Below are positions 1 to 64,000 of a stretch of DNA of 64,000 nucleotides, piece by piece. Position 1 is the stretch's first letter. Every line of letters begins with the position of its first letter. The notes beneath the pieces were generated by a model. The model searched no databases. It was not told where the DNA came from and saw only the letters and a program-made list of their open reading frames with translations. The position numbers were made by a program, and so were the translations under genes. The DNA comes from Kappaphycus alvarezii (taxonomy: Eukaryota > Rhodophyta > Florideophyceae > Gigartinales > Solieriaceae), in contig NADL03000491.1 of the NCBI GenBank assembly GCA_002205965.3, positions 62,001 to 126,000 on the forward strand, written 5' to 3'.

Positions 1-700
1 ATTTCTTATTTTTCGTGTCCATGCACTTTAATATGGAACACCGCACCCGCGCCTTCCGCGCTAGCATGTCCCTCCCCAGAGCCAAAGGCTGGGTCTACTG
101 TGCACCTTGCCCAGGATTGAGGACGCACATAAAGAGCAAAGACTTCTCCGTGTGGTTCCAGTACTTTTGCCAAACCCCTTTATTCGCCCCAGGTACCCCT
201 TGTCCCAAAGCAGGGTGTCCTGAAATGCTGGATATCTACGGGTACCACTTGCTACATTGTCGCTTTGGCTGCGAGCGGAATACTCGCCACAACAACCAGG
301 TGACTTTACTGGGGAACGATCTCGCAAGAGCCGCCCGACGTCCTTCCATTGAACCTCGTTTACACTTCCAAAACAGGACAAGGCCGGATATCAGGGCAAT
401 GGGAGCCTTCGGTGGCACGGATTATTTCGACGTAACCTTTGTCAACCCGCTCACTCCGTCCTACGCAAGAGCCAGGACTTTCAACCCACTCACAAGCCTC
501 AACGCAGCCCACGCAGAGAAGCAGCGGACATAACAAGGGTTCCTTGGTGAACTGCCTGGGAGAAACAGGCTGGTTCCTGTTTCCATCTCAACGCTTGGAG
601 GATGGTATCCAGCAGCGTTCTCCGTCGCCAAGGTACTCGCGAGAACTGTTGCCACTGGCGCAATGGAACGGTTTTCGAAGGTTAGATGAATTCTTTTACA
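1..700 (+). mobile_element. LINE tail, family A, cut by the window edge
   Basis: This is the C-terminal part of a non-LTR retrotransposon polyprotein. The open stretch to about 533 shows a CCHC-like cluster around the motif YGYHLLHC, then RHN, then RPDI, and 15 residues later DYFDVTF. This order (zinc knuckle, RHN, PD...D) is that of the restriction-like endonuclease of R2/NeSL-type LINEs. Downstream, in another frame, comes a second conserved block, STLGGWYPAAF, at about 585-620, which recurs at 17.4, 28.9 and 29.3 kb. The reverse transcriptase would lie before base 1. At least one frame change separates the two blocks, so the copy is dead. The family assignment rests on motif order only. 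Confidence 0.7.
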
Positions 701-3700
701 GCGGCACTCCGCATTGACAGTAACCTCCAATGCCGCTTGTTTGCTGGCTGGCCTCCCTTCCACCTTCTGGTAGATTGGAGTGCCATCTGCAGTTTTCGAT
801 GCATTGTACAGTTTCGCAAATGGCTTGGCCAATACACGATATCTACGCTCCGGTACAAATTTACTGGGTACCAACCCACATATCTACCACAGTAAATTAA
901 CCCCAATTTCAAAAAAATACGGAACAGAAGAAGAATTTATTAAAAATTGTTCCATAGAACAATCTACAAAGGTGCAGGATTCTGCGAATGTTATTAGCAA
1001 TCATGTATTGCACAAAATTACGAATTTTGAAGACGGTCCCAAAAACTTCAAGGCCCGCAACGCACACTACTTACAAAAGTAAAAGGAAATCTCTGCAAGC
1101 CGAATTTTTTATCTTTAATCTGCTTGGGTCGAAAATTGTTTTATCCATCAGGATACTGCTTGTCTTCTACTACAGAAAAACTAATTCAGGGAGTTCTTTC
1201 ATATAACCTAGGAAGCTGAGCGGTATTCGTACACGGGAGTGCCGTGATAGCGAATTATAATTTCTGCAGAAGTTGGAAAGTTATGGTTTGGTCAATTTTA
1301 TCGCCAAGTGGCAACAGGCGAACAATGAAATGTTTCTTCGCCATTGAATATTAGCTTGTGTTTTTGTTCCACGGCTATTTGTTTTAGAAATGATGGCGTA
1401 CTGTTTTTATTTGCTGCTAAGAACTCCTTTGAATTCTTCATGGGAGGCCTAAATATAATAACGGCACGTTTCTCCGAGAACCATTCTGAGTTTTTTTAGC
1501 TTAAAAAAATTTCAGCGCTTTCAGGTTTATACATATTTTTGGAATGACGATCCAATAAGAGAATAACGGAGACATAAGGATATTTCTGAAACATTTGAAG
1601 GTTTCTCTCTATATTTCATCTCCAGGCCTCATCGATGTCAGCTTTTGGAATATGTAAACACTAGGGTACTGCTCGCTTTCTAGTTATTCATTGGATTTTT
1701 TATTTCATTTGACGTTAATCGTTTTTTTGGCTTCGCTTGCAGTCAATTAGAGGAGTTTGAAATGAGCTAAGATATAAGTAATACCATCAGACAATTTTAT
1801 GTGCTTTACTGTGCCAAAATCATAGTATGAACGCCTTTGTTGAGAATATTGACAAAACGGGCTCATTAGACTTGTATCTCGTGCCTTGTGCTGATGCTGC
1901 ACCTTTTAAGATCAAACAAAAGCATTTTTTGTCGTCCGTTTGTTGAATGAGCCGCTTGAAAATGATCTTGTGCTGAGTTTGCGTTTCTCTGCATATCAAC
2001 GGCCCAAAAATAATTTCAATCTAGTGCTTACGCGAAATGAATAATCAGCGACACCATTTGATGAGGAAAAATGTATTTAAAATGTGTAAGAAAGGCTTTT
2101 AGGTTCCGACGTTCATCCATACGTAATCGTTTACTTCAAGGATCTATATCCGTAGTTGTGCACTTTTCTAGGTGCAGAAGACGAAACCATCCAAGCCGAC
2201 TCCGAAAATCTGCATATAAACTTCGAGACGCACCAGCTCAAAGAGTTAGCCTGGATTTCGAGCAGCGGAAACCAGTCTTATGAGATGACCAAAGAAAAGT
2301 ATATTCTTGTCGCCTCAACCATCTAATAAATTCTATTCAATGGCAAATTTTCGCTTCTGACAATAAAAAGAAAGACATAAACCGGCGGAGGAGGCTGAAT
2401 TCGTATTACTGGGAGGTTATAGAACAGTTTTACTTAAGGTGGCACCAAAAATATGCCCAAACCCAATGTTGGAAACCAAAGAGAGCGATAAGTAATAAGA
2501 CTGAGGCCCGCAATTCCATGCATTACAAGGATTGTGGCATCGTTGTCGCCCGTGAGGTTGATGAGAGTGGTTTTTTGTGGGAGTGGTTCTCTGGCTATTT
2601 CGGTTTCCATCCGAACCCCCTTCACCCCTCTTTATTTATGAAACGTGAAAATATCAAAACTCATTTAATAGTCTCAAAAACCTATAATACAGATAAAAAG
2701 TAGCGCCTAGAGTGTTTTTGACCGGTTTTTGTGCTTATCGCAATGTGTCACAGTGCGATGTACAATACGAAAGTTGTTTCCCAAAGCAATCCGAAGTACT
2801 ACACATGGCTCTCGGGTTCATAATTTGTGGCAAAATACTGTAATTTTTATTTTTTTGAGCACCTTAATTAAGTGCCTTTTTTATAATATTGTTGTCCCTA
2901 ATTCAAGCGACAGTGTACGTTCTCTCCATTGATCAGTTACTATACAAATGCCGCCTCATTTGCTCACGATTCGATTTCTGTCGTACCTCCTGTCGGTATA
3001 CAGTGTAATTTAGTTAGTTCTACTGTAATTTATCTTTCAGTAGCGCTGGCTTGAATTATATAAAGTCCGCAGTGCGTCACTTCCCAGTCCTACGCATTCA
3101 TCACCGATCTTGTTGAGAAGTTACGATAGCTTTTACGCCCGCCACTACTGTCTTACCGAGTTATTCAGCCCCGGCCCTTCGTAGTAAATTAAGGGTCTTA
3201 TTCTTTAATCTATAATTCTTTTGCACTCACAAGAGTACAATAGCTCGGCAACATAGCTGTAAACACGACAATACGGATTCGTTTGTTGCCCTTTTTTCCT
3301 ATTTTCTTCTTATCATACGCATTTATTTTCACTCCAGAGTTAACGAATCAAATTTATTCTTTCAAGACAAAATCCATGGGTCCTAGTTCGCATTCAAAGT
3401 TCTAGTCTGTCGTTGAAAAGGTCATGAAGAAGATCAATACCTCTTTCTCCCGCCATGAACCCATCATTTTGATGTTGACCGCCGTGAGTTGAACCATTAA
3501 ATTATTCTTATAACTGTCAGAGGCGATTGGATCCAGCCCTGAGGCATTCTTTACACAAACTCACCCAGAACATTTCAGTGATTTTATCAATGACATCCTT
3601 CCGCTGCCGAGCCAAGTCTTCACGTATTCATTCTTAGCAATTCTGATGTTCTCGATCACAGTTTCTTTGATGTGGCTAAGTTATATGGATCTACAGAGAT

Positions 3701-4150
3701 ACAAATGTCGTTTTCTATCTTTATTACTGCTGAAGATATTTATGAAAAGAACAACAGGTTTTCTACGCTAGGTTGGCATTTTTCTTTTATGGAGGTGAAT
3801 CCAGACTATAGGCGTCCTCGACAAGCAAAAGGTTAATCTTGGCTCACTAAACCATTTTTGAATCCTTGAGGTTCGATCTTTGTGCCGAGGACTACACGGA
3901 TTAAAAAAAAAGGCTACGATATCTACCGAGAAAAAAGTTTGGCAAGAAACCCACCGAAGCTTTCTAGAAATGAGAGGCCCTACAGATCCCTCGAGAGAAA
4001 TCTAGACAACTTCTCGAATCGACGGTATTGGTGATTGTAATTGTCAGATGGTAATGCGTGAAATTGTAATTGGAGGCGCTGACAATCCGTACAAAAAATT
4101 TAGAGAGCTATCAGGCTCTTTTAGTGAGAACTAACAACATAAATACCCCC
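700..4150. other. AT-rich stretch without a recognised gene
   Basis: There are only short open stretches, with no domain I recognise, no intron-like signals around them and no strong repeats. The composition resembles the remnant that follows, so part of this may be an older, more decayed piece of the same or another element. Confidence 0.5.
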
Positions 4151-6720
4151 GCAAGGTAAAAAATGTCCAGCAGATGTTCAAAGATTTCAATTTTTGCGGG
4201 GATATTGACCACAAAATTGCCAATACTGTCAAGATATGTATGGAATCCGCCCTATTCAGTATAAACGTTCGAGGACTTAGAGGGCTGACTACTTTTTCCA
4301 AATTCTGGAAGGTTCGGCTCGCAACTTTTTCTTCGAAAAATGTCCCGAAGGGGTGAACTATGATGAGATAGTTAAGGCTATGACAAGCGAATATTTATCC
4401 AATGCTAATCAGCTAAAAATTAAGGGCACAGTAGAGACGCTTCGTATGGAATCTTTTACATCTGAAAGGAACACATTAGAAGTCTCGGAAGGACTCAGCA
4501 AAATGGGCCTAGACATCAACGAACTCGTACCACAATGTCATCCTGACTTTCGCAGCGATGCTTACCATTTAGAATAATTATGGAAGGCTGTAACCGAGTT
4601 TCAGGACTGGTCACGTATTAGTATCCAGAGAATCACATACCAGGGAATCTTTTCAATAAGTTCGTGACTATATTTCAGTAATCTATCCGAAAACTGCATC
4701 ATATTCGCCTATTGACCGGCTCGAGGGGTGCTGTGTCTGGAATCTACGCTACTGAAAGCCGCATTGAAATTATGATCAACATGACCGGTTATGGTCATAA
4801 CGTAAGGCGTATTAGAGGTCATTACCATCTTTTCCGATCGCAAAGGGTAAGAAGGGGCAGAGGTAAGCAAGGCCGTGTGCAAGAATATTCCGTCGAGATC
4901 TCCCGTAATACCAACAAATGTCATAAATGCAGTGCGCCCAGCTAGTTCCATAGTCAGAAATGCGCTATTGGTTCCATTGAAGCGAATGACCACCGCAGGA
5001 CCAAAAAAGAGGATTCTGTTCCGCACATACTTGCCGATTTTATCAACAGAGAAGAATATTGCACTTAGGATTCTGAAAATGAAGCCAAAAATATGTCAAA
5101 GTCTCCAAACGAACACAAGGACCTTGCAGATTTCACAATTCTCGCAAAGCCAAGGGGCTCCCCTCGGAGACTAACCACTTCCCAGTGGCAACCAAATCGA
5201 AACAGCTGAACATGATATTTTGCTCGGCCATATAACATCCGCGATGGGAGGCTAGGGCCAGCCCACCTCTAATTTTCCTCTAGGCGACGGGGATTGCTAG
5301 TTACAACTAGTCGCAATAAAGAAAAGATCAATCTAGATTACGACCATGACGTATCAAATTCAGACATATACGTCGCGAGAATCACGAAGAAATCCTCCCA
5401 GAGGTTCCCAATCGGCTTCCTCTGCCAAATCGGAGCACCTAAATCAGTTGTTTGCCGAAAGGAACGAAATCGTATATTCAGCTCCCTCTGATTTCAAAAG
5501 AGGAGGATTATTCCTTCCTACAACCAATTCAGGTTCGCAGCAGCCACATACCGAGCTGTAAGCCGTGATGCGATCTCGCTCGAAACACAGCCTTGTATTC
5601 AACAGTACTTGTCGAGTTAGACATCGTAGATGCTGTTATCCCGGTCCTGCTTGGAATGACACGTGGCTTAACGAATTAAATTTCTCGGAGATCTTGTATA
5701 TCGATGGGGGTCATGTTCTGCATATCGTTGACGAAGGAAATAAATTCGGGACTGCCCAATTTCTCAGTAATGTATCTACAGAGGACCCCTGAAAAGCAAT
5801 AATAAATTACTGGGCCATTATTTATACCGAAATAACGAAAATAATCCTCACGGATTAAGGTTCACCACGTGGCGATACGTTTATCAATGTCGCTACTCTT
5901 TCCAGCATTGAAGCCCGATTAAGCCTTAAAATGGGGAAACGATATCACGAACTGTTACGTAAAACATTCAGAAAGATTATGAAAAGTCAACATAATACTG
6001 ATAAGGACCTGGCGTTAGCATTTTCTGAGAAGGAGTTGATAGAAAATCTTGCACTCGGCGGTCCTGTTCCATCGGTCCTCGTATTTCGGAAATTCCCGTA
6101 GCTTTCTACACCCACTAAACCTCTTCCTACTCAGCAAAACTAGCTGAAAGAAATAGCAATGTGGAGACCGAGCGAAAATATATGGAAGCCGAGATATCTA
6201 AACTCAAAGCTACGTCAAGCAGTCCCTTTGTCAAGTGAAAGCTCTTATAAGCATGGGGACCTAGTTCTCGTTTGGAGGGAGAAAGTAGTCGCCCAAATTT
6301 TTGCAAGTGATTCGGACCTTTCGAAGTCTCTGGTATTTACTTCGGCAATAACATGGTCTTCGTATGCGATTGTAATACCAGCCCGGCGAACCCCTTCAAT
6401 TTGCTCCAAGTCGAGGCGTACCTTACACCGGAAAAACTCTCTACGTTTCTTACTGACATCGGAAACAGAATTACCCAAGTTAAGTCGACTGATTACGACT
6501 TAACATTGGTTAAAGATGTATTGCACGAGATCGATAATATATCTAAAAGCCTCGGGATGGACGACGCCCAAAAAACAAAAAAAAATCAAGGCCCTCATCA
6601 ATGGAGGAACATTCAAGGTGATCCTTGGAGAAAAAATTAATCACAATGGAAACGCTCTACCAGACCATTTCGTGCTCCCTATCAAGTACTTTATAGATTG
6701 TGAAATGAGTTACAAGTAAC
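4150..6720 (+). mobile_element. Ty1/copia-like LTR element, heavily decayed
   Basis: Fossil of a copia-like element in the plus direction. Recognisable parts in order are a gag-like segment (about 4.35-4.6 kb), a possible zinc-knuckle trace near 4.92 kb, an integrase-core trace with HVLHIVDEGNKFGTAQFL (about 5.7 kb), a GDLVLVWRE-type integrase C-terminal trace (about 6.26 kb), and the start of the reverse transcriptase region with LPDHFVLPIKYF (about 6.65 kb). The rest of the RT and the RNase H are missing and no LTRs were seen. The element has many breaks and looks old. Confidence 0.6.
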
Positions 6721-8190
6721 GCTGCGTAATCGATAATCATCGAGAAAAAAAATGAATAACACTGTAGTCCAAACGTCCGCGACCTTAAAACCATTATCCA
6801 TTCTCCTGATTTTGGCACTACTGTCTATCGGCGATAGCATTTTCCTCATATGAGGCACTTTTCTATATATGAGGATGTAACTCTTTATATACAAAAAAAT
6901 GTACAGTAACTAAAACATTTTTGGGGCCATAAATATTTACTAAAACTATACTCTGAAACATGTAACTACAGTGAACAATTTCTTAGTGATTTCAACTCTA
7001 CACTACTTCGGATAACGAATCCACCTGCAGGTACATTAAGGATAAAATTTGGGAAATTGGCACAAAAAGCGAAGTTTATCAAGTGAAATAAAGTAGATCG
7101 TAACATGACTAGAGTGACGATTTGTGGAAGCTATAGAGGCCGCAACCGAACGAAGATTGGGACTGCAATTAAAGCGATTAATGTTGGATTTCATCCGATA
7201 AATGCGCTCAAGTTCGAAGAAAGGGTAAGGTGGTCTGGTAGCAAGCCCCCAGCGGGTCCGAGGCGGACCCACAGAATCTGATAAGGTTTTGCCAGCTTCA
7301 AAGTGCTCCCATTGCATCCAGGTACAATTAGAGCTGCAGTGGCTGAAATTTGAAGAACTGCGAGTTTTGACAACTATACAGGGAGGTGTGCATGTTCCAA
7401 AGTACAGTAGATACGTGGTACCACAAAACCGCCGATTTCCGTCCAAGTCTTAGCTTGCGCGATGAGTATAGGTGCGTAAAGTATTTATTAACGTCTTCGA
7501 AAGCCTATTTAACCGATATAACAACAGTAGAAATCCATTTTTTGAACTCGTTCTGTTCTTCGGTGAGCGACGCGCCCTTATATACTACTTGTAGAAATGC
7601 TCGTAGCATAAGCAGGCTTCCCATATATACATAACTGCCGAAACGCAATAAAAAATGATTTTTATAAGTCAGTCGCAATTTTAGACTTTCTGAACACCGA
7701 CAGTAAATGGCAGCGACCCTCTATTGGACCGTAAAAATTTAAGATAAGACCATCTGGAACACTTATCGCTTGAAACTTGAGACAATTTCGCTACATATGA
7801 CAGCTATACGTATCTCTTTGTCCACTTCTTTTTGGAAGCGCTATGCATAAATTAGTACCATCTATAAAGTCCACACTGCATGGTGCCGCTAGAGATCCGA
7901 CTGATACACACACCATTAATGAAAATTTATCCACGAAACCACAAGCTTGTCCTTCCGGAATCTGAGTAGGGAAAATTATACACCAATGAGTTTCATGCAT
8001 CTGTCGAGCCTTGGCCGGCTTTCCTTCTCATTTTATAGGGGATTTTAGTCGTCTGAGATGAGACGAGGACGCAATTTCTACAGACACAAAAGCAAAATTT
8101 CATCTACCTTTCAGTCCCGTATCCCACACGCTAAACGGAGCCACTGCAGAGACACTTCCGATATCTGGAACGACCTGTGAAGACGAGCAA
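6720..8190. other. AT-rich stretch without a recognised gene
   Basis: Between the two copia-like elements I see only short open stretches in several frames. None carries a domain I know, and no terminal repeats of either neighbour were found here. Confidence 0.45.
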
Positions 8191-8199
8191 AACCAGCCA

Positions 8200-11100
8200 T
8201 GGGCCCCACTCCGCCCGACCGCGGGCCTTCCACCCAATCCCAATCTCAAGACGGTATCAGCGACCGAAATGGAAATTCACCGAAACCCTTTCACGCCTCA
8301 CGCGGCACACCTCTCCAACATAGCACTGTGGCCTATCACTAATACTTCGACAACACGACGCATAAATTCTCCTATCCGACGACTTCAACCTCTCAAATCA
8401 CATAGGTATCGACCTTAACCACTACACCAAAGCGGCCGCTAGCTGCGCAATCATGATCATGGCTAGCCTCGAAACCGGAGTCATCCTGATAATTCCTCCC
8501 CAATCCTACATAAAGCCGCCCGCGGTGATCCTCAACGCTCTCAAGTCTGCTCTTACTACCAACACTGAAATGATGCATCGCACCCTCAAGGCAGAGGCAA
8601 AAAACATTCAACTTCAACCAGGCGACAACATACTAGAATTCGTCGAGAAAAACCGGACGCTACGTGCCGGTATGATAGCGGCCGAATACCCCGACATTAC
8701 CAACGAGCACACAACTACACAGCTCATGCTCGAAGGACTCCTCAAACACCCAGCGTACACCAACCTGGTGCGCAGAGCTCAATTCACCCGTGCCCACGCC
8801 TCGATTGACAAGCTCCACGCAGCTCTTCACAACGTGCAGTAATTCGACGCCAAACACGCCCCACAGCCTCAACCCCTCGCAGGAGATGCCCCGCAACCCC
8901 ACACCGGCCACGGCCGCGGCCGCGACAGAGGTCGCTACAGCAACCGCTACTCGCACCACCCACCTCGTCTCTCTCTAGAGCAACTAGCCCATATTAGCCA
9001 AGTAATCAATACCAATACTGCGCGGGGTATCATGCAGCATGGTGGCCGCCGCGGCCAAGGACCTAGAGACCGAAGAGGAAACCAACGCAACCCACCAAAC
9101 GCCAACGCGGTGGCCACCGAAGGCCTGCTACTGAACGAAGACCAACTCCGCCGCCCATCCGGGGCACTCAATCCAACTCCCACCAGCAAACCCAAAACGC
9201 AAGCGATTTTACGTACTCTATGGATTCCGCAGCTCACCCCACCAACATCCATCACACTGTCCCCCAGCTTCGCAAGCTAGACCAACCTCTGACAACCCAG
9301 ACCGCTAACGGAACCTCTTCCAACACAACCAATGCGGCACAGCTTCATCTGAAAACGAGTGACCGTAACGATATCTAGCTCTCCGCGTTATACAACCCCA
9401 CCTTCAAAAAGAACCTAATTTCAGCCCATGACATCGCTCGCAAGTATGGCCCAATTGTCATTCTGCCTTACGCAGCCCACATTTTAGACAAACGGAACCT
9501 ATCCAGACGCCTAGGAATCGCACTCTGGGCAGGTTACGGCTATCGTCTTCAACTCTTACCACCCACAGCCCAAGCGGCCCGTACTGTTCCCACCGCTCAG
9601 AATTCTAAAGCCAAAAGTACAAAAAGACCCACTGTACTCACCGAACATCACACACCATCCCGTCCGACCAGGACGAGATCCCGTCATCCCTCCCCCCAAG
9701 ACACCCCTCAGTCCAACCGTTTCACCCCGGATCAATCCCCACAAATTACCGCCCCACAACCGCCTCCGCAAAGAGTTCCACTCCTGGGGCCTCACGTTCA
9801 ACCATGTTCAACCAGCAACTTTACAAAAATGACCAAAGAAAACCTACTCAACATACCAGATATTCTCAAAAGACCCCCACCCAAACTCACATACACCGGT
9901 TGTGCCCACAGCAAGCGCCGATCACCACACACACGTACGCCGTCGTAGTTGCCCTCTTGACTGATGTATGCGGCCCTATTCACCCGCGATCACTCCAGGA
10001 AAACACCTACGCGATTTTGTTTGTCGACATAGCCTCCCGATACACAATGGCATACTTCGCCCCCTCTCTCTAACACGTCATCACCGCACTCACACATGCA
10101 CCAAACACCATCTAAACACTTCACGGCAAATCACAGCAGCTATTCACAACAGACAACGCATAAGAATACCTCTCAAAGGCGGCCCAAGCCATTTACACGC
10201 AACATGGCATCAGACAAAAACCAAGATGCCATTTACACAGCAACATAAATCAATCGCGGAACGAGTCCTCGGCACACTGACAGCCGCCACACGCGCAGCA
10301 CTGTACCACTCCCAGCTACCTAATACGTACTGGGAGCACGCTGTGCGAAATGCCGTATTCAAGTATAACATTACGCCGCACAAAACCACCAAAGCACTCC
10401 CATACACAGCTTGGTACGGTCACCCCCCCAACCTCCTCAAGCTGTACCCATTCGGCAGATTCGGCACTGTGTACCACAAACGCGATAAGGCCAAAATCAA
10501 GAAACTGGATGCCCGCGCATTCCCGCGCGGTACCTACACGTAAATGACATGAGAAACGTCACTGTATTGAACCTCACCTCCGGCACCACTCATCGCATAA
10601 GCACAGTTGACTCCATACCATACAACCCCGACCAAGACCCCGTCCGCACATCCTATCCCATACCCTCTGCAGCCTACCTGACCAAGATAACCCACAGTAC
10701 ACCCCAAACGGTCACACCTGCCACCCCACCTCCACGGTCACACCGCCAAGCGCAATCGGTTCCCGGTGCAGCACAGTGGGCAGCTGCCCACAACTCCGAA
10801 CTCTCCAAACTACACAAAGACCACACCTTTCAATGGATCCCCAAACATCAACTACCCCCCGTACCAAACTCATTCCTCTCCTAATGACCTACCGATACAA
10901 ACGCACCACCACAGGAGCCCTACTCGAACGCAAAGCAAGATGTGCCTTACGAGGCGACAAAATGGTAGCCACTATACATTTCAGCCCGCACCACACCACC
11001 GCTTACACAGCCGAGAAAGCCACAGTAAGGCTCCTCCTCGCCATCTCGGCTGCAGAAAACATGCCACTCGAACACTCTGACATCAAATCCGCATTCGTCA

Positions 11101-12340
11101 AAGAAAATTACGGCTTTAATCAACCTTTCTACGTTAGACAACACCCAAGATTCGACGGCACCCTCGCACACCCAAAATATCCCGCCCGCGTACTCATTAA
11201 AAGCCTATATGGAACCCCATCCGGCGGATACTACTACTTGAGAGGAGCCGAAGAATGGAACACCCTCATTGGATTATCCCAGAGCCCAGACGACCCGTGC
11301 CTATTCCACCTACATCATTCACCAGAATCCCAAATACTCCTAGCCCTCACCATAGACGACTTCCTTGTCACCGCCTCTAACACAGGCCCAATCGATTGTC
11401 TTTACAAAGCGCTCACAGCTAAGTACCCTAACAAAGTCAAACGACTCGGCTTTCCCCCGCCTATCTCGGATGGCAGATTGAGCAAAAAACAGCAGGAGCC
11501 ATCAAAGTAAGCCAATCGAGCTACATAGTCAAAGCCCTTACAGTGATGAAGATGCAAGACTCCAACGGACGAGCATCCCCACGTTGAAGGAGCACGATAT
11601 CACGGCCCTGAACCGACCGGCACATGCATACATAACCAGCTCAAACAATACCAAGCAGTACCGGGCGAACTCCGCTACATAGCAGGCTGCGTAGGCCCCG
11701 ACATTACCTTCACAGTCAATTGTCTCAGCTGTGCAGCCTACAACCCAACCAAACGCCATTTGCTTATACTCAAGCACCTCCGCAGACACCTCCAAGAAGC
11801 AAAAGACCTAGGCCTTGTCTATAACCCCCACTTAGATACCTCCAAACACCCATTCACCACATTAACCGACGCCGATTATGCGAGGCACACAAAAGACAGG
11901 AAATCAATCACTGGCCACGTCCAACTCTCCATCAGCACACCAGTCTCTTGGGTCTCCACCAAGAAACACGTTCAAGCACCATCCACGTGTGAGGCGGAAG
12001 GCATTGCCGGCACCGCCGCGTGCAACACACACACTGGTTCCGAAGGGTACTCAAATTCATCCAACGACCGCAACGACCGATCCCAGTACTTATGGATAAT
12101 TTATCAGCCATTCGCGTAGCCAAAAAAAACGCCTCAGCCAAGCATCGCAAATTTATTGATGTCAAGCACCACTACCTCCGCGAACACATCAAACGCGGAC
12201 GTATAACTCTCACACATATCCACACTCGAAAAATGCTCGCGGACATACTTACCAAACCCCTCCGAAAGCAATTATTCACTCACCTTCGAGACAAACTCAA
12301 CATCCGGTAATGCCTTCCCCCCCTGCTGCCGCACGAGGGG
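8200..12340 (+). mobile_element. Ty1/copia-like LTR retrotransposon, broken
   Basis: Cytosine-rich copia-type element in the order gag, integrase, RT, RNase H, which is diagnostic for Ty1/copia. The gag-like segment is at about 8.45-8.84 kb, and integrase segments lie at about 9.95-10.5 kb (YWEHAVRNAVFKYN). The RT is at about 10.9-11.5 kb, with DIKSAF and the LTIDDF active-site region. RNase H is at about 11.85-12.3 kb (KHRKFIDVKHHYLRE, then LADILTKPL). A short purine stretch, gagggg, is followed by TGTCATCAGG at 12342, a plausible start of the 3' LTR. No matching 5' LTR was found by eye. It is non-functional with several breaks, but younger-looking than the 4-6.7 kb fossil. Confidence 0.88.
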
Positions 12341-12341
12341 T

Positions 12342-12540
12342 GTCATCAGGACCGTATACATTATGCACCAGCAGCAAAGGTGGACGGCATCACCGTTCAC
12401 TTGTCATCAGGAGGAAAGACTCCATTACAGCCTCTACCTGTAAGCAGTTTTTACGTCGAATTTAAAAGGCCGTCCCCCAACGACACCGTCGTTGTTGTTG
12501 GGGTCAAGTTTCATTCCACAAATACAAACTTTAGTACGGA
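12342..12540 (+). repeat. possible 3' LTR of the copia-like element
   Basis: Begins with TG directly after a purine-rich stretch downstream of the RNase H domain. It holds a hairpin-prone segment at about 12475-12503 (CCCCAACGAC facing GTCGTT...GGGG). The outer end is not defined and no second copy was seen, so this rests on position alone. Confidence 0.3.
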
Positions 12541-12544
12541 ATAG

Positions 12545-13470
12545 ACATTCAATTCAATTTTAGAACCGTGCTACACCTTCTCGGCATTGATAAAACAAGG
12601 TTAAAAAACGTCTTTTCACCAATTCCCTCCCATGTTTCATGGATTGTTTCTACAAGAGATTCAACGCTCTCAACATGCCTCCCGTTCTTGTAAACACCCC
12701 TAGCCAAGATCCCCCAAAGATTTTCAATGGGGTTGGGATCGGGACTGTAAGAAGGCCAGTCCAGAACGTTAATGTATTCATCCCATAACCATTTTGACAC
12801 TAGCCTGTACCGATGGCATAGCGCTCTGTCCTACATAAAAGTCCAATTTAAAGGCAAGTCCCCCGCTAATTGGAGTATATTGTCCTTTAAAGTTTGCAAG
12901 TAAACTTCCCCAGTAATTGAACCATCAACAACAACGAGCGAACCTTTCCGAGTTCCCGCGAACATTCCCTCACCATTACACTCCCCGTTCCAGTGTGCCG
13001 TTTGGGAAATCTTTCCTCCAAATCCCCAATGTCTTGACATTTAAAGGCTAGGCTATCGGGGCCATCTAAATTGAATTTTTTCGTCCGACCAAATGATAGA
13101 AGCCCAATCGGCGTAGCCCCAGCTCCTTTTCTCGAGTGCCCAGTTACGCCTTGCCACAAAATGTCTCGGTTTCATCGCGGGAGTAGTCTACCCTTTTTAT
13201 ACCTCATAAACTCGGATTCTTGCAAACATTTGCGGATAGTTCGAGTTCTGCAGTCAAGTTTAAGGGCCTTACTGATTCCTCCTGAGCCCTCACCGGATGA
13301 TTTAGTTTCTCCGGTAATTCGGCGTTTATCGAGATTGGACAGTTTCGGCTGCCTACCAGGGGAAAACTTTCCCGTAACTTTCCTTAAGTCGGAGTAAGTT
13401 GTGCACGACTGTCTTACTTCAGTTTACTTCGATAGGGATCTTTTGCAGTAGCCATGCGTCATGTGACAAT
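12545..13470 (-). mobile_element. Tc1/mariner-like DNA transposon, transposase remnant
   Basis: DDE transposase of the Tc1 type, read on the minus strand from about 13.4 to 12.55 kb. The segment holding FNLDGPDS matches the region of the first catalytic Asp. A central part follows (VVVDGSITGEVYLQTLKDNI). The last part, DWPSYSPDPNPIENLWG, contains the third acidic residue of the DD34E triad and is the family's most typical block. The coding sequence is split over at least three frames, so it is not active. I could not identify terminal inverted repeats or a flanking TA duplication, so the borders are approximate. Confidence 0.85.
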
Positions 13471-14370
13471 ACTAAAATCTTCCCCTTTTCATCTTCGGTA
13501 AGCCGCTTTCGCTCCCCATGATGATGTCAGTTGAGATCGAGTTGGTTCGCTCAGAGTATTAAGCGGGTCTAATGATATCCGGCAGTGCCCTTTCTAGATG
13601 CAATGAGGTTTGTATTTTCTTTTGTTACGCGCCAAGATTAAATAGAGCGAGAATTGCTAATATTGTTTACCATATTTTTAAAAGAAGTAATACATATTTC
13701 AAAACGGAGTACAGTTTTTTCAAAAGAGATTGCTTAACTGAATTCTACATATAAAATAATACATAAGAAGCACTTAATTTTTATACTTCAGTATGGTATT
13801 GGCAGCATATATCAATGCTTCCTAAATTCTTTATATTTTATGCCACCACTGCATGTACACTTGTCTCTCGAAAATAGCGTACATCTGCGACGGAACGCAC
13901 CTCAGTGGTATAGGATAATTTAGACGGTTGAGACTTGATAAACACAAAAAATGGTGTGCTGACATTTGCTATTGCTTTAGAAGAACCTTATCCGAGTCGT
14001 TGATGAAGAAGTAACCACCCTGATCGGAGTTAAATAATACCATTACTTGAGAGCAACATCAGTCTTGCAGTTGTATGGTTTTCCTTATTTCTTCGTAGCA
14101 ACCACTGTAATGATTACACCATAATCGTAATACATATCTTGGTAGACTGACAGTATGATTGGACTATAAGCAAAAAAATATGATGAAGACAATGTAAGGG
14201 GAGTCTCTGGACTCTATTGCATCGATCATGAACGATAGGAAACCAGTAAAAACCATTGATAAACGTTCAGCCCACCCTCCGCGAACTCATTTGATACAGA
14301 AGTCCCTATATACTGTATCAGAGTAGTTTTTGAGGTCCTTTACGCATGCAGACAGTCCTCTTGTCTTCAA
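13470..14370. other. AT-rich spacer, nothing recognised
   Basis: No coding sequence or repeat that I can support. Short open stretches show no domain. Confidence 0.5.
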
Positions 14371-14379
14371 TGACGGTGC

Positions 14380-15450
14380 GATCAACGTAAACCAAACCCA
14401 TCGATTTCCGTTCACTTTTCCGACTCCTTGCCAAACCCCACACCAGGAGATAGGCCTCCACCTTCAACTTTCCTTCTGCCTCCAAACCCCGCTCACACGC
14501 CCTCCCCACGAGACAATCATCTCCACACCCACCTCCCCAAGATTACTGCTGCGCCATTCAACCTCTCACAATTCCCACAACCCCTCCCTCAACCTAGGCC
14601 TCCATTTCAACCCTCACCCTCCCGTTTCTATTTGATGTCCTCTCCTTCTCCTTCCCCATCCCCACTCCATCCATCCCTTGCTTCACATTCCACAATTCCC
14701 TCCCCTCTCCCCTTCTTGTACCCTGCAACCACCCCCTCAGTGCCCCTTACTCTCCTTCCTTTAGCCCCCCCACCCCGTAAATCCTCTTCCTCCCGTCTCC
14801 TTCCCCCTTTCACCCTCTCTTTCTGCCCATTTCTATCCACGAAGTCCTCCTCGACAATATGTCTACTTAACACCCTGGCTCCAATATACATATATCCCTT
14901 CTTCACATTCGCCACATGTTCCCTCCGTCTTTCTCAATCATATGGACTCATCTCCCCTCCCTGACCCCCTCCGGACCTTCCTCCATGTCGGCAGAATCAA
15001 TACACACTCCCCAAACCACCCCCATCATATTCAACACAACCGAAGCCACTATACAGACCATCCTTTTCAGCCAATCCTCAAACACTCACCTTCATCACGT
15101 ATCATCCTCTTTCTTTCTCTCCACTCAACAAAATACACTTCTCCCTAAATTCATATGTCCCCCCCTTCATCTCCCAAAACTCCACGGATGTCGGCAGCAT
15201 TAGTCCTCAACCTCCACACTACCATTATCCTGACCTCGGTCATTTCCGTTACCCTCATCATTCAATGATAAGTTATCAATACTCGCTACCCTCTCGCCAA
15301 CGCCACTACACATACCCAATACTTTCAACTTACACTTTCCCTCTAACCAAACAGGCTTTCTGTCGCGCCAATACGATCCCACTCTTCTCCTCTTAACGCA
15401 CAGCACCACTAAATCCCGACTCGACATCCCTTCCTCCTGTCAAATCCATG
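14380..15450. other. 1-kb pyrimidine-rich tract on the plus strand
   Basis: For about 1 kb the plus strand consists largely of C and T with few G. Long Pro/Ser/Leu-rich open stretches in several overlapping frames (for example 14428-14964) follow from this composition rather than from a gene: all frames read as low-complexity P, S, L, H and T. Its right edge is near the start of a LINE fragment. Confidence 0.7.
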
Positions 15451-15534
15451 TATGAATTTTCTTGTGTTCCGTATATATCTTCTATCGTGTTTGCTTGTCG
15501 TAGGTTTATTGGTGGGGGGGTGTGCACTCTTGGG

Positions 15535-15695
15535 CGGTGCTAACGACGGGATTTTTGGGGATTATCTGACAAACTGCCGGTATGGCAGACAAAAAATTAA
15601 CTGCCACGATGACCAGGGCAAGTTGCTCGGTGGTGACCTCCGGCTTGCAGCAAGGCACCCCGCCATCAATAGCCGAGCCCTGTGTTGTTATAAAA
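15535..15695 (+). mobile_element. LINE tail fragment, family A, left part
   Basis: The segment reads CRYGRQKINCHDDQGKLLGG and then a DLRLAARHPAI-like block, parallel to CRFGCERNTRHNNQ and DLARAARRPSI in the copy at 250-350. It stops just before the point where the family has RPDI. The continuation appears 1.5 kb further right, so the copy seems split by an insertion. Confidence 0.55.
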
Positions 15696-15699
15696 CGAT

Positions 15700-17190
15700 C
15701 CTTTCTGTAGGAGAGCGGTCATCTCCACAAACTTCTGTCTTTTCCTTCCCTGTGAGTTTTCAAAAACAACTCTTCCCACCAACTTTCTTTTACGAACAAA
15801 ACCATGAAACAAATTTTCCCCTATGAATCCAAATTCACTGTACTACTCCATTTAATTTTATTTCTGAGGATTTTGGTCCTCCTTTTTCAAAAAAAGAAAT
15901 CTTTCTACTCATGATCCGTTTCGTCCTCCAAATTCACTTCCGATATTTCATCAAGCAGATTTTCAGTTATTGCCCTGATTGCATCCAAATTCAAAGCTGC
16001 GGCATTGCCTCACATTTTTTATTTCGTCCAACGCCGTGAAACTTTCCGGAGACGTCGCCCTATTTAAAGTTCGAAATCGAAGTTGTTAAGGCAAAACCCC
16101 GCAATCAACTACCACATCGGCTGACCCCTTTTCTGCCCTCAAGATGACCAACCTCCGCGCGTCCCTCACCTTCGCCAAATCATCCCGAGGCCGCCGCCCT
16201 CTCAACGCTCTGGTCCTGATGGCCAATGGATCAACGGTTTGTGATGATTACTGTAGAAGAATGGACAGGGAACGCGTTCGGTATTTGGTCCCCCAGCACT
16301 GCTTCGAGGAGGTAGAAGAGGCAGAAGAGGAAGAGGAGGCAGAGGAAAAGGAGGAATAGGAGCACTGAGTGTACCCGTGGGAGCCACTGGTGTACAACAG
16401 TGGGGGAGCTGCTGCGGAGAACGGAGGGGAGACTGAGGGACTAATCGTTTTTTCTGGCTCTTCTGACAAGGATAAGAAGGAGGATGAAGAGGAGGACGAG
16501 TAGGATGAGAGGGAGATAGACATGTAGAGTGTTGGAATCATGGGGAGGGGGCCGGCCGGTATGGATCAGGTGGCCCCGACGATGGAACTGGATGGGGTAT
16601 CTTTAGTTGTTTTGATATCCCACAGGAGGAAATGGAGAATTGTAAGCCGTTCGCGGATATTTGTGGGGACTTTTTAGGTGGAATGGATATGATGGAAGAA
16701 TAGTTTGGCTCTGATCTCGCGCACTAAGATAGTAAGGAGGAAATATATATATTTATCCTGATATTATCTGCTGTTAGTCTTTCTCGTTAACACGATTCAA
16801 TTTGATGCATTTTGTGGTACTGAGTATGTTTGTTTGAGACTTTATGGTTATGAAAAAAGTCAATATAAGCTGAATAAACTGCTTCCTCTTGTGGAGGTCA
16901 AGCAAGTTGGCAGACAACTTCAAGTCAAGTCCCGAGTAGTGAGAAGTTGAGAGCCAACTTCAGACCCAAGAAACTTTGTTCTTACGCTGGTAACAGAGCA
17001 TCAGTGGTAGACCTTTCCACTTCTATACTTTCCTGTATACCTCTCAACTTTCCTCCTTACCCGACCCTTTTTTCGTTCAATTATACCACGGTAGCACTTT
17101 TGTCGCTCGCAACACCTTCTTCTTGGGGTAAATGGTTCTGCGTTTCTCTTCTCCCGACGATTTACCCCTATAACCCTGAGTAGAACAAAA
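15700..17190. other. block that separates two halves of a LINE tail
   Basis: This segment sits where the LINE tail is interrupted and is probably an insertion. It contains a TATTTAAA-like box near 16060, a small open frame at 16144-16359 (71 residues with a Glu-rich end, no known domain), purine-rich GAGGAA runs at about 16307-16360 and 16468-16520, and near 16986 the string TGGTAACAGAGC. That string differs by one base from the usual initiator-tRNA-Met primer-binding site of plant-type LTR elements, so the block may be an LTR-bearing or non-autonomous relic. No ends or target duplication could be fixed. Confidence 0.4.
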
Positions 17191-17194
17191 TACT

Positions 17195-17570
17195 AAGTCA
17201 GATATCGGAGAAACTGGATCCAATGGCGGCACTGATTACTTGAACATCAGCTTTGCGAACCCACTAGCCCTTTCCCATCTCAGAAGTAGAAAAATTCACC
17301 CATTTGCTAGCTTGAACGCTGCCCGTGCCGAAAAGCTACAAAAAGGCAGTGTTTTAGAAATTGGCTACCCGGCAAGAGTAGTTTTTTTCCGGTTCAAATC
17401 TCCTCACTCGGAGGTTGGCATCCACCCGCGTTCTCCATAGTCATGGAGATGGCAAGATCTGTCGCCAAACAAGCCTTGGACCAATACACCAGGGTGACGG
17501 TAATACTACTAGAACGACACGCCGTCCCAGTAGTTACCTCAAACGTCTCCTTTCTGTGACCGAAAGCCCA
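17195..17570 (+). mobile_element. LINE tail fragment, family A, right part
   Basis: Starts with SDIGETGSNGGTDYLNISF, the counterpart of RPDIRAMGAFGGTDYFDVTF in the copy at the left window edge, followed by LNAARAEK and, in another frame near 17400, SSLGGWHPPAF. The catalytic-like Asp before V is Asn here (DYLNIS instead of DYFDVT), a sign of decay. Together with 15535-15695 it makes one interrupted copy. Confidence 0.65.
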
Positions 17571-17619
17571 CCTTGTTTTTGTTAGCTGTGGTTTCTTCAT
17601 CTGCTGCAAATTAGAAAAA

Positions 17620-20000
17620 CTCTAAGAACGGAAGTTAAAATGACTCTAGCCTACACATTACTCGTATTAAGACAATCACACGCTCTTCCAAATATAAAAG
17701 TACAGGAACAATATTAATTCTAACGTCTTTTCTGAAACATCCCTCGGTTCTCAGCGTTCCTACCTCTCATAGTAAACCCAACCCATGTTTTCCATAACAT
17801 CATGAAGAGCTGGCTGGGTACACTACCAGATTCTCGTAATTCCGTTTTGATTCTACCTAGTAGGTTTCTGGGCAACCGCGATAGCAGAGTGTCGTTTCAG
17901 AATTTTTCTTCGTTCCCTTGATCCTTATCTGCTACTTTATGTCCACCAAATTCTATTAATTCGTCGTCTGAAGACAATACAGATTCCAGATCAGAATCAA
18001 TTCTCTCTGGTGCTGCAGCTTCATATTCAAAATTATCGGCTATGAATGACTCTTCTTGAGCAGGGCATGTTGTTGCTGCCAAGCAGCGACTGACAAGCTC
18101 ATCAGCAGGCATTAAAATCTCAAAGATACTACTGCTTGCAGAGAGCATTTCTACATCGATTTCAATATCTTCAGAACAGTCTCCCTCTTCCCCTTCTTTC
18201 TGCAAACCATTAAAATCTCTGTTGCTGTCGTAAATATGGCGCTTTTATCTGAAATACAGACGGCTCGGAGCACAAACATTAAGACCTTTGTTACAGAGTA
18301 GAGAGCGGCAAGAGAGCGTTGGTAGTAGACGAACCTGTCAAATATTGGCATTTGCTTGTCAAACGAGCAGAATCCTCTCAGAAAAAAAGATGATACATCA
18401 ATAAATTTTATATATAGTCGCCGTTTCCTCCAAAGAGTTCCTTTATGTTTACGGAATGCTCCTTTCCTTCTAGCGGGTTTCACCATTACATCATGATACG
18501 AGATCAGATATAAGTCATTTTTCGAGTGCACAAATGATATGCACGCGTTCTTTTTTTGCTTTTTACTTCGCTTAGAGATGCATCCCCAAACTTCAAGACT
18601 TTCGAAATCTCTTCAACCGGAAGGTCTGGCGAAGACGCACTACTTCTCATCGACAACTTGACAACCGAATCATGGGCATCGCACTTCTCATACTTTTGCC
18701 AAATAAAAAATAGATAACCGACCGCATCGAAAAAAACTCCCTCTATTGCTTTCTCCCGGCGTTGAGATCGTGGTGTGTAATATAGTATAGATGTGAAATC
18801 ACATATAAACCATCGTCCTCTTTAGTCACTCGGGCCCCGCTGGTATTGTTTTTGCGACGGTCGTACATTTTTGGGTCATACCCAAAGCTTTCCTTCGTTT
18901 TACGCACGGCTTGAATGTGCTCATTGCCGACGTGAGAAACATATCTGTTGTCTTCTGTTACAAACTTCTTTCTAAGTCATTACTGAAGTGCTTTGCGTTC
19001 ATCACATGTATTTGAAGCAACTAGCGAGCTCTCTTTAGGCTTAGAATTCAGAAAGGAACCAAATATATTTAGGCGAGCGTAATAGTGGATTCTTTTCATG
19101 ATAAAGTCCCGAAAATCTATCTGTATCTTTCCTTGCTTGTCCTTAAACGATTTCCTAGTTTCATCGTTCTTTTTAGACCATAAAATCACCTCTAAAACTT
19201 TATCAAACGTATCAACAGTGAGCTCTCCTTAGTTGTTTTCCATCCCCTTTATCAATAGTCCAATTAGAGCGTTGAAGATACATGGTGCTAAAGTGACATT
19301 GCTGTATGCAATATCCCAGTCAGGCGAGCGACTATCCAATATCTCCTCAAACTGCCTGATTGTTTTCACTCATATCTAAGTTTTGGGTTAATCTGACTCG
19401 ATAGGACTGCTTCCACGGTTTAAAAGGGTCTCAAGCATGCTTATTGTCCTCCCCATTATTTTTTTATTCCTACTATCTCCTCTTAAACCCTTTCCACCCT
19501 GCTAGAGAGGCTAAGAAACTAGCTAATTTGGGCAGAACAGGTTTCATTTGGCTTATGGCCAACTGATACAACTGCTTGACCTGCATGGATTCAGTTTCTG
19601 TGGATTTGTGCTTGGCAGGGGCCTTTCTGACATCATCTCTAAACAGTAAGCAAAGGACCCCTCATATACACATCTGGTTGTCGAAACCCTCCAGATATTC
19701 TGAGCTGTACATTTCAATCTACTCATTCCATTGCATTTCACAATAAAGTGGAAACTTTTTGTGTTTGGTTTACTGGGAATAATCTGTAAGCTAGAATCAT
19801 TTCAAAAACTATTGTACAACAGAGTCCTTGTAATCTTACACAATCGGACCCCAAATACCACAAATTAGCTGAGAGTCCTGTTAACAGACAGGCGGGGTTG
19901 TAAACAAACATCAAAGCAGCTGCGTTGATGCTTCCTAGCATTTCGTTGCAGAAGAACTGCCCATAAAGCACTGGGACAATATCTTCCCGAACCCCCTCTC
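17620..20000 (-). other. unrecognised, decayed protein-coding traces
   Basis: Several open stretches on the minus strand (for example 18531-18151, 18205-17897 and 19189-18980) have ordinary protein composition, including an acidic Ser/Glu/Asp-rich piece and Lys-rich segments. Stops and frame changes are frequent. I do not recognise the family. The density of remnants suggests a mobile element rather than a host gene, but nothing proves it. Confidence 0.35.
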
Positions 20001-22940
20001 CCTCATGTAGAGCGCCTCTTACTCCTCTCTGCAGCAGTTCATTCTAACTTCGAAATTCTTTGACATTTAAATAATCTATCTCCCCTTTCTCCATAGGATA
20101 AGAAACCCTTTTTTCGTTCCACAAACTTTTGCGGTTCTATGTAGCAACTTGGGTGGTATTTAGTAGAAGTCTTTTACTTCACAAAACTTTTGGGACCTGT
20201 TTTCTCTGGCTTTCCTTCCACTTTTCATCCCCTTCCCTGGCGGATGTTGGGGACATATGTTTTGCCGAGTAACCTAGTCGTGTTGCTAATGGTATGACTT
20301 AACTCTTATTGATTAATTCTCGCAAAGTTCCACGTCACTTGTGCTTTAATAAAGAGTTCTTGATTTTTAGTAAAAGGAGAAGTTTAATATCAAAAATCTT
20401 TCAGCGCTATGCTACTGCGTATATGTTATTTTATTTATAAACTCAACTTAATCAAAACTGTTTGGGACAGCCTATTTTAAAGCAAAAACGAACCACACTT
20501 AAATCAAAGAATTTCTGTGGCCAGTGCATTGATTTTAATTCTCATTGATGTTGTTGCATTCTATACAAAAAACGTAAAATAATATTAAAAATTGCATCAG
20601 ATGCATCAGATCCTTGCATTTTTACATGGACCAAATGCTGTAATTCAGAAGCTCGCACTATTCAAATGAAAATGATGCATCATGGCATGCTATTTTGCTG
20701 GTTCGAAACACACACTACCGAGTCATAGATTTAACCATAGATTCATGACTTGGTACCACATAAATCCCCTACGAATCCCTCCACCACGTTCTTCGCCACA
20801 ACAAACTGCTGCACCAGCTGCCGGTACCATGTGAATCTCATAATTTCTATTACCTGCTGAAGTTCGTTGACTGAAACCACCGCAATCCATCCAACCTCCT
20901 CTTTACCTCTTCTTGCCCATCTCAACAGAATATCCGAGGTTCTTTTCTGTTTCCTTGCTCTTCGATAATTTCCTCTCAAGCACTGCATCCTAGCCTGTCG
21001 ATTTTTCACAGGTCCTTTGCACTTACTCCCTAGTCGAACGATCTTTGGAATTATTCTGTTAATTCCCGTTCCAGTGCCATCCAGCTTCGCACCTTTCATG
21101 AGTGCATCACATTAATTACTGCCGTATCCACATGCCGCAGCACTTTCCTCGCGATTCTCTTCACTTCCTTGTGAGTCGATCAAGCATGCAAGTTGTTCTG
21201 TCTAATCCCGCTTGGGAGCCATTTACTCTCGCAACTTTCATGCCCGCATCATATCCATGGCCACTCCCCCCAGCACATTCCCCCCGACTACACAATTTTC
21301 ACTTATCTCTGCAACAGTTTATATCTCCTTTATTGTTTCTTCTTCTCTTTTTTTGCTCAAACCTTAAGATTCATTTATCTAACTCTTCCTCTTCCCTCTA
21401 TATGAACTATCTTACGTCTTACTTCCTAATTCCTTTTATCCTCCGTTTTCCAGCTCCTTTACAACTTCTGAACTACCCTTGGGTGCCCTGATCTACTACT
21501 CTTCTCTAACTCCCATTAGCCACATCTGTGTACCGGTCAAATCGAGTCTCTCCTTAAGATTTACAGTTACTGATCTACCTTTATCCACGACACCTTCTTC
21601 GCGTTTCATATGATGCTGCCATTCGTTCCGCAGGTCTTCACTACACTGACTACGCCTAAAAGCTTGACTTTTGCTACGATGGCACTCACGGCACAACAGG
21701 CAACTTATTTCCTATTATCTTTGATAACACCACTTACATCCGCCTCAAATGTATTCACGGGGATGTTATCCACAAATCCCGTTCCGACAACCTCACACTG
21801 GATCAGGAGTTCTGCGTCACCGACGTTGCCCTACCCCCATGATCTTACGCCTATCACAACTTCACAAGGGCTCGCCACCCAATCACATACTGTTGCAAAG
21901 CGATTGCTACAATATGCCAGGCATCCTAAAACGAACATGTAGTTCCAGAACTGACAAAAATTGGCTGCAGGGAGCTCTCAGAGTTCACAATGTGGGAGGA
22001 CCGCTGTTCGAGTAGTAGAAGAAGCGCATGGATTCTTTGTTCATGCAGACACCACTGCAGTGCTGCTTCGGATTCGAGCCATTGGAAAACGCTTCACTAT
22101 GCTGATTAGTCCTTATTTGCCTTTGTAAAAGTGCCAATCGGTCTATGATTATATCTGAGAATTCCAGACGGGTCACCAACAGTGATCTGAAGCATTAATG
22201 AGGCTCTGTAGTTAAGGGCAGATATCTGTTTGGTGCACATTTCTTCAATAAAAATGTCTTTAGCGAACACTTTCAATCATAATTATCCTCAACACTTCTC
22301 CCACATGCACCATTCTCATTGCTCCCCCTATTCTTATCACTCCGATGCACCCAATCACTAATAACGCCATCTGTCTGACCCCAAAAGTTGTCCCTTGTAA
22401 CCACTCAGTCTGATTCACGCACCTGTTCCACGTTCTTGACTAAATTCCAACAGACTGGGCTCTCTCCTCACCTTTCATTACTTTTAAAAGAGATGGGCAA
22501 AGAGATTTGTAAGTGTGTTTAAACCAAAAATGTGTGCTTCAGAACAAAATTTGGATAATGGCAACCTGGATTTGATGTCAACATCAAAAGAGAACACCAA
22601 TCTTGAATCATCAGCCAGCCATTCGCTGTACAGTGTTATAGAACTAACAAAGAGATAGCTATTGTTTTTATGACCCTGTATCATTATCGATGCAATATTG
22701 TATAATTGACTAATCGCACATTATTTCGGAATGTTTGTCACTGCCCCACGATTATACTTCAGGTTGAAGTAATGAGAAATGATCGGAGACGAAGGTGGCG
22801 CCTACAAGAGGCTAGCTTCTCTACTGCTAAACTTCAGCGTCAATTTTCAAGAGCATAAGTACACACATCATCACACCGGAGCGATTTTAGTCCTCAGAAA
22901 GTGTCTGTTAGGATGAAAAATTCTCCATCAGTGGCAGTTC
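20000..22940. other. spacer with weak coding-like stretches
   Basis: Open stretches at 20743-21099 (-) and 21610-22015 (+) have no domain I know. Around 21.1-21.5 and 22.26-22.46 kb the plus strand is again rich in C and T. Nothing here can be called a gene. Confidence 0.4.
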
Positions 22941-22961
22941 AGGACAATCAGAAACCCCACT

Positions 22962-23196
22962 CAGGATCATTGCCGAGAGTATATCTAGCACTAGCGCATG
23001 AGTAAAATGAATAACTTGACTCGGGATCACCTCAGGGAATAGATCAAGCAGTCGCGCTTGAGATACATGAATAACATGTCTTGAAATAACTTCAAAGAAT
23101 AGATCATCTAGTCGCGCTTGAGAGACATAAGAAACATGATTCGGATCACCTCATAGAATAGACCATTCAATCCCGCTTCAAATACACGAAGAATCC
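22962..23196 (+). repeat. 60-bp tandem repeat, about four diverged units
   Basis: Successive stretches at about 22985, 23045, 23105 and 23164 line up with a period of about 60 bp. Shared blocks are AGTCGCGCTTGAGA and GATCACCTCA...GAATAGA. The last unit is the most diverged. The array ends exactly where transposase-like coding begins, so it is probably a subterminal repeat of that transposon. Confidence 0.75.
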
Positions 23197-23199
23197 GAC

Positions 23200-26100
23200 C
23201 CTATGTACACCTCCGAACATAATGAACCACGCACCAGGGACTATTTGGCTCGATTGAAAGGGGCAATGGAAGGTAGAGCTGGCCTGATGCTTGACCCTGA
23301 TTATGTGAGCCGACCAGAATGTATGCAAAGTCCCTGCTCTGAAGAGAAAAGTTTCTTGAGTGACATTGAGAGTGAGACAGATGACAGCAAAACGGATGGT
23401 ATTGTTGTTCCTTTGCCTACGTCATCCAATTTGAATGCGATGATGTGATGGCTTTCTGCCTTTCCACGTGAATCGTCTCAGTTTAGTATTATCACTGGGG
23501 AGCGACTGCTTGGATTTATTTCAACCACGGGCCATATAAGTCTATCCGCACGGAAGTATGAGTTTATGGCGATTGCGCTAAAAACTGCCAACAGCACTTG
23601 GAGGATGATTACATACAAGAAGTTTCGCCGCGGAATGGACAGAGATCTTGTCATTTATTGTTTCCTATCTAGCTTTATTTGCTTGGTACGTATCATACCA
23701 CGAGAAGAAGCTTTCTATCGAAGACCACAGCAATTGAAAACGAAGCATTAAGATGGGTATCATCATCCCCTCAATTGCGTGAGAATTATCATGCCATCTG
23801 AATGGGCTAAGGTAGATATACTGACGTACTTCTTCTACGAAGAAGTATTCGAGAAGCAGATAGATGACTACTAGAATGTTATATCAGTAGAGGATGTACC
23901 TATTATAACTCACCGTCACACAGCATTAGGATATGACCTTCGCTTATGTGTTTCGTTCTCTGGGTCAATTCGGCCATCAAAATACGGCGATATGATACAT
24001 ATTCCGTGCAGCTCGCACCCAAGATTGCCAATTGAAGAGGACATTACCAACAGGGGTTTGCCAGTAACTTCCGATTCTGTTCGTGAATATTCCGGCAACA
24101 GCGGGTTTTATCTAGTTCGTGGAGTTGTGGGAAGTAGTTCGTGTGTCGATTCTACCTCTATAGCACCGAAAGAGAAAATAGATAGTGAAGATCATTGGGA
24201 TTGCGATGAACGGGGAGTTGTTGGTTTTTTTTCACAATCAACTCGGAATTCTCTTGCGCAAATTACAACAGAAACTTCTGCAGGCCATACACTAAGGTGT
24301 TTGACCAGTTTGTAATGATTTATTTAGTTGATACATTGCCTAAGGGCATATGCGTATTCATTAGACCCGAAGTATACTGAGGCCCATCAAGGCTTGTATA
24401 CGTTATGATTATCTCACTAGTAAGGCATTTTCATGTTCAAGCTGCTCAGAGACTAGTATGAGTTAAACCACATGATATTGAACGGACAATCTAACTGGTC
24501 TAATTCAAGTAACTTCTGCAAGTGTCAAAAAGATACCCTTGTGGTATACTGGTTCAAGGGGCTGCCCGAATTTCATTAATAACTGCAGAATGAAAAATAG
24601 GTGCTTGTTATGTGACGAAACTATGTACCTAGTCTGTCGAGTGGATTTACATGCTGACGGGTTAAATATGCATAAGTCATTGTCTGACACACGTTCAGTC
24701 ATTGGTTGTTATATTATTCCACTCAGGCTATCATCAAGTACTCGTCGTTCTATTGCGGCCACCATATTTATGACCCTCACGCCAGATTGTAAAGATGTTA
24801 ATGATGCACTGAGCATTATTACAGAGGACATATTTCGGGCTGCAGTTGACGGTGTACTCGGAAGAGGCCCGTATGGGAGTAAGGTCAGGATATTTATAGA
24901 TTCATAAGCCTTCTTTGGAGACTACCCCGCTGCCGCCGCGGTGACTGATCTGAGAGGTCACATAGAAGATTATTACTGCAGCTAATGCGCTTTTCGGAAA
25001 AGTAAGGGAGGACTAAACCCTGAAATTCTGTATTCAACTGAGATTCACAGCACAAGGTTGGGGTAAATGAGATTAGACGAACGCATGTCTCATATCAGGG
25101 ACTGAAAACTCTCTGAAAAAGTGCTAAAGGGACTCGATCTAAACTGGCAGACAACCTCGGATTCTGTAAAATTCCCGCTGGTGAGATTGTCAACACTATT
25201 TAGGCAAGGTAAACCAAAGCATTACACGTTGTATGGAACTCCGGTTGTTGAAACCTACTTACAGTCTTACCTCAACTCTGCTGCTGTCAAAGATCATTTA
25301 CTGATTAATCTTTAATAAAGTGCTCTCGTTTTGTTTAGCAGAACCGCCGAATGATGACAAACGAGCATATTTTGAAATTTCCATATTGGGGTGCATAGCA
25401 AGCAACGGGTTTCCTGTCCAAACAAACATACTTTGGTGGAGCAAGAATGGGTGGTACGAAGGCGTAGTAATTGTCATAATGTCTTCGCTGTTTTGCGTGG
25501 TACTTTTTGCCACGCCAATTTTGCAATTGATATATCAGCAGACTGGTAATTCGGTATTCCTATTACCGCGACATTAGCAGGATATGGTTACTTCTGTCTA
25601 TTATTGGCTATGCATACGAACTGAAAGCAGTCTCTATCGAGCACGCCATCCGGATTGGGAAGGCAGGGTAGAAAAATGAAAATAGAACTCGCCCGAAAGT
25701 TTGTAAACTCGGCTGCACTTCTTTATAGGTCAAATGGAGAAAGGGCGGCTGTGTTGGACAAACCTAACGCGCACCGTGCTGTAGAGCTCTGCGTCCATAC
25801 AATAACAGTATTTGGGCATGCATGTAATTTCTCTGAAATGGTGTTCGAGTCTGTATACAGATCATTTAAGGATTCGTTAGAGGCAAACACCAACGCGGAT
25901 GCACATCTGAGTGCAGTTGAGCGCGCATTGGCAAGAGAATGGCTTGGTAGGATTACTCCTTGCATATGTGCTGGACTCATGGGTCTGAGAAGGACAAGCG
26001 CTGTGCTGAGACCGTGTTGCTTCGATTCTTTTTAGGCGAGGAAGGCCTCCGCGCAATAGATACTAGAGCATCCTCTGGGTTCATGACAAAATATAGGACA

Positions 26101-26600
26101 GCTCCATCCAGTTCCTTTGTGGAGCCTGTCACTAACATTTTGAGAGAATCTCCGCATGCTATCTTGCCCTACAAGAAAGGGGGATTTTGGGAAGCACTGC
26201 ATCGGAAAATGGGTCGCCCGTACGACTTACAAGGAGGGGGATGCAAAGGTTAACAAGGCTTTACAAGCTGGGGCGAGGGATAGGCGACAGTACTTTAAAA
26301 CTGTTTCGCAGGGCTCGTTACGACTATGTTGAGAAATTTGGCGGCCGCCGGCGCTCATATCCCCATTAAGCGGTTGAGGAAGGAGACGCAGTTTCAGTAG
26401 TTATAGGAGCTGCTGGACACGTAAGACGGGAAGTTACGACTCTTCATAATGGCGATGGCGAACAGCATATCTTCGTTTTGATCGATATCTGTGTAGACGA
26501 CCTAGGGACTGTCTGGGGCTTCGCCAAAAGAATGTTTCCATGCCATGGCCGATATAGTTGTGCCTTTTCACCAATTATTATTCTTGAATTTGGACCAAGC
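23200..26600 (+). mobile_element. CMC/Plavaka-type DNA transposon, broken transposase
   Basis: Pieces of a large Tnp2/Plavaka-like transposase lie in order on the plus strand. An N-terminal block contains GHISLSARKYEFMA (about 23.54 kb). A central DDE-region block has VDLHADGLNMHKSLSDTRS, then IGCYIIPLRL, then an AFFGDYPAAAAV-like segment (about 24.6-24.95 kb). Next comes KVLKGLDLNW (about 25.12 kb), and then the C-terminal KPNAHRAVELCVHTITVFGH with VERALAREW (about 25.76-25.94 kb). This order fits the family, whose members run to roughly 900-1,100 residues. Many stops and frame changes make it inactive. No terminal inverted repeats were seen. Confidence 0.75.
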
Positions 26601-28900
26601 GTACGATGAGCTGCAACTGTTCACATTTGTGACGATAGTTGCAGCTTCGACTGATACAAAAAGGCCATCAAACACAGCGAAAGTGTAGCTAATGGTGGAA
26701 TATACAAAGTATTGACAGCTATTGAAGGGAATGCCCCTCATCTGGGTAGCACGGAACTTTTTCTAGTCCAAGTCAACATTAAATGCGGGGTATAATTGTT
26801 GCATTACTCGATTCGGAATTGTATCAAGGAATGTATTCATTAGATCAACATTTTATGGTAGTTCACTAGAAAGTGCTTCAATGAAAACCCTACCATTAAT
26901 AAAGACTATACTTAGCGTAAATTATGACACTTCTTTACTGTAATAAAACCACTACAGTTACTCAGATTACAATAGAACAGTACTTTATTAGAATTTTTTG
27001 AAATTTCAGTGATCCAGTGACGGCATATTATTACCATCATTGGAACATAATATTATAATGATGTGAAATATTGTAAATTATGTCCTTCAAGAATAGACAA
27101 AAACTATATTGATTCAATAAAATTCTGCTGTGATATAGTTTTTTATTACAGTATTGTTGTGAAATATTACGATTTTTAGTTATTTCATCAAAATATTGCA
27201 ATTATAAAAAACCTTACAACATAGGTTCAATGAGTTAAAAAATTCTGTAATAATACGTAATTTTATTGAATATTAGTATTTTCTGTTATTACAGAAAATA
27301 CGAGCTTATTAGAAAATACAATATTGCAATAAACTATTTAACGAATGGAAATTTCATTATAGTAGAAGTACTGCGCACTTGTGGGATTTGTAGCAAGGAA
27401 AGCATTTAGTACATATTTATAAACTATCAAATATTGTTGCATTATTGGAATATCGGTGAATTACAACCCAATATGTATTGTATCACTGAATTAGATAATC
27501 CTCTGACACTTTATTCATTAGTTTACTACAGTTTCCATTATTTGGTTACCGTTACATTTTATTGGTACACTACATTTTAATTTAGGATGTTTACCATGTA
27601 TTGCACGCAGCTGTCCAAAGGAGTACTGACTGCCTTCACTTTTTGAGCATATAACTCATCACATACTTGCAGAAAAGAATATTTGTATTCCGTCAGCACT
27701 TTACTAAACCGATTGTACATAAACTGTAACGCCTCATTTAATATTTCTCTTAACTCCGATGCAATCATACCCAACTCCTCTTCAAAATCGCCCCACCTTG
27801 ACACGGTGACAGTCTTCTACAAAGCAAACAGCACTGAGTGTGTCTTATATTAACGATTCGCATTCTGATTTCAGCTTGAGGGCCGCAAAATCATAATAAT
27901 TATCTTTTGCATATCCTATTCAGTAAACAGTATCGTTTTAAACATATAGAAACATCCAGAGCGTCGAACGAGGACTGAAAACTACACACATGTAAAAGGC
28001 ATTCGGTGTGTATCGCTTCTTCAATTGCACCATGCATCACTTTCCTCATAAAAAGGCCTGTCAGAAGCTTAGATGCCTCTGCAGTTCTGCATTGTGCAAC
28101 GCAGAAAAGGTCCATAGATGAACGGCTTCTCATCTTTTTTATTCTTCCATCTCGTCGACGAATTTTACTGAGGTGGTGAGGGGGAAGCAGCATCAAACCA
28201 CCCGCACCCACATTGATAACGAGATGCGTGCCGAAATAAATTTAATTTTTTCAGTTGCATTGCAAAAATGGTTACCAACTTACCGGAATGTTTTACCATA
28301 CGTTACTTGCCAAAATCTTCTAGTGCTGAAGCTTTTTGGCCACCAATTTGGTTCTTGTGAGCCATAAACAGCTGTACGGGGCAACTAATTTAGCTCACGA
28401 GAGCCAGGTACAGTACTGAGCATAGCTCTGGGCCACTAATTGCGCATGCCTCACAACCGCGCAATGCGCATGCCTCACAACCGTGCAATGCAGCACTCCT
28501 GAAAACTGCTGAATACGGAGTATGTGGGGGCTACTTTTGGGGTTTTTGTTAAAGCTCTTAATATCAAACAGGGAATTTTTATGTTCTGATGATCCTCTAT
28601 GTAAAGGATGGTCGAGAGGGGGTCCGCGCCTGGACAGGCGGGACAAGCCAGACCCAAAAACACACACACTTACCGACCAAAACACACACACGAGCCTCCC
28701 AAACACACAAAAGCACACTACCACCCATCACCAACATCCTCTTGCTCCAAAGCAGCGGTGTCCCTTATCTTTTTGGACTTACGGTGTGAATACAGAAGTT
28801 CAAGGGGTTAATAGCCATTAAACTGCCGTTTTCCCTTGTCTCCTTGGAGAGGAGGTACCGTATGAGTCATTTATCGCAAACTCTGCCAAAGGTATACTCA
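26600..28900. other. AT-rich spacer with unrecognised open stretches
   Basis: From about 26.8 to 27.56 kb the sequence is very AT-rich, with recurring ATTACAGTA and GAAATATT words. Two minus-strand open stretches (27804-27577 and 28211-27900) have protein-like composition but no domain I know. A CA-rich tract (ACACAC runs) lies at about 28660-28720. Confidence 0.4.
28441..28488 (+). repeat. 24-bp direct tandem repeat, two units
   Basis: The unit begins TGCGCATGCCTCACAACC. The two copies differ at one base (CGCGCAA against CGTGCAA). Confidence 0.8.
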
Positions 28901-28910
28901 CTCCTGTCCC

Positions 28911-29056
28911 CATCTTCACTCTCGGAGGTTGGCACCCATATGTCTACCCGCTACTAGGCGACGTCGCTCGAAATGTGGCGGGAAGGACAATGGATTCCCA
29001 CGGAAAGGTTAAAGTACTCACTCAAAGGCACGCCGCAGTGGCATCAATGTTCAGTG
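28911..29056 (+). mobile_element. LINE tail fragment, family A
   Basis: Only the last conserved block of the family-A polyprotein is left: LGGWHPYVYPLLGDVARN, then a VKVLTQRHAAVASMF-like end and a stop. It corresponds to the block at 585-620 and near 17.4 kb. A copy in the opposite direction lies 160 bp downstream. Confidence 0.65.
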
Positions 29057-29217
29057 CTGCCTGCCTGTAGGCCGGACTCTGGCCCGTCTTCGTGGGGGGG
29101 AATTTGGGGTGCTCTTCCGATTAGAGGTGTAGAACAGCTATTTTCCGAGACTAGGGAGGAACAGATCTGTGTATTAGAGAGTCTGAAACGGAGGCAGAGT
29201 CAGTCGGGGCGACTTCA

Positions 29218-29406
29218 CTAGGCTGGGGTGAGGCCGGCCGGAAGGCGTGCTGAGTTGGACGAAACCGTCACCGCAGCGTGTCTTTCCATAAAGACAGATC
29301 GCACCTGCCCGAAGGTATCCATGGCTCGCATGGCGACGTACCTAGTCACTTCTGTCAGCACCGCGAATGCGTCCGGGTGCAACCCGCCAAGAGTGGATAT
29401 CGGCAC
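29218..29406 (-). mobile_element. LINE tail fragment, family A, inverted
   Basis: The minus strand reads ISTLGGLHPDAFAVLTEV and then FMERHAAVTVSSN, the same terminal block as at 28911-29056 but in the opposite direction. The two fragments face each other across 160 bp. They are clearly diverged, so they are two separate insertions or an old inverted duplication. Confidence 0.65.
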
Positions 29407-29549
29407 TAGGATCAGTCAGAACCTGGCATGCGCATGACGCTGCTACGCTGCTAACCGCTTTACTATGTGAGCTTACACCCACCCACCTCCATCCCTCATG
29501 GAACATGTAGCCTCACTCTACAAATATTAGAATACTCCAATTTCCCCCT

Positions 29550-30130
29550 ATGTCGGTGCCATTGAAATGCCACCACTGCCGGCAGGACATGGATGTCCAC
29601 GGTGACCATGCCGCCAACCGCTGCGTCTCAGAATTTGGACGCATCCACCGCCACAACTCTGTTCGCAATGTGTTCGCGTGGCACGTGTTCCGCGCCGCCG
29701 GCCTTGACTACGAGTTCGAAGTTGAGAATCTCCTCCCCGGGACGGATTACAGGCCCGCTGACATCCTCCTCGACCACCCCCCCCGTGACACTGAAGCTGG
29801 CTTAACAGACCGACCCATCGCATGTGACATCGCCGTTACGTCACCGTTCAAGCAGACCTCCATCACCAAAGCGACGCAAGTCGCCGGTGGGGCTGCCGCC
29901 CTCACGCATCAACGCAAGGTCCAGGACCTACAGCACAAGCTGTTAAGGCGCCTAGTCCCCCCTCTCTGCCCTCCCGCGACCCAGGTTTCCGATTCCAGCC
30001 TCTGGTTTTCGACTCCCTCGGTGCCCCTTCTCCGGATACCGCATTATTCATCGAACAGTTTGTACCACGCGTAGCCAGGAAATGCCACACCTCGGACGCT
30101 ACGATTCGCACACGCATCTACCAGCGTATC
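29550..30130 (+). mobile_element. LINE tail fragment, family B
   Basis: Codes for the C-terminal endonuclease region of the family whose larger copy sits at 50.7-54.9 kb. Visible are a zinc-binding pattern (CHHCRQDM...GDHAANRC), GRIHRHNSVRNVF, the nuclease-like YRPADILL and then IACDIAVTSPF. This is the PD-(D/E)XK arrangement of restriction-like endonuclease LINEs. The 5' part is missing and the fragment starts abruptly. Confidence 0.75.
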
Positions 30131-30560
30131 AGTTGCACTTTGTGGTCGTCGGTGGCTACGGCCATCATACCGCGGGCCCCCTGCACGTGACCGATGTGGT
30201 CCATCCAGTTAGCTCTTAACTGAATAGTCGGTCGGTCGGTGTACACTCGAGAGAGATAAGTAAAGAGTAAGGATTCTTCTGAATGTATAATGGTAAGATT
30301 TGTTTTAATTTCAGAATGCCCTGGTGGATCTAGGATATAGTTGAAGTGTGCAATGGCTGAGTAGAATGTACCGTTCAGCAATTAAAATTATAAAAATTAG
30401 TTCTGTAGGTCTTCCCTCGGCAGGTTCCCGCAAACCTCCTCAAGACAACGACAAATATCGCTATCCTCAAACAACTCGATCCTATCTGCAAGAACGCTCA
30501 GTGAGCTCTGCCCCATTTGCCTCTCGACAGACACCCTGAAGCTTCCCATGCACCTCAGTG
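30130..30560. other. spacer downstream of the dnaE-like gene
   Basis: No gene seen. A short TCGGTCGGTCGG run lies near 30230. This is the 3' side of the minus-strand polymerase gene and should contain its polyadenylation region, but no signal is convincing. Confidence 0.5.
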
Positions 30561-33500
30561 CTAAGCCCCAGAGGTGTTCAAACATGCCTCAACCTGAACT
30601 TTTCCAGTCCCGAAGCGTAATCCCTGAAGATGGGTCCGAATTACCACCTGATTTACCGTGCTGTTAGTTTTTGAGCTCTCCACAGAATAACCGTCAAGTG
30701 CAGCGACACATGAACCCTCTCCCAGACCCAAACCTTTATCCAGGCAAAGTCCGGCTGCACGTGCCATTGCAGAGATCGTTTCGCCGGTATCAGAGAGATC
30801 TACGGAAAACGTGCCACTCGACTTGACAGTATTTTGCTCTACAACAAAGTCCGCCTCAGAACTGCGGGCTACCCGTTTCCTCCTTCTCCGAGTGTTAGAG
30901 CCAAACTCAGCCGTGTTGACATCTGCACAAACATCGTCCCGTGCCTTCTCAAGTCGTTGCCTCAGGCAGTCAACTTCTTTCTTCGCCTTCTTTGTCTTGA
31001 TTGGCGCTTCTTCGATAACATCCGCTGTCGAAAACACAAAGACAATTGGGCCAAACGAACGCGCACGTTTCCTTTTCCCAGAAGGGGCAGTTTCCTTCAC
31101 ATCTACAGGCACGTAGAGATTTTTGGCACGCCTGTAGACTCTCCCCAAAGTGAGTTGAAGAAGTACACGTTCTTCCGTGAGCCTTGATAAGTCGAGACCG
31201 CTAGAAGCGCGAATCGTGGCATGTTGTTCCTGAGTCGCAGTTTTCCCGGCCATGAAAGCAGCAGCGTCAAGTACGCCGGGCAATCCGCTATCGTCGAAGT
31301 CGACCAGTATTGTACTCATTGCTCCCAATTCTGAAACCTGTCCGGAGTCAGGATTGTCTGTGACCTGACAACCTGTTCTGTCCTGGGCAGTTCTGTCAAG
31401 GAGTGAACTCTTGGATTTAACTTCATGCATTTCACTATCATTTGATTCCCCTTGCGAATCACTGGTGACCGGCAGAATACGAGCATCCGCAGAATTAATG
31501 TTGTTTGGGACGAGTTTGGGGCTCCCGAAAAGTCCGGTTGCTTTTCCATGGAGCTCAGGAGAGGCACCGTGGCCATCAGCTGGCTTGAGTCCAAACGTAG
31601 TTGATGGTTTCGAACTTCCGAACTGGGCTGATTTAGAGACTTCCTGCATTTCCGCTGGGGCTCTGATTGAACCAGCAGTTGCAACAGCCATCTGAGACCT
31701 TCGGTCCTCCCCAAGTTCCTGTGCGCCGTTCATGCTTGACTTTTCCTGTTTCCACTGGGCATTTTTTCGGAATGCCGTAATGCTGTCATAAAGTGAGCGA
31801 ATCTTTGTCAACTCATCGTGGTATTCGGTTGTAGTTGCCTTTATCTTGGTGTCTGTATCCATCTTAGCACGGCTTTCCTCACCCCTCACAAGATCTTCAG
31901 ATGCAGTAGCAGTGCTTAAACCGTTCTGCTCATGTGCTTCATCCCCATTGACTTGCCTGTCCAAGTTATTGTTATTCTTTCCGGTCTCTTTATTCATTGC
32001 GAGACGATGACCCCTCGCCTTATCTTCTTCATGAGTGGTTAGTTTCTCGTGCTTTGCCTCAGTTTGTGTCATTAACTCATCATGACTCTGGCCAAGAATA
32101 TCTCGAGAGACAGAGAGAAGTTGTAGGTCAAAACCAGTGTTTTCAGTTAGCGGCTTCAAAAGATCCAAACAATCTGCCGAGAAACGAAGATCATTGCCGG
32201 CATTTAAAGTTTCCACAACGTTCCCATGCTTGCCTATACACTGCAGGACAAGAGGTATTCGATTTTTCTTTAAGAGCGGCACAGATTTAGTCCACCTTCT
32301 CTTTCGAATCTCTCCATTCGCATCTTTGTACGATTTGAACCCGGTTTGAGATAGATCGACCTCGAGAATTCGAGCCGCCATATGCCTCAGGACATGGAGG
32401 TGAGTTGCGGGTGATCGTAATTCATTGTATTGTGCCGTTGCCATGATAACTTGAACATCCTCTATCATTTGAACATCATCAACAATTATCTGCACCGTGC
32501 CAGATGACTCCCTGTCAATTTTCCCCCATACAACAACACGAGAACCCTCCCCGACAACCGGAGATGACTCCAGAGCGGCTTGTCCAGAAGAATCTGATTC
32601 CGGAGTGTTAAGGTCGTGACCTTCAGAAATGACGGCTGGTTTTTCTAATTTTGTAACTCTTTGTTCTACAACGTCGAACGATGTCGGGAAGACGACACCA
32701 GGTACACGACCTGTTGAATCCTCAATTGTCCACTTGGCCATCTTCTTTCCTTTCGCTGTTGTCATCCGTTTAAGATCTGTGATACAGGACATGATCATTA
32801 CTCCACTCCCATCTGGTAACGATGAGGTGAACATTGACGAACTGTCTTCACTAGCGTCGTCATCATCCAGTCCATCGCCGATAATTAGGGAGACCGGAGT
32901 ACAACCAAGATGTTTGCCTACATGTCGAAATTCGAGCAATGGGTGCCCAGAGGCGTAGAAGCCCAGAGTTGCTTTCTCCCCAGAAAGTCTTTCAAGCGAG
33001 GAAAAATCAGGCAGTGTTAGTGAGTCCTTCTCCAACTGCATTTCTGCCTCCTCCCAAACAAGAGCTTCCTCCTTAGCAGCTGCCTCCTCCTCTTCATCTG
33101 AAAGCTGTTTTCGCTCTCGACGTTTCTTCTTATCTCGAAGTTTTCTTCGGAGCGCTAGCAATGTATCTAGATGATCAAGCAATACCTTTCGATTTGGATG
33201 TAAGTCATCGAAGGACCCTGCTTGAATTAAGGCACCCATCGCCCTCTTATTCAGGACTCTAAGGTTGACCCGTTCGATCAGGTCTACAATGTTCCTGAAG
33301 GGACCCCGTTCATTTCTCTCCTCTAATAGAGCTGTACTGACAGACTCCCCTACCGTCTTCACCGCTTCCAAGCCGAAAAGTACGATTGCTTCACCATTTT
33401 CGCGCCTATCTACAGTAAAGCCAAGTTGGGACTTGTTCACCGAGGGAGGTGCCACTCGCACACCTGACAGGTTTGCATCTGCCAAGTATCGCACCAACTT

Positions 33501-36119
33501 ATCTGATTGATTCATGTTTGACCTCAAAAGAGCTGCGGAGTACTCAACTGGATAGTTTGCTTTCAAGAAAGCTGTTTGATATGTCAGGTATGCATATGCT
33601 GTTGAGTGGGACTTGTTGAAGCAATATTCTGCAAACCTTGTCATCATGTCGTAAAGCTCCTCGGCTTTTTCTGCGGCACTCCTCGATTTTCAGCCCCTGC
33701 GAGAAACCTTGACCGCTCCTGTTCCATAATTTCTGTTTTCTTTTTGCCCATGGCTCTACGCAGAATGTCAGCTTGACCAAGACTGTAGCCTGCAAGATCT
33801 CGGGCAATTCTCATGATTTGTTCTTGGTACACCATGACTCCGTATGTTTCTTTCAGAATTGGCTCCAGTAGAGGGTGGTCATATTCAATGGGGTCGATAC
33901 CATGCTTTCTCCGAATAAACTTCGGGATGAGGCCAGCATCAAGAGGCCCTGGCCTATACAGTGCAAGGATTGAGGAAATATCCTCAAGGCTTGAGGGACG
34001 TAGCTCTCGCACAATATTGCGCATGCCACCCGACGCATCTAACTGAAATATTCCATCCAGTTCACCCTCAGCCAGCAGCTGATACGTTTTAGCATCATTC
34101 AAAGGAAGCGCATCAACTGAAAAGTCCAAGTCTTCTTTGATGCCTCGCTCTCGCCGTCCCTCATTTATGAACTTCAGGGCCGTTTCGATCACGGTTAGGT
34201 TTTTAGCCCCAAGAAGTCCATCTTGAGTAGCCCTAAGGATTCAACATCTTCCATGGCGTACTGCGTAATTGTCTCTCCATGCTTTGCTTTGCTCAACGGC
34301 ACAACATCTGTTAGCGGTGAAGATGAGATGACGACACCGGCAGCATGAATACCATAGGTTTTATTTGCCCCTCAATTCTCCGCGCCTTATCGATCCACTC
34401 ACTGTAAGACGGCGTGCGCTCCATAGCATGCCTGAATTCGGGGCTTGGTGACTTTTCGGATAACATCTGAGTGAGGGATGCCGGCTTCCCTCGCAGCACG
34501 GGAATAAGCTTTGCCAACCGATCAGCTTCCGAATAGGGAACGCTGTGAACCCTCGCAACATCTTTTAGCACGGCCTTGCTTGTGAGCCTGTTGAAAGTTA
34601 TGATCTGCGCGACGCGGTCGGCGCCGTACCGCCTGCTGACGTAGGAAATTACCTCATCTCTTCCTTGCACTGAAAAATCAGTGTCAATGTCCGGCATACT
34701 CTTGCGCTCGGGGTTCAGAAACCTTTCAAACAACAAGTTAAATGCGATAGGGTCAACATCTGTAATTCGTAGCGTGAATGCCACCAAGGACCCCGCAGCG
34801 GATCCTCGCCCCGGCCCTACAGGGATATTCTGCTCCCTCGCGTATCTGATGTAGTCCCAAACAACTAAGAAATATGTCGAAAACCCCATCTGTGCAATCA
34901 TTTCCAGTTCAAACTCTAATCTCTTGATGTATTCCGTTTCTAGTGACGCATCCATGAGCCCTGCCGCTTGCCGGGCATCTAGCCTCATCCTGAGGCCCTT
35001 CCTAGCGATATGTGCAAGGTACGAATCGTGGGAGTTGTCAAAGCCGTCTGGCACTGGAAAATCAGGGATACGCGTTTCCCCAAACAGGTCATACTTCTCA
35101 ACTTTACCCGCAACCTCAACAGTATTCGACAATGCACGATCAACGTCCTCCCTGTCTAAATGGTCAACAAAGCATTGGCGCATTTCTTCAACAGACTTGA
35201 AGTACTCGTTGCCAGCATACCGTAGGCGATTATCATCGGTTAGGAGCTTTCCTGTTTGAATACATATCATGGCGTCATGAGCATCCGCGTCTAGACAGCT
35301 CGTGAAATGGCTATCATTAGTAGCAATGACAGGAATGCCCAGCTCCTTCGCCAAGTTCACTACCACAGGGTTCACGCGTCTATCCTCGGCACTTCCGTGA
35401 TCCTGAATTTCCAGGTAGTAATCAGGACCGAATACATCTCGATACCACATCGCAACGGAACGAGCGCTGGTGACATCATCGTTTAAAATCGCCTGGGCAA
35501 TCTCACCGCCCAGACATGCACTGCTTACCATGAGACCCTCCCGATATTGATAAAGCAATGCTTTGTTGACACATGGCCGAGCGAAAATCCCACGCCCGAC
35601 ACGGCCGTGCAAGTGGGCCAAGGAGGTGAGTTTAACGAGATTTCTGTACCCTGTGGTGTTCTTTGCGAGAACAATTAAATGGTAGCGTCTGCGGGTGGGT
35701 TCCTCCTCACGCTCTTCGAAACCGTCGTCGACAATATACATTTCATTTCCTATGATCGGCTTAACCCCCGTCCCAGCGCAAGCTCTCACCAACTGGATCG
35801 CCCCGTATAAAACGCCATGATCTGTTAACGCTAGAGCTGGAACTCCGAGGTTCTCCGCTCTTTGTACTAGCGAGGGCAATTGGCTGGCCCCGTCGAGCAA
35901 AGAAAAATCGGAATGGACGTGGAGCGGCACATATTGTGTTGGTGGATCGGTAGGTTGGAGGCAGGCACAGGGTTTAGGACGCGCGTACACGCGCTTAAGA
36001 TGCGAATGAGGAAGCCGGTTTGATAGTCCCGCACTGTTAGTTCGCAGCCTCTTTGCTGTGAGATGTGAGGAAGAGGAGAGGAAAGGGATTACCGGACGCC
36101 TATGGGCAGAGGTTGACAT
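30561..36119 (-). CDS. dnaE: DNA polymerase III alpha subunit (DnaE), nuclear, probably organelle-targeted
   Basis: Replicative C-family DNA polymerase of bacterial type. From the ATG at 36119, residues 1-60 are Ser/Arg/Pro-rich and look like an organellar transit peptide. The PHP domain follows ([12 protein letters not shown] about 67, [22 protein letters not shown] about 270). The palm is at about 433-481, with [10 protein letters not shown] and PDIDTDF carrying two catalytic Asp; LLKMDFLGL supplies the third. Next come [11 protein letters not shown], a helix-hairpin-helix block ([15 protein letters not shown]), [10 protein letters not shown] and an OB fold. About 620 C-terminal residues have no recognised domain. 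Full length is about 1,853 residues against 1,160 in E. coli. As given, the frame breaks three times, each explained by one missing A in a coding-strand A-run (plus-strand T-runs at 34364-34366, 34200-34204 and 33687-33690). A longer open frame to 36221 has no ATG. Target organelle: plastid or mitochondrion, undecided. Confidence 0.9.
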
Positions 36120-36224
36120 GCTCAGTGGTAAACTGTGAGAGCGAAGTGGTTGCGGTAAGGGTGATGGGCAGAGGGTCTGGTACGTCTGTAGCCTGACAAA
36201 GCACAAAAGATGGACTTTCACGAG

Positions 36225-36420
36225 ATCACCCCAGTGCAGTACAGCTTGTACTGTACAGTCCGTGCTGTAAAGTATGTGAAGTACAGTACAGTACAGCGCA
36301 GTAGTGTGACTCTATCTCGTGCTTTACTGTTCAGTGCGGGGTTAACTTGTTGTTTTACTGTAATAAGTACTGTACTGTGCGTTTGATACTGTAATGTGTA
36401 GTACAGTAGTTGAGCTGAGT
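36225..36420. repeat. GTACTGTAC palindrome cluster upstream of dnaE
   Basis: Overlapping copies of TGTACTGTACAG, AGTACAGTACAGTACAG and AGTACTGTACTGTG within 200 bp, about 110 bp upstream of the proposed dnaE start. Confidence 0.85.
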
Positions 36421-36449
36421 TGGATGTTGGTTCGCAACAAAAAAGATAT

Positions 36450-36985
36450 TTTTCTACTGTACAACTGACGGGTGTTGATCCTGTCGCGTCGGGTTCTAGA
36501 GTCAAGAAAGTCCATTCCAACCTCCATCGTCACGGATGCCTGGCCAGGAGTGGCTGCCATTTTCGCGGCCAGGTCTCTTTGCCTCCGTCTTCCTGCAATA
36601 CTAGCAAAGTCTCGCGCTTTTCGTGCTCCCATTGACATAAAACTCTCCAGGTATGGCGACGATACAGTTACGTCATACGCCACTGGACTTGGAAGCGGGG
36701 TATTCGCTGCATTAAAACGCGGGTGCACAAGAATGCCCGCCGGACGCCCGCTCATTCCGAGTGGTTTCCCTTGTACTAAATGCCGACTCTGGCTGCTTTG
36801 AACAGCTCTCGGCCAAAGACTTTCACCACTGCTGTGTGTCAGTTGGTCCATCCAAGATCTTTGATACGTAAGTCTGCCGCGTGGTCTCCTTAATGGTCCA
36901 TGGCCCCGTGGCACCTCGCGACTGCACTGCAGCGGCGTGGTGTCATTAAACACACCAACTCCCAGGAGGCAACGAAGCTTCACCG
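36450..36985 (-). mobile_element. LINE tail fragment, family B-like
   Basis: The minus strand shows PAGILVHP and then PVAYDVTVSSPYLESF, matching RPADIL and DVTV-SP of the family-B endonuclease. It is followed by an ARKARDFASIAGRRRQRDL segment. The zinc-knuckle part is absent or decayed. Its 3' end faces the palindrome cluster at 36225-36420. It lies in the shared 5' region of dnaE and the VPS52-like gene. Confidence 0.55.
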
Positions 36986-37089
36986 ACTACATCTCGTCGT
37001 ACGGTCCCGCTGACCTCGGACGGATGCGTGGCAAGGAAGGCTGCATTCATTATCATAGTAATCATCACTTAATCTTTTTTCAGTAGAGA

Positions 37090-38165
37090 TTGCTGTTCTT
37101 CCTCTGGACTTCTGAAAATGCCCAATGCCGCAACCGCGCAATCCAGTCCCTCCAACCGCCCTGCCCGAGTCGGTGCTACGGCTCCATCTGGGGCCCCACA
37201 GGCCTTCCGCTTTCGCACCCGGGTGCTGCCTGTCTCACCTCCTCTGCAGGCCCAGAGGACCCTCGAACCCCCTGGTAGCACTTCGCACCGCGCTGCCGCC
37301 TCGCCCGCTCTCCTCCGTACCATCCTTGCCGTAGATTAGCCCCATTCCGCCGCTCAATCCCCTCGCCGAACACGTCGACCCCCCTGCGCCGCCCTTAGCG
37401 CCACCCGCACGCACGTCCCTGCCCTACAAGTCAGCTTGACTCCGTTCCCTGACGTGGCCGCCCCAACGCCGCTGCTGGCATCCGTGAGCGCCTCCAAAAT
37501 GGAGACCGCTGCTCTCATGGACACCCGCATCCCCTCCTCCGTCTCCACCCGCTTACGCAACGCGATGGCCACCTTCCTCCGCCACCATGCCTCCTCGCTC
37601 CCCACACCCCTCCCTGCTGCTTCACCTCGGCCCCCCACTGAAACTCACTCCTCCCCTGTGGCCCCACAGCCTCGACTTGCTGCCGCGGACCTCCCCCCCT
37701 CTGACCTCACCCCCGCCAGAAAAAACGCCAACGCAACCGGTCTGGTTCCGCGCCGACGCTGATGACGGTCGCCCAAAGTCCAACCCGGCCTCCGACGCCG
37801 CTAACAACAATGTTACCGCCCCACGCAACAAGTCCCGCGTCGACGCCTTCGGCCTCCGCCCTCGCCCCGCTATCACCGACCGCTTCCCTCTCTACAAGCA
37901 CAACCCGGGCAACACCACTAAGGCCAATGCTGCGGCGCGGAGAGCCGGCTGCCGCTGCCGAGGTCCTTCCTATCGCGGCCAACCACCCTGATGAAGCTGA
38001 TCCCCTGCCCGCCATAGTGGATGTCGAGGCCTCGCAGTCATTGCTGTCGAATGCTAGCACCAGCAATAGTCTACCAGAAAGCCGATGGGATGCCAGCCCG
38101 CAGACAAGCAGCGATACAGGTTATCTGAAGACAAGTGTGCGCTTACGTGTCAGGTTGGTACATGC
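37090..38165 (+). other. GC-rich block with Ala/Pro-rich open frames
   Basis: High GC content unlike its flanks. Overlapping open stretches of 70-140 residues occur in several frames and on both strands, all Ala/Pro/Ser/Thr-rich, as expected from composition. The GC-rich LINE at 50.7-54.9 kb has a similar N-terminal composition, so this could be the 5' part of such an element. No domain supports a host gene. Confidence 0.35.
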
Positions 38166-38182
38166 TGCGCAAAAAATTAGCC

Positions 38183-38375
38183 CTGTACAGTAGTACAGTA
38201 CACACCGTGATGTGCCGTCGATTGCGGAGCGTTCAAAATACCGTATGTACCGTACAGTATGAACAAAGATTGATACTGCATCTCTTTTAATCGACTGTCG
38301 TGATCCATGCTTGCAGCGCAAATATCGCAAGATACGCAAAGCCCTGATACTGAGCAGTACTGTACGTACCGTAGT
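38183..38375. repeat. GTACTGTAC palindrome cluster upstream of the VPS52-like gene
   Basis: Contains CTGTACAGTAGTACAGTACAC, GTACCGTACAGTATG and CAGTACTGTACGTACCGTAG. The cluster ends about 100 bp before the open frame of the next gene. Confidence 0.8.
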
Positions 38376-38477
38376 ACCCCTTCACGATGGCATGCGTCTG
38401 ATAGCTCGGACGTATCTTGCCACGTCCGCAGCCTCAATGTCTTCGTCCGCAGCAGGTTCACCCATCGTTCGTAGTAA

Positions 38478-40640
38478 TGCCCCCCCACGTATCCATTCAC
38501 TTGCGCACTACAGCACCCAGACGTTTTCCTGTGGGCAGAAGTAGTCGCCGTCTGCAGGTCCGATCAACCACACCCTGAGTCCACCTCAAATTCTCCCTCC
38601 GACAGTGCAACCTACCAAGTTGCGCTCCCTCCCATTCTAACCTCGGTAGACTCCTTGTTTTCTGAATCAGGCCCCCTCACCAATGCCCAATCCTCTTTGT
38701 CTCATTCCTTGACCCAACTCTCCCTTATCGAATCTACCTTGGACACCGTTATCACTTCCCTCGAGCAAAATCTCTCCCACCTTGATGCCACCTCCCACCA
38801 GCTCACCTCCCTCCGCCCCCACACAACCCATCTTCAACGTCATTCGGAACAACTCTCAACTTTCATCCATGCCGTGCAAATCCCGGATGATCTTCACTCT
38901 GCAATTCATACGGCACATCCACATTCGTCCGTCTTTGCCTCGGCCCTTGAAACACTCTCTGACAAGCTCACCTTCATCTATCTTCCGCAAAACTCCGCCG
39001 CGATCTCCTGTCATCACATTCGACCAATCTTGCTCGCACTAAGGGCCCAAGCCATTGATCGTGTCAGTGGCCGACTCGACCAAACTTTCCATGTGCTTGC
39101 TCAAACCTCCTCTTTTGACATTTTGCGAAATTCTCTGCTCTGCAATCAGCGCCACCTGATTCATTTTATTTCCAAACATGCAGACCCTCCGACCCATCCC
39201 TTACCAACAAATTGCGCTGTCATGCAGCGCTATGTCCGGATTGCGCGCTCCGTTTTGCGCCATAAAGTCGTCACGTATACAGCAGTATTATCTACATGGG
39301 CGGCGACACGCCCAACATGCACGCAGTCCTCCCTTGGTTTGGCCAACATTGCACGCAATGCTACGGGAATGTTTTCTGCCGTCTTTAGGGATACTTTGGC
39401 CAATTTCTCGGCAGGACAAGCTCCAAATGAGCTAGAGTTGGAATCTGACGGTCACAAGCAGTGCCGGCGGAGCAGACGGGAAGAGGTGGAACTCGTTTTG
39501 AGGCGATGGACGGAGGCGATGGGTGCTATGGACGAAGCGTATGTAACAGAGGCTGACCTTATGATTCGGCAAGGGGGTGAAGGACCGAGAGTGGAGGAGT
39601 TGTATAGAAACGCTGCGTTGTTCTATGCGGATCTTGTTCAGGGAGAGATTTCGTTCTTGCAAAAAACATTTGGAAATACAGCTAGGTCTGTTGTTGAGGA
39701 TGTCTTAGAGGACAGCGGAGATTCGCTGCTGGGAATTATCGAGACTGAGGTGGCAGCCGCGCGGAGTAATAACGACGGAGTGGTAGGTATGACGATCTGC
39801 TTGATGTTAAACCGCAGATTTCGTTGTGGCATTCAAAACGTAGAACAGAGGGATCTAAGGGTATCATTTCTACTCATGATAGAGAGAATGTTGCAGACAG
39901 GTTTGTTGGAGGAATTCGATCAGCAAGCGAGAAGAATTACAGAGGGATTCAACACGCCTGCTGATTCAGGTTGCGCGGCTCCTCATGACAACTTGCTGCT
40001 AAATTTCGCAAAACTTGCTGCAGATGTCCTAATTGTTGTGAGTAGGGGAGCGGAACAAGTTGATGCAGCGGACATGGCAGTTTTGATACAAAGGAGGTTG
40101 CGGTCGTCCATGAATATCGTGGCAGACACAATTAATAAGCTCGGAATGCGTTTCACAGAGTTTGCGGAGGCGCAAAAGGCAAAAATGCGATGTGCGGGAG
40201 CGGTTCTAAGTGTTCTTGACATACCTGAGGATCTCGTATCGCCGGATGACATCCTGACGCGACTAAGGGAACCCGTTCTAGACCAGTGGAACAGAGCGTG
40301 TGCGGCATACAGCCCACATGTGGCGGGTAAGCACAATACAGAAATTGTGAGAGCGATATCAGCATTTGAATGTGGGGAGTACGACGCGGTCCGAGAAGAA
40401 CTTGTTCAGTTTGGGGAGACCCTGGAGGCTAAGATTCGATCAACTAAAGAGAGCTTTGCGTTCTTGACGGAGCACGGGAATGTGTCGCGGTCGTTGCGAC
40501 GTTTGGCGGAACAATCGGCCTTTGCGGAACTTGCGAGTTGGAATGAAAAGATTGCGCGATTGGTACGAGAGCATATGTCAAGTGACCTTCATCTCCTCGT
40601 GACTCGGTCGGTATTTGCTCTGGCGAGTGACAGCGAGTGA
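38478..40640 (+). CDS. VPS52: VPS52-like subunit of the GARP/EARP tethering complex, 5' end unclear
   Basis: Tethering-complex subunit that would act in retrograde endosome-to-Golgi traffic. The first half is helical coiled coil (SLTQLSLIESTLDTV onward). A segment like IPDDLHSAIHTAH follows, then IRPILLALRAQAIDRVSG and a block ending in VLRHKVVTYTAVLS. These align in order and spacing with the human VPS52 N-terminal half as I remember it. The second half has ELYRNAALFYADLVQGEISF and a helical C-terminus, again as in VPS52. The frame is open from 38478 (after a stop at 38475) to 40640 without a break, but no ATG occurs before the conserved part. The first 60-90 residues of the family may lie in an unseen 5' exon. 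Other long-helix tethers (COG3, exocyst) were considered and fit less well. Confidence 0.6.
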   Translation, partial: CPPTYPFTCALQHPDVFLWAEVVAVCRSDQPHPESTSNSPSDSATYQVALPPILTSVDSLFSESGPLTNAQSSLSHSLTQLSLIESTLDTVITSLEQNLSHLDATSHQLTSLRPHTTHLQRHSEQLSTFIHAVQIPDDLHSAIHTAHPHSSVFASALETLSDKLTFIYLPQNSAAISCHHIRPILLALRAQAIDRVSGRLDQTFHVLAQTSSFDILRNSLLCNQRHLIHFISKHADPPTHPLPTNCAVMQRYVRIARSVLRHKVVTYTAVLSTWAATRPTCTQSSLGLANIARNATGMFSAVFRDTLANFSAGQAPNELELESDGHKQCRRSRREEVELVLRRWTEAMGAMDEAYVTEADLMIRQGGEGPRVEELYRNAALFYADLVQGEISFLQKTFGNTARSVVEDVLEDSGDSLLGIIETEVAAARSNNDGVVGMTICLMLNRRFRCGIQNVEQRDLRVSFLLMIERMLQTGLLEEFDQQARRITEGFNTPADSGCAAPHDNLLLNFAKLAADVLIVVSRGAEQVDAADMAVLIQRRLRSSMNIVADTINKLGMRFTEFAEAQKAKMRCAGAVLSVLDIPEDLVSPDDILTRLREPVLDQWNRACAAYSPHVAGKHNTEIVRAISAFECGEYDAVREELVQFGETLEAKIRSTKESFAFLTEHGNVSRSLRRLAEQSAFAELASWNEKIARLVREHMSSDLHLLVTRSVFALASDSE

Positions 40641-41642
40641 AATCCTCAATGTAGCAGCATGGGTACATCAGTACTTGGTAAAGATAAGTAACCAGAGAAA
40701 CGGAAACGTCCACACCTAACCACTTACGGGGAAAGCTCGAATCTTTGTGAGGAACGCGTTTTAGATATTGCCCTTTTTTACGCAAGGATTAGTAGCTTTG
40801 TCTGAACTTCCCACCATCTCTGACCACTGTGTAAAACAACAGGCGAAGTTCAAACAAGACGTTTCGTTGAAACTTGTTAAGGTGGAGTATGAAAAACACA
40901 CCATACTTGCGAGTAAGAAGATGATGCAACTCGCGTTTGGACATGAAAGCTCATGTCATGGGGTGTTTCATGAGAGAGGTCAAACTCTCATTTGAACCTC
41001 AAGACGATAATGTCGTTCAACGGCTCGTGGCGTGCTGCAGCAGCCACGAGGCTCGGACCGCTTTGCTCGCTGGGTTCGCGATGACACTCGACGCCAAGGG
41101 AGAGAGGCCGAATCCCGGGTATAGCTCCTGAAGAATGTCTGTTGGAGTGAGGTATCGAGTGGTGTGTTCACAGACCCTTACAAGCATGGCTAGATGAAGC
41201 ACAAGGGTTTAGTGATATTTGTTGACAAATGGTGACATCAACAGCTCGAAAGCTAGATACAGTACTGTACAGTCGTGTCAGAGGAAACTTGAAACCCAAC
41301 AGATTTGCGGATCAAACAAAAATTACCCGATTGTTATCGCAGCGGCATTCACCTACCAATCGTCACAGGTGAAGTACAGTAGGTGCTTTTACTGTTTCTA
41401 CTAGTCTATTCTCTCGAGGTGTGCCGGTGCCTGGAGTATCGTCCACTAAGCGCTGAGGCCCGTCGGGGTTGCATGCTTCATTATCCATCTGAATTCATCG
41501 GCAACCGTACTCGTGGTAATTCGTCCGCCCCGCTCCGATCGTACAGTACACAGCCGTAGTACAAAATCTCCGGCGCCCGTTGTGACCGAGCCGGCAAGTT
41601 TGATCTAGGTATCATTCTGAAGGCGATCTCATTGATTCCTGG
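40641..41642. other. spacer between the VPS52-like and uL2 genes
   Basis: Short open stretches only, with no domain. GTACTGTAC-type words occur at about 41256-41275, 41370-41380 and 41541-41560, the last about 80 bp before the uL2 start. Confidence 0.6.
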
Positions 41643-42704
41643 ATGATGCGCCAAATCACATCATCCCTCTCCATGTTTTCGTCATGGCTCACAAGGTGCC
41701 CACCACAAGCATCAAGGCCATTCCTTGCAAGCCATTCGCACAGCATTCGACCATTGCCCGTGAATTCTTGGGGCAATTGGAACAATGTAGTACGCGGCCT
41801 CAAGGTCATGAAAGACATTACCCGGCCCCGCGTTATTCAGAGGAAACCGACTACCCCTTCGAACCGACATACCGCCCTCATTGACAAATCCGGCTTGTAC
41901 AAGGGACGACCACATCCGCGTTTATCTGTTGGGCTTTCAAAACGGGCCGGCCGTTGCCGAATCACTGGCCGAATCACCGTTCGTCATAAGGGTAGTGGGA
42001 ACAAGCGTTTGTACAGGATCATCGATTTCAAGCGCTCAGCATGGGAATCGATCCCCGGGGTTGTGGAGAGGATTGAATACGATCCAAACCGCTCGGCCTT
42101 CATTGCGCTCCTGAGGCATCGAAAGAAGTGTAAAGCTGTCCCCGGCAAAGTGCGCCCCGATCGCTACGCATACATTATTTGTCCCGCCGGGTTGCAGATT
42201 GGCCAAGAGGTGATTGCCAGCCGTGTGGGTCCGGTAGATGTCAAAGTTGGAAACGCTATGACATTCCGTCACATTCCTGTTGGGACCAAGGTTCATAATA
42301 TTGAGCTTAGACCTGGATACGGTGGGCAGATCTGCCGTTCGGCGGGTACGAGCGCGCAGATATTGGAGCGGGATGAGCAGAAGGGTTTGGCGTTGCTGCG
42401 CTTGCAGAGTAAGGAACAGCGATTGATCCGTCTTCATTGCATGGCCACAATTGGAGAAGTATCCAACCCAGAGCACAAGAATCAGAAGTTCGGCAAGGCG
42501 GGACGGATGAGATGGAAGGGGATACGTCCGACAGTCAGAGGTGTCGCCATGAACCCTGTTGATCATCCTCATGGGGGAGGAGAGGGCAAGACTTCTGGTG
42601 GAAGACCGTCTGTCTCGAAGTGGAGCAAGCCCACTAAGGGCTATCGCACTCGTTCCAAGAGGAAGAAGAATCCGCACATTGTGAAGAGACGCTTTGATAA
42701 ATAA
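41643..42704 (+). CDS. mitochondrial ribosomal protein uL2 (L2)
   Basis: Large-subunit ribosomal protein that helps form the peptidyl-transferase centre. It has 353 residues without introns, starting at the double ATG at 41643. The first 60-70 residues are an N-terminal extension consistent with a presequence. The core follows with [20 protein letters not shown], then a [20 protein letters not shown] block, and the C-terminal hallmark [19 protein letters not shown], which contains the conserved His of bacterial L2. The ending [13 protein letters not shown] is basic, as usual. Bacterial-type uL2 in the nucleus points to an organelle. Red algal plastid genomes carry their own rpl2, so the mitochondrion is the better guess (family knowledge plus inference). 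Confidence 0.92.
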
Positions 42705-43069
42705 ACTCCTTGTGGGACCCCACCCAGATTTGGTCCATCATCACGCTCGCCCTGGTTTGGAGGCAGTGTATCTGCTGATGCCAAAGGCGCGGTACTGTAT
42801 GCGCCGCAGGGTTTTCATGGAAGTTACGCAAAATGACTTTAAAAACACTCGTTTACTGTTAGAGTTGAGGGATGTGCCCTAAGGTTCTCTTCATGTAACA
42901 GTTACTTGAGATGGTGGGACCTTCAGACGGCACTCTAGCGAAGGGTTCTTCCACGGGGTACCCAGATTAATCCGTTCAACTACACATTAACGAAGTAGAC
43001 ATTGGAAAGGACATTCCATCCTATACAACGGCCGATTAAGTACTCAGTTCGTCAGAAAGTCAGTCACAT
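42705..43069. other. convergent 3'-3' spacer between uL2 and the Myb gene
   Basis: 365 bp between two converging genes. Only one weak GGTACTGTATG word (about 42791) is present, in contrast to the clusters on the 5' side of genes. Confidence 0.7.
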
Positions 43070-44496
43070 CTACCCGCGTCCAGCAGCAACCCTTCTGGGG
43101 GTCATAAACTCTTCTCCACAAGAGAGCCACAATGTATCATCTGGACACATTTCATCCAAAAGCGTAATTTCTGCGCCGCTCCTGGTAAACACCCGAGAAA
43201 GTGGCCCTTCGACTTGGAGCTTGTCCTCCGCATGTTGAAAGAACTCTTCCATGGTCTGCGGCAGCATGAGGGCCTTTCCGCCGCCTTCCCTGCCGTTTAC
43301 ATGCACAGTGACACGTATCTTGGGAATCTGTGCGGGAGCCATTACGGCCGCCATACTGGGATTCCCGACGGAAGAATTCAAGAATGGCTGCGCCATTGAG
43401 GCATACTGCAGGCCTAGACTAGTCACAGGAAGCACCACGGGGACAGTGGAGAGGCCATTCGAGTTGGCCACAACTGATAACGAGTTCGCCGCGCCGGACG
43501 ACGTCTGTGGAGTCTGAAGTGCGCTCGTTCCAATCGGAGAAGAGAGTGTCCCCGACGTGGTTGGTGCCGCCGGGGCAGCGGATAATCCCAGTAGCCCGTC
43601 CGCTTCTCCATTCATGGCGAGGTTCAAGCCAGTGCCCATGCACATCGATGTGGCCAGCGCAAAGTCATTTGTCGTTGTCGAAGTCGAGGCGTCCATAGTA
43701 AGAGGGACGCTAGTTTCCCAGGCTGATGAGGTGCCAGCGGCACGGCAGTGCAAAACGGACGGGAGACGATCGGAGATGATGCCATGGAAGACAACGGGAC
43801 TGTCGTCATCTTAGCCGTCTGGGAGGAAGTCTGGACAAGCCTTGGGAGACATTCTGCGAGGCTGTGGCTGTCCAGGCGGCGGTCAATCTCTGCAAATCTG
43901 TCGTGACGTCGTCCTCAGTAATGTCATGGATCGACTTTTTCTTACGCTGGTCATCGCTCTTAGCCTGCCTCAAGAAGAACTTTTGGGCATGAGACTGACA
44001 CTGATTGGCAGTCCTTGAGCCGACCTCTCCGGCGATTTCCTTCCACTTGCCCTTGCCATAGCGCTTCATGGCGGTAAGAAACTTACGATGCTCATCTTCA
44101 GTCCACGAGCGCTTAAAGCGGGACTTTTGCGGAGGGATCGACAAACGGCGAGGTGCGGTGCCATTGGAATGTAAGGCGGAAGAAGAGGAGGGTAGAAGTG
44201 CGTTGGCAGCGTCTGAGGCGCCGTTGGCGGGCGAGGGCGTTTGGCTGCGTTATTAATCTTGGCATGGAATGGACAAGCGCCTATACGACCACAGAGTCTT
44301 CCCCTTTGATTGCGGACACCACAGACTTCATAGCCTCTGCCGTTGAATGCTTGATCTCCGACGACAAACACATCGTTGGGGGCCGGCGGGGGGGTGTTGC
44401 GGGATTCAATTGCGGAGTGGAGGGTGGTGGTGGGGCTGCAGGGGCTAGGGGTAACGGAACTGCGGTCCCGGGAGCAATGTGACGGTGAGGTGCCAT
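43070..44496 (-). CDS. SHAQKYF-class Myb regulator with Cys/His motif and KHA-like domain
   Basis: Probable nuclear DNA-binding protein. The N-terminal region is Pro-rich and then carries CGVRNQRGRLCGRIGACPFH, a small Cys/His cluster that could bind zinc. The Myb repeat follows with RSWTEDEHRKFL, GKWKEIAG and QCQSHAQKFFLR, the SHAQKYF class known from plant circadian and light regulators. After an Ser/Ala/Thr-rich linker comes a C-terminal domain with MLPQTMEEFFQHAEDKL and SGAEITLLDEMCPDDTLWL, resembling the KHA oligomerisation domain. The parts lie in different frames. Four one-base losses would explain this; the clearest are in plus-strand T-runs at 44240-44242 and 43714-43716, while two others (about 44350 and between 43800 and 43870) are less certain. 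The start at 44496 is inferred. Length would be about 476 residues. Confidence 0.75.
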
Positions 44497-44699
44497 TACC
44501 GAGAACATACGGAGAGGGTAAGGAGAGGAACGACGGGAGCGATGAGAATGCAGGAATGGGGTTGTTTCGAGAGGACAGGGGAGAGCGGGCGTCGATTGGA
44601 TAGAAGACCGTGGGGGAAACAAGAACAGGGTTCGAAAGAGTGGTCAATTGGTAGCGGGTATGGGTGGTGATTGATGGGGGAAGCAGTGAGGTGGTAGGG

Positions 44700-47600
44700 C
44701 AGTGAGCGGCCAGTAAAAGTCAAATGGGGTTTGGAACAAGATGAAATGCAAATGAGTGGGGAGTCGGGTCTGGTTGTACGGCGGAATCGTGTTGGGCGCA
44801 ACAGGGATAACGGGATGCCAGGGTGATATCAGAAATGTGAGCAGCAGACAGGGCAGAGGGAAACAGTACACGAGGGTCTGGAGAGTAACGGCGAGGGGAT
44901 GGAGCAGGGAATGAGGGGCTTAAGAAGGCAATGGGGAGGGGCTGTTGACAGGCGAACTGCAAGGAGAGTATGAAGAATTTCGAGAGGCGAGGGTGGAAGA
45001 GGACAGGGTCAATGAACAAGGAAAATCATGGCACGGATTTCTGCGGTGGTGTTTGAAATTGAGGGTTGTAACGCGTGCACGTATAGCTGTTGGTGGGTGG
45101 TCGATGCGTTTGGTGATTAGCAAGACTCGCAAAGAGGCCCGGCGGTACGGGGAGGGCGGCCGTGGAGGAGGAGTGAAGAACTGAAAGCAACTATCAGTGA
45201 TTATCGCCGGTGAATCTTTGGGCAGCAAAATGCAAAAAATTTGGTGATTAAAATAATCACGTTTTCCGCGATTTGCCTGTTGTACGGTGCGGGAAACACA
45301 TTTTCTAATGAAAACGCAATTAGTGCACATGTGACTTTTAATTGTTGTATATAATTTTTAAGAAAAACATATGAAAGAATGGATATCACACGTGCGGCGA
45401 TATAATTGGATAAACAGGCTGTATGTTGATTGACATCAATCATTATAATTCCAATTGGAAATAGTGCGTTTTTAAAGAAATAAACCGTGGAACAGTGTGC
45501 TTTTCAGAAAAAAGTTTTGATGATGTGGGCGAACCGGAAATAATAATAATGTCAGCGAGTGCATTAGAACGGGATGATGTGTGGAAAAATTGACAGTTGT
45601 TTCCTGTAATTTTGTTGGAGTCAGCGGAACACATTTTCTCGTTCCGGTTGCCGAGGGAACAAGGTAAGGCTACCAATAAATGCCAGCAATGTCGACATGC
45701 CTACTGTATGGTACATTATTCCGCTTCCAATTATTTCAAGTGTTAGTAGCGCCTCCAGCGGCGCCGCCTACGCCCCCTCCCGACCGCCCCAAACAGCATC
45801 AACGTCTCGAGAGCGCTATGCTCATACCGCACCGTACTATATTTACTGCACTACCTACGGTATGCACAGAGTTTGCAATGTTGCACCAGATACTACAAAC
45901 ACTGTACCAGTCGACGCATTTTCTGCGGCAATGTGCAGTACCGCCGGCGGCAATGCTGTTGTACTCGGTTGTACAGCATGTGCCGTAATCATACAATCCA
46001 CGAAATTTGAGCTGACGGTTGCGCTGCAGTGAGCCGTAAAATAATACATCAGGAAAATATTTTGAGATCGCGCGGTGCTCCGCAAGGCTGTTCGTACAGT
46101 GACTGTGCAGGACAACAGCCGAGTTGTGCTCGGGGCGCGGTGAATCTTTCGAGACTGTGGTACATCGTCACAGCTCGTTGATCCTAGACCTGTGACGGTT
46201 TTGTATCGAGAGTAAGTGGCTCGGGTGTGCAGTGATGGAGCGAGAATTGCAAGTGAGCTTTTGCTCGGATCTGGTTGGCAAGTATGTCCGCTTTGTTTGT
46301 GCGGCAAGTCATTTCAAGCGATAGAATGAATGTCCGTGGATTCGCACCGCCTTTGAACAAGCTTGTATGACTTGGTTACCACTGCCGCCCACCAAACGAA
46401 CGCGGAACTGAGAGGGAACACTTTTCAGGGCTGAGAAATGCTTTTTACTTCGGTGTTATCGCCGAGAATAGTGTAAATAATTTGCGTTTCTACGAATGCC
46501 AGTTTGTCTTACCCTTTTCATGATCAAGGACAGCACTGCCGTGTTCTTGCCTATTTGCGGAGTCCATGCGGCAGATAATGTCATGTCACTCTTGCGAATC
46601 TCATCCACGAAATGAATCGGCTATAGCGATGCGCCTCTGCCGACTCCCCCTGAGTTTGTAAAAATCCCAGATATCATGCAAAATCTCAGAATGTATCTTG
46701 TAATTTGGGTCCGAGAAGAGTGATGTTTCTCTGGCGGTGCTGCAGGGGTTAGGTGGATGAAAAATCTTTGCTCAAAAAGTGGGTGGAATGATGAATTACA
46801 TTAGTGCGGTAGTAGTCATCTCATTATCAAGTTGAGTATTTGCTGGACAGTACTGTACAATACAGAACATTACGAGTGCGATGCAATATTGCAGAAAATT
46901 GCAAACTGCGATACCGTAATGCAAAATATAATCTTGGACGGGACAAAGCGAACATACAGTAGCCTGTAAGGTTTAGTACAGTACGGTACAGTAGGTACTA
47001 ATGCTAAGCAAGGTGCCCCCTACAGTATTGATGTTGATCACACTACAGTACAGTAGTCCTGAGCGAAATTAAGGAGGAACCTTTAGTCGGTCTCTTTTTG
47101 AGATCGCAGCAGCACAACCCAACTACAGTGCAGGACATATCCTGGTACTGTACATTAACGTAATGTTTGTGCCCTGTCGTGCCAACTCTCTGCCAGTGTC
47201 ATCTCTCCACACCCTCCCCACTGATTCGTCCCTTGCTTCAACCCCATAGACATTATCACATTTCAAACGCTCTGCTTGCCTTTAGTTTCGTGTTTGTGTT
47301 CAAACAAGAGCGTACTCTCAACTACCACTGCTGCATTGCACTCAACATTCTTTCCAAGAAATACTCATTCTAGAAGCCAGAGGCTTTGGCAGGCTCTGGC
47401 TTGTGGCCGGACAGCAATTGAACAGCGCAAGGTGCCCCACTTTCAACCTAATCCTTTTCTCCGTAATGCATTTACATCTTGTCTCAGCCCCATTCTATAC
47501 GCCATCCCACAAGTTCCTTTCCGCAGCGTCTCGTGTAGCCCCGCAAATAACTAATCATATGAAACCAAATGCAACAACCGTACAGTACTGTGCTGTACTG

Positions 47601-48620
47601 AACGTGTCATAACCATCGGCGCGTGTAGCCCTTCAAATCTGGTGCGAAAATGTGGGAATACTATATTAATGGCTATCACGTCAAAGTACTGTACATTACT
47701 GTACTGTACATACTCCCATGGCACTCAAATGGCAATACTGTACTGTACCCAGGATACGAATCGAGGCTTTCTCCTCTAGGACCGTTCTGCGCTCTGCCTG
47801 TCCAGCCGACCGACTGTTGCTCCAGGGACCACAACTTGTTTGCTCATTCGTTGACACTTTTTAATGTGCGGTGGAATCATATATTCTCCGCACTTTAATG
47901 CCTGTGGCCGCTGTTCTAAATATATCTTGCACTACATCAGCTCACTCACCAATTCCCAGCTTCCCCTCTCCCAAACCGCCGCCGCCATCGCCACCGCCAC
48001 CACCGTCCAAGATCCCACTCCCATTCCAAACTCTATATCTCAAACTATAGTGGTGCCATCACTTGTACCCTACGTATACATACATGTACCCCCCTCCGCG
48101 CCCAATTCTCATCTAATGATTCGAAATTCAACAACTTGGGAGCCCCTTTCCCTCTTCTAATCCGCAAGTCAAAATTCCACACTCCAAACTAAGGACGAAA
48201 CACCTTGATCAACTCAAAATCATCAGTTCCCGTTCCCGCCTTCCCTCCGTACCCAATCAGCACAAAAAAAGCACAACTCATCATGCACGCCCCCGCTCTG
48301 TAATTCACCCATCCTCAAATCTTTATCCCACTTCCCCCTCAACCCAGCCCCGCCTACGGAACCGATCTTTTCTGTTACGTCAAGTATACCTCCTGCCTGC
48401 GCCTCCCTCACCCACCCCATCACATAATCCCTTCGCTACAAACTCGCGATCCCTTTGAAAACCACGCACCCCATCGAGCAAGTCCATCCGTCACCCCGTC
48501 ACACACACACACCCCCGCAAATCTGTCCAACCAACACCTAACAGACTCCTCCTCCCTCCTCCCGCATCCTCCGCTCTTTTTCACTCCCCACTTTGCCGCC
48601 ATGTCCCCATTCCCACTCGT
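44700..48620. other. long 5' spacer of the Myb gene, with palindrome clusters
   Basis: About 3.9 kb without a supportable gene. GTACTGTAC-type words are frequent at about 45.83-46.1 kb (loose variants) and dense at 46850-47160 and 47578-47750. From about 47.95 to 48.6 kb the plus strand is C/T-rich. Confidence 0.6.
46850..47750. repeat. GTACTGTAC palindrome clusters in the Myb/TsaD spacer
   Basis: Examples are GGACAGTACTGTACAATACAG (about 46848), AGTACAGTACGGTACAGTAGG (about 46976), ACTACAGTACAGTAG (about 47043), GTACAGTACTGTGCTGTACTG (about 47581), and AAGTACTGTACATTACTGT with its continuation (about 47684-47710). Confidence 0.85.
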
Positions 48621-48624
48621 CCAA

Positions 48625-49995
48625 TCATCGCGCCACATCCTTCGGTAAAGGCGTCGCCAGCATTCCCAATCCCGCAAGAGGCCACCTAGCTCGCACATCC
48701 AAATGCTTATGATCATCAGCAATGCCCTTCCGTAGCCGCTCCACAGCAGCCCAACCAACCATCACCCCATTGTCCGTGCACAGTCCCATCGGTGGAATCG
48801 CGCATTTCCACCCGTATCTTGCACACACCCCTTCCAACCGATTCCTCACCACCGCATTCGCCGCCACCCCCCCCGACACCACCAGCGTTTTCCCGCCTGT
48901 CCCATGCTCTTCACACAACTTTAACGCCCGCCCAACTCGTTGCTCCAGGTGTCGAACCGCAGTCTCCTGGAAGCTTGCCGCCACATCAGCCATCAATTTT
49001 TCATCCCCCCGTACCGCGTCCTCCCCTCCAAGCTTATCAATCGCCATCCGTACAGAGGTCTTCAGCCCTGCAAACGAAAAATTGCAATCCGCGCGATCCC
49101 GCATCGGGATCCGAAACGGGATTGCTTCGGGGTTCCCCCGACGAGCTAACTCTTCCAATGCAGGTCCGCCCCCACCCCCCACCTGCAACCCGAGAAGCCG
49201 AGCCGTCTTATCATACGCCTCCCCGAGCGCATCATCCAGCGTGCCCCCCACCACCTCGTAATTCGCCACGTCATATGCAAGAAGCAACTGACAGTGACCA
49301 CCGGATACCAGCAGAGTGAGGAACGGAAACTCCACATCCACTCCCGTGTGACCCGCCCGCGCAATGAGCACATGCGCCTCGAGATGATTTACTGCCACAA
49401 AATCCTTGTCCAGCTGTATGGCGAGGTCTCTCGCTGCCCGATACCCCACTCTCAAACAAACCTCGAGCCCCGGACCCATGGTAACCCCGATGGCATCAAG
49501 CTCGTCGGCACGAACCGACGCTTGCTCAAGCGCAGATGAAATGACCTTCTGAATCGCGTCTTGATGCGCATCTCGCGCGACATGTGGAACCACACCGCCC
49601 CATTCCTGCGTCAACTGGTCCTGAGAAATACGACAGTCGCCTAGAATAGTGCCATCGGAGCGTACGACGGCGGCGGCGGTGTCGTCGCAAGAGCTTTCTA
49701 CGCCGAGTACGAGGAATGATTTGTCGGGATGGAAGCGGGAGGGGTCTTTGACACGGGAATTGCCGGGTAGTTCGGGGACGAGATAGTCTTCCCATGGGGT
49801 TTGGTCGGGGGTCAACTGGACGTGGGGATCGCCTAGGTCGACGCCCTTAGGGACGCCGATGTTGCGGCGTCGGCGGCTGCTGGAGCAGGTCCATGTTCTA
49901 CGGAAGGATGTCCGAGGGCGGGTGCGTGGATGGGGGGTGAATGGCGGTGAGGAGAGGGTGTGGGGCAGAAACGATGAGGGTTGGGAGTGGGCCAT
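48625..49995 (-). CDS. organellar tRNA N6-adenosine threonylcarbamoyltransferase (TsaD/Qri7/OSGEPL1)
   Basis: Transfers the threonylcarbamoyl group from threonylcarbamoyl-AMP to A37 of tRNAs that read ANN codons. Single exon, 456 residues, ATG at 49995. Residues 1-90 are Pro/Arg/Ser-rich and serve as a likely presequence. The ASKHA fold follows with LGVESSCDDTAAAVV, the metal-binding VNHLEAHVL (two His), LVSGGHCQLL, DDALGEAYDKTARLLGL, NFSFAGLKTSV, VVSGGVAANAVVRNRL and GLCTDNGVMVGW (usual form CTDNAAMI). Length and motifs match the bacterial/mitochondrial Qri7 branch, not cytosolic Kae1. The frame is intact. The neighbourhood shows no functional link. Mitochondrial or plastid targeting cannot be decided from the sequence. 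Confidence 0.95.
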   Translation of the reverse strand: MAHSQPSSFLPHTLSSPPFTPHPRTRPRTSFRRTWTCSSSRRRRNIGVPKGVDLGDPHVQLTPDQTPWEDYLVPELPGNSRVKDPSRFHPDKSFLVLGVESSCDDTAAAVVRSDGTILGDCRISQDQLTQEWGGVVPHVARDAHQDAIQKVISSALEQASVRADELDAIGVTMGPGLEVCLRVGYRAARDLAIQLDKDFVAVNHLEAHVLIARAGHTGVDVEFPFLTLLVSGGHCQLLLAYDVANYEVVGGTLDDALGEAYDKTARLLGLQVGGGGGPALEELARRGNPEAIPFRIPMRDRADCNFSFAGLKTSVRMAIDKLGGEDAVRGDEKLMADVAASFQETAVRHLEQRVGRALKLCEEHGTGGKTLVVSGGVAANAVVRNRLEGVCARYGWKCAIPPMGLCTDNGVMVGWAAVERLRKGIADDHKHLDVRARWPLAGLGMLATPLPKDVAR

Positions 49996-50339
49996 GTGTG
50001 AAAGCGGAGCGGATGAGCGAGGGCAAAGGCTTGACGGCGGTGCATTGAGGCGGGGAGAAAGGCTCTAAGATTTGGCATTTGTTGACGGAGGAGGGAACCC
50101 GTGGGCGTGTGAGTTGGGAGAACTCAGAGTGGGTAATGGCCAATTGTTGACGGCTTTGTCCAGGGAAAGTTGTTCTTGGAAGGGGTGGGCAAGGTTTTTG
50201 TTCGTTGAATGCGGCGAGGTTGCAGGAGTCGAACTAGGGAGGGGCGGTTGAAAGTGGATAAGGAAGCAGGGTGTCAATGTAATCTTGAGATCAATGTATG
50301 CGACTGATTCACATGGATGTCACAACGCAACGGGCTACG

Positions 50340-50490
50340 AGTGATACTGTACAGTACTGCTCCATACAGCAATTACTGTTCAACTGGTCAAGTGCAGCCC
50401 AGTACAGTACTGTACCCGTTTCAAGTAACAGGGGGGGGAATCTCGGTGTTTAAAAACATGAACCATACATGTAACTGTACTGTACAGCAC
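50340..50490. repeat. GTACTGTAC palindrome cluster upstream of TsaD
   Basis: ATACTGTACAGTACTG at about 50345, CCAGTACAGTACTGTACCC at about 50399 and AACTGTACTGTACAGCACTG at about 50472. It lies 350-500 bp upstream of the TsaD start, on the 3' side of the LINE. Confidence 0.85.
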
Positions 50491-50694
50491 TGTTGTAACA
50501 TCTTTTGGTTCAAACTGTGTCCCTGCGGCACACTGACGAGTCCGACTATTCGGCTAAGATCTATCCAGATGTCACACGTCGACCACGTGTGCTGGTGTGC
50601 GAGATAGGATGTACATCGCTATGGACGACTACGTGCCACTACAGGGTGCTGGTAGATGCGCTGAAGAATAGCAACGTCGGGAGGTATTGGCGAG

Positions 50695-53600
50695 CTATAC
50701 AAGAGATACTGTAAATTCGTCCAGCAGTTGGGTGGTATCGGGAGCGGATGCACCCAGAGAGTCGAAGGCTATACGGCGGAAACCGAAACCAGGGTCGCGG
50801 TCTAGGCCGTCTGAGGGGGGAGTCAAGCGACGTGTGAGCTTGCGTTCCAGGTCCCTCAGCTCATCCCGCTGGTTGAGGCCGGCGGCTCCACCAACAGCTT
50901 TGGTGGCCTTTGGTGTGGTGGTAGCCTTGATCGGCGAGACTATCGTGATATCAGAGGCGGTGGGGCGGGGCGGGTCAGTGGCGGGAAGGGTCATGTGGTG
51001 GACCAGTATGTCCGCGGGTCTGTATCCGGGGCGAGGAGTGGGACCTCGAACTGACAGTCCAGTCGATGACTTGGCATGCCAGGGCGCTGCGTAGAGAATT
51101 ATGGCGGTGGATGCGCCCGAAGCCAGACGTGCAAAGGTCGACGGCATGGTCGCCGAGGTCGTCGACCATCCCTTGGGTGCAGTTTTGGCACTTGAGCGTT
51201 AACGAGCCCGAGTAAACCGCGAGTCCCAGGTGTTGGCAGAGCATGACGGCCCAGTGGGCTTTGGAGACCGCTGTGGCCGTGGACGGGTGGGCAGCGAGGA
51301 AAACGGCTGCGGGGGTTCCCCGGAAGGCAAGACTGCGGATGCAACGCCTGATGTCGTGGGCGCTGTGGTTAGTCGGGTTGGAGTCGGCCGCCCAAGCGTC
51401 GTCGCACCAGTGCACCCTAGCCTTGGCTGCTTGCTGCACCCTTCAAGCAGGGTTTGAGTTTTGATAGGTGAAGCAGCAAGACGTTCAGGGTTGAAGGGCC
51501 GAGGCCGAGCTGGGGCGAGTGGCCGGGGACGTCGGTCAGGAATGTTGCTAGTGACGACTGGGCCTGTGCGACAAGAAAGGACCGATCCCCGCAGAAGCGG
51601 ATCCGGAGTAGACCAAAGCAGCGAAAGACCATGTAACACGCTGACCGTTCGCGGGCCAGTGCGGCGTCAATGATGCTCGCGGTGGTGGCGCCGTGGAGTA
51701 ACGGGCAGATGAATGAGAAGCCGTGGCCGCCCAGCTGAAACGGGAGGCATACTTGATTCCAGGCGGCGTCGGTGAGGGCGATCCCGTGTAGCGCCTGGGA
51801 CGAGGACTTCTGCAGAGCGTCGAAGGCATCCACGGCGGGAGTGGCGTAGCCTTAGGATCGGCGAGCTTGAAAGTATGGGTCAATAGGCAGGCGCATGCAC
51901 ATATCCTGTGCATGTGGAAGCGGGCACCGGGATCGCTGACGTTGTGGAGGAGAGCGATGGTGCAGCTAAAGGCCTCGATGTTGGCCCTCAGGAAGGCGTC
52001 TGTGAACTCCTTGTTGCCAGCAGGTGCGCTGAGCAGTTCAAGCCGTGCTCCGAGCACTGAGAGTGTGGGAACTTCGGGAGGAAGTGTATGTGGCCAGAAC
52101 ACCCGGGTCTTCCGGGTGTTCACGTAGAGGCAAACGGAGTGGCCGTCGCGGACGAGAAGGCGGAGGGCGCGGCGGAAACCGTCAAGGGTCCTCACGAGCG
52201 TCCCGTCGTCAGCATACCACTGGTTGAGAAGTATACCATTTTCCTCAGCGATTTTCCGGATTAGCGAATGTATCGTGATGGGAAACAGGAGCATGCTGGC
52301 GGGGTCGCCTTGTTGTGTGCCCCGCGCAGTCAGAATAGTAGTGCAAGCAAGGTTCAGGACCAGTAGAGGTTGCTGCGTTCGCCCGCAAATCATATTGATG
52401 AAACGGGCGAGCGTAGGGGCGTGAGGGGGGAGGAGATACAGCATTGACTGCTGATCAACACGGTTGAAGTCGCTTTGGGCATCGACGGGGATGGTCGGAG
52501 CCTCAGGCATCCCGTGGAAGCGTCGTAGCAGGGTCCGTGTGTCGTGGACTATGGCGTCCATACGGGCTTTGATACTATTAGGTGTTTGAAAGGGGTCAAG
52601 GTTTTCCCGGGAATCGTCAATTGCGGATAGGAGCAAAGTCTTTCTGACGATCCTTCGGAGAACCGAGCCGACGGCTATTGGGAGGATCTTGTCCGATTTG
52701 GGTTGGAGGGGCAAGAGTGTCGCAGCGGCGATAAGTGGGCGGACGGAGTCTGGGAGATCTCCACAGGCAATGCGATTGAAAGGCCTCGTGAGGACGCTGA
52801 GCCCAGTGACACCGGCTTCGGTGCTGACCGAGATTTTGACTAGGAGGTGAAACCATCTCGATGGCGTACGGTACTGGCCCGCTGCAGTATCGAGGGAGAT
52901 GCTTCGCGTCACCCATTTGACAGCGGTCTCCATGATGCGGGGAAGCGGGGGGAGGCTATCTTCGGGGAGGGGTTTGATGAGACGTGGAGGCAGCGGGTGC
53001 AGGTCACTTAGCTGCTGGATCGCCTGCAGGTCGTTGACGTCAGCACGCTCGCTGACGCGCGGGGCATTGTGGAAGGACCGCATGGCCTTACTGCAGCGCG
53101 CGTCGGCGCAGAGTACTTCTGCTCGGCGGGAACAGCGAGTTGCGGTTGGGAAGGAGGCTGTGGTGTCGCGGTGTCGCGTTAACCACTCATTCCGGGCTTG
53201 GCGTGCGGAGGGTGCTTCGGACCAGAGGGTGCCCCATTGGGAGCCCGTGGTGGCACGGCCGATCCGCGTACGGAGGCCCGCTGTTTGACCTTTTTGATGT
53301 CGCCATCCTTCCTCCCCACAGAGACTCCAGCGGAGCACGGCGGTAGGGAACACGTGGATGTGAAGGAATGCGCGATAGGTGGCGTATGCGGTGCGAGCGT
53401 TAGCGGCGGCCTTGACAAGCGTGATGAATAGGAGGATGAATGGTTTGAGGCAGGTGGCAGGGATATGTTGGAAGGTGTCAGCCTAACGGCATGGAGTGCG
53501 GAGAATGTCAAGGGCGGCCGGCAGGGAGTGGGGAAGTGTGACGTCCTGAGATGGTGCAGGAGGTTCCATGGTGTCGGCAATTAGTACGAAGCGCCCGCGA

Positions 53601-54890
53601 CTGGGGCGGGGGCTTCCGAGGCAGTATGGTCTGAAGTCTCGACGTCCACCATGGCCGATGGGGAGGCGATAGCGGGAGGGAGGATGGGGCCGGGGGTCGG
53701 CGATCCATGGGGCGGGGCGGGGGCGTTCGTGGTGACCAAGGTTGGCCGGCAGAGCGGGGAGGGTGGCTAGAGTCAACTTTGCGAGTGGTGCTGGCGGTGG
53801 GGACGGGTAGGTTGGGGGTAGGGGTTGAGGTGCAGCGGTTGCGACCAAGAGCGCTAGGCGCCGCCTTGGCGTAGGGCACTTTAGCGAGCTTGGTGTGGGG
53901 AGCTTGGGTGGTCTTCGTAGAGCAGTGCCTTGGTCGCAGGCATGTGCTGCACCTCGGTGGGGGTGGGGTCAGGAATCGTGTCCGGCCCAGCGAGCGCGTC
54001 TAGCGGTTCCGTGGGCAGCGGGAAGGTGCCGGATCGGACCGGTGGGTGCGAGGCGGTGTTGCTGCTGTTGGGCCCCTTGCGTGGGGGAGACTGATGAGGG
54101 TTCGGCGAAGCGGGCTTGCCGGACTTGGCGGGACGGCGCCTTATCTTGATGGCCGCTCTGATGTTTTTGGAGGCGGCGAGGAAGACGTCCGCGAGTGCCT
54201 GGCGGATGGGCAACTCAGCTGTGCGGCGGGAGGCGGCGTTGCGGGCGCTGAGCATGGCACGACCCTCCCTGTAGGCTCGGGTGGCCGCCACCGCGGTTGC
54301 GTCGATTGGCAACTCGGCGGAGGCATCAGCGGGCGGGCGGGCAGATACTTGCAGGCGGGGGTAGAAGGGAGGAGGTGCGCGAGGATGCGCCAGAAATCGC
54401 TAACGCCCGATTTCGGAATGAAAACGAACGTCTAAGGGCTTCTGCCTTGGGCGTTGGTTTTCAACTCAAATTTGGAAGGAGGACGTGGGGGGGCATCGCG
54501 ACACGTGCTGAGTTGGCGGCCTCGAGAAGCAAACGCTGAGCGCGCTCACAGTCGGTGAAGGTCAAGGTGCGTTCAGCATCGGTTGGGGAGATCGCAATGG
54601 CGACGATCTCCTTACGGCGCTCAAGGACACGGCCAGTGTGCGGGCACAGGGATTGTATCGGCGCGACAGTGGCCGCAATGCGACGGGCTGCGTGGCGGCG
54701 GGGGTCGCAACTGCGGGCGGGTGTCGGCGACGATAGCTAACGGCTCCTCGAGTATGAAGGGAGTAGCACCAGGGGCCCGCGTGATTTCAGGCAGATCGGG
54801 GGTAGGGGCGGGGACGAGGCGAGCGGACACGGGCGCTGCCGGAGAGATGGCAGACGCCGCCGCGTATGGCATGATTGGGGCTGGCAAGTC
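50695..54890 (-). mobile_element. LINE (non-LTR retrotransposon), family B, near-complete but broken
   Basis: GC-rich element read on the minus strand. The N-terminal part (about 54.9-53.4 kb) is Ala/Pro/Arg-rich and includes a CGHC motif near 54650. The reverse transcriptase follows: motif A DAQSDFNRVDQQ at about 52480, motif B GTQQGDPASMLLF at about 52310, motif C WYADDGTLV at about 52210, so all three catalytic Asp are present. After the RT come a zinc-knuckle pattern (CQNCTQGM...GDHAVDLC), FGRIHRHNSLR, YRPADILV and an ITIVSP segment. This is the restriction-like endonuclease order of R2/NeSL/CRE-type elements, not the APE type. The reading frame changes near 51.85, 51.43 and 51.1 kb and also within the N-terminal part. 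The ends are approximate; no poly(A) tail or target duplication was seen. Confidence 0.85.
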
Positions 54891-54944
54891 ATGTAGGTTG
54901 AAATTGGAACGCAGCGAAGAGGGACGTGATCAGAGGCTGATCTC

Positions 54945-55040
54945 ACAGTACAATGTACACTAGCCAGTGTACAGTACTGTACAGTACTGTACGTAATACA
55001 CTGTACCCGTGTGGGTACAATGGTGCAGTTTACAAACTGC
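54945..55040. repeat. GTACTGTAC palindrome cluster upstream of the FAD monooxygenase
   Basis: GTGTACAGTACTGTACAGTA at about 54967 runs on into CTGTACGTAATACACTGTACC, with ACAGTACAATGTACACTAG just before and GCAGTACAATAAC just after. It lies about 280 bp upstream of the ATG at 55319 and directly beside the 5' end of the LINE. Confidence 0.9.
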
Positions 55041-55318
55041 AGTACAATAACAGCAATGAACGTTGATGATCCGGACCACAGAAAAATCACTAATTGAATT
55101 CTGTGCCTTCAGCGAAGAGATCTTGTCCGTGAGTCGAATCGAGGGATCCTAAAACTTGAGCAGACCTAAGCAATTGCCCATGAAAACATGGCGCTGAGAC
55201 TCCGAAACCTCCCCATCCATAAATTCCTCTCTTGCAACGCCGACTGGTCCTCCGTGAGGACGCACATCGTCAACAACTGGCCCATGACCAGACCTGAAAC
55301 CATACCCCATCACTAAAA

Positions 55319-56794
55319 ATGCGCCTATCATTCATCCCCGCCCGAATGCCCAGCCCTCCTTCGCCGCAAACGCACCGCAAGCCCTCCATCACCTTCCACG
55401 CCTCCCGCCCAGTATGCAGCGCCCTTTCCTCCAAAACGCCTAAACCGAAAACCATAGGGATTGCCGGCGCCGGGCTAGCAGGTCTAGCCACTGCGCTTGC
55501 ATTGGTACGAACTCCGGGCACCGGTGTGGAGCATGTCACGATGTTCGAGCCACGCGCGGCGCTGGACATGGGTCTGGGCGGTCCGTTGAATATTAACGGC
55601 GGCGCGGCTGTCTTGGTCAAGTGTTATGGCCTTGACCTTTGGCGGTATGCGCGCCGCATGGATTTTGTCGTGGCAAGGGAGACTGGTGGGGATGTGCTCT
55701 TTGAGGTTGAGGTGGGAAAGTTCCTGAGAATGAACCGACGCGCTGGGGAATTTCTTGGGGATGGCGACCAGCACCTCTGCATGACGATCATGCGTGACCA
55801 GTTGCAGCAGTTGCTCTTCCACGAGGTGCAGGTGGACCAGGTTACAATTTGCAGAGGGCCCGGTTATAAGGTTACAGATGTAGTTCACAGGTACGGTCGA
55901 CCGCGCTTTGTGCTGGCAAGTGGGGATGAAACACAGTCATTTGACCTTGTTATCGGTGCCGACGGTATCCGTTCCACGGTCAGAGCATATGTCGCCGGCG
56001 AAACAACACCACCCAGATATAGTGGGCTTCGTGTCCAGTGGGCCATCAACCCAAACGGAACCTCCGAGTTGGCCAGAAACACTGTGGAGCAATGGTTTGG
56101 AGACGGCGGCTACGCCTTGAGATATGCAGCGGGTCCCGATAATTCGGACACAGAGGCCTTGGCACTGACATTTCGCGATGATCGACGAGTTGCACAGAAC
56201 GAGTCTTACAAAGATGAAGCTGGGGTACGAGAAGATTTCAGAGTCAGAATGGAGCAATGTGGCATGCCTACTGCCCTCAGGGACACGTTTGCAAATGCCA
56301 CAAAGTTTATTGAAACAGGGGTTTACTATCACACCAAACTTCCGTCGTGGTTTTCAGGAGGATCTTGCGTCCTTGTCGGAGATGCAGGTAAGTTTTTCGC
56401 CCTTCCGTTTGATTCATAGTGGAAACAGGATACGGACCACATAACTAACAATCTCCCACACACGGAATCAAACGTATTAGCTCACGCAATGCCCCCGTTT
56501 CTTGGCCAAGGCGCCAATCAGGCAATCCAGGATGCCAGGGCCTTAGCAGTGGCCCTATCCAGAATCGGCATAGATTCGGACGGACTAGGGCAGGCACTAC
56601 ATCGGTATCAGAGCATTCGCAAACGTCCCGTTGAAGCTATAATGGAGAGTTCTCGACTGATCGGAAACCTCGAAACCCAGCAGGGTCCCCTTGGTAAAAC
56701 TCTGCGCAACAATCTCTTTCGCATCGCCGGGCTCACTGGAGCTGCAGGTAATGCTTTCATTCAAGCGGCCACCCCTCGCGTTGATATGGGTTAA
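55319..56794 (+). CDS. FAD-dependent monooxygenase, zeaxanthin-epoxidase-like, one intron
   Basis: Flavin aromatic-ring/epoxidase-type monooxygenase. Two exons (55319-56387 and 56481-56794) give 460 residues. Residues 1-45 (MRLSFIPARMPSPPSPQ...) look like a plastid transit peptide. The FAD-binding GxGxxG is in IGIAGAGLAGLATALALV (about 43-60), the DG motif in VIGADGIRSTVRAY (about 218-231), and the GD motif in VLVGDAAHAMPPFLGQG, which is restored only when the intron is removed. QAIQDARALAVALSRIG follows. Plant zeaxanthin epoxidase is longer and carries an FHA domain, absent here. Related candidates are salicylate-hydroxylase or kynurenine-monooxygenase types, so the substrate is not settled. 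The gene converges with UGGT, with 142 bp between the stops. Confidence 0.85.
56388..56480 (+). other. spliceosomal intron in the FAD monooxygenase gene
   Basis: 93 bp, from GTAAGT to TTAG. A CTAAC branch-type motif at 56445-56449 lies about 32 nt before the 3' end. Splicing joins GAT GCA G to CT CAC GCA and rebuilds the conserved GDAAHAMPP motif, which is strong support. Without splicing the frame ends in a stop within the intron. Confidence 0.93.
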
Positions 56795-56936
56795 ATGTAC
56801 AGTATAACATTTCCAGACGTCGGCAATCCTATTGCTAGCTGTTTATCCAACAGAGTCAGCAATCTTGAGGGAAGATATTGCGGGGGTGATTGCTGCCCTC
56901 ATGATTTCATGTAGATTTCTCGCTGCGAGCGTGATG

Positions 56937-59900
56937 CTACAGCTCTATCTTTACGGACTCATCATCTGTCAACGGGGCTTCACATTTGTCTTTCAAGTGA
57001 CATATCGTACTGCCACTGTTGTTCGTGCCTTCTTGCTGCCTCGTAGGTTGACTATGTGCAATTTCTCTGTAAATTTCCTCCGTCATCTCTGAGGCAAAGT
57101 CATCGTATTCAACCCATTCACTTATTATTCGTTGGCGCTTTTCAGTTTCGGTTCTTTGGTGAGCGGATTGTTGCAAAGATCAATGGCCTTTGCTGTCTTT
57201 TTGCTTTCATCATCGCACCATGTCTCACACCACAACCAATCTGCGGGGAGATCAAAGATAGGAACCACTTGACTAGTACCTAGTGAACTTACAGAGGCGT
57301 AGTTGGGTAAGTCCTGGTCCAAGTTGGCAAGAGAATTGGGGTCAGCACTCAGGCTCTGGTATATCATGCGCAATGTATCCCCCGCCGCAGTTTCTCGGAA
57401 GCGGTTAAGATCGACAACGTAGAGGGCCGAAATTCTGTATTTAGCCCCACGCAATGTTTCTTGCCAGAATCCCGTCTCCCAAAAGCGAAAGGGCTCCAAT
57501 TCCTTTCTAGAGTCACAAAATGGAACATAACCGTAAGGTGCACCCTCCAAGTCAATATCCATTAATTCTGCCAGATCTCCACGGATTACTTGGTCAGAGT
57601 CCACAAAAATAATTCTCCCAACATCAAGGGGAAACAACACGTCTAAAAACAAGATCTTGTAAGCCCAGATAATGCGTTGCTTTTCAGTCTGTGCTCGTAG
57701 CCATATCGGCCATTTGTACGTAACCAACCCGATTTCACAACCCAGTCTCTTCGCAAGAGAAGGAAGCATCTTCTTGAACGATGGTGAAAGGTAGTTCTCA
57801 AGCAACCAGAATTTGACAGGTCTGCTTGCATGCTTGGTTGCGCTTATCATCATAATCTTCATAAACCTTTCGTAGAGGTGACCAGTGGCTACTGTAAAGA
57901 CATTTATTCGCTCCGTATTCGATTCCGAATCGCTCGACTCCAACTTGGACCTCCACTCTTTCCCTTTGTACAGGGATTTCAGCATTAATCCTATGCGTCC
58001 ACCCATCGACGCAGGTGATGGAGTGTGTAATGCGCTTGAGGGGTCCAAGACGGATTTGTCCTCCATTCCTTGCTTTCGCTGGACACGCAGAAGTATACCA
58101 CGAGCGCCGCTCAAGGATTCCACAAGAATTGGAACCCTTCCAAAATCATCAGCCTTGTATACGGTCTTGATCAATCCTGAGTACATCTCCATTGCTTTCA
58201 AGGAAAATACTGTGGAGCTTGGACCATATGCTAGTCTAAGAAGCCACCGCCCCGGACGAGGAACTCTGAGTTGAAAGTAACCCAAGTTTGCCATCACAAG
58301 GGTATCTGTGGAAACACCGGCATCGTTCTCCAGTACAAGTTTCAACCCTCGTGGCGGGTCCTCTTTCTCATCAATACATGAACCCTCCACGATCAGATCC
58401 TTGAGCTGGTACTCTGCATGGAACGTGTGAACATTGTCTGGAAGGCTTGTCAAAACAATGTTATCCATGTCATAATTTGTTGCATGGGATGCTACAAACC
58501 ATGTCCTTGGAGGCTCAACTGAAACGGTGATGACCTTTTGATGTGGGAGTCGAGAGAAAGTAGCCAATGGTGGGATTCTTGTGTTAGAGCCTTCACTAAA
58601 GCTTGCGTGCGGACTGACTAGAAACTTTGAAAATTCCGACGGCGCTTTGATGCGCTCGCTGATTTGCGCGGCCTCCGGGATGAAGAGCACTTCCATCGCG
58701 AATTGGTCAGAACTGTATGCATCGATAAGGGCCGACAACATTGCACACGAAACAAATGCGTTTTCCCCAAACGGATTAACCACAGCAGAAATGCTCAGTA
58801 CGACTGCTTGCCCGTTTGTACATCCTTTTTGAAGGTCAAAGACGAGACATTGCTGACAGCAATGGCCTTACGCAATTCTGCTATGCTTAGCTGCGGCTCT
58901 CTTGAGGATCTTAACGTCTTGTCAGACGCGCATGCGCTCCTTACATCTGCTCCCAGAGTCGTATCAATGAGGAAGGCATCATCAGATAAATTGGAGGATG
59001 ATGAGATCCGCTCCATCTCTGTAGCTACTTCAACCTTTAGATCGTCAACTGTTTTGATGCCCGAGGCAACCACTACCTTTCCGTTAATTGCAATAAACAC
59101 TTCTTCGTCAGTGTTACCCCCTGGTGAATGCTCCATCACTGCACTGTGGATAGCTGAATCAGCTTCTAAGAATGCAAAACGCGCCCTTGTTTGAATGGCA
59201 AAACTAGATGATGCCAATTCCCGTACCAGGGAAGCAATCCTTTGAAACCTCTCATCTTGGCGATTGGCACCAATCACCCACACAGTAATTTTGCTCCCGC
59301 CAAAGAGCTCTTTGTCGGAGTCTTTTCAAAGAGCTCTTTGTCGGAGTCTTTTTTCAGGTAATCTATGTGTCGTAGCTTTTCGCGGAGTGCAAATATCACA
59401 GATCCTGGGACTCGTCCCTCGTCATCATCAGTTTTGAAACGAGAAAGTCGTGTGTCCCCTCTTTTCATTTCCTGACTCAGCCCACCGACAACGATGAGCC
59501 TTGAGTCTTGCGTAACCCACTGTTCAAAATCATCCCCTCCTTCATCAGATGCACTTCTCGATTCTGAACTCAGAAACGTGGCAATGCGACTTTGTTCGGC
59601 CAAGGCAACGGTGATGACGTCTGATGATATATCCTTCAAAACCACCCCATTCAAAATCCCAAGCAACGAAAATTGCTGGGTACTTGTAACATCATCATGC
59701 TCACCCATGCCATCGGTTCTTTCAGAAAATAATTCCGCCTCTCTGGCAAAAGCCGTTGCTTCGTGCAACGTTTGCTTGATATTTTCGTCACGATCCAAAA
59801 CATCTGCCGCTGACTGGTACTCACCACCTAGTTTACCTGCCATTTGCTGAAATGCAACCTCAACAATTTGCTCCGTCAGCGGTACCTGCTGGAAACCACC

Positions 59901-61797
59901 ACCAATGTAGTGTGTAACTTGCTGAATCATCTGCAAAAAGAGAGCAGATGTTTTCCGTCCTTTTAAACGGAGGAAGTAATGAAATCCAGCTGCAATGAGA
60001 GATGATACTCTCCCATTCGGTACCATGACAAGCCCAATACGAATTGGTAAGTTGCTGCGGACAATAGTCGTGGGAATCCCGGTGTACACAAATTGCTGAG
60101 GATCTCCAGCATCGAGGGCCACTACGAGCGACAGGTGGTGGGCCTTCACTCTGGCAAGTTTTAGATGCTCGGTCCCCGGTGCCGCACCTTTCCTTTCTTG
60201 AGAGTTTATGAGGTTCTGAAAGCGCGCAATGTCTTCCTGATTGTGGGCATCTAGGCTCGGCCAATCTTTGTACCTACTGTCGTTGTGAAGGTCGTTGAAC
60301 CAAACAAGAGAAGAATTCAGTCTTCCCCCCAGATTCAGATCAACACGTAACCTATTTTTTGTTCCATCGCCATCTTCTGGAGTTACTGCTACTTGCTCTG
60401 CACCTTCTTCCCCCAGTACAACCTGTCGGTTCAACTCGGTAATTGTCGAAAATGACAAACATTGAAATATTTCCTCCATCCCCGGGATGGAAGATGTTAG
60501 ATCGACAGGATACCCATTGATGAACAAATGATCCCCCGCGACGACTTCTCGAAACTTCCGAACACTCCTTACCGTTCCTTTGATGTCATTGCTTTCTGCC
60601 TCATCAAATTCAGTGAACCGCTTGGATCTGACAACTGCAGGGGTATCTTCAGCAAAGGACCTCGCCAATTCCAATGCTTTCTCCAGGCTGTCACCAGAAT
60701 TCCTCTTGATAAATTGAAGAGCTTTGAAGCCTTTGTAAGCTCGCTCCTCGTCCTTCACATCTTTGTCCTTGGCAGTGTCCACCTCAGCCCACTCGATATC
60801 GCCGTTTGCGTCTTCAACGGCCGTCTGTTGACAATTTTGGTCCCCGAACGCACAATCTTGGAAAAGCATGGTTGAAAACACTCGATCGTCAACAACCTTG
60901 AACTCAGTACTCCTCAAAGCCGCCTTGATGATGAAGCCCTGCAATCCAGGTCCTCTTGCCTCCCCCTCGGAATCTCCCATAGCTGGGCTCCAAAACCGCA
61001 GCAAGTATTGGGTAGAACAATCTCCCGCGCTAATCTTGTCCGAAACTTTGTCAAGCCAGTCAGGGAACTTTGCAGAAAGAATATCCGCGAACAACATGAC
61101 CTGATCCTGACGTTCTACACGTGGACACCCTGCAGTCAAGTCAATCTCCCGAGGCAGCTGCAGTGCGACAGGAAGCAGCCCTTTGTCAGTGCTATTCCAT
61201 TCCATATTTGGACAACCTTTGCAGCCATCAATGTGTTCGGAGTCAGTAAGGAGGGCGGCAGTATTGAGAGCATAATCGATGCGAACGGCAAACACGTGAT
61301 GATGGCGAATGGATGAATCAAAGGCAAGTAGGACCTCATTCGCAACCGAATGGTGAAATTGAACATGTGGGGAATACTGACGGGCATGAAGTACCCAGGC
61401 GAATGTTGCTCTGACCAGCTCGTGAGATGCATGTTTCTCCAAGGCATCGAGAAGCAGCTGATGTTCAAGACGATGTGAAATGGAGGCCTCGTTGGACAGG
61501 TGCGGTTTAGCAAGGGCAGTCAAAGATTGCAAAAAGGGAAGCACCCGGCGATTTCCCATTACCTGTGCGAGGGATGATGGTGTTAGCAAATTAACACATT
61601 CAAGAATTTACACGCGAGGAGTGTACGGATCGGCGAGGACTTACCTGAGCAACCCATGCCGTTGCTTCGGAGGAAATCGGGGTGTGAGGCCATGATGCGT
61701 GCAGACCAATGCTCACCGATCGAGATGTAGCAGGTGCGGAAAAAAACAAGAGGGCCTGGAGAAAGTGAAGGAAAATGAATAGAAGTTGAAGTTTCAT
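56937..61797 (-). CDS. UGGT: UDP-glucose:glycoprotein glucosyltransferase (UGGT)
   Basis: ER folding sensor that re-glucosylates misfolded N-glycoproteins so that calnexin/calreticulin can rebind them. Exon 1 (61797-61645) encodes MKLQLLFIFLHFLQALLFF, a clear signal peptide. An 82-bp intron follows, then about 1,200 residues of thioredoxin-like sensor domains. The C-terminal GT24 catalytic domain runs from about residue 1,260, with INVFTVATGHLYERFMKIM, the DxD motif in FVDSDQVIRGDL (about 1,365), APYGYVPFCDSR, ISALYVVDLNRFR, LANLDQDLPNYAS, LWCETWCDDESKK and NNPLTKEPK. Total length would be about 1,584 residues (human UGGT1 about 1,555), ending in KIEL, a KDEL-like ER retrieval signal. The sequence as given breaks at one exact 26-bp duplication (59301-59352) and at two single missing bases in plus-strand T-runs (58826-58830 and 57139-57142). 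Without the last repair the protein would end at 57125 and lack the retrieval signal. Confidence 0.93.
59301..59352 (-). repeat. exact 26-bp tandem duplication inside UGGT
   Basis: Two identical 26-mers, 59301-59326 and 59327-59352, each starting CAAAGAGCTCTTTG. With one copy the reading runs KELFGGSKITVWVIGA. With two, the frame shifts and stops within about 20 codons. Confidence 0.9.
61563..61644 (-). other. spliceosomal intron after the UGGT signal peptide exon
   Basis: 82 bp on the minus strand. The donor is CAG/GTAAGT at 61644, the acceptor GCACAG at 61563, and a CTAAC motif at 61586-61582 lies about 20 nt before the acceptor. It joins WVAQ to VMGNRRVLPF in frame and supplies the signal peptide that the downstream frame lacks. 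Confidence 0.9.
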
Positions 61798-62059
61798 TTG
61801 ATGCACAGAACCCGATTCTTCTCGTAAAAGAAAGTTGCCGGGACGCAAAATTTCATGCGGATCAGATGACGGGAGCGCAGTATGGAAGGATGTCAAGATG
61901 AACAGCGGTAGAGTATCCTCCCCGCCGGACAATGAATGAGCCGCAGCCGTAACGGTACGGTAGTTTCATGAAGTGTATGCCTGCTGGCTGAATGGCGAGG
62001 TTGATTTCTTCGCGGGTGTCATGGAAGCGCTCATTGGATAAACTTCAGTCATCAACAGC

Positions 62060-62375
62060 CATGTGCTACTGTACAACAACCCTGTGCTACTGTATCTGCA
62101 CCAACACGGCGCATCCGGCGAAATCAATGCCAGCGACGATTTCAGTGTTCAAAAACTCTTCTTTTCATACTGTATAGTGCTACTGTACACGTTTACAGCA
62201 ATGGGGGAACCCTTGGGGGGTTCATTTACTGTACATTTACTGTACAGTACTGCACTGTTCCAAATAACTGTAGATACTGAACGCATTAAACTTCTTCTGT
62301 TCCAAATAAGATGGACCGATACGGTAATTCACTGTACTGTCAAATCATTCTTTATCACTGGCTGTACTGTATTTC
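62060..62375. repeat. GTACTGTAC palindrome cluster upstream of UGGT
   Basis: Many words of the type CTACTGTAC, ATTTACTGTACAGTACTG (about 62232) and CACTGTACTGTC (about 62330). The cluster starts about 260 bp upstream of the UGGT start and ends beside the 3' end of a LINE fragment. Confidence 0.85.
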
Positions 62376-62389
62376 CGTAGGAAGTGGCC

Positions 62390-63700
62390 TCATCGCGCAC
62401 AAATGCATAGAGAAACAAAGTCTTTGATTTCGTCTCTGTGGGCGATATAGGCGGCGCCGCCGGCCTTTTGTGCGGCTTTTGTGCGCACGCCTTGTGTGAA
62501 CGGGGAGACAGCGGTAAGGTCACAGGCTATAGGGCGGACCTGTTGGCCATTGGACAGGGGCGGGCGTTGAACGAGAATGTCCGCAAGGCGGATATTCGTT
62601 CCCGGGACAAGGAGCGGGACCTCGTATCGGCAGTCCATGCCCGCTGCGCGAGCAACGTGGTAGGCGAAGACGTTGCGTAGCGAGTTGTGGTGATGCGGGC
62701 GACCGAAACCGGCAGGGCAGAGGTCCGCCGAATGGTCCCCGAGCACGTCCACAGTTTGGTTGCAGTGGGCGCGAATGCGCGGGAGGGAGTCATCGTAGAC
62801 GGGGAAGCCGAGATGCCGGCGAAGCATAGTCTGCCAGTGGGCTGTTGACACCACCGTAGCGGCTGTGGGATGGGCGAAGAGAAATGCGGCGCCGGGGATG
62901 TTCCCGAACGCCAGGCCATGAATCCTGTGTCGAACATAATTGGTGCTGTGGTCAGCCGGGTTGGGGTGTGCCACCCACGATTCGTCGCGCCAGTGGACCC
63001 TTGCCTTTGCCTCTTGCTGCACACCATTTAGATGGGTTCGGAGTTTGCATGGTCTGGCAGCAAGCAGGGCTGGGTCAAAGGGGCCGAGGTCAACGGAGTG
63101 CGGATGCCCGGGGATGCATAGCAGGAAGTCGCGGAGTCGCGGCAAGGCTTGTCGGAACAGAAACGCCTTGCCGCGCCGGTATCGGTGACCGAAGAGGGCG
63201 GTGGAACGTTACGTCGTGTACATTGCTGTTCTCTCGCGCGCCGGAGCCGCGTCGATGATGCCAGCGTTGACCGCTGCTTGAAGGAACGGGGAGATGAGGG
63301 CAAATCCGCGACCTCCCAGGCAGGTGGGTAGCGTGGCATGTTCCCTGGAGGTATCCGACTGGGCGATCCTATGGAGCTCCGTGTAACACGATCTCTGCAG
63401 AGCGTCGAAGGCATGTGCACCAGGGACAGTGTGTTGTGGATCGGCAAGTCGAAACGCGTGGGTGGGGTTTGGTACGATTCGATCTTTCCCTGCATCAACC
63501 GGACTATGCCTTGCATCGGTGCATTCCTCGTCGTAAGCGATGGCGTCATGCGCCATCATGGCCATCGGGCTCGAACTCAGTGAGCCTATCGTTTTGCGGG
63601 CAATTGCACGAGCTGGTCGAGAAGACGAAAACATTGCTCTTTTGCGGCAGCGGCTCCGATGCATTCAATGCATCAGTTTCAGCCTCAACGCGTTCTCCGA
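62390..63700 (-). mobile_element. LINE tail, family B, 5'-truncated
   Basis: The minus strand reads an RT-downstream segment (AFDALQRSCYTELHRIAQSD, LPTCLGGRGFALISPFL) at about 63.4-63.25 kb. It continues with the zinc-knuckle and endonuclease part (IRAHCNQTV...GDHSADLC, HHHNSLRNVFAYH, IRLADILV and IACDLTAVSPF) to a stop near 62390. Block by block it parallels the copy at 50.7-54.9 kb. The RT catalytic domain is absent, as expected for 5' truncation during target-primed integration. At least one frame change (about 63.15 kb) is present. Confidence 0.8.
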
Positions 63701-64000
63701 GAGTCAGCTCCTGACTGATTTCAGGTTCAAGCTGCCTGAGATGAAAAAGGATCTCCGGTGCACCTGGCTGAGGCGGTGCAACTGTTGTACGAGTAAAACG
63801 AGACATTTACCTTTTTCTGGAAGAAATGTTTTTGGGTACTTCTATTCATTTCGTTCTCGCTTAAGTGACAAAAACCCTAGTTATCTTCTCCCCTTTTCTC
63901 TTTCCTTTTCTGCGAAGCAATTATCTACTCTCTCCCTTCCTCTCCAGAAATTTGTTTAAGATCTTTTGAGGGTATTTTGCAGTATACGAATCTAAATATC
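63700..64000. other. right window edge, nothing recognised
   Basis: Pyrimidine-rich near 63880-63950. The short open stretches show no known domain. Confidence 0.4.

Follow-up and report, generated by a model that had tools for sequence, protein, structure and literature searches.

According to PMC3919608, C-family DNA polymerases are essentially confined to bacteria, 99% of DnaE1 proteins carry a beta-clamp motif, and the C-terminal domain (CTD) is never found in DnaE2. In plants and red algae, the copying of organelle DNA is assigned to POP (PMC6523293, PMC3914683), a family A enzyme that is said to have replaced the plastid Pol III (PMC3914683), and the table of Moriyama and Sato for Cyanidioschyzon and Porphyridium includes POP as a DNA polymerase. 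Red algal plastids keep cyanobacterial DnaB and DnaG (PMC3914683, PMC4166229). The chromatophore of Paulinella, a photosynthetic eukaryote, retains a cyanobacterial Pol III alpha, encoded there alongside beta, delta, delta' and gamma/tau (PMC9450145), and the cryptophyte Rhodomonas salina, which has a red-type plastid, carries a Pol III holoenzyme gene, dnaX (PMC2412073). In the accessible portions of the open-licence full-text literature on the question, we came across no description of an algal DnaE encoded in the nucleus.

Within a 64,000-nucleotide stretch of DNA (the window), we identified a gene for a DnaE-type DNA polymerase III alpha homologue (36119-30561, minus strand; ~1853 aa in a joined reading). 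It shares the order PHP, palm/thumb/fingers, HhH, OB, CTD with cyanobacterial DnaE of the DnaE1 group, as well as the nine PHP ligands and the catalytic aspartates, but differs in being nuclear, in the absence of an intein split, and in carrying a 56-aa leader and a ~513-aa tail. Compared with the chromatophore-encoded Paulinella DnaE, this gene is nuclear and falls outside the alpha-cyanobacterial clade, although AU tests did not reject that placement. The R. salina dnaX differs in encoding the tau/gamma subunit, in being plastid-encoded and in its Firmicute origin (PMC2412073). The DnaE1 proteins of Deferribacteres and some Bacteroidetes are likewise reported to lack a recognisable clamp motif; these are bacterial genes, and the available portions of PMC3919608 mention no leader or tail like those described here. 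POP shares with this DnaE its presumed compartment and job, yet belongs to a different polymerase family, and the conflict with the published view raised in the original prediction stands, since that view has POP replacing the plastid Pol III (PMC3914683).

Reading frame and nuclear setting of the dnaE gene

The joined reading matched Taq DnaE in the PDB at 2.9e-248, and its Pfam domains follow one another in order over three ORFs (36221-34311, 34192-33644 and 33647-30561; Table 1), with a short stretch linking the first ORF to the second also needed, bearing out the C-family polymerase gene originally predicted at this place and strand. The ORFs are joined via three net -1 frame changes, all in A-runs and all inside 709 bp (34367-33659), so that the full protein cannot be read from the sequence in its present form. 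The joined reading contains no stop arising by substitution, and A-runs of at least four make up 113 of the 5559 bases of the gene. Assembly error is the likeliest account of the three changes; in the same window the UGGT gene is broken at an exact 26-bp tandem duplication, which makes indel errors in this assembly plausible. Introns inside dnaE are unneeded, as every break amounts to a net shift of one base within an A-run, and the joined reading aligns gap-free there. Programmed frameshifting is thought unlikely because no slippery motif common to the three sites was seen by eye. Neither the frame breaks nor the lost clamp motif described below had featured in the original prediction.

LINE pieces lie on both sides of the gene, the upstream one matching three other pieces at 29-36% identity over 39-82 aa (E 4e-6 to 6e-4). 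Together with a GT-AG intron in a gene that we take, from a protein motif, to be FAD-monooxygenase-like, these flanking pieces place dnaE in the eukaryotic nuclear setting, with an adjoining LINE, that had been proposed for it. Codon-position GC of dnaE (0.58/0.395/0.487) is close to the values for the N-terminal portion of UGGT, a neighbour (0.59/0.393/0.47), but this is weak evidence because GC varies among other neighbours (TsaD 0.68/0.48/0.62; L2 0.53/0.50/0.57) and the comparison covers window neighbours alone.

Table 1. Coordinates of the dnaE features and of surrounding elements in the window
Feature	Position	Strand	Details
LINE 3' piece	29511..30074	+	486 bp downstream of dnaE; 51% identity over 136 aa to piece at 62390-63208
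Unique tail	30564..32102	-	residues 1341-1853
OB fold and C-terminal domain	32103..32562	-	to ~residue 1340; Pfam OB best stretch 32466-32561
Aligned place of the beta-clamp motif	33084..33122	-	residues 1001-1013; motif absent
Tandem helix-hairpin-helix (HHH_6)	33183..33464	-	PF14579, 3.9e-25
Frame change 3 (net -1)	33659..33676	-	run of five A
Fingers domain (DNA_pol3_finger)	33683..34189	-	PF17657, 9.5e-59
Frame change 2 (net -1)	34193..34209	-	run of five A
Second frame segment	34201..34356	-	52 residues; LLKMDFLGL carries the third catalytic Asp (residue 635)
Frame change 1 (net -1)	34352..34367	-	run of four A
Palm/thumb part of polymerase core	34359..35021	-	Pfam stretch (DNA_pol3_alpha, 4.5e-72); PDIDTDF aspartates are residues 477/479
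PHP domain	35100..35936	-	aligned over residues 62-340; Pfam covers 35397-35924 (6.4e-46)
N-terminal leader	35952..36119	-	residues 1-56; starts at only ATG of its frame before PHP
Degenerate LINE 3' piece	36342..36986	-	222 bp upstream of dnaE
GT-AG intron	56388..56480	+	93 bp, between GDA and HAMPP; placed by eye; in a gene 19 kb from dnaE

Active sites, clamp motif, leader and tail

Pfam, the cyanobacterial alignment and the structure model recovered the DnaE1-type order of PHP, Pol3 core, tandem HhH, OB and CTD, with the OB fold scoring 26.8 bits in Pfam, just under the cut-off of 27, and the AlphaFold model matching Taq PolIII alpha over 525 columns in Foldseek. The palm and PHP motifs on which the original prediction had drawn (HVH, TDHG, NDSHF, PDIDTDF and LLKMDF) are all present. 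Scored against what we take to be the PHP ligand list, all nine metal ligands are retained (H67, H69, D76, H101, E126, H147, C202, D269 and H271), and three palm aspartates, which we assume to be catalytic as in E. coli DnaE, are the same in 38/38 cyanobacteria and 3/3 other sequences. The ligands agree with the described metal site of five His, three Asp/Glu and one Cys, of which E. coli PHP has five of nine residues altered (PMC5636811). A complete site is normal for the group rather than special to this protein, being found in 38/38 of the cyanobacteria compared.

Of 190 columns invariant across 41 bacterial sequences, this DnaE keeps 183 (96.3%, against at least 98.4% for each cyanobacterium left out in turn), and it keeps 308 of 345 cyanobacteria-invariant columns; from this conservation, the polymerase core looks to be under selection. 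The top NCBIfam models were DnaE PRK07374 and PRK09532, whose scores fall under their full-length cut-offs because the query ORF is a fragment, and TIGR00594 passed its own cut-off. The error-prone DnaE2 model reached 296 bits versus 838 bits, and with the CTD also present the protein does not fit the DnaE2 type.

The beta-clamp motif that follows the HhH in 38/38 cyanobacterial sequences compared is missing from the aligned place in this DnaE, where a different 13-residue segment stands. The sole match to Q-x-x-[LMI]-[FL] lay in a segment of the fingers that is conserved, and relaxing the pattern brought in three more places (residues 206, 285 and 846), all within PHP or fingers.

At the N-terminus, the best cyanobacterial alignments start at residues ~48-63 (one at 37), and the 56-aa leader contains no Asp or Glu, nine Ser and a single Phe (position 13), with a net charge of +10. 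This composition matches the organelle-like leader originally described and fits an organelle presequence; a Phe motif has been noted in Porphyra precursors (PMC2222254).

The C-terminal extension is shorter than the ~620 domain-free residues first proposed: with the OB and C-terminal domains retained to ~residue 1340, a limit set by eye, the unique tail amounts to ~513 aa. It is mostly of low confidence in the AlphaFold model, and its open frame is beyond chance (0 of 20,000 first-order Markov sequences). Searches with the tail returned no Pfam match above cut-off (best YqcI, E 0.0064) and, among viral contigs, 57 pattern matches and zero relatives. Basic clusters between 31079 and 30870 (23 residues) could equally be nuclear-import signals.

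Relatives and position among the Cyanobacteria

The searches covered prokaryotic, plasmid and viral collections. The nearest relatives are cyanobacterial: all 80 matches kept, of 583 genome relatives, belong to oxygenic Cyanobacteria at 57-62% identity, and over the PHP-palm region identity to cyanobacterial DnaE is 57-64%. Plasmid matches numbered 2020 records, the 30 listed reaching 45.4% and two further records falling in the 60-80% band. Phage matches comprised 1362 records, all below 60% identity and at best 43% among the 15 listed, and the best identity among 29 IMG/VR loci was 41%.

Phylogenetic reconstructions grouped this DnaE with oxygenic cyanobacteria against Vampirovibrionia-like rows with support of 100/100, on a branch that is long in all trees. 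Its place inside the Cyanobacteria shifts between trees. In the full-length tree, built from the longest data set, it stands a single node above a row that we take to be Gloeomargarita (94/93) and outside the starred crown clades, the starred alpha clade (98/98) and a 12-row clade (97/98) included; two other sets exclude it from the sampled oxygenic rows altogether (92 SH-aLRT; 93), two further sets put it in an open fork at the base of these rows, and one best tree puts it with alpha-cyanobacteria (75/64). AU tests, on four placements in each of two sets, rejected none (p 0.28-0.46 in one set and p 0.07-0.25 in a longer one); the alpha-cyanobacterial placement needed no test in the first, where it is the best tree. 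Holding this DnaE with Gloeomargarita gave p 0.28, and p 0.07, near rejection, in the longer set, and placements with the heterocystous, Pseudanabaena or mixed 12-row groups were likewise retained. These trees omit four short sequences (L003, L008, L068 and L079), some sets omit distant or unusable ones (L119, L120 and L123-L125), and L157 has no usable frame in one set.

Competing explanations and a possible plastid role

On balance, we lean towards reading this locus as a gene in the nucleus of a eukaryote with plastids, probably a red alga, for a Pol III catalytic subunit of oxygenic cyanobacterial descent. Endosymbiotic transfer from the ancestor of the plastid would be its simplest source, and the enzyme would act in that organelle with its customary clamp contact missing. 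The cyanobacterial relatives and tree grouping, the conserved columns, the flanking LINE pieces and the intron speak for this reading; the three frame changes, a conservation below that of every cyanobacterium left out, the shifting place in the trees and the listing of POP by Moriyama and Sato speak against it. A narrower form of this proposal, overlapping with it in probability, would make the enzyme a plastid repair or gap-filling polymerase beside POP as the copying enzyme; the lost clamp motif and the published assignment of organelle replication to POP (PMC6523293, PMC3914683) speak for it, but the far lower DnaE2-type score, the retained CTD, which DnaE2 never has (PMC3919608), and the intact PHP site speak against it, leaving it a possibility that we hold at less than even. 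That a functional gene arrived instead by a separate cyanobacterial transfer and serves elsewhere, in the mitochondrion or nucleus, appears fairly unlikely: the shifting tree position, the alpha-cyanobacterial grouping in one best tree, the further clades that AU retained and the basic clusters of the tail would suit it, but the long branch, the full-length topology and the presequence-like leader argue otherwise.

Still less probable is a recently dead gene, transferred and then disabled by real -1 deletions in A-runs. The confinement of three breaks to 709 bp and the LINE insertions nearby on both sides are what such decay might leave, but every break sits in an A-run although such runs are a small part of the gene, the joined reading has no substitution stop and keeps nearly all universal columns, the 513-aa tail frame is open, and the UGGT duplication makes indel errors plausible. 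Bacterial DNA joined to algal DNA, through contamination or chimeric assembly, is very improbable. Eukaryotic relatives lay outside the scope of the collections searched, which leaves some room for it, but LINE pieces stand at 222 and 486 bp, and the leader and tail are absent from the cyanobacterial copies aligned; in place of the recent bacterial clade and bacterial flanks by which the original prediction would have recognised contamination, we found eukaryotic flanks and a long, deep branch. A viral or phage origin has a negligible chance of being correct: matches occur in many phage records, but the best identities among the phage rows listed and the IMG/VR loci lie below the cyanobacterial ones, and we rejected a viral source of the polymerase.

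Under the favoured plastid reading, the DnaE would be synthesised in the cytosol and enter the plastid by means of its basic, Ser-rich leader. There it would elongate primers on the organelle's DNA through the chemistry common to DnaE enzymes, and its PHP site could serve for 3'-5' proofreading. With the clamp motif gone, it presumably lacks the normal mode of docking on a beta clamp; contacts with DNA or partners might come from the new charged segment and the basic tail, or the enzyme might make short stretches, as in gap filling or primer extension, beside POP. A cyanobacterial DnaE would fit a fork at which red algal plastids retain cyanobacterial DnaB and DnaG. More speculatively, and in our estimation unlikely, some red-lineage plastids may still be copied by the ancestral fork of DnaB, DnaG and a nucleus-encoded DnaE, in which a charged segment and a tail, both specific to the lineage, have taken over from the clamp contact and give processivity, making it a clamp-free bacterial-type organelle replicase.

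If the nuclear DnaE proves conserved, POP would not have fully replaced Pol III in every lineage, and the copying of an organelle genome by its founder's own replicase would become testable. The lost clamp motif raises a specific question, namely what keeps an enzyme of this type on its DNA, or else whether repair has become its job.

Reading frame and genomic setting of the polymerase gene

The reverse-strand gene encodes a homolog of DnaE-type DNA polymerase III alpha of about 1853 residues, with Pfam domains in the order PHP, DNA_pol3_alpha, DNA_pol3_finger and HHH_6, and an OB fold marginally below cut-off. Rather than a single frame, it comprises three ORFs, with a short segment between ORF 1 and ORF 2, which we linked over three frame changes into a joined reading. 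The top PDB match of this reading was Taq DnaE (E 2.9e-248); DnaE from E. coli and from M. tuberculosis came next, and the PolC match was much weaker. The domain series and the PDB search thus bear out the original prediction of a C-family polymerase gene.

Features in the window
Feature	Position	Strand	Remarks
Degenerate Copia-type retrotransposon	8366-12119	+	RVT_2, E 2e-16
LINE 3' piece	29511-30074		486 bp downstream of polymerase gene
Polymerase gene	36119-30561	-	
Frame change 3	33676-33659	-	net -1; inside run of 4 or 5 A
Frame change 2	34209-34193	-	net -1; inside run of 4 or 5 A
Frame change 1	34367-34352	-	net -1; inside run of 4 or 5 A
LINE 3' piece, degenerate	36342-36986		222 bp upstream of polymerase gene
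ORF with KHA (potassium-channel dimerization) domain	43070-43810	-	E 2e-10
FAD-monooxygenase-like gene	55301-56800	+	named by eye; first exon without Pfam match at 0.001; N-terminal extension
UGGT gene	57125-61607	-	broken into several ORFs

The joins align to bacterial DnaE without gaps, and the joined reading has none at cyanobacteria-invariant columns. A-runs of at least four account for 113 of the gene's 5559 bases, and homopolymer assembly error is the likeliest source of the frame changes, although real mutation is possible; that all three fall inside 709 bp speaks for a local fault of some kind.

A LINE had been predicted to adjoin the gene, and pieces were indeed recovered on both sides, akin to those at 50.7-51.4 and 62.4-63.2 kb. 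Pfam also identified UGGT, TsaD, an RVT_2 of Copia type and an L2 of bacterial type in the window; the L2 is extended at its N-terminus and is taken as mitochondrial on the basis of its sequence. Two matches fell below cut-off: RVT_1, within a LINE, and Vps52_CC, in what is likely a tethering subunit. Pfam gave no channel match within the KHA-domain ORF. UGGT changes frame at an exact 26-bp tandem duplication (59301-59352), either an assembly fault or a real allele. The FAD-monooxygenase-like gene carries a single 93-bp GT-AG intron (GTAAGT...TTAG) between GDA and HAMPP. By codon position, the polymerase core has a GC content of 0.58/0.395/0.487, close to the 0.59/0.393/0.47 of UGGT's N-terminal part; the remaining neighbors are further off. 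The flanking LINE pieces and the intron-bearing gene place the polymerase gene in a nuclear setting, and contamination is very unlikely. The original prediction presumed a red algal host.

Relatives and phylogenetic placement

When 84,980 species genomes were scanned by pattern, at least 583 stretches proved to encode relatives, and the best 80 of these were kept; all 80 are cyanobacterial by title (57-62% identity). Within the cyanobacterial phylum, 382 of 386 genomes gave a match, at no more than 64% identity. Among the matches listed, top identity was 45.4% for plasmids (from 2020 matching records) and 43% for phages, and IMG/VR loci reached 41%. Two further records of the 2020 matched the PHP-palm region in the 60-80% identity band.

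In a phylogeny of 49 rows (695 columns), the gene and 44 oxygenic cyanobacteria were separated, with 100/100 support, from four rows that we take to be Vampirovibrionia-like, the class name being inferred from distance. In a longer tree (35 rows, 1079 columns), presumed Thermostichus branched first and presumed Gloeomargarita next; the gene then grouped with all other cyanobacteria (94/93) but did not fall within the starred clades, which include the alpha-cyanobacterial clade and a 12-row clade. Some other data sets placed the gene outside all sampled oxygenic rows, others in an open basal fork, and one weakly with alpha-cyanobacteria (75/64); sampling did not knowingly include Gloeobacter. 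In the careful trees, the gene's branch was between 1.3 and 1.9 changes per column long. None of the alternatives tried was rejected by AU tests, either in one data set (p 0.28-0.46) or in the longer set: with Gloeomargarita (p 0.07), sister to all oxygenic rows (0.085), with alpha-cyanobacteria (0.165) or with the 12-row clade (0.25). From these placements, the branch length and the AU results, we infer an old descent from the oxygenic cyanobacterial lineage, for which endosymbiotic transfer would be the simplest route.

Three cyanobacterial genomes of 2.8-3.1 Mb (G273, G152 and G188, with dnaE loci L102, L106 and L108) grouped near Microcystis and fell outside the 182 with a psb27 match; we presume that they are perhaps nitrogen-fixing endosymbionts of diatoms.

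Conserved sites, clamp contact and terminal extensions

Our comparison set held 41 sequences (38 cyanobacterial, three other) from 68 unsplit frames, kept if alignable (62) and less than 86% identical. The gene retains 183 of the 190 columns invariant across all 41 and 308 of the 345 invariant across the cyanobacteria, the clamp-binding region being lowest (14/19). Cyanobacteria left out one by one kept on average 99.7% of invariant columns (minimum 98.4%), so the gene's protein is looser than every cyanobacterium compared. The nine PHP ligands and the palm aspartates are identical to those in 41 of 41 sequences, confirming their predicted retention. An intact PHP site is described as usual in DnaE1 (PMC3919608); unlike E. 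coli DnaE, reported as altered at five of the nine residues (PMC5636811), the gene has a complete site.

After the HhH region, all 38 cyanobacterial sequences and two of the three outgroups carry Q-x-x-[LI]-F (36 of the cyanobacterial sequences) or -L (two). L186 (G090), the DnaE of a presumed Gloeomargarita, is unsplit and has the variant QADIF. The gene lacks the motif at the aligned place, where a 13-residue stretch lies; elsewhere in the protein the pattern occurs once only, in a conserved fingers segment, and relaxing it yields three more places, each within PHP or fingers parts. Such loss is rare yet precedented: according to Timinskas and colleagues, 99% of DnaE1 carry the motif, and the exceptions are in Deferribacteres and some Bacteroidetes (PMC3919608).

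The leader (residues 1-56) has no acidic residues, a net charge of +10, nine Ser and one Phe, at position 13, which is at most suggestive of the N-terminal Phe motif said to be present in Porphyra plastid precursors (PMC2222254). The tail (residues 1341-1853) has a reading frame open beyond chance (0/20,000 first-order Markov sequences), no Pfam match above cut-off and no relative among viral contigs; its three basic clusters might serve DNA binding or act as nuclear-import signals. In an AlphaFold model of residues 820-1853 (21 sequences; mean pLDDT 58, pTM 0.49), the HhH-to-CTD part folds and matches Taq PolIII alpha (4iqj; E 4e-24, 525 columns, TM 0.28 by query length), and the tail forms two long weak helices (about 1347-1382 and 1409-1476), with most of the rest below pLDDT 50.

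A possible role in the plastid

Published models have POP, the family-A organelle polymerase, replacing Pol III in plastids (PMC3914683), and C-family polymerases are described as essentially restricted to bacteria (PMC3919608). The Paulinella alpha subunit is reported as chromatophore-encoded (PMC9450145), whereas the gene here is nuclear. Among the matches listed from open-licence literature, none described a DnaE encoded in an algal nucleus; subscription papers and eukaryote sequence databases lay outside this scope.

We consider work in the plastid most likely, independent transfer second and a fresh pseudogene third. Red algal plastids are reported to retain cyanobacterial DnaB and DnaG (PMC3914683, PMC4166229), and a DnaE brought in by means of the leader would find its ancestral partners there. 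Given the absent clamp motif, there would be two forms of such plastid work: the enzyme might assist POP with lower processivity, filling gaps and extending primers, or it might be a replicase that has gained a new device for processivity.
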